Shown here piece after piece: positions 1-64,000 of a stretch of 64,000 nt of DNA. The stretch is from the NCBI GenBank assembly GCA_902806565.1, contig CADCXA010000006.1, positions 186,001-250,000 on the forward strand, written 5' to 3'. The notes under the pieces were generated by a model. The model was not told where the DNA came from and did not search any database. It saw only the letters and a program-made list of their open reading frames with translations. The stretch's first letter is position 1. Each line of letters starts with the position of its first letter. Source of the stretch: Hypoxylon rubiginosum (lineage: Eukaryota > Ascomycota > Sordariomycetes > Xylariales > Hypoxylaceae). Made by a program: the position numbers and the translations under genes.

Positions 1-1373
1 GCGCCGCGCTAAGCAAATACAAGCTTTCGAAGAGGCTCCGGCTTCTATGCGACCTCCACGAGGATAAATGTAGAGGGTGTGCGGAGGAAGTATAGTTATG
101 AGAAGATACTAGGCTTCAAAGGAGCATGAGCCCTGCATACACATCTTAAGATAGTTTCAGCTGGGAGCTGAAACTCGTTGGTTCCTAAACGCACCTGGCT
201 AGGTAATTACTCGTCCACGGTCCGCATGCCTACCCGGTCTTCAGAACGCCGCAGTACTATGTAGACGTCCAACTCGCAATCCTAACGGCTTGATGACATG
301 ATTGGGACTAGCGCGCTTCCATCCATGCATTCTAGAAGAAAGATTGCGATATCAAGGTGTGGACGGGGCCACGCTCATCAACAGCTACAAACGGCATGGG
401 AGAATCGACGGTCCGCGATTGGGGATGGGCGAACAAGAGGAACTCCTCGGTCAGAAGAGCAGGCAGGGGGTGCCGAGATGAACGGATACGACGTTGCTAC
501 GTGATTCGCTGCACCCGCTCGCGTACCGGTACTTTCGAGATCGCCTGCCGGAAATAAGACGATTATTGCCAGCCGGCTACTTTTCCCACCCGTACAGCCC
601 GTACTAGGTGCGGATTGTCCCAGCGTCTGGGATGTCCCGTTCTTGAGTTCCCTCTTCCGACATATGCATGGATGCGAAGGATCTCGGATATGCTACCCCA
701 TTTTGACCCGATTGAAAGAGTGTTGGTTCAATGGACCCCGGCACGGACCGACTTCCACTTGACTACGCCGTTCGAGAAATTTGAGGAGGGACGCGAGGGA
801 CGAAACCAAAGTGGCATGAGATGGACGTGGGGGAGGGCTGGCCTCGGTACACATGTCAGCCATGAGTAATTGTCCCAGCGTCCCAATGGAGGTCCGATAA
901 TCGCTCTTACTTGCCGACTCGGCCGCGTGTGAATGGGGACGGTGGCCTTGAACCATTTCCTACTCGCCAGGTCTTGTGTAATACTCAAAGTTGGAGACAT
1001 AAGCTGACGGCCTGTAAAGAAACGCACAGTGCTTAATGGATAGGTATCAATTGCGTTTACGTATTAGCAATAAACTCGACGAGAGATAGAGGAGCAGGAT
1101 GGGGAGTAGTAGATAATGAAGGCGACAGAGCCTATCGTATCGAGCGAGAGACGGATTTACGTATATCTCGGCACTAACGATAGTTCCACAAGCTGTATCG
1201 CTTACTAGACTTGTCATGGACTTTCCGATACTTTACTCGTGAAGTCTCTTGGCTCCTGGTATTATGTGATGCAGCAGCTCTGCTAAATATTTACATGGCG
1301 GGTATATTATGATGATGTAAATGCTAAACAAGGAGATAAAAGCAAGGCTCCTATATGAGTTCACTACCAGGTA
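1..1373. other. Intergenic, no gene recognised
   Basis: Base composition is ordinary, and short frames on both strands overlap one another without family resemblance. A 14-bp direct repeat (attgtcccagcgtc) occurs at 614 and 870. I see no tRNA or transposon ORF. Confidence 0.6.
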
Positions 1374-2658
1374 TTAATCTTCACTCGTTGGGCCCGGAGA
1401 GCTCGTAACCCTCCAAGTCTTGACTTGCTTGATGAGTTTTACCTGGCTAGAGTGACTCCCGGTTTCCCAATCAGCACCATTCTCTGTCTTCTTAACAGTG
1501 ATCGAAGCGGTGGCCGTAGCGTTTGGGTGCCCCAGGTCTCGCAGCTCGTTGGGCGAAGCGCGAGCAGGTCTAGATTGGCTCACAGAGGAAGAGCCATCTG
1601 GACGCCCATACCCAGTGATCGACTTCCCTGCAGCAGCTGTGCGACGTCGAATATCATCACTTCGGATTAAACCGGACTCGAGGCTGTCGAGGAACGGTTT
1701 CAGATACGGTGTGCATGCCGTCATGATGCCTAGACTTTGGACTAGCGACATTGAGACGACAAATGACCAGTACGTAAATGTCATGTCTTGGTGGTTTGGA
1801 ATATTTTGGGACTCTTCAACCTGCCAGCCAATTGCGGCAATGGTTCTATGGCGTATCAGTGCATGCGTTCTAGAATGATGCGCCAAGAGAGACTCACAGA
1901 ACTCGGGTCGCAAAACACGACATCACCACGAGCTTGCGTTTAAACCGGGTTTTCAGTTTCCACACCACCGTAAAGGGCAGCCATATCAGACAGATATCGA
2001 GTATGATGTTTACCGCGTTGATATAATTCCATATCGCCCTTTGATCTATACACTCATTCGTAATGGCGTCCCAGACCCTTGGCGTATCGCACTGGAAGAG
2101 CAGCATTGGAACCGAAGAGAATGCCCAAACAAGCGTGGCGCCGGTGAGGATCCAAGTCAGAGTCCGATGGAAGGCGATGGGAGAGATTACTCTGATGAAG
2201 AATATGACGGACAGCTTCGAGAAAACCTGGCTTGCTATGAAGAGTACATTTGCCGCGTAATAGGACTGCTTTGATATCAGCACTTTCAACAGCCCCAATG
2301 AGCGGGCGCCTATTCACCTTTTGGAAAACTAAGATGTTATCGCTTGAAAGTGTCTCGAGATGACGTCCTAGCCCATTCGCAACTCCGATGGACGTTGCAA
2401 CTGTTTGCCCAATACTTAGGATCTAGCAGAATCAGAATCCCGAACAAGCTTGAAATCTTAGCAAACGCGACTAACCAGCGACACCACAATGAAGCCATCA
2501 TCTATATGGAATGATTTTGACACTCCATATATCGTCCCGAGCCGGGTAATGACAAGCAACGAACTGCAGATGAGGAGAAACCAGGACACGATATTGACTA
2601 CAGCCCCGTGGTTATCGGGACTGTCCTGAAGGGAGTTGTGCGTATCGGAGGAGTTCAT
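1374..2658 (-). CDS. PTH11-like rhodopsin-domain integral membrane protein
   Basis: This is a seven-helix fungal 'rhodopsin domain' (SAT4/PTH11-like) protein, predicted in the plasma membrane. Such proteins are widespread in Pezizomycotina and are often treated as candidate receptors; the ligand is unknown. My splice model has four exons on the minus strand: 2658-2476, 2422-2318, 2265-1898 and 1845-1374, giving 375 residues. The three introns are 53, 52 and 52 bp, all GT-AG, and phases match throughout. Family hallmarks appear in order: a first helix near VVNIVSWFLLICSSLLVI, HIDDGFIVVSL at helix 2, FQKSYYAANVLFIA entering helix 3, QCDTPRVWDA before helix 5, KLVVMSCFATRVL at helix 6, and FTYWSFVVSMSLVQS at helix 7 followed by TACTPYLKPFLDSLESG. 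The Ser/Thr-rich tail of about 80 residues looks disordered. No stop or frameshift was found although the gene lies about 1 kb from the RIP-mutated block. The family call is strong; the function is unknown. Confidence 0.85.
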
Positions 2659-3553
2659 TGAGCCTTGGCCATGGCCCCAGATCGACTCGTCAGTTAGTTA
2701 GGTAACAAGAAGGCCACCCCTCAGGTCGGCGTTACTCCGCAATTGATAAAACTAAATGTTACAAAAAGTTGGCCAAGGCGTGTCTTAACAAGACCGAGAA
2801 GCAACATCCGTTAGACTGTAGATCATGATAGACATCATGTCTCTTGGCATCCTATAGGAGGGACGAGGTTGGATCACGGCTGGATGGTGCATTCAGCTGA
2901 GTTCTGGAAAAGGTAGGTGAATAATGCCTGGCAAAAGCCGTTGTCAGACACCCGCAAGACCCTTACTTAGGTTGGTTGCATCAAGATTATCGATGCCGGT
3001 CAAGAGCCTACCATAATCGCTTTACGATACCACCCAAAAGAAGCATAAAGTGGACGTAGAGGAGCGGTGCATTGCTATTGGCTTTGCCAGGCGATATTGA
3101 AAACCAGAAGTAACTGATGGGTGAGAGCGGCAGACGGGTGGCGCAGGATGACCTCTGATGTAACCGCACGTAAGAAAATATCGGAACGGGAGGAATCCTT
3201 CTAGCCCTGGCCAAATTATCCCATTATCGCGGATGGGTACGCCTTGCAGGTTTCCGTGCTTCACCGATTTCCTGCATGTCACCGGCCCTAAAGGCGGCTT
3301 TTGCAGATCTGCCCAGGGGAGGCCTGTTCAGATACTTAGGAAGGCGGATAGACTGGCAGAGTAGATGATTCTGTAAACCGTATGATGAAATCAACTGTCG
3401 TGGACTGTTCGACGGTTGCTGAACGCACCCAGTCTCTGGTCATACTGTTTGGTGATGAAGTTAAGCTTTGTGCAGGCTGCATACCACCTAGACAAGCTTA
3501 ACGAGGTCGCATTGACGTCCCCTGTAGGGTCGCCATTCGGTGCCAAGAGTGCC
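2659..3553. other. Intergenic between membrane protein gene and AT-rich block
   Basis: No coding frame is convincing here; the short frames near 3008-3282 (minus) and 3416-3688 (plus) lack family features. This stretch is the promoter side of the PTH11-like gene. Composition stays normal until about 3.55 kb and then falls sharply. Confidence 0.6.
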
Positions 3554-3693
3554 CGAGTGCCCGAGTTTACAAGGGTTATTATGTCGTGTTTTTTTTCTAT
3601 GGGAGCCCGCCGCCTAAATAAGAAAGTAAAACCTCAACCATATACTGGCCTATACACATTTTGTAAAAAAAAGATAAGAGCTAATTAAAAAGA
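3554..3693 (+). repeat. Repeat copy A, little or no RIP mutation
   Basis: This segment runs from tgcccgagtttacaaggg to gagctaattaaaaag. It aligns without gaps to copy B at 3823-3956 and recognisably to copy C at 29608-29732. About 33 of the differences from copy B are C-to-T or G-to-A in B; one site goes the other way, and there are no transversions or indels in my alignment. Copy A therefore looks like the near-ancestral form. It may be part of a terminal repeat or solo LTR of a transposon; the full element is not delimited. Confidence 0.75.
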
Positions 3694-3721
3694 AAGCAGA
3701 GGGGCGGGAGGGGGTGGGGGG

Positions 3722-3766
3722 TTTAAGGGGAGGGGGGGGGGCCTTAAAACCCCCCCTCCCTTTAAA
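3722..3766. repeat. G-run/C-run inverted repeat at the isochore border
   Basis: The arms tttaaggggagggggggggg and ccccccctccctttaaa are near reverse complements separated by a few bases, so a GC hairpin is possible. Long G runs also lie just upstream (3698-3720), which suggests quadruplex potential. A degraded version follows copy C near 29760-29815, so it belongs to the same repeat unit. Confidence 0.6.
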
Positions 3767-3822
3767 AAAATGGAAAAAAGATTTACCAGGTTTTAAGCTA
3801 CCATTAAAGTTATAAGGTTATA

Positions 3823-3956
3823 TACCTAAGTTTATAAGGGTTATTATATTATATTTTTTTTCTATAAAAGCTTGCCGTTTAAATAAAAAAATAAAATTTT
3901 AATTATATATTAATTTATATATATTTTATAAAAAGAAAATAAAAACTAATTAAAAA
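3823..3956 (+). repeat. Repeat copy B, heavily RIP-mutated
   Basis: Same unit and orientation as copy A, starting 269 bp further on. The GGGAGCCCGCCGCC stretch of copy A reads AAAAGCTTGCCGTT here, and ATGTCGTG reads ATATTATA. Cytosines in CpC and CpG contexts changed as well as those in CpA. Confidence 0.75.
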
Positions 3957-6900
3957 AAAAACTTAAAATAATATAAAACTAATTTTTAATTTAATAAATT
4001 AATTTCTTTTTTTAATTTATAATATAAAAAAAAAATCTTATAATAACTTTAAAAAGTTTTTATATTTTTTTTATTATAACTTTTTTAAATATTTATATTT
4101 ATAAGTATATTTATATTTAATTAATTAAAAATATATTTATTTTTTTATATAATATATAAAATTTATTTTTTTTTTATTAAAATATTTAATTTACTTTTTA
4201 GTTTTTTATATTATAATTATATATATTTTAACTTAATTTTTTTTTTTAAAATATATATATATTTATAATAAAGTTTTTAATTATAAAATATTATATATAT
4301 ATTTAATAACTTTAAGTTATATTTAAAATTAATAATTAATAATATTTTTAAAATTTATAACTATTTTTTAAAAATATTCTTTTTATATATATAAAAGTTT
4401 TTTTAATTTTTCTTATTATTATTATATAAAATTTTAATTTTATTATTTTTATTTTATATAAAAATATATTTATTTTATATAAAAGATTTTATAATAATAA
4501 TTTATAAGTTTTTTTAATTAATTTGTTTTTTATTAATATTATTTTTAGTAATTTTATTATTTAAATATTAATAATATATTTAAATAATTATTATATTAAT
4601 ATTTTAAAACGTTATTTTTAATATTAATAACTTATTTTTATTTAATATATAAAATTATAATAATGGTTAATTATATTTTACGTTAATTTCTAATAATAAA
4701 ATAACTATAAAATGGTTTTTTTTTACGTTATATTTTAATAGTTTAATTATTATTAAACTGCTTTTTATTAAAATATTATTTATTAATTTTATTTTTTATA
4801 TTTTAATAGTTTTTAAATTAATAATAATAATGTTTATTTTTTTTAAGTTAATTTTTTTTATATTAATGTTTATAATTAAGATTTTTATTGGTTTGGTTTT
4901 TATATATTTTATATATTTTTTAATATTTATTAACCTGGTTTTTTTTATTTTTAATTTTATAAAGTTAATTTTTTTTAATTTAGTTTTTATATATTTATTT
5001 TATTAAAATTTAATTTTAATAAATAATAAGTTTTATATTTAATTTTTTTCTTATTTAATCTTTTTTAAGTAAATATTTATTAATTTAATTTTTATTAAGT
5101 TTTTATTAATAAAAAAAAATTTAATTAAGTTTTTTTTAAATAAAATAATAACTTTAAACTTGTTTAATTTTAATTTATTTACTTAAAATTATTAATTATT
5201 AATTTTTTTTTTTAAAAATAATTTTAACTTTATTTTTTTTTTTTTATTATATAGTTTTTTATAAACGTTTTTAATATTTACACTAATAATTTCTTTATTT
5301 AATTTTATATTTTGTTTTTTTTTTTTAAATTTTTAATAAATTTTATAATTTAAATAGGTTTTTATTTTATTTTAATTTTTAATATAAAAAGTAAATGTTT
5401 TTAATTATTTTAAAAACAACTTAATATTTAAGTATTTAAAAAAATAGTTAATTTATTATAAAATAGTTTCACTTTTTTTTTAATAAATAATAATGTTTTT
5501 TTTTAGGCTTATTTTTCGTTTTTTATTAGTTTAATATATATAATAAAACTTAATTATATATTATAAAATATATTTTATAAAAAAAACTTTTTTAATAAAT
5601 ATATTCTTTTATATGTTTTTTAAAATATATATAAATAAGTTGTTAAAGTTTTTTTTTTTTTTTACTTTTAATTTATAAGTTAAATAAGTAATTTTAATTT
5701 TTATTATAAATCTTTTTTTATTATTTACGATTTTTTTTATATATTAAATAAATATAATAATAAATAGAGAATTTTAATTATTATAAATAAAATATAAATT
5801 TATTAGGTTTTTATAATTTATTATATAATAGAAGCTATATTAAAAAAAAAAAAAACGATAATATTATTTAGATTTTTAAAAATTATAATAAATATATTAA
5901 TAAGTTTAAAAAAATAAAAATAATATTTAAAATATTAATAGTTAATTAAGATTTTAATTTAAATAAAAATTATTAATAAAAAGAAAAATATAATTTTTAC
6001 TAAGAATAATTTTTTTTTATTATAAATATAAAAAATATAAGATATTTTATTTTAAAGTTATTAGTTTTTTAATTTTTTTTTTATATTTTTATTAAAAAGT
6101 TTTTTTTTATTATAAAATTAACTATACTTATTTTAATTTTATATTAATTTTATTGGTTTTAATTATTTAATTTACTTTTATTATTTTTTTATAAGGTTTT
6201 ATTTTAAGTGGTTTTTTATAAAAATTAGGTTTTTTTTTAAGTTAATTTAATTTAAATAAAAAAAAAGAAGTTTAAAATATTATATATATAAATATTTTAT
6301 TAATTAATATAAAATTTTATTAATAACTTATTATAAATATTATAACTAAATTAAAAATAATGTTTATAAATAAATAAATAAACTAATAATATAAATAAAT
6401 ATATATTATTTTATATTAATTTAAATTATAATATTAATATTTAATATAAAAGTTATAAAGTTTATTAAATTTAATTTTAAAATATTATAAAAAATAATAT
6501 TATTTAAAGTTAATAAATTGGTTTTATTTATTATATAAAAGTTATAAAATAAAATATTATAAAAGGTTATAAAATAAACTATAATTATTATATATAAAAT
6601 ATAAAAAAAAATAATATTACTAATAGTTATAATAACTGTTAATTTTATTATATAAAGTTTATAAAAAATAATTTTATTAGATATTATAAAATTATTTATT
6701 ATTATTATAAAAAAGAAAGAAAGTAATATAACTATAAAATTTATTAAACTAATAATAAAAAAAGTATAAAATAGTTTAATATTTTAAAAAATTATAAAAA
6801 TAGTTATATTAACTATAAAAAAGATATATAGAAAAATAATTATAATATATATTAAGTTTAAGCCGGTAAAATTATAACACTAGATATTATTTAAGTAAAT

Positions 6901-8912
6901 TATATTTTTAAAATTTATAAAAACTAATATAATTTTTATGGTTTTAATATTAATAATATAAGTTATTTTTTAAACGTTTTATTTAACTTTTTTTTATATT
7001 ATTTATTAAAACGTTTTAAAAGTTAATAAAATTTATTCCTTTTATTTTAAATATAAATATTATTAAAAGTTTTTTTAAAGATAATATATTAATTAAGGTT
7101 AATTATATATAAATATTTAGTTTTTTTTATATAGAATTTTTCGGTTTATTAATTTAATTAAATAAATATAAATATTATATATTTTTAATTAATTATAAAA
7201 CTAAATATATTATAATATTAAAAAAATATTACGGTATTTATTAATATAAATATTATAAAATTACTTAAATATTAATTTATTTTTATAAATATATTTTTTA
7301 TATTAAATTTATATTTCACAATTAAATAAAAAGTTATTATTTTTTTAAAAACTTAAAATACTTTAAATTATACGTTTAATTTATTATTAATTATTTTTAT
7401 AAGTTATTTTTATTATAATATAAATTTCTTTAATATTTTTATAAAAAATTAGTTTAATTTTTAATTATATATTATTTTTATAATATATTTAAATATAATA
7501 TTTAACTTAAAAATAAATAATATATATATGAAATTATTAAAAAGTTTTTTATTAAATAATAAGTTTTTATTTATATGTTTTTATAATAGGTTATTATTAA
7601 ATAAAATAATATAATTTTAAATAATATTTTTTAAAAAATTATTAGTTTTTATTTATATTTAAAATATATTTTAATCGTAATATAATTATAAGTTTTTAAA
7701 GGTAAGATTATTATTATTATAATATATTATAAGTGGAAATATTTAATTAATTAACTTTTTAGTTTATTTTAATATTAATATATTTTAAATTTAAAGATTA
7801 TATATATATTTAATTTTAATAATATATAAAAAGTTTTAATAAATTAAATTTTTATTATTTTTATTATTAATAGCTACTTTATAAATATTTTTATAGTTTT
7901 ATTTAATAATAACGTTATTATAAACGCTTATTTTATTTTTAAATATAAAAATAATAGATTTTATATATTTTAAAAATTTATATTTAAATATAAAAGAAAA
8001 GTTAAAATATTTATACTTTAAAATTAATTTATTTAAATTAATAATAGTTTGTAAATTAAAATATTAAAATTATTATATTAAGTATTTAAAGGTATTTATT
8101 AAAATTTATAATAAATTTAATAATAAAAGTTATTAATTAAATAAAAGTAAGGTTTATAATATAAACTATAATAAAAAAAAAAATAAATATTATAATGTTA
8201 GTTATTATAAGAATTATTATAAAATATTTAATAAAAATTATTTTAAAGATTATACTTTTAATTATTATAAATAAAATAATAAAATTATTATTTTTTAACA
8301 TTAAAAAAATGTTAGTTTAAATTATTTAAAATCACTAGATTATTTTTTTTTAAAAAAATAAGTTTTTTTAAGTGAATTCTTATTTTATTGTTATTTAACT
8401 TAATAATATAATATATTATTTTAATAAATTAAATAGAAATATTTTTAATTATTAATATAAAAAAATTAAAAGGAATTATTAACAGTTTTTTAAAATAAGT
8501 AAGAAGTGTTTATTTTATATAACCATATAAATAAAAATATTTAAATAAATAAAATAAAGAATATTTTTTATAAGTTAAAATATATAGTATTTTTTAATGG
8601 TTATTATTAATAAAAAATATATTATTTTAAAAATTAATATAAAAATATATTTATTTAAAAAGTTTATATAGGGTTAAAATATATATAATTTTATATATAT
8701 TAGAAATTAAATATTAATATTATAAAAATTAATATAACTTATAAAACGTGTTATTATATTATTTTATTATATTAGTTTTAAGTTAATATGGTATTTAAAA
8801 ATAAAGTTATTAATTATTTATAAATATAGTTTATTATTTTATATAATATAAATATAATTAATATTTTTTTTTAGTTTTTAATATAGTTTAAAAAAATTAA
8901 TATAATTTATTT

Positions 8913-8937
8913 AATATATATATATATATATATATAT
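8913..8937. repeat. (AT)n microsatellite
   Basis: An uninterrupted TA dinucleotide run of about 12 units lies inside the AT-rich block. Confidence 0.8.
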
Positions 8938-9675
8938 TTAATAATATAAATAACCTGGTTTAAATAAGTGGGTAATAATAAAGTTATTTTAAGTTATTTA
9001 TATATATAAATAGTGTTAAATTATATGTTTAATAGTTAAAATAATATATAATAATTTAATATAAAATATATTTTAAAATATATAGTTTATTTTTTTTTTA
9101 AAAAAAGATAATAAACTTTTTATTAGTATATAAATTAATTATTTATAATTAAATATTAATATAATTAACTAAATAATATATAACTTATAAAAAAATATAA
9201 AATATAATTTATATTATTTATATATATATTTTTTTTTTTTTATTTAAAATATAATATTATAGTTAATTTGTTAGATTTTTCCTTTTATTATAAGCTATAA
9301 AAAAGTAAATATTAAAACAGTTAATTTAAACCTTTTTTTATTATTAATTAATAAAATAACTATACGTTAAAATCTAAATAATAAAAATTATATTAATATA
9401 ATTAAAAAATTTTTTAACGTTATATATTTAAATTTATAGTTATTTATATATTAAAAGTTAATATTATAAATAGTGTATAAATAGTTATAACTTATAGTAA
9501 AAATATATAATTAGGTTTATAATATTAAAATAAAATATTAATATATTAAATAATATATATATTAGTTATTATTATAATAATAATAGTTCCTGGTATAGTT
9601 TTATAGGTTAATATTATTATAATAAAATATTAACTAGATTTTATTTATTAGTATATAATAATATTTATTTTAATA

Positions 9676-9728
9676 TTAATTTTAATTTTAATTTTAATTT
9701 TAATTATAATTTTAATTTTAATTTTAAA
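9676..9728. repeat. (TTTTAA)n hexanucleotide repeat
   Basis: Eight to nine copies of a TTTTAA/TAATTT unit occur in tandem with one or two substitutions. Confidence 0.75.
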
Positions 9729-11104
9729 GTTGATTTTAATATTAATTGTAATATATATAAAAAAATTAACTAGTTTTATTTTTTAAATGAGATTTAAAAT
9801 AAGGGATTATATAAAAATATATAAATATATATTAATTATATAATATATTATTATTTATATTAATTTAAAAAAAAGGTTAATAGTTTTATATGTTTTAAAA
9901 AGAATTAAAGAAAATAATTTAATTTATTTAACGTTTATAATAAAAGTTTAAAATAAAGATATATTTAATTATAAGTAAAATATATTAATAATAAAAGTTA
10001 TAAGTTATATATATTTTTAAATAAAATAAAATAAAAGCTTGTTAAATATAAAAAAGTTAATATTTTTCCATTTAAATATATAATTATTATATTTTAATTT
10101 TACTTTTTTTTATAAAGTTATTTATTTAAAATATTATAAAAAAGTATATAATATTTATTTTAAATTTACTTTTTAAGGTTTTACTTTTAAATAAACTTTA
10201 ATTATAAAAAAAATTTATATTATAACTTTTATATTAATTATGTTTTTATAGTTTATTTAACTGATTATAAATAATATATATTATATTAATTTTAAAAGTA
10301 ATATAATTAATATTTATATTAATAAAAAGTTTTAATTTATATAAAATTAATTATTTTAATTATAAGTTCGTTTAAATAATATTTAAATAAATGTTTATAA
10401 ATAAAAATATTAATTTTATATATTATATGTTTTAATATTAATGTTTATTTATATATTATATAAATAATATAAAAGTTTAACCACTTAGTTTTTACTTTTT
10501 ATTATAATTATTTTTTTATTAGTAATTAATTATTTTAGTTTTTTACTTTAAGTTTTTTTTTTTTTTATATTTAAATATAGTTATACTTTTAGTTACTTAT
10601 ATTTTTCTAGGTTATTAATAATTTTTATATAAGTTTTATTATTTAGTTATATTATTAATTTTTTATATTATTTTATTTTTATTAAATCTTATAATATATA
10701 TTAATTAATTTTAATTTTTATAGGTTATTTTAAAGTATTTTAATAATGTTTTAATATCCTTTAAATATATTTTTTATTAGTAATATAAAAACTAACTAGT
10801 GTTTTTTTTACCACTTTATATATTATTTTTAAAAATAAATTATTATATATGGTTTTTTAAAAGTTTAAAGATTTTTATAGTAAATTTTTTACTATATTTT
10901 TAGTTATTAATAAAATATATAGTTTATTTTATTTAAAATTATATTTTTAACTTAAAATATAATTATTAATAATTTCTATAGTATATTTAAATTTTAATAT
11001 TTAAAAAAATATAAATATATATTTTATTTTTATTATAATTATAAAAATAACTTTTTTTATTTATTATAAAGTTTTTTTAAACTATAATTTCTTTAAAATA
11101 AATA

Positions 11105-11395
11105 AAGTTTTTATTTTATAATTAATTATATAATTTAATAAATAAAATTAATTTTATTTTTATAAAAATATAAAAAATAATTAACTTGGTTTTTATTAAA
11201 AGATTATAAAATTTATTAAATAAAGTTAATTTAAAAAAAATTAATCTGCTTTTTATCGATAAATTATATAGTTTATTAAATGAAATTAATTTTTTTTTTA
11301 TAAAGATATTTAAAAAAATTAATTTGGTTTTTATTAAAAAATTATATAGTTTAATAAATAAAGTTAATTTATTTTTTATAAAAAGATTTTAATTT
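11105..11395 (+). repeat. Imperfect tandem repeat, 60-78 bp units, about four copies
   Basis: Units share the theme ttaa(c/t)ttggtttttatt, then attatatagtttattaaat and a(a/g)ttaatttatttttt. Landmarks start at 11181, 11241 and 11319, and an earlier degraded unit starts near 11105. This is one of the few internal structures still legible in the AT-rich block. Confidence 0.6.
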
Positions 11396-14300
11396 AATAA
11401 ATTAATTAAAATATTTTAATTTTTAAAGTTAAAAAAGTTATTTAAAATATAAGTAATTTATTATATAAAATAAAAGTTTTATATTAAATATTAATTAATA
11501 TTAATAAATATAAATTATATTATAATAATTAATATTAATTTAATTAACTAGGTTAATAATTTTATTTTTAAATACGTTTAATTATAATATTTTTTTATAA
11601 ATAGTTTTTTAGGTTAGTTTTATATTAATAAGTTTTTTATTTAAATAACTGTTTTTACTTTTTATATAAATAAATAAAAAAGAATTAAATTAAAATATAA
11701 ATTTTATATATTTATTAATTAATTTGAAAAATAATATATAATTTAATTTATTATTTAATAATATAATTAATAATTTAATTGTTAAAAAGGTGGCTTTTTA
11801 TTAATAATATATAAGGTTAGTAATTAAAAAGAACTTTTATATTAATAAATTAAAAAAAAAAAATATTTGTTTTATTAATAAACGTTTTAATATTAATATT
11901 AAGGAAGTTTTAGTTGTAGTTTTTATTATTGTTAATATTATTAAAAAGTAAATAAACTATTTATTTTTTAAAAAAAAAAAACTTATTAAAATTAAAGTTA
12001 TTAAATTTAAAAATATAAAAAATATATATTATTAAGTTTTATTTTTAAAACATTTTAAGTTTATTAATAAAAAAAGGTTTTATAATAATATAAAATAATT
12101 AAATTTAAAAAGTAATAAAATAATAAGGTTATAAAAAGATAATAATAAAAAGCTTAAAAAACTTAATAATAAAAAAATTAAAAAGTTTTTTACTTATAAT
12201 AATATAAAGTTAAAAATAAAATTAAAACCATATAAAAATAAAAAAATAAATATAAAAAAAATAGTTTAAAAGTTTTTTATAAAGTTTATATTTAAAAAAG
12301 GAATTTTTTAACTAATAATAAATTATATTTAAAGTATAATTATAAAGCTTAATGATATTTTTATTTTTAGTAACATTATTTTTAAGTTAAAGTTATTAAA
12401 ATAAATTAAAATTAAAAAAAGTTTTATTTTAATATTTAATACTTTTTATAATATTTTTTAAAGTATATTTTCTAATATTATTAGTTATAAAAAACATTAA
12501 AAAGGGAAAGTTAATAATTAAATTATATATTTTATTATAATTTTAAAATATAAAAATAGCGGTAATAAACTTATTTATTTTTTTTAAGTAATAAAGAATT
12601 AACTTATTATATTTTTAATAATATATTTAAATTTAATAAAAAAGTTAAATAATTAATTTAATATGTTTTTAAGTTTTAAAGTTAAATTTAATATTATTAT
12701 ATTTAATTTTATTATAAATAATATAAATATATAATTTTTTATATTATAATAAAAAAAAAATAATAAGATTTTAAGTTTTTATATTTATTACGTTAAAATG
12801 TTTTATTTAATAGATTTAAAATAATATTTAAAGTTATATATATATATTTTAAATATTTTTTAATAGGTTAAATAAAGAAAAATTATATTAAAAAAAGTTA
12901 TTTTTATTATTATTTAATTTAATAATATAGTTTTTAATTTAGTTTTTTTTAAAAGTTTAATATTATTTTTATAAATATTTAACTGTTAAATAATTAACCG
13001 TGGATTTTTATAAAAAGTTTTAATGTTAAATATTATTGGTTTATTATTTTATAATTAAATTTTTAAAGGTAAAAAATCTAAGGTAATTATAGTTTTAATA
13101 TTTTAGTTTTTATATTTAAATATATAATTTAATTTGTTATTTTATAAAATTAGTAAATTAATAAATTAGGTTTTTATTTTAATTTAAGCTTTTATAAATA
13201 TAATATTATAGTTATTAATATTTTTAATAGTTAAAGATAAATTAAGTTATTAGTTATTTTTTTAGTAATTATTTTTATTTTTTATTAGTAAAAGTTTAAT
13301 ATTTTAAATAAAAAGGAAATATAATATTTTAAAATAAATTAAACTATTTATAAAACTTAAGTTATATAATATTAAAGTTTTTTTAAAAAAGTAGAATTTT
13401 TTTATATATTAAATATTATAATAATATTATGGATTTTTATTATTAAGTTTTTATAGTTGTTTTTTTATATGGTTTATAGGAATATTTAAATAAAAGAAGA
13501 AAAAAACCTTAAATATATATAAAATATTATAAAAAAATATTAAGTTTTTATTTATTATTATTATTATTTAAATATAAAAGGAGATTTTTTAGTTAAGGGA
13601 TAGTTAAATATTAAATTTAATATATATAAATAATAATTTAAATGGTTATAAAAAAGAATTTTTATAAAAAAAAAAAGGTTAAATAAAAGTAAGAATTTTA
13701 ATATTAAATAATAAAATATTATAAATATTTTTTTATATTATATTATTAAATAATAAAATATTAAAGTTGGTTGTTTTTTATATATTAGTTTTTTATTATA
13801 AATATTTTTTTATATAACATTTTATTTTTATAAAATATTTAATTTATTTTAAGTTTAAGTTAAATTATATATTTAAATAAATATTAATTTTAAATATTAT
13901 TTTTTATAATAATTATTTAGGTTATATAGCTTTTAAATTATTAATAATTTGGTTTGGTTTTATATATAAATATTAATTTCTAGGTTTTTTTAATGAATTT
14001 TTTTTTATAAAAAAGTTTAATTTAATTATATGTTTATTAAAATAAGTAATAATATAAATTTTTTTTTAAATTTAATATATTTTTATATATAAAATAAAAT
14101 AAAGAAAATAATAAATAATATATTTTTATTGTAACTATATTTTTTATATATAATATAAAAAAAAAGTATCTTAATATATTATTATATTATATAAAATAAA
14201 TTATTTAATTTTCTTTATATTTATATTATAAGTTTTTATAACTTTAGTAATATTAAATATATATTATTATAAAACTTATAAAATATAATTTAATTATTTT

Positions 14301-17300
14301 ATATTAACATATAAAAGTAAATTTAATATATATTTTAAAACTTTATAATAAAAAAATCTTTAAATATATAATATTTATTTTTAATTTTATATTTAATGTA
14401 AAATTAATAGTGGTTAGTTAGTAGTATTTATTTTTAATATTAATTATATTTTACACTTTTTAAAATTTAATTACTAGTAAAAAAATATAAATATAAAATT
14501 TTATAATATATATAATAAACGTAGTTTAATGGTTAAATATAATAATGTTTTTTAAAATTACATTTTATATAAAATATAAAAAAAACTTTAATATATTAAT
14601 TTATAAGGTTTAAATTTATAGTTTAATAAAATAATTTAAATAACTAATAAAACTTTAAAAAGTTTTTATATAAAATATATTAATATATTTAATTAATAAT
14701 ATATTAAAAAAGGATTTTAATATAAGTATTTTTTTTTAAAAGTGGAAGTGGTATTAATATATAATTAAAATATTATTAATTAGTATTTTAAAATAGTTAC
14801 TTAATAAATAAATAAATTTTCCAAAGTTATAATATAATAAAATATATATTTAACTAATTATATATTATTAAAAAATAAAATATTTAAAAAGTAATAAATT
14901 AAATAAGTTTATTTAAATTAATAAAAGGGAAATATTAAAGTATTTTATATTTAATAAAGTATATATTATTTAAAAGAATATATTTTTTTTTTTTAAAAGG
15001 GTTTTTTTTTTTTATATTAATAAATTCCTATAACATTTTTTTGTTATAATATTATAATTTATAATATTTTATAATAATTGTTTTTTATTTTTATATTTTT
15101 ATTTAATAGTAAATAATATAATAATTAAAACTTTTTTTTTTATTTAAATATAGCTTTTTAATTAATTTATTATTATCTTATAATAAAAAGTATTTTTTAT
15201 TTATTTAAATATTTTTTTAATTTTATTAATTTTAAAAAAATAATAATATTTATAATATTATTTACCTGAAAATATTTTTTTAATATAAGGATATATTATA
15301 AACTATAACTAATAAAAATTTATATATTATTTTTTTTTTTTATTCTTTTTTTTATTATTATTTTTTAATAAACTTAAAGTTTAAAAATATATATATTTAT
15401 TTTCTTTTTTTTTATTATTTATATATTATTTTTTTTATTTATTAATTAATATTTATTATATAAAATTAAAAGAATATCTTATTAAATAAATAATTATAAT
15501 ATTAAAAAGCAGGGATAAAATGTTAATAATATACTTAGAAATAAATTTTTACGTATATATATATATTGTTTTATTATTTAAATTTTATTTTTTTAAACTT
15601 TTATTTATTACTTATTATTTTTTATATAAATAAAAACTTAAATATATAAGATTATATTACCGGGTTTTCCTTAAAATAATATATATTAAGTTATTAAAAT
15701 CTTAATATTATATTATATATTTAATAAAATTATTATAATATATTTTTTATTTATTATATTTTAATATTTAAATATATATTATAATGTTAATTATAAAATA
15801 AAAAAAATAACTAAAAAACTAATAAAATATTAAATTATAAATATTAAAAGATATTTCTTTTTTATTATTATTTTTTTTATTACTAGTAAATTAATAATTT
15901 TATTTAAATGATAAAATTACTAATAAATTTATATTTTTATTTTAATAATATAAACTAGGATTTTAATAATAGTTTAATTTTAACTTATAATTTATTAATT
16001 ATATTATTATTATAATTAATATAACTATTAATTAATGTTTTTATTATTTATATAATTTTATATTTTTAGGTTATTATTATTTATTAAATAATATTTAAAT
16101 ATTAATAAGAAATAACTTATATAATTTAGCGAAAGATTTAAAAAATTTAAAAGAAAATAAAATAGTTTATTTTTTATAATAAATATAACCGCTAAAAAAA
16201 AAGGAAATTATAATATTTTTTATATATTTATAAAATACCTTATTATATTTTAAAATATAATAAAATATAATATATATAAATAAGTTAAATATAATACTTA
16301 TAATATTAATTTTTAATAATTAAAAAAGGTATTTTAAGTTAAAGGTATAATATAATTATAAAATATAAAAATTTAGCCTTTTTTTATTTAAAGGTTATAT
16401 ATAAAAAACTAATATAAATATAAAAATATAAAAAAATTATATAATTTATAGTTTAAATTATTTTTATTAAATAAAAAAGCCATATAATAAAATAAGTATA
16501 TTTATTACTTAGTTTAAAATAAATAAACTAAATAATATTAATATTTATTTAAAATAAAATAATTTTAAAAATATATTATATATGTTTTTAATGTTAATAT
16601 ATTTTATATATTGTTTTAATTTATTTAAATTTATTTTATACTAAATATTATTCTAGTTTTAATTTTAATTATTTTTTTAATTATAAAAAAAAATTTAGTT
16701 ATAAAAAAAAATGTTATTTATAAAAATTATTATATATTTTAATATTTTTAAGTATTTATATAAATAACAAGTTATTATATAATAAATAACTATTAATTAT
16801 TTTTATATTTATTATATTTACTTAATAAAGGATAGTAATATATAAATTACTTATATATATAAAAAAAAAAAAAGAAAATTAATATATAAAATATAAATTT
16901 AAATATATATTTAATTATTTATATTTTTTTATTATATTTAGTAAAAAAAACCTATTAGTTTTTATTTTAAAAAATATCGTTATTATAAAAATAACTATTA
17001 TATATTTAATATGTTTTTTAATTTTATAATTTTTATAATACTTTAATAATTATTTATTTATTTTATAAATATTTAACTTTTAACTTTTTATTTTTTTTTA
17101 ACTTTATATTGTTTTATTTATATCCTTTCTTTTATTTTTATATTTATATAGTTTTTATATTTAATATGTTTATATGATTTTATTTATAATAAAATTATAA
17201 GGTTTAGTTTTTATTTAAAAAAAACTATTATAAAAATTTATTTAATAATATATTTATTTTTTAAATATTATTTTAAAATATACCTTTAGATTTTAATATT

Positions 17301-20300
17301 AAGGTAATTAAGTTCCTAGATTTTAAAAGGTTTATTATATATTTAGTTATTATAAAAATTAAGTATATAATAATTTTATTTATAATTAATAAAACTTATA
17401 AAAAAATAAAAACTAAATAAAATAAGCTTAAGTTATAATATAACGTGGTTTATTATAATTATAATAAAATTTATATTATTATATATTTATTATTTTTTAA
17501 TATAGATTTTAATTTTTTTTTATTTATTTTAATTATTTAAGAAATTATTTAATTAGTTACCTTGATTTTATTAAACTTAATATTATTTTTTATTTAATTT
17601 ATATTGCTTATATTATTTATATTAAAGTAAATAATAACCTTATTATAAAATATATTAATTATATTTAATATAGTTTAAAAAACCTATTAAAATAATATTT
17701 TTTTTAATATATATAAGTTTATATTTTTATTAAAAAGTTTTATTATATAATTTTTAATTAATTTATTTATATAAAATCTACTATATTTTAATTTAAAATA
17801 TATTAATTTAAAAAAAAGTTTTAAAAGTTTATTATAAATAAATATTAATATAGTTTTATTTTAAGTATTAAGGTTATATAAATTATATTAATTTAAATAT
17901 TAAAATTATATAAAAAAAAAAAAGTTTTAAGATTTTTATATAATTATATTATAAGCTATAAAATATGATTTTTAAAGTGTTTATATTAATTATTATTATA
18001 ATAATAAAACTATTAAATATATATTTTATTATAATTAATATTATAGTTTTTTTATATTAACCTTTTATTTAAAAATTTAGAATTTACTTATTATTATAAA
18101 TAAAAATAAAAAGCAAAATAAAAAAAAACCAAATAAAAGTTTTTATTTTATTATAAAACTTATTTTTTTTAAATAAAAACATAATTTAATAAGTAATAAA
18201 ATTAATTTAAATATTAAAAAAAAATTTAATTTAATTTATTATTAATAAATTATAATTATTTTATTATTTTTTAAAAAAATATATAAGATTATATAAACTA
18301 TGTTTTAAAAACATCCAAATATAAATAAGCTTGTGTTTTTTTTACTAATATTTAAAGTTATTGTTATTATAGTTTTAATAATATTAAAGGATTAGTTTAT
18401 TTATTTTTAAATAGTTTTTTACTGTTTTTAAACGGGTTTTTTATTTTTAAAAGTTTTTTAAATAAAGTTATATATAGAATATAAAATAAATAATAATAAA
18501 AACGTTAAAATAAAATCTTATTAATATAAGCTAGTTTTATTAAAGTTTATATTTATTATAATTTATAAGATTAAAAGCTTATTTAATATATTAAAACTTA
18601 ATTTTAAATATAAAAACTATATATATTTTATTATATTAACTTTTTTACTAGTAAAAAAAACTGGTTTTATAAAAAATATAAAAAGATTATTTTTAAATAA
18701 TAACTAGTTTAATTAAGTAATATTAATATTTTTAATTATAATAATTAATATTAAATAAAAAGTTATACTAATAGTAGATTTTATAATTAGTTTTTTAAAA
18801 ATTAAAAATATTTTACTGGTATTTTTATTTATAGTTATATTATTATTATTATTTTTATATATTTTTTATTTCCTTATATATTTTAATTTTAATTTAAATA
18901 TAAATTAAAATAATATTATAAATATTAATTTTATAAATTTTTATATATTAAAATATAAAACTTAAAAAATAATAATAAGTATAAATAATATTTTTTTTAA
19001 AATATTTAATATATATTTTATTTTAATTATATATTTATTTTTTAATTAACTTATAACTTTATTAATAAAATTATATATTTAACTAAGGTTTAAATTTATA
19101 TAGTTGTTTTTATAATATTATAAGAATTTTAATTAGGTATTTTTATTAAGTAAAATAAATATATAAAATATATAAAATCCTTTTTTTAAAAAATTATTAT
19201 TTTATAACTTTTTTTTATAAAAATATATTTGTAATTTTATAAATATTTTATAGTTAAATAGTAAGTTAATATTATAAAATATTATATTTTAATTATTAAA
19301 TAAATAATATATAAGTTTTATAAATTTATATAAAATAAAATTTTTTATTATAAGTGTTAAAAACTTTAAATAAATTATATTTAATTAATATTTATATAAA
19401 CTAATTAACCTTTTATTAAAATATTTATAAAATTATAATAATAAAATTAACTTTTATAATTTACTGTTAAATAAAACCTAAGTTATTAATTATAATAATA
19501 TTTTATATTAGCTTTTTTAAGTTATTAATTATTTAAATACCTTAAAAACTAATATTATTAATAATTATAATAACCTTTTTATTATTTTAATGTTTATATA
19601 TTAAAAAGTAAAAATAAGTAATAATTATAAATTTTAAATTATAAAAATATTAAGAAATTCCTTATTTTAAAAAAGTAAAATTTAGTTTTATATAAGTTTA
19701 AGCGAGAAATAAAAAAATAATGTTATTTTAATTAATAAATTAATAGTTTTAATAATAATAAATAAATACCTTTTTAATTTATAATAATATTATTATAATA
19801 AAAGAAAATAAATAAACTAAATTAATATAAAAATTATAATTTAAGGTAAAAAAAAAAGTTATAATTATAAAATGTTATTTTATAAAGTTTATATTAAATA
19901 TATTAAATTAATAATATTTATAATGTTTATATTTAAATTTTAAAATTAAAAATAATAAAAAAATAATTTTTTTATATTTAAATATTTATTTGTTTATAAC
20001 TTTTTATAGTTGTTACTATTTGCCAAGTTTAATATTTTTATAAATATATTTATTTTATAATATAATATTATATATTATTTTTTTTTTTATAATTAATCTT
20101 ATTAAATAACTAAATTTAAGTTTTATAAGGTTTTAATATAGGTTTTTTATATTATTTTATTATATATATATTTATTTTTTTTATAAAATCATTTTTATTT
20201 AAAAGTTAGTATTTTCCTTTTGGTTTTTTTTATTAAATTAATTAATAATTAATTATATTAAGTTTATATTAAAATAAAAAGAAATATTAGTTTAATATTC

Positions 20301-23300
20301 TTAAAAATTTAATTTTTAATAGTGTAAAATATAAAAATAAATGGTTTTTTAACATTATTATATAAATAGTTTAATAACTAATAAAAAAGGTTAAAATTAT
20401 TTAAAAACTATAATTATTTTTAGTTTTAAAACGTTAAAAAAAAGTTTATAAGGTTTATATTAAGATGTAAAAAAATATTAGTTTAATATTTTTAAATAAT
20501 AAATTAATGATATTTTTAATAATATAATATATAAGGGTAAATAATTTTAACATTATTATATAAATAACTTAACGATTTTTAATAAATTAATATTATTAAA
20601 CTATTTTTTATTTATAAACTTTTAATATTTATATAAACTAATAATATTAAGATTATTAATTTTATATATAAATAAAACCTAAGTGTTTTATTTATATTAA
20701 TAAATAATAATGTAGTGTAATAAAAAAAGTAGTTGTTTTTAAAAACTAGTAAAAAATAATAAAGGAAATATATTTTTTAAACTTAATAAAAAAAATAAAA
20801 AAAATAAAAAAAAAATAATATAAATTATAAAAGAAAATAAAAGTTAAAATAAATAAAGATAATAAGTTATTAAAAAGGCGTTTAATATAATAATATTTTT
20901 AATAAGTATAAAAATATATAATAATTTTTATAAATTAATAATATAATTATTTTTATTATAATATATAGTACTTTTTATATTAAATTATATATTTAAAAAA
21001 TTTATTTTTTTTTTTATAGTATTTTATTTAAAAACCTTTTATATATTTTATATTTAATATTATTTATTAATTAAGATTTATTTATTTAATTAAAAGTTAT
21101 TAAATTATTATTAAGATTTTTTTTTTTTATTGTTATTTTTTTTATTATTATTTATTATATTAATATTAACCTTTTTTTTTATAGATTATTTATATAAATA
21201 TATAAATATAACCTTTTTATTTATAAAAATAATATAATTTTTTTAGTTTTTATTATATCTTAGTTTTTTAGTTTTTTTTTTTTAAATATATATTTTATTT
21301 TTTAAGATAATTTAACTATATCTTTTATTTAATATATAATAGATTTATTAAATAAACTAAAATAAAATATAAAAAGATTTAATTAATGTTAAAAATATAT
21401 TAATAATTTTTTAATAATTATAAATTATAAATTTAATAAAAAAATAAATATTTTTATTTAATAATTATTTTTAAGGCTAGTAGATTTTAAGGATAAAATA
21501 TTTTATATTTATAATTTTTTATTTAACGTTTATAATTTTAATAAGTTATTTATAAATTAATATTGCTTTTATTTTATATAATATTTATTAAGTAAACTAA
21601 TAATTTATATATAAAATTCGTTTTTATTATAATTTTTAATTTATTTTAAAGAATTATTCTCCTTTAATTTTATTTAATACTTATATTAATTTAACTATAT
21701 AAATTATTTTTTATATTAATAAGGAATATAAATAATTATATATAAAAAATATATTATTAATATTAAATATAAAAAAATCTTAATTATTTATTATTTAATA
21801 ATATTTTAAGAATTTTATATATATTTATTTCTTTTTATTATTAAGATTTTACAATTATTAAAAGAAAGATTTTTAGTTATTATATTAGTTTTTATTATAA
21901 TTATTAAGCTATTTTTAAATTTAAAAATTAAATAACCTTTTAATATTTTTTATTATAAAGTTATAAGTTATATAATAGTTTTTATAAATAATATAATAAT
22001 TATAATAAAGGTTTTATTTAAAAGTTTAAAAAATATTATAAATAACGTTTATATTTTATAATATAATTTTAATTAACTAAAAATAAAAAACCTATTATTA
22101 TATCTAGGTTTTTAAAAATTTATTATAATAGTAATATTATAATAATTAATAAAAAATAACCACTTATATTTTAATATTAATATAAATAATAATTTTTAAG
22201 ATATATAAAAAGATTTAAATAAGATTATACTTATTAAAATATTATAATATATAATATATATATTAAACTTAATATAAAAAACCGTAAAATAATCTAAATA
22301 TATATTTTTATAAAATAACCGGTTATTTATATTTAATATTAATAAAAGTGAAAACAAATAAATTAAAAATAAAACGGTAATAAATAAACCTAATAAATTT
22401 AATAAAATAATTAAAAACTTATATTTTATAGAAAAGTTTTTAAATAATAGTGATATTAATAAAAATAACTAGGTATAAATAATTTAAAATAAAAAAAAAA
22501 TTATAATAAATAATATTTTTCTTTTTAATAAATCTTTTATTAATAAATTATTTATAGATATTTTTATTAATATAAAATAAAAACTTAAATTATTTATAAT
22601 AACTAGTTTATTTAGTTTTTTTTTACTTGGTAATAATTAAACTAATAATATTAAAAAAACGTTTTTTATTTAAAAATCCCTTCGTGTAATAAAAATATTA
22701 TTAGTTATAAAAAAGTTAAATAATAACTTTAACTTTAAAATAATAAAATAATAAATTATAAAGGGTTAATTATATTTATAAATATATTTAAAAGATTAAT
22801 TTATAATTATATAAAACTTTTATTTTTTTATAAAAATATTTATTAAAATCTTCCTTTATAAATAAAAGGGTCCGGTAACATTAAATAAAAAATAATAACT
22901 TAATAAAAATAATACCTTAAAATAAAATTTTAATTTAAAAATATAAACTTTTATTAAATTATATTAATATAATAATGTTATTATAATTTATTTTATTTTT
23001 CTTTTTTTTATATTTAATTAGATTATAAAAAATAATAATAGAAAAATTAATTAAGTTTAAATAAAAAAATCCTTTTTTTATTAAATTTAAATTTTATTTA
23101 AATTTATTACTTATAAAAAATTATTATAAATTAGTTAAAAGCTATAAAAATATAAACCTAATTAATAATTTAAATATATTAAAATTATTAAAAAAAATTA
23201 TTATATTTAACCGTTAATAATTATTTTTTAATAAAAAGAAGGTTTATTAATATAATATAATAAAAAGTTTAATATTTTAATATAATTTATTTATAATTTA

Positions 23301-26300
23301 ATTTATAATAAACTTAAATAATTTATTATTATTTATTTATATTAAGATAAATAAATGATTTTATAGTTTATATTATTTATAATAAATTTAATAGTAATTA
23401 GATAAATACTTATTAAAAAAGCGTTTATTTATATTAAAAAAAATAAATTAAGATTTTATATTAATTATTTATTAATTTTATAGTTATATAAAAATGTTTT
23501 TCCAAGAAATTATTTATATTAACATTATAAATAATATATTTAACTTAATATATTAATATTTTAATATTATTAAAATAAATAATTAAAATGTTTTTTATTT
23601 ATATAGGTTTTTTATAGTTTTTTAATAATATAAAGATTAAAAATCTAATTATAAATATTATAATTAATAAGTTTAAAAAAATATAATAGTTTTTAATTTA
23701 AATTAACAAACTATTTTTAAAAAGATTTTAATTATAATATTTTTAAGTTAATAATTTAAAATAAAATAAATAATTATTTATAATTAAAAAAAATATTAAA
23801 AATAAATTTAAATTGTTTTATAATTAAATAAAAGCAGTAAATATAATATATAATAACTGTTTTATAAAAGTATAAATATAATATTATATATTATAAATAT
23901 ATTAAAATAAAAATAAAAATAAAAAAAAGGTTATTATATAATAAAATAATATTATTTTAAATAACTTTAAGTTATTAATTAAATAAATATATATTAATAA
24001 TAATAATATATTATAAATTTAATATTATTTTTTATATTATATATAATAAAATAAGGTTATAATAATTACTTTATATTATAATTATAACTTTATTATAATT
24101 TTTATAAAAATATAAACTTTTATTTTACTTTATTATATTATAAATTATATTATTAAATTAAAAATATTTATATATTAAAAACTGGTTTTTTAGTTACTTA
24201 TTTTAATATTTTAATAAAATTATTAAATTTTATTAATAATAAAAACTGGAATAAAATAATATAAAGTTTAATAATTTAAATTTTTAATAAAGTTTTCTTA
24301 AAAGAAAAGTTTTTTTTTATTAATATATATAATTATATTTTAAGTTATAATATATTTTATTACTTTTAAGTTTTAATAATATTAAATATATTATAAGTTT
24401 TATATTAAGTAATATAAAACTAATAAAAGTATTTATAAAAACTAGTTTTAATTATTAATAATAAAAATAATATGTTAATTATAAAACCATTTATTTTTTT
24501 AAATAAAGTTATAAATATTAAACTAAATATTTTTAAGGTATATTAATATTACGGTTTTATATTTTATTATTTATATTTATATAACTACGTTTTTTTTATT
24601 AATATAATTATTAAATTTTATATATAAATATATTATAAAATAAGTTAAATAAAAAAATAAATAACTAGTTATATTAAATTTATTAATAAATTAATTACCA
24701 CTAAGTTTTATTAAAAAATAATAACTAAAAATAAGATTTAAACTTTTTTTTTAATAAAAAAATTCTTTTTAAATTTTAAAAAAGATTTTATATATAATTA
24801 AAATATTATACTTTATTTTAGCCTTTTTATTTTATAAGAAGATTTTTTTAATAAAAATTCCAAAATATTTTTAAAGATTTAAGAAGCTTATAAAAAAAAT
24901 TTAAACTATTATTTATAATTTATTAATAATAACTTTAATTTTATAAAGAAATTTAAAAAAAATATTATATAAAATATAAAAGTATAAAATATTTATATAG
25001 ATTAAAATAATAAGGTGGATATAAAACGTTTATAAAATAATAAAAATTATAATATTAAAAAAGAAAATAATATAAATAATAAGTTAATTAATAATATAAA
25101 AAAGTTTTAATAGTTATTTGTTTTTTTTAAAGATATATAAAATATTATAAAATAAATATAATATAAAAGTATATTTATATTTAAGCCGTTTATTTTATAA
25201 TTATAATAAAAATTTTATATAAAAAACTATTATAAACTATTAGATTTTCTATTAAAAAAAAAACTATAATATTATTATATAATAATTAATAATATTAATA
25301 TTAAAACTAGTAATTTATTAAAAAATAATATATATGTTAAATAAGTTATTATAATTTAAATATAAAAATAAAAAATAAAAGTTTTATTATTAAATTAAAG
25401 AATATTTATAGATATAACTAGAAAATTAAATAATAAATAATAATAAAATGTTTTTATATTAATATTAAGTATAAATATAAATATTAACTTATAAATAAAT
25501 TTAACGTTTTATAAATTTAAGGATAAAGATTTTATAAATTTAAATAAGGATTTTATATTATAATTTATAATGTAATTTAATTAATATAAAAAACAAATAT
25601 ATTTAATAATAATTATAATTAAATATTATTATAATTATTTCTAGGTAAATATTACTAGCGTTTTAATAAAATAAAATAATTTAAACTATAAATAATTAAT
25701 AGTTTTATATATTATTTTTTAATATTTAAATAAAATAAAAATATAATAATTAGTAAAATTATTTAATAATATAAAAAATTTATTAAACTTTAATAATTAT
25801 TAGTTATTATTTTATTTTAATAAGGAAAATAAAACTAAGAAAAATATTATAATTAAAATTTTAATTAAAGTTTTTAAAAGTAAAAATATTTATAAATAAA
25901 TTAAGTTTATAGTTATATTAAAATTTATAAAGGTATATATAAATAAAACGATTATTTATTTTATAGTAAGTTTATTTAATAATAGGTTTTAAAAAATCCC
26001 TTTTAAAAAAAAAGTTACTTAAAAATAAATAAATATTTTAATTATAAATAAGTATAATATAATAAGTAAAGTAGATTTTAATAAAATTTATAAGTAATTT
26101 TAAAAGGTATAAAATTAATATAAAGAATATTTTAAAAGTATATTTATTATTATTTTTTATAAGAACTTTTATTAGTTTAAATTAATATAAAAGTTATTTT
26201 TATTATATTTTTTAAAATTTATAAGTAAATATATTTATAATAATATAAGATATATATTTAAGGTAAATATAAAAAAAAAAAATATATTTTATATTTATAG

Positions 26301-29300
26301 TTATTAGTTTTAAAAGTAATTTATAAATGTTATATTTTTTAATTAATAAATATAAATATTAAATATTTAATTTATTAGTTTATTAAGTTATTTATATTAT
26401 AGTTAATAGATTATAAAAAATATAAATATATTAAATATAAAGTTAATATAATTTAAAAATATATCTTTAAATTATAAATATAAAACTATTATATTATTAA
26501 ATTTTATATAATATATAATAAACCTTTTAAACTTATTTTATATTTATAAAAAAACGTGGTTAAAAAATATTTATATTTTTATTTAAATATATCCTTAAAT
26601 ATATATAAAGGAATAAAATAAATATACTTATTAAGGCGTTTTAAATAATAAATAAGTTAAATTTAAAAATATTAATTTATTTATTTTTTATAAAAAATAT
26701 ATTAGTTATATTAATAAAAAATAACTATTAAATGTTTAAAATAATAAATAAAATAAAATATATTATAAAAACATTTATATTTAATTTAAATTTATTTATT
26801 TATTTAATAAATATAAATATTTTTATTATAATATAGTTATTAAAAATTATACTAGGTATTTTCCTTTTTATATAAAATATTTATTTTAATAAATTAAATA
26901 AAAAGTTATTACTTTTTTTCTTAATAAAATCTATAAGTTAAAACGAAATATATTAATAGTTTTTAATAGATTTTTTAATAAAATAAAATATATATTTATA
27001 TTAATTTTTATTATTATAAAATTTAAAATATAAAGTTAAATATTATTAAAAGTTTTTTTAAGTTTTATAGTTAAAATAAAAAACCTTTAAAAAAACAGAT
27101 TTTATAGTTATATATATATAGTTATTTTAAGTAATAAGGTTTTAATAAATTATATTTTTTATCGCCAGTAAAAAAAAAAGTATTAATTAAAGTTATAACT
27201 TTTTTATTAAATATAAATTAATATTAATTACTTTTTTAAACTTAAAAAATAAATTATATATAAATATTATTTACTTTTAATAATAAGTTTATTATAAATT
27301 ATTTTTATTTTTATTTTTTTATTATAAATATTTTTTTATTCTTATTAATTTTTTATTTATTTTTAAATATATTATAATTTTTTATATATATATATTTACT
27401 TATTATTTAAATTAAAAAAAAAATTATAAAATTAATTTCTATATAAATTTAAATCGCTAACTTTTATAATTATAAAATAATTTATAAATTAATATAATTA
27501 TTTAAGTTTAAATAATAATAACTTTTAAGAATTATTAATAAATTATAAAAAAATAATATTATTATAAGTAATTTATTTATATAAAAATTAAATTTATAAT
27601 ATAAATATATAAATTTATATAATAAAAGTTATAAATTTAAATTATATATAATATTAATATATATATAAATATTAATTATAATATAATTTTTAATAGTAAT
27701 TAAAAAAAAAGCTTTAATTATAAATTAAGCTTTAATAATTACTTTTTTTTATTAAATATACTTATTTAATTAAATTATTATTTCTAGCGTTTATAAATGT
27801 TTATTACTTATATAAATAACTTTTATTATTTATTAAATTTTTTAAATAAGTAATTATATTTTTAATTGGTTAATTTATTTTATTTTTATTAGTATTATAT
27901 AAAATTATTTTTTTATAACCTTTTTTTAAAAGTTAAATTAAAACTAGTTTATTTTAAAATTTAAAAGGTTTTTCTAAGAAAAATTAAAAAAAGTTATATA
28001 TAAAATTTAAACATTTTAATTAATATAATAAATAATATTATTTTTAATATTTTTAATTATTTAATTAAATTTTAAATATTAATAAAGATTTTTAATTTTT
28101 TATTAATTATTTAAATTTAATTCTTTTATTTATAATTTAAGTAAAAGATTATAATATATAATAAAATAAGTAAAAATAAAACTTAAGTTTATTTTATTTT
28201 TTAAATAAAAGTAATAAATAATAAAAAAATATATATAAAAAGAAAATAAAAACTAATAAAAAAAATCTATATTATAAATATAGTTTTTATTATATTTTAA
28301 ACTTATTATAATTTATAAATATTATAAAAATAAATATAATATCTTTTATATTTATTATTTAATTTTAATTATTTTTTATATAAAAAAAATAATTTTAATA
28401 ATTAATCTTTTATATAAATAAAAAGTGTTTAATAATAAGGCTTATTAATAAGCTTTATTTAAAAGATAAAATTTATTTTATTAATTTTTATATATTTTTA
28501 GTTTAAGGTATTTTTTTTTTTTTCGCTTTTTTTAATATATTTAATATATAATTTAAAACGATTTATTTATTATAAACTACTTAAAATAAAAAATTAAGAA
28601 AATATAATTATAAAGTTTTTTAATAGTTATAAGTTTATAAATAAATAAGAATAAAAATCTTTTAAAATATAGTATTTTTTATAACTTAAAGGTTATTTAG
28701 TTTTAATTAATAAAATATGTTGCTTTTTTTTTAATGGCTTTATTTTTTTATAATATAGTTAGGATTTTTAATATTATAATAAATAGTTATATTATTAATA
28801 TTTTATTAAATATTAGTTATAATATATTAATAAATATAAGTTAAATAAGAAATAAAAATAAAATTAATATTAAACCTTAAATAAAAATAGGTTTTAATAA
28901 ATAATTAAGCTTTTATAATTTAAAGTAATTAATATAAATAATACTTTTTAAAGTTTTAAATATTTTTATTATATTATATATAATATATTTTATTTAAATT
29001 ATAAAAATAATTTTAATAAAAGGTTTTTATATTTATAAAAAATTAACAGTGAAATTTATATTATATAATATAAATAATTTAAAAGTTATAATAATATCTA
29101 TAAAATGCTATTAAAAAAAAAAGAAAAAGGTTTTTTTAAAATTATATAATAATAAAATAATATATAAAAAAACGTAAGGTAAAAAAATTTAAAATAATAT
29201 AGCTTTTTAAAAAAATATAAAATAATATTATAATTACTTTTAATATTATATATAATTTATATATAAAATATAAAATAAAGTTAATTAATTTTTATATTTT

Positions 29301-29520
29301 TTAAATTATAAAAGTTATAAATATTTAATTAGTTTATTAAAATATTATAAATGTTAATTATAAAAAACTTATTAATAATATATTAATTATAAATATATTA
29401 ATATATTTAATTAATATTTATATAAATAATAAAAATATTATAAAATATATATTTTTTATAATATATATATATTAAAAATTAAAAAAATAAAATAAAATTA
29501 AATCGCGGTATTATTAAACT

Positions 29521-29630
29521 TATATAAATAAAAGTTATTATATACCGCTTAAACTGGTGTTTTATATAAATAAAAGTTATTATATATCGCTTAAATTAAT
29601 GTTTTATATTTATAAAAGTTATTATATTAT
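29521..29630 (+). repeat. About 43-bp tandem repeat, 2.5 copies
   Basis: The unit tatataaataaaagttatt continues with atata(c/t)cgcttaaa and (ctgg/ttaa)tgtttta. Copies begin near 29521 and 29563, a partial one lies at 29607, and a related copy sits at about 29862. The aagttattatat core resembles the start of copies A-C. Confidence 0.65.
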
Positions 29631-29732
29631 GTTTTTTTTTTATAAAAACCCGCCGTTTAAATAAAAAAATAAAATCTTAATTATATATTAACTTATATAT
29701 ATTTTATAAAAAAAAAATAAGAACTAATTAAA
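29608..29732 (+). repeat. Repeat copy C, RIP-mutated, distal end of AT block
   Basis: Same orientation as copies A and B and 26 kb away. It keeps more of the GC-rich motif than B (aaaacccgccgtttaaat). The homology continues downstream: the A-side sequence after the G-run hairpin is matched in mutated form at about 29755-29870. Confidence 0.7.
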
Positions 29733-29980
29733 AAAAAAATAAAAAAATAAAAGAAAATAAGGGGTTTAAAAAAAAAAAAGGGGTTTTAAAGCCTTTTTTT
29801 CTTTTAAAAAAAATAAACAAAAAATCTATTAAACTTTAAATTATTATTAAAATTATAAAATTATATAAATAAAAGTTATTATATATTATTTAAACTGGTA
29901 TTTTATATATTATTATTATTTATTTAATTAAAATAATAACAGTTAATAATTTATAAAAAACCGTTAAAATAATAAAAATA

Positions 29981-30013
29981 TTAAATTTATTAAATTTATT
30001 AAATTTATTAAAC
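29981..30013. repeat. 9-bp tandem repeat (ttaaattta)n
   Basis: Nearly four copies of a 9-bp AT-only unit occur in tandem within the AT-rich block. Confidence 0.6.
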
Positions 30014-31809
30014 TTATAAAATAAATTAAAATTATAATATATATAATTTTTATATTATATAAATATATTAAGTTTTTAATAAATTAATATATTTTATTAA
30101 TTTAAATTATAAAAAATATATAAATTAATAATAATATATTAAAAAAAGATTTAATAATAAAATTTATTAATTATAATAAAAATTTAATTATAATATATTT
30201 TTAAATTATATTTAATAAAATTTATTATATTCTTTTATATTTATAATAATTATATTTATAAAAATTATATTTATTTTAAATTTAATTTTATTAAAATTAT
30301 AAATATTTTTTTTAATATATTATATTTTATAATTATATTATTTATAAATATAAATTATTTTTAAAATATATTAAAGTTTTTATAAAAAACTTTTAAATAA
30401 TTTATTTTTTAATTATAATATATTTAAAATAATTATTATTTATTATTTTTTAATTTATTTTTATTATATTTATAAAATAATATTAATTATATTATTAATA
30501 TTATAAAAATAATAATAAACTATTTAAATATTTAAATTAAATATATATTTAAAAATAACTTTTATATATTAAAAATATTAAAAAAATAAAATATTTATTA
30601 ATTAATAAATAATATATAATATAAGTAAAATAAAATATAAAAATAAATTAATAAAATTTAATTAATTATTAAAAAAAAATTTTATTAAAAATAATAAATA
30701 AAAAAAATATATATAAAATTAATTATATATATATAATTATATATATATAATAATATATAAATTATTTATAAATAATTATATTTTTAATAAAAAATAATAT
30801 TATATTATAATTATTTATTATTAAATTTAATATATATATATAATATTTATATAAATTAATTATAAGTTTTATTAAATAATTTATAATATTAATTATATTT
30901 TAATTTTTTAAAAAATATAAAATATATTTATAAATAAAGTTTAAAATTTAAGATTTAAATAATAAATAAATATAAATTTATATTAAATATAAATTTATAA
31001 ATAATATTATAATAAATTTAAATTTAAATATAAATATAATTATAATTAATTATTATAAATTTTTTATAATTTAAATTAATAAATATATTAATTTATTAAA
31101 AAATTAATATAAATATATAATATAAAAATTATATATATTATAATTTAAATTTATTTTATAAGTTTAATAAAAATAATAAATTTATAAAATTTAATATTTT
31201 TATTATTTTAATAATTTTATATAAATTAATAATAAAAATAATATTTAATTTTATTTAATTATAATTAAATATTAAATATATATTTTTTTATTTTATAAAA
31301 TATTTAAATATTATATTTTTATATAAATTTTAATTTTATTAATTAATTAAATATAAAAAATATTAAATTAAACTTTTTTTTATTATTTAATAAAAATATA
31401 TAAATTATATTAATTATATTTAAATTAAATATAATAATTATATAATATATAAAATATAAAAGAAATAATATTTTAATTTTAATATTATAAAATAAATAAT
31501 TATAATAATTTTTAAAAACCTTAATTTTTATAATTTTTAAATAAATAAATTAAATATTTAAAGTTTAATATTAAAAAAAAAAACTAATATTAATATTAAA
31601 AAGTTATAAATATATTTATATTACTAGGTAAATATATTAGCTATATATCACGTGCGGAAGAAAATTAAAAGTTATATTACATTACGTAACAATATCCTAC
31701 TTAATCTTACCTTTTTTTATCAAGGGAAGAAGACCCTTCTTTAACTTTGCTATATTTAATCCTTCCTACTTCGATTTCGTCTTCATGTGCCATTCGAATA
31801 CCAGTCATA

Positions 31810-32599
31810 ATGCCTCTAAAGCTCCACGAACTTAAAAACGATGATGATTTCAAGGCGGTGGTTGAAGTAGAGCACGAGGCATACAGTAATCCGTTCAATG
31901 GCGTCTGGGAAATCACCAAAGGTACCTCTCAAGAGGAATGCCGCGCCCGACAACTATCATGGCATAAAAACGACCCAAACAGCACCTGGCTCTATGTCAC
32001 CGACGAAGAGACCGGCGAAGTGATTGGTGGTGCGCAGTGGTTCGTCTACAGAACGAATCCATATGCCGTCGAGCAGCCAATGCGAACTGCTTACTGGTTA
32101 CCTGACGGTGCGTTTTGGAGGAGGAAAAGCAGAAAGACGATGTATATAGGTGCTAAATGAAGCGATTACTAGGTCCCATGAAGCAGATAGGAGACCAACT
32201 TATCCGTAATTTGAGAAAAGACCGTCCTGCTCGTATGAGCAAGCCGCACCTGCGTAGGTCTTGCTTATACTTCTCGCCCTTGCATCTACTGACTTATCGG
32301 GCAACTCAATAGTGATATCGTATTGTTTTGTACATTCTGCACACAGAAATCGAGGTGCTGCGAGCCTGATGCTGAAATGGGGAACGGTCAAAGCTGATGA
32401 GCTCGGCCTGGAGGCCTTTGTGGAGTCTACCGACATTGCTCGCAGGACGTACGAAAAACATGGGTTTTACGTTATCGATGACCTTAATATGGATGCGCAC
32501 GTAGATAATCCGAGCGAGGAGTTCAGCACAGTGAGAGAGAAGCTCGGATGTCCCATCCATGGTTGGGTTATGAAAAGGGATGTCGTCTCTACCAAGTGA
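31810..32599 (+). CDS. GNAT-family N-acetyltransferase
   Basis: Predicted to transfer an acetyl group from acetyl-CoA to an unidentified amine substrate, probably in the cytosol. The splice model is 31810-32107, 32173-32253 and 32313-32599 (221 residues), with GT-AG introns of 65 and 59 bp. The junctions restore ...YWLPDG-PMKQIGDQ... and ...MSKPHL-LISYCFVH.... The acetyl-CoA-binding part is HSAHRNRGAASLMLKWG (the R-x-x-G-x-G/A type loop), followed by GLEAFVESTD and the YEKHGF motif usual for the last GNAT helix and strand. I chose ATG 31810 because the fungal GNAT N-terminus begins MPLKLHEL; an upstream in-frame ATG at 31747 would add 21 residues. It is the first gene to the right of the RIP-saturated block, only about 170 bp from its edge, yet it is intact. 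A role in modifying the nearby peptide product is speculation. Confidence 0.8.
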
Positions 32600-32912
32600 G
32601 AGCGCAAGCAACCTGCTATAGCTGAGTCTACTCTAACGATTATAATGACCATTACCATTAAAATGATATCTTGAAATAAAGGTTCTGAATGATCACAATT
32701 GGTGTGGACATGTGGCCGATAAATCATATATCTTTGATTGGTAAACCGACATCGTCCCCGCTTCTTCTCTCCGAGGTAACATATAAGAATGTCACACCTC
32801 ATAAAAATGTTCATTCTGGTTCGTAGAACACACAAACGTCCTGCTTCCCTAAGGAGATGTCGACCATTTCTTAAAAGTTGAAGTTGAGACCGGTTTCGAC
32901 CTTTGCTCTAAG
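32600..32912. other. Intergenic, promoter region of MFS gene
   Basis: About 310 bp separate the GNAT stop from the MFS start on the same strand. No further motif was recognised. Confidence 0.5.
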
Positions 32913-34556
32913 ATGGTCGGACCTATTGATACGACCCCTGAGGTCGCCATACCGTACGATGTAATAGAAACTGCCGACGCGATGGAGAAAGCGGCCCCGC
33001 CCTCGACATTATCCGAGAAGACTGCTTCAGATCGAGAAGAGAGAGGACAGGGCATTCTTGTAGACTTTGACGATGAAGGCGACCTATCAAATCCTCAAAA
33101 TTGGTCTCCGAAGCTCAAATGGTCTCTTATTGTGCTAGTATCGGCATTGGATTTCGCAGTGCAAGTCTCCCACCCCCCAATTAAGCGCACTCGTTCGTGC
33201 TAATGCGATCTCTTGCTCCAGAACTCTTGGGACGATTATATGTGCGCCCGTTGCACCTCAGATCTTGGATGAGTTCCATCAGGAGAACACCCTCTACATA
33301 ACCCTCATCGTATCGATCTGGGAACTGGGAGAAATCATAGGCCCGCTTATCGTTGCTCCTTTATCTGAGCTTTATGGAAGATTCTACATCTATCATGCCG
33401 GCACTATCCTGTTTATCGTATTCTCGGCTGCCTGCGCCCTGAGTACCAACATCCAGATGTTGGTGGCCTTCCGCTTTCTGAACGGGGTGGCGGTAGTATC
33501 TACCGCCCTGAACCCTAGCGTGGTCGGCGACCTCTTCCGGGTTGAACAGCGAGGAAGCGCGATGGCAATGGTAGGACTCGCACCGATGCTTGGGCCTGTC
33601 GTTGGCCCTATTATAGGAGGCTACCTTGGAGGCTCACTGGGCTGGCGCTGGTGCTTCTGGCTTATCACAATCTTGTGCGGCTTTCTCGAGATCTGTTTTC
33701 TATTGCTGCTGCGTGAAACCTATACTGTCCAGATCCTGAAAAGAAAAGCCAAGCAACTTCGGAAAGATACAAACAACCCCAACCTCCGAACCAAGTACGA
33801 AACCGAACATACAGCGGCGCAACTGTTTAAAAATGCTTGTGTCCGGCCGCTAGTCTTGCTTTTCACGTCGCCGATATTGTTTCTAATGTCACTGTACGTC
33901 GGTGTGGTGTATGGATACCTCTATCTTGTCATGACAACAATCACGAGCGTTTTCGAAAGCACTTATCAGTTCTCATCAGATGTAGTCGGCCTTAGCTTTT
34001 TGGGACTTGGTGAGCTCCAACCTACACCACCATCACATTCTTTCTTGCTGACTCTCTTCATGTAGGTCTTGGCTGTGTCATTGGGGTTTTCGTGTGCCGT
34101 TCGACTCTCGATCTCTGGGTTCGACAAAAATCCAAAACTTCACAAATGCGACCCGAGCAGCGTTTACCACCCGTCATCTTCGGTGGTTTTATTCTCCCTA
34201 TCGGTCTCTTCATGTACGGCTGGACGGCCGAGGCTCATGTCCAATACATGGCGCCGATTATCGCTACTGGAATTCTAGGAGTGGGCCTTGTATCTACTAC
34301 GATCCCGGTACGTAGCTACTTGGTAGACGCGTTTGGGATATACTCTGCAAGTGCGATTGCAGGTTGCGCTGTGTTTAGGAACCTTGGTGGAACTTTCATG
34401 CCCCTTGCCGGACCCCCCTTATACCAACAGCTAGGACTGGGCTGGGGAAACTCGGTGCTTGGTTTTATTGCGCTAGCCTTCATACCCGTTCCTCTGCTCC
34501 TGATGAGGTATGGTGAGGCTTTGAGATTGAGGGACAAGCGGAAATTCGAGGCATAG
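32913..34556 (+). CDS. MFS transporter, DHA1 (12-helix drug:H+ antiporter) type
   Basis: Predicted plasma-membrane exporter of small molecules. The spliced model is 32913-33160, 33222-34009 and 34066-34556, giving 508 residues, the normal DHA1 length. The hydrophilic N-terminus ends in the usual DPxNWS-like signature (DLSNPQNWSPKLKW). Helix 2-3 carries a motif A-like ELGEIIGPLIVAPLSELYGR, and the antiporter motif C region is GPVVGPIIGGYLGG followed by LGWRWCFW. The second half contains STTIPVRSYLVDAFGIYSAS and GPPLYQQLGLGWG, typical of fungal DHA1 proteins. Intron 1 is GC-AG: the donor reads GT|GCAAGT, and no GT donor keeps the frame. Intron 2 is a regular 56-bp GT-AG intron. The gene lies about 1.1 kb from the 3' end of the UstYa-like gene and may export the peptide product; that link is inference. 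Substrate unknown. Confidence 0.88.
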
Positions 34557-35705
34557 AAGATAGATGCTAGGTTCCTACCACTACCTACGGGCAAAAGCTA
34601 TATGCATTTACATTGACAGCTACCCCTATGAACCTATCTCCGGTGCTATTTTCCTGATTCTCCCGAGACAATTCCACTCACTCGGGCCACCTGGAGGTCA
34701 ATGGAGGTCAATGGAGGTCAATGGTCGGCCCTTGGCTTCCATCTTTCGGCGTCTCTGGTCGGTCGCTATTCTAAAGAGATCATTGCCATATGGGGAGTCC
34801 AAGACTCAGATCTACATGTAACCATCGTAATAACAGTCAAGTTATGCCGACATCCCAGCTTAATGGGCACGATAGAGTTCTCACGATTTTGAAACACCCC
34901 GGCTCTGTCGGCAATGGGTATCTCCTCCTTTATCCTTCATTGCATAGATGGGACGACCTAGATGCCGGCCGTGATGTTAGACTGTGTCCGTCTGGTGGTA
35001 GGGAGGTAAGTCAACCATCTATTAGTTTTATGCCCGGAATTGGACATATAATGAGATTCCATTAAGTCGCTGACCGCCCCCAACATGCATGGGGTAGCAT
35101 TCAACCCCCTCCCCCCCCCCCTGCCTTGCCTGTCTATCCCCTAACGTACATAGGTAGTTCGGTTGACTCCGCAAGGGACGCAGGGTCGCACCGCATAGCA
35201 GGGGTGAATGGTGCCGACTCCGAAGCAGATGACACTCTCCCGCATCAGTTTTCACGCGGTGTTGGTTGCAAATGTCACACAAATATTGTGTTAGTTGCGA
35301 CTTTCGCACATGCATCGTATGGGTGTAACGTGACGAGCAAATCAATATTTCTTCAGCAAAGTCTTGGCCTACCTGCCCCACGGATAGATTACGTCCGCCC
35401 GGGCTTTAGTACTGAATCAAGCCTTTCGAGCTACTATGTGCCGGTGAAGGATTCGATGTTGCATCAGTAAGCAGCCGGGGAGGGATGCAGCTTTAATCTC
35501 GCCACCGGGATTGATTCGTCCACTCGTGTATCTAGACTACGAACGATATTTTCTTTGGACGGAGTACATACAGGAGAGCGTGGTCGTACGAAGAGATTCC
35601 GTGGACACTATGGTCCTGCTATGGACTGAAATTGAGATAGCATTCATCTTGACCTGGGTAGGCGAAGAGTAAAACGGTTGAAGTACAACCAAACGATGTC
35701 TTTCC
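34557..35705. other. Intergenic between MFS and UstYa-like genes
   Basis: Two convergent genes end at the borders of this 1.1-kb stretch. It contains a short tandem repeat (next entry) and a C run near 35107-35120. Frames at 35028-35470 on both strands are mutual shadows without family features. I looked here for a second HxxHC (UstYb-type) gene and found none. Confidence 0.55.
34692..34721 (+). repeat. 10-bp tandem repeat, three exact copies
   Basis: The unit tggaggtcaa occurs three times in a row in the 3' intergenic region of the MFS gene. Confidence 0.85.
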
Positions 35706-36685
35706 TTAGTCAAACCAGCTCCATTTCTTCTCTTCCGCCGGCTTCCAATCATCACCCTTTCCAAAATACGCCCGTACCTTTTCTAATTCCGGACTTCCCT
35801 CGGGGCAGAACCTCATTCTCGGAAGCTGGCTTGGTTGAGCATCTTCCAAGGTATGGTTCCCATAGCGATAACAGCCTGGATGAGCAAGTGTCCATTCCTG
35901 GAGCGCGTCAAAGCTACGACACTGGCGGAACTGCTGCGAAGCCGTGACGTGAGCCGTCGAGCGGTTTGTGACACGGAGCGTGTCGTCTGCCTGGCAGAAA
36001 GTATCTGCAAGCAACTGATCTAAACAGTGGACAACATGCGCATACGGTACCGTAGGAGGCGCATTGAGTCGGTGGTCTCTAAAGGCTCGATAGACGTTTT
36101 TCTGTGTGAAGCTTTAGTACGCAAAGAATATGGGGGATCTACGCTACTTACCAAACAGTGCAGGCTATGGTATGCATTTACAAAGTAGAGAGACTTGTCG
36201 GTGTCCCAAGGGAATGTGGTGCCTTCGGGTAACCCTTTCTCTTTCGCCCATGACTTAGGTACGGCAACAAGACCGGAGTCTATGTCCAGACGATCCCAAA
36301 GATGATCTCGCACATCATCGTCAGGATCTGTGTAGGCACCACTCTGGTTCCAAAATACCTTTATATCGTCTTCCACCAAGCCGGCTACAGCAATCTATGA
36401 GTAACGCTCTCTCAATATTGTCAATAGAATGTTGACTGTACCATATTTCGATCGATGGGTTCCTGTCTCACCCTCAGGGATAGGGGAAATGTTGAGCTTG
36501 TATAGGCCGAGCTGTAGAATATTCAAAGAGATCGAGATGATCACAGCGATTATCAAAGCCAAATTGAATATATATGATCTAGTGTCATCTTTGTCCGCAC
36601 TTAGCAAGTGTGGGGGTTTGAGATCTTGAACATCGTCGTTCTTCTCTTCACCCATCAAAGGTTTATATTCGTGTTCTCTGGCCAT
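35706..36685 (-). CDS. UstYa-family (DUF3328) oxidase-like protein
   Basis: UstYa/DUF3328 proteins are membrane-anchored fungal oxidases that crosslink or cyclise core peptides in dikaritin RiPP pathways such as ustiloxin; their paired HxxHC motifs are needed for activity. The model has three exons on the minus strand, 36685-36442, 36384-36152 and 36101-35706 (290 residues), with GT-AG introns of 57 and 50 bp. A cytosolic N-terminus of about 37 residues is followed by one membrane helix (about residues 38-60), then the family's SKYAGL segment spanning the first splice. Motif 1 is HSLHC (154-158) and motif 2 is HVVHCLD (181-187). The C-terminal CRSFDALQEWTLAH and YRYGN are also family-like. 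No lesion was seen. The gene is divergent from the repeat precursor gene with 591 bp between start codons, which makes co-regulation plausible. UstYa homologues also occur outside RiPP clusters, so the pathway role rests on the neighbour. Confidence 0.9.
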
Positions 36686-37276
36686 CGTGTAGGTCTCCGG
36701 AAATGGGTCCTTATGTTGGGAACTAGATTGAAGACCTCTAGGTGGATGGGAGTTAAGACGTAAATGCTGCTGACGCGTCGAGCCATGACGACGAAGTACT
36801 AGCAAAGGAGAGGGGTCGTCGTGCGATCGTATCTCTCTCCAATGAACCCGACAGCGGCAGCATTTCCGTAAATGGCATCTGCATGGCGGGATCGGCATTA
36901 AACCCGCATATATCCTGATATTCCGAGTCCTGGAATCGCAAGACGTGGTTACACAAAAGATTGTGTTACATTCTGATGGCACCCTTTGTATAGGTACGTC
37001 TGCTCGTCACCGCTAATGGTCTAGTCTTACATTACTGACTGTGGAACAAGGACTCGTCAACTCGCCTTGGCACGGGCCGGTAGGCAATTGCTTATTATCT
37101 GTCCCCATGATTCGGGTCTAGATCCAGATACCTTTCATCGTATAAAGCCCTGATATTTTCGCGAACTTCGGCCAAGAATTCTGGAACTCCCCGAACATTT
37201 TCTCGAGCTCTACATCAATCATATCATCACCGTTTCCGATACAACTTGGCATTTTACAAACTTCGTCTGTGTCAAG
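36686..37276. promoter_or_regulatory. Shared divergent promoter of UstYa-like and precursor genes
   Basis: The 591 bp between the two start codons must carry both promoters. A TATAAAG sits on the precursor side. No transcription-factor palindrome could be assigned by eye. Short frames overlapping the UstYa side are taken as leader sequence. Confidence 0.6.
37141..37147 (+). promoter_or_regulatory. TATA-box candidate for the precursor gene
   Basis: TATAAAG lies 136 bp upstream of the ATG at 37277. A C/T- and A-rich stretch (atcaatcatatcatcacc) follows, suitable for a transcription start and leader. Confidence 0.5.
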
Positions 37277-37565
37277 ATGCTCGTCAATAAACTTGTCCTG
37301 CTGGCGTGGGGGGTTGTCTCAACCGCCATTGCCCTGCCATTGGGTAAGTGGACTGCCGCATACTTAGGAGACGAAGATCGCTTCGAGCTAACCAGCGTCT
37401 TCAGATACAACTGCCGATAAATCTGTGCTCGTTGCTGAGCGGGATGATGGAGATGTCTTCGAACCAGGTAGTTTTGCTAGACGGGATGAGGGAGATATCT
37501 TTGAGCCTGGGAGCTTTGCTAAACGGGACGACGGGGACGTCTTCGAGCCTGGAAGCTTTGCATAG
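37277..37565 (+). CDS. Candidate RiPP (dikaritin-type) precursor, secreted, three kexin-flanked repeats
   Basis: A 75-residue secretory precursor predicted to be cut by Kex2-type protease into a short, repeated peptide. Two exons, 37277-37343 and 37405-37565, are joined by a 61-bp GT-AG intron with a GCTAAC branch site at about 37387. Residues 1-19 form a signal peptide (basic start MLVNK, hydrophobic core, AIA cleavage site). A short leader (about 20-33) precedes three 14-residue repeats at 34-47, 48-61 and 62-75. Each starts ER, RR or KR and continues D-(D/E)-G-D-(V/I)-F-E-P-G-S-F-A; the last alanine is the C-terminus. This is the layout of dikaritin precursors and kexin-processed peptides, and a UstYa-family gene is its divergent neighbour. 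The core has two Phe and no Tyr or Cys. An alternative acceptor at 37394 would insert three residues in frame before the repeats. A linear secreted peptide is the main alternative. The product is unknown. Confidence 0.8.
37437..37562 (+). repeat. Three 42-bp in-frame repeats encoding the candidate core peptide
   Basis: Units lie at 37437-37478, 37479-37520 and 37521-37562. The 12-codon cores of units 1 and 3 differ at nine codons, all at third positions and all synonymous. Unit 2 differs in two conservative residues (D to E and V to I). The pattern indicates old duplication with selection on the peptide. Confidence 0.9.
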
Positions 37566-37795
37566 TCTAGTCATCGCCTTCTACTAAGTCGATGACAATG
37601 GTGGTCCATTGATATCACCATCATAGGTATATACCTTAGAAGGGTCGGGGCAATAGGGAGTAATGAAATGGGGGAGAATGGAAGTCGAATATGGCAAGAT
37701 GTATGATAACAACTCCTTAGGGAAACAGAGGTCATCTATCTGAAGCATAACAACATACGTGATAGTCATTAGAATTTTGTTAAGCTCTTTGTTAA

Positions 37796-38307
37796 GAGCT
37801 GTGCTATTTGGAGAGTGTTTGCAGAGTGTTTTTGATTAGCTAGCAACCTGACAACCCGGCTGTTACTTTGGGAAGCCGCTTGCTTGGTATAACCTCAATT
37901 TTTCTACTTGTTTTGCTGTTTTGCTTTGCTACAATCCAAATGCTTCACTACCAAGCTCCAGGTATTAAAAGAGGCCAGGGAAAGAGGGCCTAAGAACGAA
38001 GGGGCTTATCATCTACGCTATTTTTCCTCGTACCAGCAGACCCGCGACCCCTATCCAGGCGATAGGGTGATCAAAATATATGTAACCTTACCTAGACTAG
38101 ATAGCAAAGGCTAGAGCCCCGGCAGCCATGTAGCTAATCTATGTGATGAAGTCGTTGTGAATTGCTTCAAAATATTATAAATAGCTATAAATATTTAATG
38201 TAGGTACCTACCTACCTAAGGTAGTTCGTATACGGGGCCATATTGCTAGCTGGCCTAGTGGGTCCAAAAACACTCTGCGAATACCCTCCGAACAGCAAGC
38301 ACAGCTC
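37796..38307. mobile_element. MITE-like element with imperfect terminal inverted repeats
   Basis: The left arm 37796-37846 and the reverse complement of 38243-38307 share gagctgtgct, a ggag-gt-tt block, gcagagtgtttttg and agctagcaa in the same order. The right arm carries extra bases between blocks. About 400 bp of non-coding sequence lies between. A gctctttgttaag motif is present beside both arms in the same orientation. No target-site duplication was settled and no transposase is present. Confidence 0.5.
38204..38225 (+). repeat. TACCTA-type motif, 22-bp exact match to 46127-46148
   Basis: gtacctacctacctaaggta followed by gt is shared exactly by the two sites, 7.9 kb apart. Similar taggtac/ctacct strings recur in several intergenic regions of the window. 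Confidence 0.6.
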
Positions 38308-38680
38308 TTTGTTAAGGCCCGGGGGTAATGAACCAACACTGGCTCGCCATTGTGTTGCTTCCTATTGTTAGGGGTAAATAGCCGGGACCACAATGGGAGT
38401 TACACAGTCTAATTCACACGTGTATAAATCGACGGAAGGTTAACATCGAAACTGGAAGGCACGACGAAAAGGACGACTCCTCCGGGGCAACACAATCACC
38501 TCCACTTGGTAGGTAGATAGCTACCTCAGGTAGGTAACTAGGACATTTCCCCCTAACACTAGTGAGATAAGGCAAACAACTAAGACTACCTTACCTAGTG
38601 AATCACGAGTCGCCGCTGAAAGGTCAAACTTAGGTGCACGGTCTACACAGTTTTCACCTTAGGCCACTCTAATCAAATAC

Positions 38681-38689
38681 TATATATAG
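38681..38689 (+). promoter_or_regulatory. TATA-box candidate
   Basis: tatatatag lies 169 bp upstream of the ATG at 38850. Confidence 0.5.
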
Positions 38690-38753
38690 TCGGGTCCGCC
38701 GCCACCTTACAAGAAATTTCATCGACTTTCCATCAGCATCTTCTTTCAATACG

Positions 38754-38797
38754 TCTGCTTTCAACAGACGTTACATCTGCTTTCAACAGACGCTACA
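38754..38797 (+). repeat. 22-bp tandem repeat with internal hairpins in the leader
   Basis: Two units of tctgctttcaacagacg(t/c) plus taca stand head to tail. Each contains gtctg...cagac or its equivalent, so each could fold as a small stem-loop. They lie 53-96 bp upstream of the start codon and are probably transcribed. Confidence 0.65.
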
Positions 38798-38849
38798 TCT
38801 ACTGTCTCAGATAGTACGTCTACTTCTACCGGTAATATAGATCGTCAGC

Positions 38850-40074
38850 ATGCCTACCTTTGAGATTCCTTCGGACCCTCTCAAAATGGACATCTATAAG
38901 AAGAGCAAGCAGTTTGACTTGATGAGTCTAGCGCCCGAGGTAAGTTTATCTATCCAATCTAGTATCCTTTATGCAACCAAAGATGACCACTAAGACTTAC
39001 AAATCTTCTCCATAGCTTCGGCGCAAAATCTTCGAGCAGGTTGTAGCAAACGGACAACCTCTATATCCTGCACATCGGAGCAGAGTGGGCGGCATGAGCA
39101 AGTTCGGCAGCAAGGCTCCTAACTTATGGTTCACTCCGAGGACGAATCTCATCGACCAAACCTATTGCAGGCTAGTCAGAACTTGTAGACAGATCTATTC
39201 CGAGGTCGAGGAAACCGGTCTTTTCTACAAGATCAACGAATTCGCGTTCTGCAACGCCTCGGACGCCCACGAGTTTCTCGCCGCCCTACCTCAGAAGAAG
39301 AGAGACTACATCCGGCATGTGAGAATCCAATACCATCTCCGCAAAAATGATGGTGTGGAGTGGGAGCCGTCGGAAGCTCAGTTCTTCAAGTGGTATCAAG
39401 TGGAGGACATCTCGCCCACTGCAGGTCATATCGCCACCTTGCTTCGAAGCTGCAAAGGGCTTCGCACTCTTTTCGTTGACCTGGAGCCCCAGTGTATCGA
39501 AAATGTTGTAAAAAGCGCTGAGAACAAGAACCCGATCAAGGATGAAAAGGAGCAGACTGAAAAGCTCTTTGGCCGCCTTGAGTCCGAGATTGCATCCGCG
39601 GACCTTGGACCCACGGAGGATCGGCAGCATGAGGAAGATGTGCTATTAGGCCAACTACGCCAATTTGAACAGTTCCGCCTCGCCGTCCACTTCCCGTCGA
39701 TCCAAGGCGATCTTGCAGTCCGAGGTCGCGAGTACCCTACGCCTTTCGGACTCTCTAGCGACAACAAGGTCGTTATCGACCTGACGAGCGAGTCCGAGCA
39801 CCGTTTCCTCGACCGCCTGAGCCGGTACGACCCAGCTTTTGGTCCCCTGGAACGCGCCGCCATCCCGTGGCCGGTTCTTGCCGACGGGGAGCGTGATCAT
39901 TGGTTCTACAAGAACCACAAGCACCTCGACACGGACGAGGAATTCGGCGCCACCATCCTTTCTGCACAGACGAACGTGGCTCAGTGGAAGAAGGATGGAA
40001 TATTACGCCACAACCAGGCTGCCCCGATGCTGCAGATCCAGGAAGCAATTGACGCCGCAAATCTCGACTCCTGA
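38850..40074 (+). CDS. F-box-like / DUF7730-type hypothetical protein
   Basis: Two exons, 38850-38939 and 39016-40074, are joined across a 76-bp GT-AG intron with acceptor CCATAG, giving 382 residues. The N-terminal part reads FDLMSLAPELRRKIFEQVV, an F-box-like helix pair. It is followed by LVRTCRQIYSEVEETGLFYKINEFAF, a signature of the large fungal family annotated as DUF7730 or F-box-like. The middle is charged (DEKEQTEKLFGRLESEIASAD) and the C-terminus has no recognised domain. Such proteins may be substrate adaptors of SCF ubiquitin ligases, but most are uncharacterised. The start is set by the short first exon, which supplies MPTFEIPSDPL just before the F-box-like helix. There is no evidence for a role in peptide biosynthesis. 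Confidence 0.75.
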
Positions 40075-41742
40075 ACGTAACAAAACCCTTACCCGGCAGC
40101 TGCATTGCTGGAGGCACATCGAGCCCAAGGGTGTTGTTACGGTTCAAGGTTTTTAACTCCTCGCCTGTTAAACGGGGAGTCGGCGGTGCCGGTTTGGATC
40201 AGGGAGTCTGGGTCGGGCCGGGTTGGATTGGATTCAGGGCATTCAGAGCGAAGGGGGCTCGTTTCTTATGTATTTTGCACGAAGCTTTTCTCACTGGAAG
40301 CTTTTCTCATGTATACGCGAAGCTTTTTTCATGCGATGGTCTTTTTTCTTTCCTTTTTCACGCGATGCTTCCTCACGGAAGGATTTCTTTAGATGATTTA
40401 ATTACAGCTTGCATCGAAACGTCTTTATTTTCGTGTTTAGTTTGCGTGATAGTCTAAAGCATCGATGAAGTATACGATGAATGGATGAGGAGTTCTTTCA
40501 TACAAGTTCGAGTTAGATCATTGACTTGAAGAACTCTGATTAAGCACATAGCCCGTGTTAGTTTGAGCGAATTAATTTTATTCTAACTTGGTTAATGTCA
40601 CCAGTTAAGAGATCCATGAAGTCATTTATAAGCTTAGTACGAAGTCTAGGTTTCAAAGTCCTATTCTAAGATAGAGAATCTACATATGTAGTCGACCAGT
40701 GATTAAGTAAGCAGCAGCTCGGTGAGCTCCGCTTACGTCAAAACTCTAAATATTGATGACATAATCGGAATTTACAGAGGGCACACGCTATATCTCACTG
40801 TAGTTATAGCGAGGTCAGCGCTATAGTCAGCACTAAGCTCCCTGTATTTATAGCGTATATTGAATATTATGTCATCCCCTGATTCCGGATTATGTCATCA
40901 ATGTTCAGTGCTACATAGGGGTATCACGTGCCCCCCCTGTGAGCCGCCATACCTAAAGCTAGGTATTATATTACAGTAAAATACTATGATACGACGAAAA
41001 TGGCCCAATGACGATATAATATCTATTATGTACCTGCAACTATATATATATTCCTAGGTACCTATGTTTTCAATTTAAATATAAGGGGCATATGTAGCAA
41101 GGTCATACAATAGGGTAAGGGATATACTAGCTATATACCTCATAAGGACTATACACTGTAACCTGCTATAGTAAGTGGGGTCTCTAGAAGGCTGTAATGC
41201 CTGTAGAAGTAGCCAGTGTGAGTGCTCTCCCATCTCTATCCCTAACAGTTGAAATGCCCACCCCGAAGGCGATGCCCCTTTGGCATCGCGTACCGAACAC
41301 TCTCTAGCTAAACGTGGTAGTGACGCGAATGGACCGAGTAAAGCTATGGGATTGCCGAGGATCGTCAAGAGCGCGCCAATCAAAGCTTGACGAGGTGCCT
41401 ATATTGAAACATAGCGATTAGCAGGCATGTTTTCCTGTAATATGTGCCGACATAAGAGCTTGTCTCACTTATTGCAGTCCTCATAGGCAGGAGGGTCCTC
41501 AGTGTCAGGGCTTATGCTCTTGTTCCACAAGCCTAGCCCTTGCTCTCCGACAGGTATCGCGGCCTCTACACCTTGAGCACTAGGGGTATCAGAACAGGCA
41601 TAGCGAGGGATGGGATAGGCTCCTTTGTCTGTTAGGCCTCTTTATCCAACATTACTGTATATACAAGGACTTTGGTAGCTGTTAGGTTTCTAGCTCTTTG
41701 TGCAACGACATCATTATTTTCCTCATCGCTTGGACGGTCTCG
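40075..41742. other. Intergenic with a short inverted-repeat element
   Basis: The region just after the stop has repeated gaagcttttctca strings (40279-40331), probably 3' UTR. A 102-codon frame at 41075-41383 (minus) resembles no family known to me. Sequence upstream of the 2OG oxygenase remnant probably held its lost N-terminal exons. Confidence 0.5.
40752..40902. mobile_element. Small inverted-repeat (MITE-like) element
   Basis: attgatgacataatcggaat at 40752-40771 is repeated inverted as attccggattatgtcatcaa (with a final t) at 40882-40902, with one inserted base. Inner inverted pairs (tatagcg...cgctata and a second tatgtcatc) suggest a foldback structure of 151 bp. It has no coding capacity. 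Confidence 0.55.
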
Positions 41743-42213
41743 TGACACCTACTGTCGGATGAGCCTGTCATCAGTTGCATTCGGCGGCGCGCCTTGTCAT
41801 TCCAAAGTTATGCCTCCGACCACCTGCTGGACAGCCTGCAGGTAGTGCAGTACCAACCGGGCCAACAGTACGGCGCGCATTACGACTGGGGTATTTCTTC
41901 TGAAGATCTGAGTGTGATCGACAGGGTTACGACGTTCTTTGCTATTCTCCAAGGGGACTGTGAGCACTGCGGGACTCATTTCCCCTATCTGAAGGTCGAC
42001 TAGAGCGGCGAGAACGATCTATGGTATCGCCTGATCGATTGCGAGGCGAGCTCGCCCAAGGACGGGGCTATCTTTAGGGCGCTAGAAGGTAGTGCAGTCT
42101 TCTAGCAAAACCTCGACGACGCGAGTGTAGGGGGCCCGAGAGTCTTGCATGAAGGGATGATGGTTGAGAGCAGCGAGAAGATAGGTCTTAACATTTGGGC
42201 GCGAGATGATTGA
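41743..42213 (+). pseudogene. Prolyl-4-hydroxylase-like 2OG-Fe(II) oxygenase remnant
   Basis: One continuous frame resembles the catalytic (P4Hc) domain of prolyl 4-hydroxylases: DEPVISCIRRRA, LQVVQYQPGQQYGAHYDWG with the HxD iron ligands, DRVTTFFAILQGDCEHCGTH, then VLHEGMMVESSEKIGLNIW with the distal His and the Lys for 2-oxoglutarate. The frame is broken by TGA at 41743-41745 and TAG at 42001-42003 and 42103-42105. The two TAG codons stand where the family usually has Trp, so both fit TGG-to-TAG changes, and the TGA fits CGA-to-TGA; all are G-to-A or C-to-T. The N-terminal part was not found. The gene is non-functional as read and might once have belonged to the neighbouring cluster. Confidence 0.8.
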
Positions 42214-42565
42214 TAGTTGAGTCCTGAGGGTTAATAACAACATCTCAATTGTAACTTATGAAGTTTTCTTAGAAGGAAGTATCTGCATTAGTTTGTTGGT
42301 TGCGAAAAGCAGCCAAAAGGGAGTCTTGCAACGCTGGAGTAAACAACCCCTGAATTACAGTAGCAGGACCCACATATTAGCCCCTTATAGACACAATCAA
42401 CCATGAGCCATCGAGGGACCTCCTATCAATAATTGCACATAGCCCATTCATATTTCAACTTTCATACGGCCAGTTTTATTGTTTGTGTATTTTATTTGCA
42501 TTATTTACAGCCCAGGTGAAGAAACTCGATGATAAGCCCTGTGTTGAAGCTGAGACCAGAATCTC
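42214..42565. other. Intergenic between pseudogene and MFS 3' end
   Basis: No gene was recognised; it probably contains the 3' UTR of the minus-strand MFS gene. Confidence 0.5.
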
Positions 42566-44339
42566 TCAACTTTTATTCTGGACGTACTTGCTCCTAGCCC
42601 GGACCTTATGGCCGTAGCGGTATAGTAGGAATGGCACAGGTGCCATAACGGCCATTATGGAGCCTAGAAGAGTGAGAGCGAAATGCGGGCCGAGGGTTTC
42701 GTACATCGGAATCGCGGCAGGCAACAGCGCACCTGAGATAACATATCGACTGAATGTCATGAAGGTTAGAGCCGACGCGGCGTATATCGTGTAAGTGAAG
42801 CAGATATAAAGGTAAGTTGTGGTGAAGACAGTGACAACACCGTAGCCGAAAAAGAACGAGCCGACGATCGGGGACCAAATACTGATATAAGACTAATTCA
42901 CTGTTAGCACAGCGAGAAATAGGGTATAAGGGGATAGGATAAAAAGTTCTAACATAACATGTCCAGCCCATCCAGAATAGGGAGATGGGCAGCAGGATGG
43001 ACCCTCCCATCATCGCCCAATACATGCACACCTCCGGCTGTAGAGGTTCCCCTCTAGCCTCAGCCCTTGCTGCAGCCTTCTTCGTCCATTCGTAAACAAG
43101 CGGAATAAGCAGCAATGCCGCGCCGTCGCCAGCAAGCATGCCAGCCCAGAGGACGAAAGTGAGTGGCTTAGAGATGCCGTATGTCTGAGTAAAGATGAAC
43201 GGGTAGCCCTCTAGAAAGGTGAAAAGAACTATATAAAGGATGATGAGATAAAATGAGAATATCAGAATGATAGGCTCCGTGAAGGTCATCTCGAAAGGGC
43301 GATAGATGTTCACCAGCAAGCGGCGGCCGAGCGATGTGGCAGATGTGTGTGCGTCAACCTGATAACGTTTATCTCCGGTCAGGTCTCGCAGGTGGTGTGC
43401 TTTCCACTCTAGCAGCAACGGACCGTATGTTTCGGGTTGGAACAGAGCAAGTATCACTAGCACGGCGGCAGCTATTATCATCGAAATCCAATCGGCCCAG
43501 ACGAACCCGACGCCCGGTAAGTACGCTCCGATTACGGGGCCGACGAAGGGTGCCAGATATGAAAATATGGTAGTAAACGGCAGGCTATATGTGAGCTCTA
43601 GGGGCTTCCATATGTCTCCGATCGTGCCACCTAGACATGTGAGTGGCGCCGCGCCGAAGAATGCCGCCAGGAAGCGGAATACGATTGCAGCTCCGTAGTT
43701 CGGGGCTAGTGCTTTCGCCATGATGAAGAGGATGAAAACCACCGTAGTGCCAAGGTAGATAGCGTTCCGTCCAAGTGTCTCAGAGAAGGGGCCAGCAAAC
43801 AGAGAGCCCACTCCTAATCCGATTAGGTACATACCTATTCGCTCATTCGTAAGCTGCAGTTCTCATACGATGTATCAGGGAAAGGATATCGTACCAGTTG
43901 TGAGTGATCCCGCGATGGGCCCAACCCCGTAATACGCATTGAACTGATCAGCCACCGGCCCGTCGATTGATGCTGGGATCGTGATTGCCATAGTGATTAG
44001 ACAGACTGCAAACGTACACCACCATCTTTTCATCATGCTCCAGTTATGAGGCTCCAGTACATCTTCATCCTTCCATCCCACCAGATACGTGATGGATCCG
44101 TCATGTTCGGCTGGCCCTGAGATACGAATCCCGGCGATTAAGGGCAATGAATCTCGATGTTTTTCCGTGTCTCCGTCAGAATCGGCCTCCAGGGTTGAAA
44201 CACTTCTCGAATGGAGCTGCTTGTTAGCCTGATGTCTTGCTAGATCTTCCTTGACTGTTTCTCGTAGACGGCGGTATTGTAGGAAGGACTGCATTTCAGA
44301 GGACAGCGAATAGGAAATATTCGGTCCTCGTGAATTCAA
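42566..44339 (-). CDS. MFS transporter, DHA1 / polyamine-transporter-like
   Basis: Predicted 12-helix plasma-membrane exporter. Exons on the minus strand are 44339-43895, 43834-42954 and 42892-42566, giving 550 residues. The GT-AG introns are 60 and 61 bp, and the phases agree (SLTTG-MYLIGLG; GWTCY-SYISIW). A 100-residue hydrophilic N-terminus ends in the DPHNWS-like EPHNWSMMKRWW. Motif A-like sequence is GVGSLFAGPFSETLGRNAIY, and motif C is PFVGPVIGAYLPGVGFVW. The long central loop contains PETYGPLLLEWKAHHLRDLTG, characteristic of fungal TPO-like and multidrug DHA1 proteins. The C-terminal half has SPIVGSFFFGYGVV and GALLPAAIPMYETLG. It is intact. It faces the 2OG oxygenase remnant and is about 5 kb from the peptide precursor, so it is a second possible exporter in the segment; substrate unknown. 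Confidence 0.88.
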
Positions 44340-47300
44340 TGCTGGAGAAGTAGGGCGTAAGACGTACGACGGACTCCGGCTTAAAAAGTACTAAGACCTT
44401 TTGGTGTATACTTCATAAGTGATATCACATTTAATCTGTTCGCTTATGTATTAGTGAGCCGCGCCACCGGAGTTAGGTTACACATCCACAACCGTGAAAC
44501 TGGACTCGGATATGTAATCGTAAGCAGATACCTCCCGTGATTCCCGTGTATGTACAACTTGCCTATCTGTGCTAGGCCTAGTAGCATAATATCTGGTGAA
44601 AATTGACCGTGTTTCTTGGCCTCGTTTCTGAGATAAGTACATGGCCCGTTGTCGCCAATAGAAGTCAAGGATACGCCACTTTCACGCGTCGCTGATAACA
44701 GATATAGGAGTGAGGTGAGTGTTAAAGACTGCTGTTATTCTGCTCAAACGACATGGCCGACTATTTCAGTCCGTCAGAAGCCCTATATAAAGTCTTAGCA
44801 CATCGGAGGAACGCGAAGGTACTTAGTCAAAGACATTTTCGTATGCATGCACACTACGTCTTTACCTACTTCATATCAAAATCTCGTAAATACTATAGAG
44901 TTCCTGGGATGTTGTGATACCTGGAAAAGAGCCTCCCGAGTACCTAGGTACCTACTATCTTAGCCATAGGTATTGTGGTGAGATTGACGTATTTGACGTT
45001 TCCTCCCATTCCCTCCCATATCTGGCAGCAAGAACAAGTAAGCCAGCGTAGTTTCGGTTTGCTCGGAGAATAAGACGAATGGATAAGACGAATGGATAAG
45101 GAAGGATTTACGGCACGGCGTCCTCAATATATCAAAGAGGGGAGCGGAGTACTGATTACGTGGGGTCTTACCCTATCTCGGGTGGTTTATTGCCCGAGTT
45201 CTACGGATTTGCGGAGCTGGAAAATCATCTGAATTCGGAGGTTCCTTCAAGGTATTGCCAATATAAAAAAGGTCTCCTTTCTAGAGAAAAATGGGTTTAT
45301 CCGCGCGTTATAGTGTACGACCTTTCTAAACAGGAGTAATACCGGCGGCAGAGTAGGCTTGTGGAGTGTGTAGCTTCCATGCCAGCCGGGGAGGTCTCTT
45401 GTTTACTCGACCAATCAGAGCTGACTATAGCAGCAAAAACTTCCCAATTAGGTACCGGTCGGGGCTATCAAGGTATGACCATGGCGCCTTGAACCCAAGG
45501 GACCGGATCATCGGAATCAGAAAGGATTTGACACGTGCGCATTCGAGACCAAGACTCGTAGGGCGTCAAATAGGATGCTCTCTCAAGCCCAAAGCGGCGA
45601 GATAGATCTGCAGCATCCCGCGCCGTCGCTTTTTCTAATTTGGACTGTCAGCCACTAACCAACATGTTGTTTTGAGAGGTCGATAGCTTACAGCCGATCT
45701 TTGGGGTGTACATAATCCCGGCTACCTGCCTACCTGTGGCAATCAGGCAGTTTTGTATTCACGGCAGGTTGGTCTCTAAGACTTGCGAGTCCTATTCGTT
45801 TGATTCGATCAACTATCTTTAACTTGAAGGTAGTGACTCAGTTTAGGGCCAGTGTAATTAGCAAGATATGAATACAGTATGTCGCCACAATAGATACGTG
45901 ATAAAGAGGGCCATGTCACTCAAAACAAAATTTCTATATAGATATTACCTAGGGCTGTGTCTATTAGGTAGCTGTAACATGATTTTACATATGTGACACC
46001 CTAGGATGCCTGAATTGTTGAATAAAATTGAGATACCTGGGTAGATACTAACATGACTTAGAGAAAAGGATGCTAGAGCGGCGATATCTTGTGAGCAGCA
46101 ACAAGCTGCGTCGTTCGAGTTAGTCCGTACCTACCTACCTAAGGTAGTAATGAAACGTCTGAGTACTGCACATAGTCGGGCGATAAACTTGAAATTTAAA
46201 ACGTTAATTCGCAATAATTAGTTATGGAATATAGTTATTTAGAAAAGTCCAACTAATTGATATTCAATATGTCACGACGTGAACTAGAAGATCTAGAAAC
46301 TTGAACTATGTTGTTTCGCAAGGAGCTGGCCGCCGGCCCCGCTAATAAGTCAGCTCTTCTTCATCTAAGAGATTGAGAGCATCTCATCGTAAGTCAGTGT
46401 TCGATCTAACTGAACATTAAGAATCAACGCATTCAATAAAGTCGGTCTTGCAACACTAGAAAATAAACTGAAACCAGTCAAATCATGCTTGAAGGTTATG
46501 GGTCATAGATTGATGTCAATACTTGATAATTGTTCGTATCTCCGATACTGAGGTTCTGGTAAATCTGTAGATCTCCTCGTCGCCAAGGAAGCACGCGACT
46601 TCGACTTTAATGTGACGGCTCCTAAGTTTGACACCATCCCATAACGATCAACTATTTAAAGCCAGACGCAATGATTGATTTCGTCTGGTGAGAGATTCAT
46701 ATTTAGAAGCGAGTACTTGGTGCTTAATCAATATAGATATTTGTATGCACTCGCGCAACACCAGCGAGTAGATGTCCAAGAGTGAGTACGATGATAGGTA
46801 TTTGAATTTTGTTTTGGGCAAAAGCGCGACCTCTTGTTCCCCGGCTCGATAGTCTGCAACACAATAACTACTTCCCGGTGTGCAAATTACACGTCCTTCT
46901 GATGCATCTATTCTGAAAAAGACATCGCAATCTATCTCTCAATGCATGCTGATTCCAATCCAATCGCATAAACATCCGCGTACGTAAATCAGGCGACAAA
47001 TGCAACCTCATATCAGAGCTCAGTCGCAAAATGAAAACCCTGCCATATCGTCTATAAAATATGTGCCGTATAGCGTAGACTCGCAGCTATGCAATGCGAT
47101 GAGTAACGGCTCCACGTCCCCCGCGCTGGTGATTATGTCATTTCGTATTGCGTGATTGGAGATATGGGTCGCGTGATGCGCCGACGTGTGATGGTGGTGG
47201 TGAATGGTGCTAATTATAATGGTCTGTAGGGTATTTTCGCCAATTCGCGAAAAGGGGGTATCATATTTCCATTTATCCTTCTAATTGCCAGGTACGTCAT

Positions 47301-47343
47301 TGTACTAGACAATTTCCACGGTCCTTAACTTCGAAATCTCTCC
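44340..47343. other. 3-kb gene-poor region
   Basis: No coding frame has family resemblance. A TATAAAG-like site lies near 44785 without a recognisable gene after it. A 13-bp direct duplication (ataagacgaatgg) lies near 45071-45097. One copy of the shared TACCTA motif is at 46127. Confidence 0.5.
46127..46148 (+). repeat. Second copy of the 22-bp TACCTA motif
   Basis: Identical to 38204-38225 and in the same orientation. Confidence 0.6.
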
Positions 47344-47589
47344 TTAGCGACCGCCCCACTTCCAACTGGAACCCGGACTCGTCGATGGTGATGTGGGGTG
47401 GCTAGAGTCGCTGCGGTCGCTGTCCATAGATCGCTTCTCGGGTTGAGGCGAGGGTGAGCGGCGAAGGTATGTAGAAGTGTATGTGGTTGTTGTCGTGTTG
47501 CTTTGCGGCTCGCAAGTTGTCTGGCGCGTCTGGAAGGACTTGTAGATTTGTTTGCACAAGTGTGCGGACATGGTGTAGGTGGGCGACAT
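47344..47589 (-). CDS. Small Ser/Thr-rich hypothetical protein
   Basis: An 81-codon frame starting MSPTYTMSAHLCKQIYKSF has a Ser/Thr/Pro-rich second half ending SSWKWGGR. No domain is recognised. It has one tidy start, biased low-complexity content and a plausible leader upstream, so a small real gene is possible. It could equally be a chance frame. Confidence 0.35.
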   Translation of the reverse strand: MSPTYTMSAHLCKQIYKSFQTRQTTCEPQSNTTTTTYTSTYLRRSPSPQPEKRSMDSDRSDSSHPTSPSTSPGSSWKWGGR

Positions 47590-50478
47590 GGCGATGTAAA
47601 TGATAGAGGATATGTAGACTCGAGGCCTTGGCTTGATCGCGTGACAATACGCTTGTATGTTGGAAGATTGCTTCTTTGTATGTACGCGGAATGCTAGTAG
47701 GGCGACTTGGCGCTGTAGATACGATAACGAATAGACAGTAGCCGGACGGGAGATGGATATATCGGTGGAAATAGTAGAAAGGAAAGAAGAAAACGAGTGG
47801 TGGGAGAGGGCAGAGTTTTATTTGCCTAAGAAATCGAATTAAAATTTCCCATTGATTATTCCTGAAATAGAACATATGATTCGACCCTGACACACACACG
47901 CACACACACACGCATACCCACGTATATACCCACGAACAAACTCAGCTGGGTTTTTTGGTTGAATTCCCTGGGTTAGTACATAGATGACGGGAGCAAAAAG
48001 GCTCCAGAAGGGTCTGTCCCCTGACAGACTCAAGAGACTTCCACCTCAGCCCCTGCGTAGTGGGTGGAAAGGGGCAGGCAGAAAGGCAGACAGGGCGCTA
48101 GCTTTACCATTTGACTGGACAGCTTTTAGCCCAAGTGGTGCTAATCGGCTGTCGTGTCGATCGGGTAGCCCCGCTCCATCAGGTCACCCACCCCCCTAAA
48201 ACGGCTACTGCACTGGTCTCTAGCCAATCAAGAGCTCTATAATTCCCATTACGCAGCGCCTAAGCCAAGCTTATGTGACTCTGTATGAGCTGATCCGGAT
48301 CGTACGACCAACTCACCTGGACTTAAACTCCTCCCACTGATTCGTATTTTGTATTTTTCCAACCTGCAAACTAAAAAAAACTACACACCATTCTCCCACC
48401 ATTTTAAAATCGGGGAATCTCTAAACGACGTGCGTTATTAGGTCGCGCGATCTTTATGAACGATGAGCAAAGGCTATCGAATTGGTTCCCGCAATCCTTT
48501 CCAGTGCGGCGCAACTCTACCCACAGATTATCCAGACTACCGTACTACTAAGTATGTACCCACAGACCGTTAGGCGTTTACCGAAAACATCAATTCCAAA
48601 GGCCACGCTACCCACATTTCGATCGTGGGCCGCCTACACGTCCTTCCCGTCGTCGGGCCTCGAAACGGGGTTTCCTACTTGGGAGCTAGACGGGGCTACT
48701 TCGGTAGTCTAGACCAACCTGACCGTTGACAGAGTGAGGTTTCACTGCTTGCGCTTACATGCGCGTCCACGGCCTGCCGTCTATCGTCTACCAGCGGCCG
48801 GAGTGTAAGACCACCTTTGCAGGAGGAATGTAGGATTAGAGGAGTGGTGTCGCTCTGAGTCGGCTATCTTCGACACCACCTGCCCAAGCTCTGATCTGCC
48901 CACACACGCGTCCTAGAGATTAAATTAGATTGCTTTGTTTCACATCCGGTAGTTGGCTGTCTCTTCATATCGATTCGGTACAGGTCTACCCTGCACCGGG
49001 CCCCGCAGGCATAATTATGCCTCGGGTGGCTTGCAATGCGGCTAACGTCATCCCTTGCTAAACTGAGCCCATTGTCGCTAATGTCGTTAGCTCTCTTATT
49101 CTCTTATTGTTACCTATCTCGTCTCGTGACACTCTTCTAAGTTGAGACGTTCAAGGTTAATCCGACCTGATTTGCCAGATCGACTGTACATCCTGTACAT
49201 CATCTAGCCCTACCAGAGAGCTAAAACACTCTTATCAGCCGCATCCTGCGCCTCAACTGTTTCTCCGCTAGCCAGCTGAGATTCGTCGAATGAACCCTAC
49301 CATTGCACTATATCCGTGTCTACGCTGTTAACCACCGCCATGATGGGTATCTCTTATCTCCATCAACCCTACAGCGCCGAAGTAGCATGAATAATAGGGT
49401 GAGGCTTCGTTATTTCCGCTCAGTCAGCTATCTCAATACTGCGACGGTATCAATGCACAATAGTAGCCTACACTTAAGCTTACGTGCGTGAATACTTGAA
49501 GCACACAGTGAGGGTGGAGCACACTCTGAGCAGGCTCAAATATGGTGCAACCTAACGCAGTGTAACTTGTTCTTTGAAAAGCTGTCATACCAAACTCGCT
49601 CGGTAGGGGTGAATAAGCATATCTACTACACTCTAGACTACAGACTATATCGCTCACAGGCTTGGAGAGGAAGCGTCTGAGGTGATTCTCAAGGTTTATT
49701 ATCTATTAGGTTTCTTTGACTAGAAGGCTGACTACCTGCTATGTACTACGCACTTCGCAGCTGCATGCTTCGGACATGCCACACATCAGAACTAGGGGGA
49801 CGTTTGTGGGTATTAGAAAGACGAGCACGTACGTCGATATCTAATTCATGCTTGAAAGTAGGGCTTCATTAGAATACTATTTTTTAGGGAGGCTAGCTTT
49901 CTAACATTGTATAACAGGTTAGAAGGAGAAGGCACTACTCTAGAACTGGGTGAATTGATGCAGTGGTAGGGGAAATTTCCCATCTTTTTCCAATGGCTTG
50001 TTTATGAAGCTGGGCACGAGGAATATCTGCCCACTCCGATGACATGCGGTGCCTTTCAAGTTGCAATGCGGCCAGCATGAGGACGCAGATTGCCATCCGA
50101 ATGTAGGAACCCTTCCTAACTTTCGGGGAGCTTCCCGCGAGGTTCTGAAATCCGGTACACGCTACTATAGAAGAATACAAGCGCTGGCGTGTTTGCTATT
50201 CATGGTCGGCCCACCTTTTCACCTTTGAGCTTCCAACGTGGTGTGACCATCACCTGGGGCACGGCGCAATCATACCACATGCAAGGAGGAGGAGCCGTAA
50301 ATATTCGGCTCGGACAGCGCCAATCGCCTCTCCTAAGAGCGCACCTTTCGTGGATAGCCCGATGGAAACATTCGACAGCGGGGATTCTCACTGACACATT
50401 AACACGACGGGGTCGTATGCTATCGGCCGAACATGACAAGATTCCTTTTCTACGTACGAGAGATTAAGTGAAGAGTTG
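47590..50478. other. 2.9-kb gene-poor region
   Basis: Frames here are short, overlapping and featureless. It includes a CA-type microsatellite (47890-47912) and the 3' side of the minus-strand esterase gene. I see no transposon or RNA gene. Confidence 0.5.
47890..47912. repeat. (CA)n microsatellite
   Basis: About eleven CA/CG dinucleotides (cacacacacgcacacacaca) occur in a row. Confidence 0.8.
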
Positions 50479-51825
50479 CTACGACCGCCCGGTCCGCTCC
50501 GTGAACGGCTTGGGCTTCCACAGCGCCTTGACGCCGAACCACCACAGCTCGTCCTGCCACGTGTTCCAGTAGTGCCCGCCGAACGGCGTGACCCGCGACA
50601 CGAACGGGATATCCAGGGCGCTGAGCGCCGCCTGCAGCTCGCGGCCGTTCTCGAAGACGAAGTCGTACAGCCCGTACGCCACGAACAGCCCCCTGTCGGC
50701 GAGCGCGGGGTTCGCCGCCAGCGTCTCGTTGTCGAGCGTCGGCCGGTCGGTCGCGGGCGAGAACATGCCGTAGTAGTCGAAGTAGCCGGTCGCGTTGACG
50801 TACATCTCGTACGTGAGGCGCCCTCCCCACGACAGGCCCGCGAACGCGCGGCACGAGGGCTGCGCGCAGACGTTCTCGACGTTCGCCTCGACCCAGGGGA
50901 ACAGGTACCGCTGGTAGTTCTCGCGGATGTGGTCCGAGGTCGGCAGCGGCGCCACGTTGGACTTGTTGCCGTAGATGAAGCGGGGCAGGCTCGAGTCCAG
51001 GTTGTAGAAGGACGGCATGACGACGACCGTCGGCTCGACGTGGCCCCCCGCGATCAGGTTGTCCATGATGTGCGACATCCGCCCCAGGTTCTCCCAGTCG
51101 TTGCCGTTGCCGCTGGCGCCGTGCGACAGGTACAGCAGCGGGTACGTCTTCCCTTCGATCTTGCCGTACTCGGCCGGCAGGTACAGCCCGAAGTGGTGCA
51201 CGTCGGGGGCCGGGTGGATCGACCCGGGCGACGTGTAGTTGACGGACCTGACGGTGCCGCGGTACCTATGGGGAGCGGGCAGCGCGTAGTCGAAGTCGGC
51301 GCTTATGTCGTCGGTGCCCTGGAAGCGCGCGTCGTACGGGACCTGGAAGCTGGACGCCACCTGGTCGCCCTGGACGTTGATAAAGGGAGGCACGTCCGGG
51401 TCGATGACGAGCTGGCCGGTCTCGATGCCGCAGGCAGACGCGGAGTCGCAGTCGACGAGGTACGCGTAGCTGTAGATGCCGGAGGGCAGGGGCGTGGTGT
51501 ACGTCCACACGCCGTCGTCGCCGTCGGCGTTCGTCATCTCGTACGGCCACTCGTACCCGTCCTCCGGGCTGCCGAAGCTGACGTAGAAGTCGCCCGGCTG
51601 GTAGTCGCGCGGGTCGTACCACGCGCGCGACTCGAGCGTCGTGTGGTACTGGTCCGTGAACGCCTGCAGGCCGCCGCCGATGAGCACGCGGCTCGCCGTC
51701 GCGTTGACGTACTTGAAGTCCACCTCGTAGCCGGTCGGGCCCTTGTCCGTCTTCCGCACCGTCACCAAGGCGGATGCTCTCCAGGCGCACAGGGCCAGCA
51801 GGCTCAGAAGCTTATTATGGAACAT
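50479..51825 (-). CDS. Secreted esterase, esterase D / feruloyl-esterase-like alpha/beta hydrolase
   Basis: A single-exon gene of 448 residues. Residues 1-19 are a signal peptide (MFHNKLLSLLALCAWRASA), so the protein is probably secreted. Residues about 20-160 look like an immunoglobulin-like/CBM48-type N-terminal domain. The C-terminal alpha/beta hydrolase belongs to the PF00756 (esterase D, enterochelin esterase, XynZ-type feruloyl esterase) group: LYLSHGASGNGNDW (oxyanion-hole loop, 232-244), AGLSWGG with nucleophile Ser332, GLYDFVFENG with probable Asp388, and FGGHYWNTW with His418. A likely role is hydrolysis of ester-linked plant cell-wall substituents, but the substrate cannot be read. 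The coding strand is strikingly GC-rich, with codons ending almost always in G or C, unlike the flanking DNA. This may be strong codon bias or an incoming gene. The long plus-strand frame over it is an antisense shadow. Confidence 0.85.
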   Translation of the reverse strand: MFHNKLLSLLALCAWRASALVTVRKTDKGPTGYEVDFKYVNATASRVLIGGGLQAFTDQYHTTLESRAWYDPRDYQPGDFYVSFGSPEDGYEWPYEMTNADGDDGVWTYTTPLPSGIYSYAYLVDCDSASACGIETGQLVIDPDVPPFINVQGDQVASSFQVPYDARFQGTDDISADFDYALPAPHRYRGTVRSVNYTSPGSIHPAPDVHHFGLYLPAEYGKIEGKTYPLLYLSHGASGNGNDWENLGRMSHIMDNLIAGGHVEPTVVVMPSFYNLDSSLPRFIYGNKSNVAPLPTSDHIRENYQRYLFPWVEANVENVCAQPSCRAFAGLSWGGRLTYEMYVNATGYFDYYGMFSPATDRPTLDNETLAANPALADRGLFVAYGLYDFVFENGRELQAALSALDIPFVSRVTPFGGHYWNTWQDELWWFGVKALWKPKPFTERTGRS

Positions 51826-53154
51826 CGTGGCGCTTCTCCTTGGAGTATATACCTACAACAGGCAGCTGGGGGTTAACCGGCGGTGCATCTTCGCTTTTTA
51901 TAAAGGCGCCTAAGGCTTTGAGTTCTTCGGGCCTTGCTTGGCGTGGATGGAGGACATCCCGAACGGCATCCCGTATTCTCTCAGTCAACTACATGGCCTC
52001 GGTTGGCTCTAGATGCTAGCCTAATCCGTGTAGCTTTTCTCGGCTGAATTGCCCACGAGGCCCACAAGGCCCCGACCCCGAGGGGAAAACTCCACGGCGA
52101 GCTTTTTCCAGAATGTCACCTTGCCTGCCGGAACCAAGACTGACCTAGTCTTCCCCGCGTTTTTCCCCAAACTGCTTTTTGCTCCTCCCGTAACCCCTGA
52201 TGGGCTCGGCGGCATCGCGGTTGATATTCAGAGGTTCAATACGTCACAGCTTCCAATTATGGAGAGGCGTAAGAATAGTCGGCTTAACTTGGCTTGATCC
52301 CATAAGCCAAAAAAGAAGGTTTCTTTTCTCCAAATATCATTTGTCTTAAAATAACATCTAGGTACCATCAATGAACCCGTGGGTTGAATAGCGTATCAGT
52401 AAGCTTATAAGAATTTTCTAGTGTTTAAATAAAAGGATGCTGAAGAGAATCATCGAATAGTAGCATATAGGAGCCCCTCAATTATAAGTATCTGAGCTAG
52501 ATCAAACATTCACTTCCTTGTTGATAGTCACCTCCATCTTATCATCTCCAATGGTCCGCCTACATCACCTTCGATTCTGTCAGTCAACTAGCGAAGTTCG
52601 TACCTACCTCCTAATTGGTACGTGAGGGATATGCCTCCAAGTCATGGTTCACGGTCTCAGCGAAGTGGAAAGAATATATACCCTCTAAAACTAAAATAAA
52701 ACCTAAATGTTATGCAGTTGGCTTCCCTGTATATATACAGACTATCTGGCAGCTGCCATTTTTCTTTGAAGGAATTATCACATTTTACCTTAACCAATAT
52801 CGCCATAACACTTCACTAAGTCCCCTCAGGCTCTCATAGAGCCCCCCAGACTCCGTAAGGGTCACTAAGGCACCCACAGAGTCCTAAGGACCCCTTGGGA
52901 GTCCATAGGAGGTCCCCTGGGCTCCGCATAACAAATCTAAACAACCAAAAAGCTAAACCTATAGCAAATAAGGAACGATCCTTATGGTAGAAATCAATTA
53001 AACATCCTGTCATTTATCGGAGAAGTTTGGACTCTGCTTGAGCACGTACGCTCTATGGGAATAGATCTAACCGCCGGCGGCTTCAATGTAACTGCTCCGA
53101 GTTGTTCCGTGACGTACTGGCACGGAGGTCTCTTCAAATTCGTGGAGCAATAAT
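51826..53154. other. Intergenic, no gene
   Basis: The first few hundred bases are the esterase promoter. The 52800-52930 stretch is rich in short palindromic blocks such as agtcctaaggacc and ccttgggagtcc. No coding region was recognised. Confidence 0.5.
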
Positions 53155-53749
53155 TTAACCAAGGAAGAATCGGCCAAGTGCGCCGTCTTCCCCGCCATCG
53201 AACCAGCCGTGAAGATCGCCCATAGCAGCAAAGTGTCGCGCATACTCCAAGCCTCTCCGGCGTTCGCTTTCGGTCCGTTCCCAGGTCCATTCAGATAGCT
53301 TGGCATCGCCCGGCCGTCCGGCACCTACACTAGCCGACTCCGCCGGCGTAAAGCTCCCTTTAGTGTCGTCAGAAGTCCACCCGCCGGGACGCTCCGGCAG
53401 CAGTCCGCTCGCCCCGAGCATGGTGGCAGGGTGGATGGTAAGCCGGCCGAGCTTGAAGACGTACGTAGTGATGGCGGTGGTGAAGATCTTCTTCTCCCAG
53501 TCCCGGGGCTCGCCGGGCTTCTTCCTCGTGGGGCCGCAGTCTTGGGCGTCCCACGACCGCGGCATCACAGCGCCCTTCTCGACGAAGTGCGTCATGAGGT
53601 AGAGCCACTTGCGGTCCCGTGCAGAATGCTGTGTCGGACTCGGTCATATTGAGCTTGTATATTGCGTATGCACATCCGGGAAGTAGTCCCAGCAGAGCCA
53701 GTCGAAACCACACAGCGGTTGGATTACGAGAACCGTTATGGGACGCCAT
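53155..53749 (-). CDS. Hypothetical protein, doubtful reading frame
   Basis: Two adjoining minus-strand frames look coding. The first starts at ATG 53749 and gives a membrane- or signal-like start (TAVWFRLALLGLLPGCAYAI). The second continues RDRKWLYLMTHFVEKG and ends at 53155. They are offset by one frame around 53610-53640, so there is either an unrecognised short intron (a CACAG acceptor is at hand) or a frameshift. A third frame to 53067 also encodes a hydrophobic segment (RDTLLLWAIFTAGSMAG), which makes a second frameshift possible. I do not recognise the family. Its neighbour is a 5'-truncated MFS gene in head-to-head orientation, so this may be a decaying gene. Confidence 0.4.
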
Positions 53750-53898
53750 GGTGAGTCTCACGATTAAGGCTGACCCGTAAAAGCGATGCAGGAAGGTAGT
53801 TGCTACTTTCGGGGAGAAGCGAGAGACGGTGCACTAGTATGAGGGTAAGTCACCAAACGTGGTGTCCTTGGTGTTTAGGAACAACGAGGGCTTAAACA

Positions 53899-55220
53899 AT
53901 GATGTTCTCAAGCAATGTGATGAGTGCTTTGGCTCTCCTCCTGGGTCCTATCATTGGAGGAGCTATAGCAGCAAACACGACATGGAGGTGGATCTTTCTC
54001 ATCAAGTCAGTACCTCTCGACTTGAGTTAGTATGAACCAAGTACCGTTTTCTGATGCTTATTGTTTTAGTGTTCCCATTGGAGTGGTTGCCTTTGTAATG
54101 GCGCTGATCTCGATCCCTTGGAGGTTTCCATACCACAGTCAATCGCATCCTCACCAATCCGAAAAACGCCAAGGGATATCATCAAGAGCAACCCTCGATC
54201 GAGTGGATTTACCAGGAACTCTACTTCTGTTGTTCGCCACACTAGGATTGACGGCTGGATTCGAAGAGGCCGACTCACTATTCCCGTGGAAATCAGCCTA
54301 TGTTATCAGTTTGCTCACAGTTTCAGGGATCTTATGGATTGTGCTACTGATTTGGGAGCGATATGTGACGCTTTCTAACAAGGTGAGAGAACCAGTATTG
54401 CCTTGGAGGTTTCTGGTCAATCGCCAAATGGTAGGCCTTTTATGGTAAGTTCCTAAGCTCTTCAAAAGTACGAGTCGAGCTTACACGAATTATCAAGCAA
54501 TCAATTCCTCCTGGGGGGCCCAACATTGATCGGCATGTTTATCCTCCCTCAAAGGTTCCAATTAGTATATGGAATTTCTGGCCTCGAAGCAGGTGTCCGG
54601 CTGATACCATTCTCGCTCGCTATCCCCGTTGCGACCATTTTCGCAGCCAGCATTGCCGGAAAGTGGAAGGTACCTCTTATGTATATTTTTATTATCGGTT
54701 CTTGCTTCCAGATCACTGGGTTTGCCTTTTTGAGCACGCTGCCTTCCACTCTTTATATTCCCACGCGGATGTACGGGTTTGAAATTCTCGCTGGGTGGGG
54801 ATGTGGGATGCAGTTTTCGCTACTTTCTGTTGCGATTCCTATCGTGAATGAAAGCCGCGATCGTGGTACGTTTACTATTCTCATCTCAGCGAGCTAAGTC
54901 TAACATTTTCAGCCGTCGGTATGGCAGCCGGAGCCCAGTTCAGGATGATAGGCAGTACGATAGTTCTGACCATTTCAACCTCGGTTTTCAATACCTACAT
55001 GCGAGGTCAGTTGAGTGCCATCTTAGGTACTACGGATATTGGAGCCTTGACCAGCTTGAGCAGCTCTGTGAGCTCCCTCCCCATAGAATTAGCCGAACAG
55101 GTCAAGTTCGCTCTTTCGAAGGGTTATAACCACCAGACACTCGTTTTATGCATCTCAGCAGCATTGCAAATCCCCGCTGCGTTGCTTCTCTGGCGAAACA
55201 ACAAAAAGCTAGTAGTCTAG
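53899..55220 (+). pseudogene. 5'-truncated MFS transporter, DHA2-like (14-helix) type
   Basis: Exons 53899-54005, 54070-54444, 54498-54865 and 54913-55220 join in phase with GT-AG introns of 64, 53 and 47 bp and give 385 residues. The sequence begins inside the transporter: ALALLLGPIIGGAIAANTTWRW is motif C before helix 6, followed by INVPIGVVAF and IDLPGTLL-like VDLPGTLLLLFATLGL. Later parts include LLGGPTLIGMFILPQRFQ and the final GAQFRMIGSTIVLTI. Family members are about 550 residues, so roughly the first 150-170 residues (helices 1-4) are missing. A TAA at 53893-53895 stands just upstream in the same frame. Splice sites are preserved in the rest, which suggests recent loss of the 5' end by deletion or rearrangement next to the head-to-head hypothetical gene. 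Confidence 0.75.
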
Positions 55221-56251
55221 AGTATTATATCAACGGAAGGGCTATATACTTCTGGGTGCAGAAAGAAGCGTACCTTAACTCGATAGTAGGTGCAAGGAAA
55301 GCTGCTATTTAGGTTATAATTTGGATATTGTAGGACAGCTCGTTACTCAGGAGGCTTGCTCTCATTATACAACATTCTCTCGTTCGGGGTTGGATTGGTC
55401 TTTTCTATTAGCTGGGGAATGTGTCTCACGTTCTTCGAGATAATTCAGTTGTAGATTGAATACTTACGCTGCCTTCGGCTCCCTGTGCCTATCAGGCACT
55501 GTATATTAATTATTTAGTAAAACGAGCAGGACTAGCAATATTATCCGCGCTAATTATATTTAATTTATCGATTTTAAAATCCGGGAACGGCAATTCTATT
55601 TTTCAGATCTATTTTCTTGTTAGAAAATCGTTAATTTAATAGCCATTAACCATCTTTCTCATGGGTAACATACGCTATATCCTTGTAGTCTATTAGGTCA
55701 TGCTGGAAGGCTGTATCACATATCTTAGAATGGAGAGGGCACTGCACAAGCAGAGACACGGATGCTTCTCAGACGCTGTGTTACACCCTCACTCCAACAG
55801 AACTTCTCATTGGTGTGTATTCTTAGCGGGCTGCAGAAATGCTATACTGCTTGGCCATCATTTCACTGACCGTATTTGGCTTATTGTGTTTGGGGGCCGT
55901 ATCTGCAACGTCACTCATAGTTGGGGCCAAGATTCACCGAATCTATAAATAAGAACCTTACTTTCTGTCAGGTAACTAGGTACCAGTTCGGCTCTCACCA
56001 CCTTCGGGGGTTTACTATATCGGTCCTAAGTCTATATAAACCCTCCCTACCGATAGCCCTGGGAGCCCTCTCTATTAGTCTGTGACTAACCCTTCCAGCA
56101 CTTTCATTCCAAATATCCACTGCTCTTTCGGTCGCCTATCCTTCTCTATATCGAAGTCGTCGGAGGCAGTAGAGCATCCACTTTCACCCAACATCAGACA
56201 TTCTCATATTTCCATTCTCTCCCCAGCCGGCGAAAAATCAATACCATTAGT
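55221..56251. other. Intergenic
   Basis: No gene is recognised. The last 200 bp (tatataaaccctccc near 56033 and a pyrimidine-rich stretch) look like a promoter and leader for the SDR stub that follows. Confidence 0.5.
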
Positions 56252-56472
56252 ATGGCTATTGAGGGAAACGCGTTAGTCATAGGCGGCGGTAAGCTCGCTT
56301 GAGTGTTTTAACTGCCATGAGATCGCAGTGTCGTAGCTAATACGAGATCCCGAACTGACTAGGGAGTGGAATTTGCAGGGCTACAGCCATTGCATTCGCC
56401 GTGGAGGGAGTTGCGAGGCTTCTGATAGCCGATGTCAACCTGGATGCTGCTATGAAGAGGAGACTCGCTTGA
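56252..56472 (+). pseudogene. Short-chain dehydrogenase (SDR) N-terminal stub
   Basis: Exon 1 is 56252-56288 and exon 2 is 56363-56472, with a 74-bp GT-AG intron. The joined 48-residue product begins MAIEGNALVIGGGSGICRAT and continues to LLIADVNLD. It matches the Rossmann start of classical SDR enzymes, including the glycine-rich NAD(P) loop (GGGSGI, with Cys where Gly is usual) and the acidic ADVN end of strand 2. A TGA at 56470-56472 ends it, and no catalytic YxxxK region follows. It is a truncated relic of a roughly 250-residue oxidoreductase. Confidence 0.75.
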
Positions 56473-57060
56473 ATGGTTCGGGGAATTCTCCTTTGTCCCT
56501 CGGTTGCTCATGACAAGAGTATGTAAGCGTCAACCATAGACTTTTGTGCATTGCAAACGTGCATACATTTGCCTAAAACACTTTTATCCTAGAATTGATT
56601 GCTCTTCATACCCTGTTTTGTGGACCTTTGGCTGAAATAGTTACTATAGCGTAGCCAAGCCCTTTCCACGTGTAATTCTAGGGTCATCTAACGAGATAGA
56701 TAGCCACCTAAATGAACGCTACAAATTTATAATAGAAGTAGCACGGCCCCTGAAGCAACACGTCGAATAGGAGAGTGCATATGGGGTTAAAGCACTTCCC
56801 CAGGTACTTTAAAGAAGTCCGTTCTTATTAGTATATATATTTGTTGAATTGTTGATCCGTACGTAGGAAGTAGATAATCAGTACGTTTCCTTTGAGTCAT
56901 GTTACTTAAAATTGCTTCTAGGTGACACTTATACTTTGTTCGTTGACCCATGATTCCTGATATTTTTGCTTCTACCCACGGACTCAGCTCCCATTTCTGT
57001 GGTGGAGGGTACAGTTGACCATGATACCATATATGCGCATTCCTTTACGCCCAGTCTCGA
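56473..57060. other. Intergenic
   Basis: No continuation of the SDR was found in any frame. The 3' side of the GST gene lies here. Confidence 0.5.
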
Positions 57061-57934
57061 TCACTTCCAAAACTTCAAATTATACCCACCCCCCTTCTCC
57101 AGCGCCCTCTCCCACGCCGGCCGCGCCGTGCACCTAGCATGGAACGCCTTCAGCCTTGGGTACTTGTCGAAGTCCACCCACCCCCACTGCATCGCCCAGT
57201 CCACGTACCACAGCAAGCAGAAATCCACGCGCGTCGGCTCCGCCGTGCCCATGAACCACTCGCGATCCTTCCCCTCTCTCACTTTCCCCTCCTCCTCCGC
57301 CGAGCTATCCGTAGGGGCTATTACTAGCTGCGCATCCAGATACGCAAACAGCGTCGCGAGCTCCGCGTCGAGGAACGCGCGGTCCAGCGCGTACCGCACC
57401 CCCTTGATCAGCGGCCGCGCCAGCGCCGGCGCCTGCCGCACCAGCAGCCCGAAGATGAGCTTGAGCATGAGCATGGGCGCGAGCGTGGCGCCGCCGAAGC
57501 TCAGCAGTTGGTCCTCGCGCACGGCGTCATCCTCCTTACCGCCAGCGCCAGCGCCGGACGAAGCGGGAAGCCGGAACCGCGCGCCCTCGTCGTACGCGCC
57601 GATGAGCCACAGGGCGATGGCGCTGCGCTCGGCGAGCACGCGCCCCGCGGGCGTGACGAGGGTCGGCGACTTGCCGAGCGGGTGCACGTCCTTGAGGGGG
57701 GGCGGCGAGCGGTTGTCCACGCGCTTGTGGATCACGAGGTCGTACTCGATGCCCAGCTCCTCGAGCAGCCACAGGGTGAGCTGCGATTGGGAGTCCTGCG
57801 CCGCTTTGCGTTTTAGCATTTGGAAAACTGGCATATCATCCCCACGGCTTGCCTCATAACTCAGGTATACAGGGGTAGGGAGGTGGGGAGTGGCTTACTT
57901 CCAAGTGATGCAAGGTAGGCTTGCCGTTTGCCAT
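57061..57934 (-). CDS. Glutathione S-transferase
   Basis: Predicted cytosolic enzyme that conjugates glutathione to electrophiles. The two-exon model on the minus strand, 57934-57899 and 57795-57061, gives 256 residues with a 103-bp GT-AG intron. The tiny first exon supplies MANGKPTLHHLE, the first beta strand of the thioredoxin-like domain, and joins DSQSQLTLWLLEELGIEYDL. The conserved cis-Pro region is GKSPTLVTP and the glutathione gamma-glutamyl contact is the ERSAIALWL motif. The C-terminal helical domain includes PTRVDFCLLWYVDWAMQWG and RLKAFHARCTARPAWERAL. Without the first exon, a start at 57834 (MPVFQML) would lose the first strand, so splicing is favoured. Most of exon 2 is strongly GC-rich, like the esterase. 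It sits next to SDR and MFS remnants, perhaps survivors of one former cluster. Confidence 0.85.
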
Positions 57935-58585
57935 GGTGATTGTTCTAATACGGCACTTTGCGATTTACATTAAATATTGTGTTTGGAGAAAAAAAAAACC
58001 TACAGAAACGCGGAAATGCGACCCCTATCAAAACGCGGCACGAACCGTTCATACAGGGTATCGGAGATAGGGGATCGTCAATCTGAGACCGCGTGCGTTT
58101 GATAGCTGCTTATTACATAATCAGGGGTTGAAAGCTACCCCAGCATGAGGGTATTGTACACCAGCGTGTACAGGCTATGAAAGGTATAGAGAATACCTCT
58201 AGCGACGCAGTTCTCAAACGAAAGCTCTGGAGTCAACCATTATAAGGATCCTTGGCTATTGTCATAATCCAATCTCAGCCGAGGTAGTCGTCCAGGCACT
58301 CACAAGGTAGTTAGATTATAACCGATTTATTGTATTCTCGACGAATTTAAAAAGCACAGCGCAATCTTCGCCTGCCTCTCAGCCGTCAAAAGTGTCTAGG
58401 AATCCATCTAGACTAGCCATCTACCATGTACAAATAATCCCAACACAGCACGCTCCTAGCAATGCCGCGAATCACTTTCCCGCCGTAGCAGACACACTCC
58501 GAACGCCGAGCATCGTCATCCGTGCCGTAAAAAACCGTGAGAGCCATAGAAATGATGTAGCAAGACCTGTTTCCAAGCCCAGCGA
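57935..58585. other. Intergenic between GST and RAD52
   Basis: This stretch is the GST promoter and the RAD52 3' flank. No additional gene was recognised. Confidence 0.5.
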
Positions 58586-60285
58586 CTAGGAAACCTTTTG
58601 CCTCTTCGGGTCGGTTCCTCCGCCGCCGGCACCCTGGCCCGGACCGTTCGTCGAGACTTCCGTCAACGGCGCCCTGTTACCCGGTTCGGCGCCCGCAGGA
58701 GCCGGCCGCTTTACTGTCAGCGGCCGGTATTGGCCCCTATTTGCCAATGGACTTCCCGGTCCTCCCGGGGCGCCGATCTGTCTCGTATGATTCAGCGCGG
58801 GGTTGCCAACGCCGCCCATAGTCGGTCTACTAGGCCCTGATCCAGCTCCGCTCGTAAAGCCGTTGTTCGGCGGAGCGGGGCCTCGTTGCGGCTCTTGGTC
58901 CCTACTGACAGGCGGGACATGCTGCCCGGTTCTCGACACCGGCTTTGAGGAGTTGTGATCGATACCCGGTGTTTTCCGGATTGAAGGGCTCTCTAATCGA
59001 GGATTAAATAGCTTAGCGCCCTGCGCCGCGATAACAGCCGCGTCGGGAGGGGCGTCTTCGGCGAGTTTCTTGATCGATCGCGCCGAAAAGAACGATACCG
59101 GCTCTGGTGTCGATGCGCCACTACGGGGTGGCGTGTTGATATTATTGTTCGCCGCTGCTTGTTGGGCAACGGAGTTGATGTGGTTCGGGGGTTTTGGATA
59201 TTGCTGCGGATTAGGACGGCTTTGGTAAGGGGCAGCTGGCCGCTGGGGTGGTTGGTTCGGAGTTTGGGGCTGTCTAGCAGGTTGGGCAGCCGGTCTCGGG
59301 GGCGGTTGCATCGATTTGGAAGCACTGTTTGCGGATGGCATACTGCGATCACTATTATTGCCAGCAGGCAAAGCTTGAGACTTCTCGTTTGAACTGGCTC
59401 CGTGAGAACCGGACAGCACTACCTCGTCGGGATGGCCCTCATCTGTGACACCAAAATCGACCATGTCAAAATCTCCAAAGTCTTCGTCAAGTAAGTCCGG
59501 AACTACAAATCCAGCATATCAGCATCCGCCCAATCGATATCATCAGAGTCAAACCCACCGTGCGCGCTCATCTTCTCGGCACCCTTGTCCACCTGATTCT
59601 TAGGTTCCACCTTTACAACCTCGGGCTCTTTCTTGATGAAATCTGAGTGGCGGTGTAGGTTATTCTCATCAAACTTGACAGGCCCAACCTTCATCTTGGT
59701 GACCTTGGACAGGTACTCCTTGTCGTATATGCAGTTGCCAAGAACATTGCCAAAATTCCGCAGCGCCCGCTTCAACGCATCCGTAGTTCCCTCTTTCTTA
59801 GCCTTCTCAAAGGCAGCGGCCTTTCCTTTACAGTTTTCGATGTGGCCGTATCCGATATCTTCATGGTACGTGCCGTCTCGCAGGGTTACGCGAACGATGA
59901 CGGACAGACCGAGGGAGATCTTAAAGGTTTGGGGATTCTCGTCAACAAAGTCGACCTGAATATTCTGGATGCCGGACGACCATCCGTTGAAGCCGAAGAC
60001 TTCGTTCGCGAGAGCGATGCATTTTTCGGCGGCGATATAGTGGACCTTCTGGCCGGAGGGGCCGCTTCGTGAGGAAAGGTATTCGGGGCCTAGTTGTTTC
60101 TCTAATCGTGATTGCAAGGTGGCAATTTGGGTAGCTGTGAATTCGGAGATTCGAGGCTTGGCTTCCTCGAAGGGATTGGCGATGCCGTTGTGCTGTTCAC
60201 CCGGACTACTCATACATGTCAGCTTCAGGACGCGTCTTGGGACAGATGGAAGAGTAAAACAGCAAAACCTAACATACGCTGGCAT
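58586..60285 (-). CDS. RAD52: RAD52 homologous-recombination mediator
   Basis: Nuclear protein that loads RAD51 and anneals single strands during recombinational repair. The minus-strand model has an 8-nt first exon 60285-60278, then 60205-59559 and 59502-58586, giving 523 residues. Intron 1 (72 bp) has donor GTATGT and branch GCTGAC and yields the N-terminus MPAPGEQHNGIANPFEE. The conserved annealing domain spans about residues 15-190: LGPEYLSSRSGPSGQKVHYI, NEVFGFNGWSS, EKAKKEGTTDALKRALRNFG and GNCIYDKEYL. Intron 2 (56 bp, GTGGGT...TTGTAG) restores VPDLLDEDFGDFDMVDFG. If it is retained, the frame runs 18 more codons to a TAG. The C-terminal half is Pro/Gln/Asn-rich and probably disordered, with SFFSARSIKKLAED as a likely partner-binding segment and a basic KRQK end. 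The identification is secure; the second intron is the least certain part. Confidence 0.93.
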
Positions 60286-61125
60286 CGCGACAGGATTGCG
60301 AATGCAAAGTAATCATTGAATTACCAAGCACATTACAAGAGCGAAAGGGTAGATGATGACGAGTTGTCGTTTCTTATGATTCTTTTAACCGTCCTAATGC
60401 AGTACTGAAATGGGTGACGCGGGTACGTTACAACAGCTGAAGGTGGAAGACGTATTGGTCAAAGGCACTAATTTGGGGCGGAGTGGAACACTGAACAGTG
60501 GGAACAGCGCTGCAATCCCCCCCACTTTGATTGCATAATACGCGTTAGGCAGACACCAAGTCACCTGACACCAACAACTACTGTACTACAGATGTACCTA
60601 GGTACTTACGGAACTTACCCATTCCCCCTTCATCCGTGCCGCCATCCCTCAGAGATAGAACCACGAGACAGATGTAATCTAGACGCAGCAATTGCCGAAT
60701 GTTCAGAACGATCGATCCCCTTTCCAGTCACATAATACTACTTCATTAACACTCTCTTTTGTAACGCAGAATCCTGTTCATTGACTGTTGTTATCCTGCA
60801 ACTACTCGTTCTATCTAGAAATATCGATTGCCAGCATATTGAGTAGGCCCTAATCTATACGTATCAGGCAAGACTACTATCAATTGCCACGGCAGCTTTC
60901 GATGCACGGTGACTTCGTGTCGGACAGAAGAAACGGAGTAGGGAAGTCCAGTAAGATGGGTATCGACGTCGTGAGATCAGGCTCTTGAGCACGTATTCGC
61001 AACTATTTCTTGTCAGGACACAGCGTATGGTAAGAATCAAATGAAGATATGTAACTCACGAGTAGGATTGTACACTTGGTGCCATCGTTGTAGTTCCACG
61101 ACCTCTTCGTATCCCAGCTGTCGTC
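60286..61125. other. Intergenic, RAD52 promoter side
   Basis: The 840 bp contain no convincing frame. This is the upstream region of RAD52 and the 3' flank of the next minus-strand gene. Confidence 0.5.
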
Positions 61126-62209
61126 TTACATCTCAACGTGGACATGTTCGGCTTGTTCCATGAAGGAGTCTCGCTGCTCGGCGTTGTCGTTACGAGGAGC
61201 CGTTCCCCAGATGAAAGAGCGAGTTTTGAAGTATGCCATCAAGCCTAGAGCTATGGCCAATACCACTAGACAGAGAATCATCATAATCATGAACTCCACC
61301 TTAGCCTATTATATTGTTAGTGGAACTTTCCTTAATGCTTGACGGGCAAATCAAACATGATAAACTTACCTGGTGATTTTCTCTCTCGATCCCTCTGGTT
61401 CGCGCTCTGCTGATCTTCTCGTCGGTATTGTCCGCTCTCTCCTGCAATTCTACAATCCAGACTTCGTGTCTTCTTGGCTTTCCGCCGAATTCCAATAGTG
61501 CCTCTCTGAGCTGGTCGACGTCGGCTTTGACCGTGTCGATGTTGTTCGCAAGGTCGATTTGCGATCTCTCATTCTCTTGTAGACCGGCTATATAGCCTGC
61601 GGTGTAGAGCATCTAGAAGTCCAACCCCGTCAGCAAACGAAAAAGTTCGCTGGTAAGCCATGCTCTCGAGACCCGACCGAACCCCCCCAGCATCACCCAT
61701 CCTGACAAGACAGTTCCCCATAAAGTAATGCGTCGCGGGATCATTAATATTGTGGTTTGGTTATGCCAGCCGCCCGAAGGTGCCCTCCTATGACCACCCT
61801 GGATAAGAGCCATTTCACCCGTTCCCAATACACACCGACCACCCGCATGAGAGACAGTGGAAGTTGGGCCGCACCGGTTTAGCTCGATGATCTGTCTGAT
61901 GATGCCAAGAATCCAACCTCAAATCTGGGAGGTCAGAAGTGAGGGTCTACCAAACCATACTCTTCATAGCCGGAGGGTGGTGCCCCTGCCCAAAGTAGGG
62001 AGGTTTGGTGACCCAACTGTCTCTAGCACCTACACATGCCCCAGCGAGAAGAGTCTCATGGCGGTTCCCGGTATGTTTTAATAGAAACTTGGTGGTGTAT
62101 AGGCTGTTCCGACGTTTCGACAGGAAGGTGGTTCGGCAAGAAAAACGAAATCGGGGGGACTTACTGAGTCATTACCGGCGCTCTCGGCGTTTCCGCCATT
62201 TGCCGACAT
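61126..62209 (-). CDS. Small coiled-coil, single-helix membrane protein (unknown)
   Basis: Minus-strand model: 62209-62165, 61612-61370 and 61305-61126, 155 residues. Exon 1 (MSANGGNAESAGNDS) and exon 2 (MLYTAGYIAGLQENERS) join in phase across an unusually long 552-bp GT-AG intron. The last intron is 64 bp with an ACTAAC branch site. The middle contains a heptad-like coiled coil (ANNIDTVKADVDQLREALLE). Residues about 101-122 form one membrane helix (FMIMMILCLVVLAIALGLMAYF), followed by KTRSFIWG and an acidic tail ending VHVEM. The layout suggests a protein anchored near its C-terminus and working through the coiled coil. I do not recognise the family. The start could instead be the ATG at 61612, which would make exon 1 untranslated. 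Confidence 0.6.
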
Positions 62210-63495
62210 CTTGTAGCTTGCTGCGCAGGATACGTCAGTGTGTCTTGGATCCAGAGTGTTCGTTTGGGTAAGCGCGTAATGGATGCATCGCGTTGTGTAA
62301 TGATTCAACGCAACGTGGTGGGTGTCAAATGACTGGGAGATTTTCTCCAGCCATGGTAATCACCAAGATGGAAAGAACGAGATGAAAGGTAATGATGTGA
62401 TGGGGGGAAGGTAATGACTCGATAGAAGAAAGGTATTGATTTGATGGAGGAAAGGTAGTGATGTGATGGAGGGAAGGTAATGATTTGATGGATGAAAAAT
62501 AACAATGGAGGAAAGGTAATGACTTGATAGAAGAAAGGTAGTAATTTGATGGAGGAAAAAATAATGATTTGTTGAAGAAAAGGTATTGATTTGATGGATG
62601 AAAAATGGTGATTTGTTGGAGGAAAGGTAAAGATCTGACAGAGGAAAGGTAGTGACTTGATAACATACCGAGGATAGCGCGAGAATAGGCGAAAGGAATA
62701 GATTGATATGGCTGTGGAATGGAATAGAGTAGCGAAGTGATGGTAGAAGTGGATGATGTTTGAAGGGTGCAATTAGTACGCGAGTAGCGAGAGGAAGGAT
62801 GGAAAACCAAGTCAGTAGCTACGCGCGTAGCTACATACTTGACGCGAAGAGGCGATGGACAAGATGAGAGGTGATAACTTACCTGGGTACCTAGGTGGTC
62901 TTCGAGTAATTTGTGGTTTGTGGTGGGAGAAGTAGAGTTGGAAGTGTGAACAATTTTGGATGGGGATAGGAAATGAAGGAATTGAAAGGGTGTGCAGCAT
63001 CGAAATATCAAAACACCAGGAAATAGAAAAGCCCCACCATCCATTTGTGATTATTCCACAACTCGGCAGGAAGGCACACGATTTAAAAAATTAAAAATTA
63101 AAAATTAAAAAATCAGTAAAAAGATTATGTAGCAGCCAGGTTCCAGGGCAGCCCAGTGACAGTTGCCGTGTCCAACACACGCACACAAAGTTGAAGAGAA
63201 AAAAATAAGTTCATTATCAGCTCTAGGATCAACAATATGAATACCGCAACACTTAGCATATTGCGTCAATCTGTACATGCTAAATATCTAGTCTAGGTAC
63301 CTAGGTAGTCCATGTGACCGGACAGTCTTAGTAAAGAACGCTCCCTACATGTACCATAGCAAACTGTCATTCCTTACAGTAACCCCCTAGCATCAAGTCA
63401 TGGCAATAGGGATATCAGGTATAACCTTTCTCAAATAGTGCAAAGCCTTGATATTTTCCTCAACGTCTTGTTATTACTCGGTTTGCAAACTATTC
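62210..63495. other. Intergenic with minisatellite
   Basis: The long minus-strand frames here run through the purine-rich minisatellite and are not family-like, so I do not call a gene. An attaaaa-type short repeat lies near 63080-63110. Confidence 0.5.
62381..62662 (+). repeat. 22-bp minisatellite, about 13 imperfect copies
   Basis: The unit approximates gatggaggaaaggtaatgat plus tt, with variants such as gatagaagaaaggtattgat and gatggatgaaaaata. It is purine-rich on the plus strand and lies just upstream of the coiled-coil protein gene. Confidence 0.8.
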
Positions 63496-64000
63496 CTAGT
63501 GCCGGCTAGTTCCCTTTTGGCGACGTTCCCACCACAGTAACCTTCGTCCTATTCTGGCTTGTGGTCTGGCCGGCTGAGTCGGCCAGGGAAGTGCATCAGG
63601 TGCAGTAGCTATAGCAGGCTTAGCTGGCGGCGGTCCGACGTACTTGTATGTTTCCAAGTTTGGGTAAAGTGGTAGACCAGATCCTCCTTCAGATCCTCGT
63701 TCCTTGTTCGTCAATCCGTGCAATATGAATTTATCAGCACCATCTTCCTTGGATTTACGCTTTTTCTTGGTGCTCTCTCCGTAGTAATCGTCCGAGCCGC
63801 GTTCTTTAGCTTTCTCCTCGGGATAGTAGTCGTTGCGGTCATCTTCCTTAGCGCTATCCTCTTCATGGTAGTCCGAATCGTCGTCGTCATCGTCATCGCT
63901 AGGAGAATCAGAATCATCGCTGAGAGAATCATCGCTAGTAGAATCATCGCTAGGGGCGGGAGCAGGACTACGACCTCTGGGTCTACTTTCTTCGCTGTCA
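63496..64000 (-). CDS. C-terminal part of a charged low-complexity protein (partial)
   Basis: An open minus-strand frame enters from the right edge and ends at TAG 63496-63498, giving about 167 residues. It starts with Ser/Asp tracts (APSDDSTSDDSLSDDSDSPS then seven Asp) and passes through an acidic DYHEEDSAKEDDRNDYYPEE region. A basic KKKRKSKEDG, likely a nuclear localisation signal, follows. It ends in a Pro-rich segment (YVGPPPAKPAIATAPDALPW) and a basic C-terminus (RIGRRLLWWERRQKG). No domain is recognised, and the N-terminus lies outside the window. The absence of stops over 500 bp, against a poor competing frame, supports coding. A nuclear, acidic, disordered protein is the most that can be said. 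Confidence 0.65.
   Translation of the reverse strand, partial: DSEESRPRGRSPAPAPSDDSTSDDSLSDDSDSPSDDDDDDDSDYHEEDSAKEDDRNDYYPEEKAKERGSDDYYGESTKKKRKSKEDGADKFILHGLTNKERGSEGGSGLPLYPNLETYKYVGPPPAKPAIATAPDALPWPTQPARPQARIGRRLLWWERRQKGTSRH

Follow-up and report, generated by a model that had tools for sequence, protein, structure and literature searches.

A repeat precursor and a single UstYa gene in Hypoxylon rubiginosum very probably represent an undescribed member of a known fungal peptide class

In a 64,000-nt stretch of DNA from Hypoxylon rubiginosum (bases 186001-250000 of contig C6; assembly of 48.27 Mb in 70 contigs), which we call the window, a short spliced gene with three repeats lies head-to-head with a gene of the UstYa (DUF3328) family. 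Does this pair form a UstY-type RiPP locus, as the original prediction had proposed, and what could a single UstYa do to a core peptide that contains no tyrosine? To answer this we analyzed both genes, their surroundings and their relatives. The two gene structures are as follows, with P0001-P0005 denoting the precursor proteins found in our searches (P0001 being the window's own precursor) and P0006 a relative of the UstYa protein:

37277-37565, + strand: precursor gene, one 61-nt intron, 75 aa, ATG at 37277
37277..37343, + strand: precursor exon 1, hydrophobic N-terminus (residues 1-22), likely signal peptide; similar in P0002, P0003 and P0005, absent from P0004
37344..37404, + strand: precursor intron, 61 nt, GTAAGT ... 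GCTAAC ... CAG; junction matches annotated relatives and P0001
37405..37565, + strand: precursor exon 2, pro-region and three repeats, stop 37563-37565
37437..37478, + strand: repeat unit 1, ER-DDGDVFEPGSFA
37479..37520, + strand: repeat unit 2, RR-DEGDIFEPGSFA
37521..37562, + strand: repeat unit 3, KR-DDGDVFEPGSFA
36686..37276, no strand: intergenic stretch of 591 nt between the divergent start codons, presumed common promoter region (function inferred)
36685-35706, - strand: UstYa gene, three exons, 290 aa
36442..36685, - strand: UstYa exon 1, single membrane helix (residues 39-57, about 36515-36571), a helix also present in the model of P0006
36152..36384, - strand: UstYa exon 2, HSLHC at 36155-36169
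35706..36101, - strand: UstYa exon 3, HVVHC at 36024-36038, stop 35706-35708; PF11807 match at C6:221880-222092

The precursor protein of 75 aa reads MLVNKLVLLAWGVVSTAIALPLDTTADKSVLVA, followed by ER-DDGDVFEPGSFA, RR-DEGDIFEPGSFA and KR-DDGDVFEPGSFA, and the predicted spliced ORF with three 14-residue repeats starting with ER, RR and KR thus proved correct to the base. An alternative acceptor at 37396 is also in frame and would give a precursor of 78 aa; the acceptor at 37405 is favoured because P0002, P0003 and P0005 read on as 'ALPLN' at this junction. By hydropathy alone the N-terminus, with 11-residue windows of up to 2.09 and a resemblance to that of three of the four relatives, is likely to be a signal peptide. 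No Pfam family matches P0001 at E <= 0.001.

The repeats are strongly periodic. After residue 22 the precursor shows 24 identities in 40 positions at a lag of 14, whereas 100,000 shuffles gave at most 14 over all lags of 5-29, which rules out a chance origin. Between units 1 and 3 there are nine synonymous and no non-synonymous differences in 12 codons, while units 1 and 2 differ by five synonymous and two non-synonymous changes and units 2 and 3 by six and two. As synonymous changes are many and the amino acids are kept, it is the peptide that appears to be conserved, under purifying selection, and not the DNA, as far as three units of one gene with few sites can tell; the many synonymous differences likewise rule out a recent DNA duplication behind the similarity of the units. 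A repeat element could also be rejected, since the precursor DNA (37050-37770) occurs at a single place in the genome with no second copy, unlike an element just downstream of it. The latter, at 37790-38316, has 33-nt inverted ends (85% complementary) with perfect outer arms of 12 nt, and at least 68% identity links it to 44 matching genome pieces including itself, so that it is MITE-like. A DUF7730 gene is also located downstream of the precursor.

The divergent gene had been read as a DUF3328/UstYa gene keeping both HxxHC motifs and one membrane helix, and this is what we found. Its protein of 290 aa matches the Pfam family UstYa (PF11807) with 69.9 bits (E 3.6e-19, cut-off 25), carries HSLHC at residues 154-158 and HVVHC at 181-185, and has one hydrophobic helix, the best 19-residue hydrophobic window being residues 39-57. 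The H, H and C of both motifs are invariant in an alignment of 22 sequences, which included neither the window protein nor fragments P0027, P0028 and P0030. Eleven relatives (P0006-P0016), all from Xylariales, align over the full length with 64-89% identity and show no gap of theirs at either splice junction. The fold model of P0006 is of moderate overall confidence (pLDDT 65.4, pTM 0.47); it contains the expected N-terminal helix (residues 30-65), and the better-scored region lies near the HxxHC helices, with block means of 78-93 in residues 101-190. Comparison of this model with solved structures gave no useful match, and a profile search found no relative with a solved structure for UstYa-type oxidases.

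When about 5.77 billion proteins were searched with the precursor sequence, five of 268 candidates reached E <= 1, and a profile built from them returned the same five at E <= 10 among 2,128 candidates. P0001 is identical to the window precursor over 75 aa and derives from a 1,879-nt contig of the source 'lgn'. Identity amounts to 79% for P0002 (H. fuscum), 77% for P0003 (H. cercidicola), 63% over 85% for P0005 (Whalleya microplaca) and 70% over 71% for P0004, which is without the N-terminal part. We take lgn to consist of assembled public reads. Three of its UstYa rows (P0027, P0028 and P0030) run straight into an intron, and a fourth (P0026) is unbroken; as rows were left unspliced, lgn seems not to splice genomic DNA, and we infer that the spliced P0001 points to an RNA-derived contig. 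The spliced and fully identical P0001 therefore suggests that the window precursor is transcribed. No UstYa entry as identical as P0001 was returned in the UstYa search, the best reaching 89%.

For each of the three species-named precursors a close relative of the UstYa protein lies on a contig that is equally long (72170 in H. fuscum, 2046320 in H. cercidicola and 1513493 in W. microplaca), and from equal length and species we conclude that precursor and UstYa probably share one contig in these relatives; in H. cercidicola the tags of the pair are F4818DRAFT_438683 and _438682. Conservation of the ORF together with DUF3328 neighbours, the point on which the prediction could have failed, is thus probable in three of three named species and lends support to the UstY-type RiPP reading. 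For eight further Xylariales UstYa relatives, labelled orthologues by similarity alone (H. texense, H. rubiginosum, H. sp. FL1150, H. sp. FL1284, H. crocopeplum, H. sp. NC1633, Daldinia decipiens and D. bambusicola), the precursor searches gave no partner, and P0004 might belong to one of them. Small spliced ORFs often stay unannotated, which could explain this absence, and loss is possible as well. More distant UstYa relatives occur in Hymenoscyphus, Tricladium, Lachnellula, Ciborinia and Sclerotinia, which we take to be Leotiomycetes, again with no precursor in the precursor searches.

From the five precursors 14 units can be aligned, leaving out the degenerate third Whalleya segment (P0002-P0004 have three units each, Whalleya two and a remnant). 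Their core reads D-D/E-G-D-I/V-F-E-P-G-S-F-A. Four residues (D1, P8, G9 and A12) never vary. F6, E7 and F11 are each found in 13 of the 14 units, D4 in 12 and S at position 10 in ten, and position 5 holds I six times, V five times, Y twice and D once. The units of the window precursor and of P0002, P0003 and P0004 are free of tyrosine, and both tyrosines at position 5 belong to Whalleya units; W and C are absent from the core units of the window. The R before each unit (R35, R49 and R63) is invariant in all five precursors and is preceded by K or R in 12 of the 14 units. Unit 1 is preceded by KR in P0002-P0005 and by ER in the window, and in P0003 TR stands ahead of unit 2; such ER and TR sites may release less peptide. 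The core had been called unfamiliar from described products, and we found no published paper text that contains it.

Kex2-processed repeat proteins (KEPs) are described as having at least three tandem repeats of at least eight residues between KR, KK, RK or RR (PMC7329392). The window precursor has three 12-residue repeats, with ER before unit 1, and P0002 has KR before all three. According to the same survey 65.6% of the repeated sequences in DUF3328-linked KEPs contain tyrosine (PMC7329392), and a tyrosine-free core therefore belongs to a minority, yet is not rare.

Past the 3' end of the UstYa gene the order is an MFS gene, a GNAT gene and then a 27.5-kb block of low GC content:

32853..34553, + strand: MFS transporter gene, approximate bounds, frames 33139-34062 and 34014-34553, PF07690 E 9.5e-37; candidate export partner
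31705..32596, + strand: GNAT acetyltransferase gene, approximate bounds, PF00583 E 1e-6 in frame 32258-32593; candidate tailoring partner

Contig C6 carries one UstYa place at E <= 0.001 (PF11807). It gave no match for an S41 peptidase (PF03572), and its sole tyrosinase (PF00264) match lies at 1248227, about 1 Mb off, both counts being lower bounds. No reductase family was matched among the 18 window ORFs scanned with Pfam, which are a part of all window ORFs. The low-GC block (4000-31500) has 6.6% GC, with 15 G/C in 30000-31500, a (CpA+TpG)/(ApC+GpT) ratio of 0.21 and a TpA/ApT ratio of 1.16; from its composition it looks like the product of repeat-induced point mutation in an extreme form, or of some other C-to-T process. 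Elsewhere in the window an ordinary gene of the Rad52/Rad22 family was seen at 59509-60312 (- strand, E 2.3e-64).

We also scanned the genome for at least three similar dibasic-delimited segments, covering 52 stretches (L001-L051 and the window), and obtained three distinct repeat precursors: that of the window (also found as L031), one on C21 (L011) and one on C18 (L017). Both others have tyrosine-containing, KR-delimited units and lie beside UstYa genes. The C21 precursor (L011 108-728, - strand), near UstYa matches, has a signal-like N-terminus and five tyrosine-rich units ending in (S/A)PAYYFYFS, and the C18 precursor (L017 2346-2654, - strand; C18:61706-61975), near several UstYa matches, has five IEDYVI(S/E)VDK units. 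With an S41 peptidase match at 58.3 kb and tyrosinase matches at 74.8-77.2 kb, the C18 locus is, judged by its gene content, the dikaritin-like cluster of this genome. An ustiloxin-like RiPP cluster has been reported from H. rubiginosum, H. pulicicidum and Hypomontagnella (PMC8403587), and our guess is that the C18 locus corresponds to it. Repeat precursors were found at three of 23 UstYa loci versus none of 14 controls, a difference that is not significant. The closest relative of the window UstYa in its own genome is on C24 (C24:318391-321577), with 37-38% identity in two matched stretches and no repeat precursor within flanks of roughly 1.5 kb, and the window UstYa has no match to L011 and L017 at E <= 1e-4. 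The genome also contains a P domain of the Kex2 type (C21, 66.1 bits).

These data suggest the following biosynthesis model. The 75-aa precursor would enter the secretory pathway via its signal peptide, which would be cleaved off, and a general Kex2 protease in the Golgi would cut after the basic pairs. Trimming of the C-terminal basic residues would then leave up to three near-identical 12-residue peptides (D-D/E-G-D-V/I-F-E-P-G-S-F-A). Before or after cutting, the single-pass UstYa, whose catalytic part with the two HxxHC motifs presumably faces the lumen, would oxidise the peptide, most likely at the conserved aromatic and beta-branched residues flanking the E-P-G-S turn (V/I5-F6 and F11). 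The E-P-G-S stretch might bring positions 5/6 and 11 together, and oxidation would yield a macrocycle or a dehydro-residue. The calculated [M+H]+ values are 1255.511 for linear DDGDVFEPGSFA and 1283.543 for linear DEGDIFEPGSFA, with 1253.496 and 1281.527 after loss of 2H and 1251.480 and 1279.511 after loss of 4H. The product would be exported, perhaps with the help of the neighbouring MFS protein.

We therefore have to weigh what kind of locus this is. Very probably the pair is real and belongs, as an undescribed member, to a class of fungal peptide natural products that is already known. It is probably a minimal Kex2/UstYa RiPP locus of the asperipin-like kind, with a single UstYa and an acidic core that lacks tyrosine, although unit 1 follows ER and not KR, only three repeats are present and the core is free of tyrosine. 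The missing tyrosine would also suit linear peptides, in which case Kex2 would release acidic peptides for signalling or defence that stay unmodified, as it does fungal alpha-pheromones, and the neighbouring UstYa would act on some other substrate. The core pattern of fungal alpha-pheromones contains W/C, however, and the unit here has neither; both genes moreover lie on a contig of one length in all three named relatives and head-to-head here. Linear, minimally modified KEP peptides are known, for example in mushrooms (PMC9769878), and a DUF3328 gene is near 22% of the catalogued KEPs and hence not near most, but pheromone-type KEPs have no DUF3328 neighbours with three exceptions (PMC7329392), and we consider the linear alternative improbable. 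A pheromone precursor proper was ruled out, as P0001 has no Pfam match and the relatives have a UstYa partner. It would be more surprising still if a short secreted repeat protein acted whole, in a cell-surface or effector-like role, with basic pairs arisen by chance. Its small size, the lack of a proper Kex2 site at unit 1 and the TR in H. cercidicola agree with this idea, but the conserved R before every unit, the K/R preceding it in most of them and the repeat amino acids kept over strongly diverged synonymous sites make it very improbable.

If the locus is asperipin-like, the action of its UstYa still has to be considered. The enzyme might hydroxylate, desaturate or halogenate a linear 12-mer without any cyclisation, and this is a serious possibility, as the UstYa homologues of phomopsin also desaturate residues (PMC10512285) and the core lacks the tyrosine used in the rings of ustiloxin, phomopsin and asperipin (PMC7329392, PMC9233826). 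On the other hand the victorin ring joins a phenylalanine side chain to leucine, so that Phe can serve in a ring (PMC9233826), and the conserved E-P-G-S between two aromatic positions would suit one. That one UstYa without a tyrosinase rings a tyrosine-free acidic peptide throughout this Xylariales family, by a Phe-Phe or Phe-beta-branched link across the E-P-G-S turn, is a tentative proposal which we hold to be rather doubtful. If true, it would be a new cross-link chemistry for this enzyme family. In any case the locus is simple, combining one UstYa with a short and strongly constrained core that has no tyrosine, and it is therefore well suited to show what one such enzyme does by itself and which residues it targets.

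Among known systems, ustiloxin and phomopsin share with our locus a signal-like N-terminus, a Kex2-type repeat precursor and a UstYa-family protein with two HxxHC motifs, and the accompaniment of a KEP gene by a UstYa gene, here head-to-head, is a dikaritin trait. Their loci carry more enzymes, whereas the window gave no match for a second UstYa, a tyrosinase or an S41 peptidase and has no tyrosine core; the pairing seen here agrees with asperipin-type loci. The victorin cluster encodes peptidases, of which none was seen at the window locus, and its core sequence is presumably unrelated to ours. Victorin, listed among the five reported dikaritins (PMC10512285, 2022), has its ring via phenylalanine and not tyrosine (PMC9233826), and our core likewise offers Phe. 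A Hypoxylaceae survey of metabolite genes, whose templates were three known precursors, mentions in the sections available to us only the ustiloxin-like RiPP cluster (PMC8403587). UstY Clan R2 of lichen fungi also has a single ustY gene with GNAT-family gene(s) near, but no conserved repeats were identified in that clan (PMC12048977), in contrast to the three of the window precursor. Closest is asperipin-2a from Aspergillus flavus, also with one UstYa-family gene and a Kex2-processed repeat precursor. Its locus is described with one ustY gene together with genes for a transporter and a reductase (PMC12048977); an MFS gene is near in the window too, no reductase family was matched among the 18 ORFs scanned, and a GNAT gene lies nearby. 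Asperipin rings use tyrosines (PMC9233826), whereas our core is a tyrosine-free acidic 12-mer. As 1,758 KEPs with DUF3328 neighbours (22% of 7,878) were already catalogued in silico in 2020 (PMC7329392), the window locus joins a known kind, and what is new about it is its specific core rather than the system.
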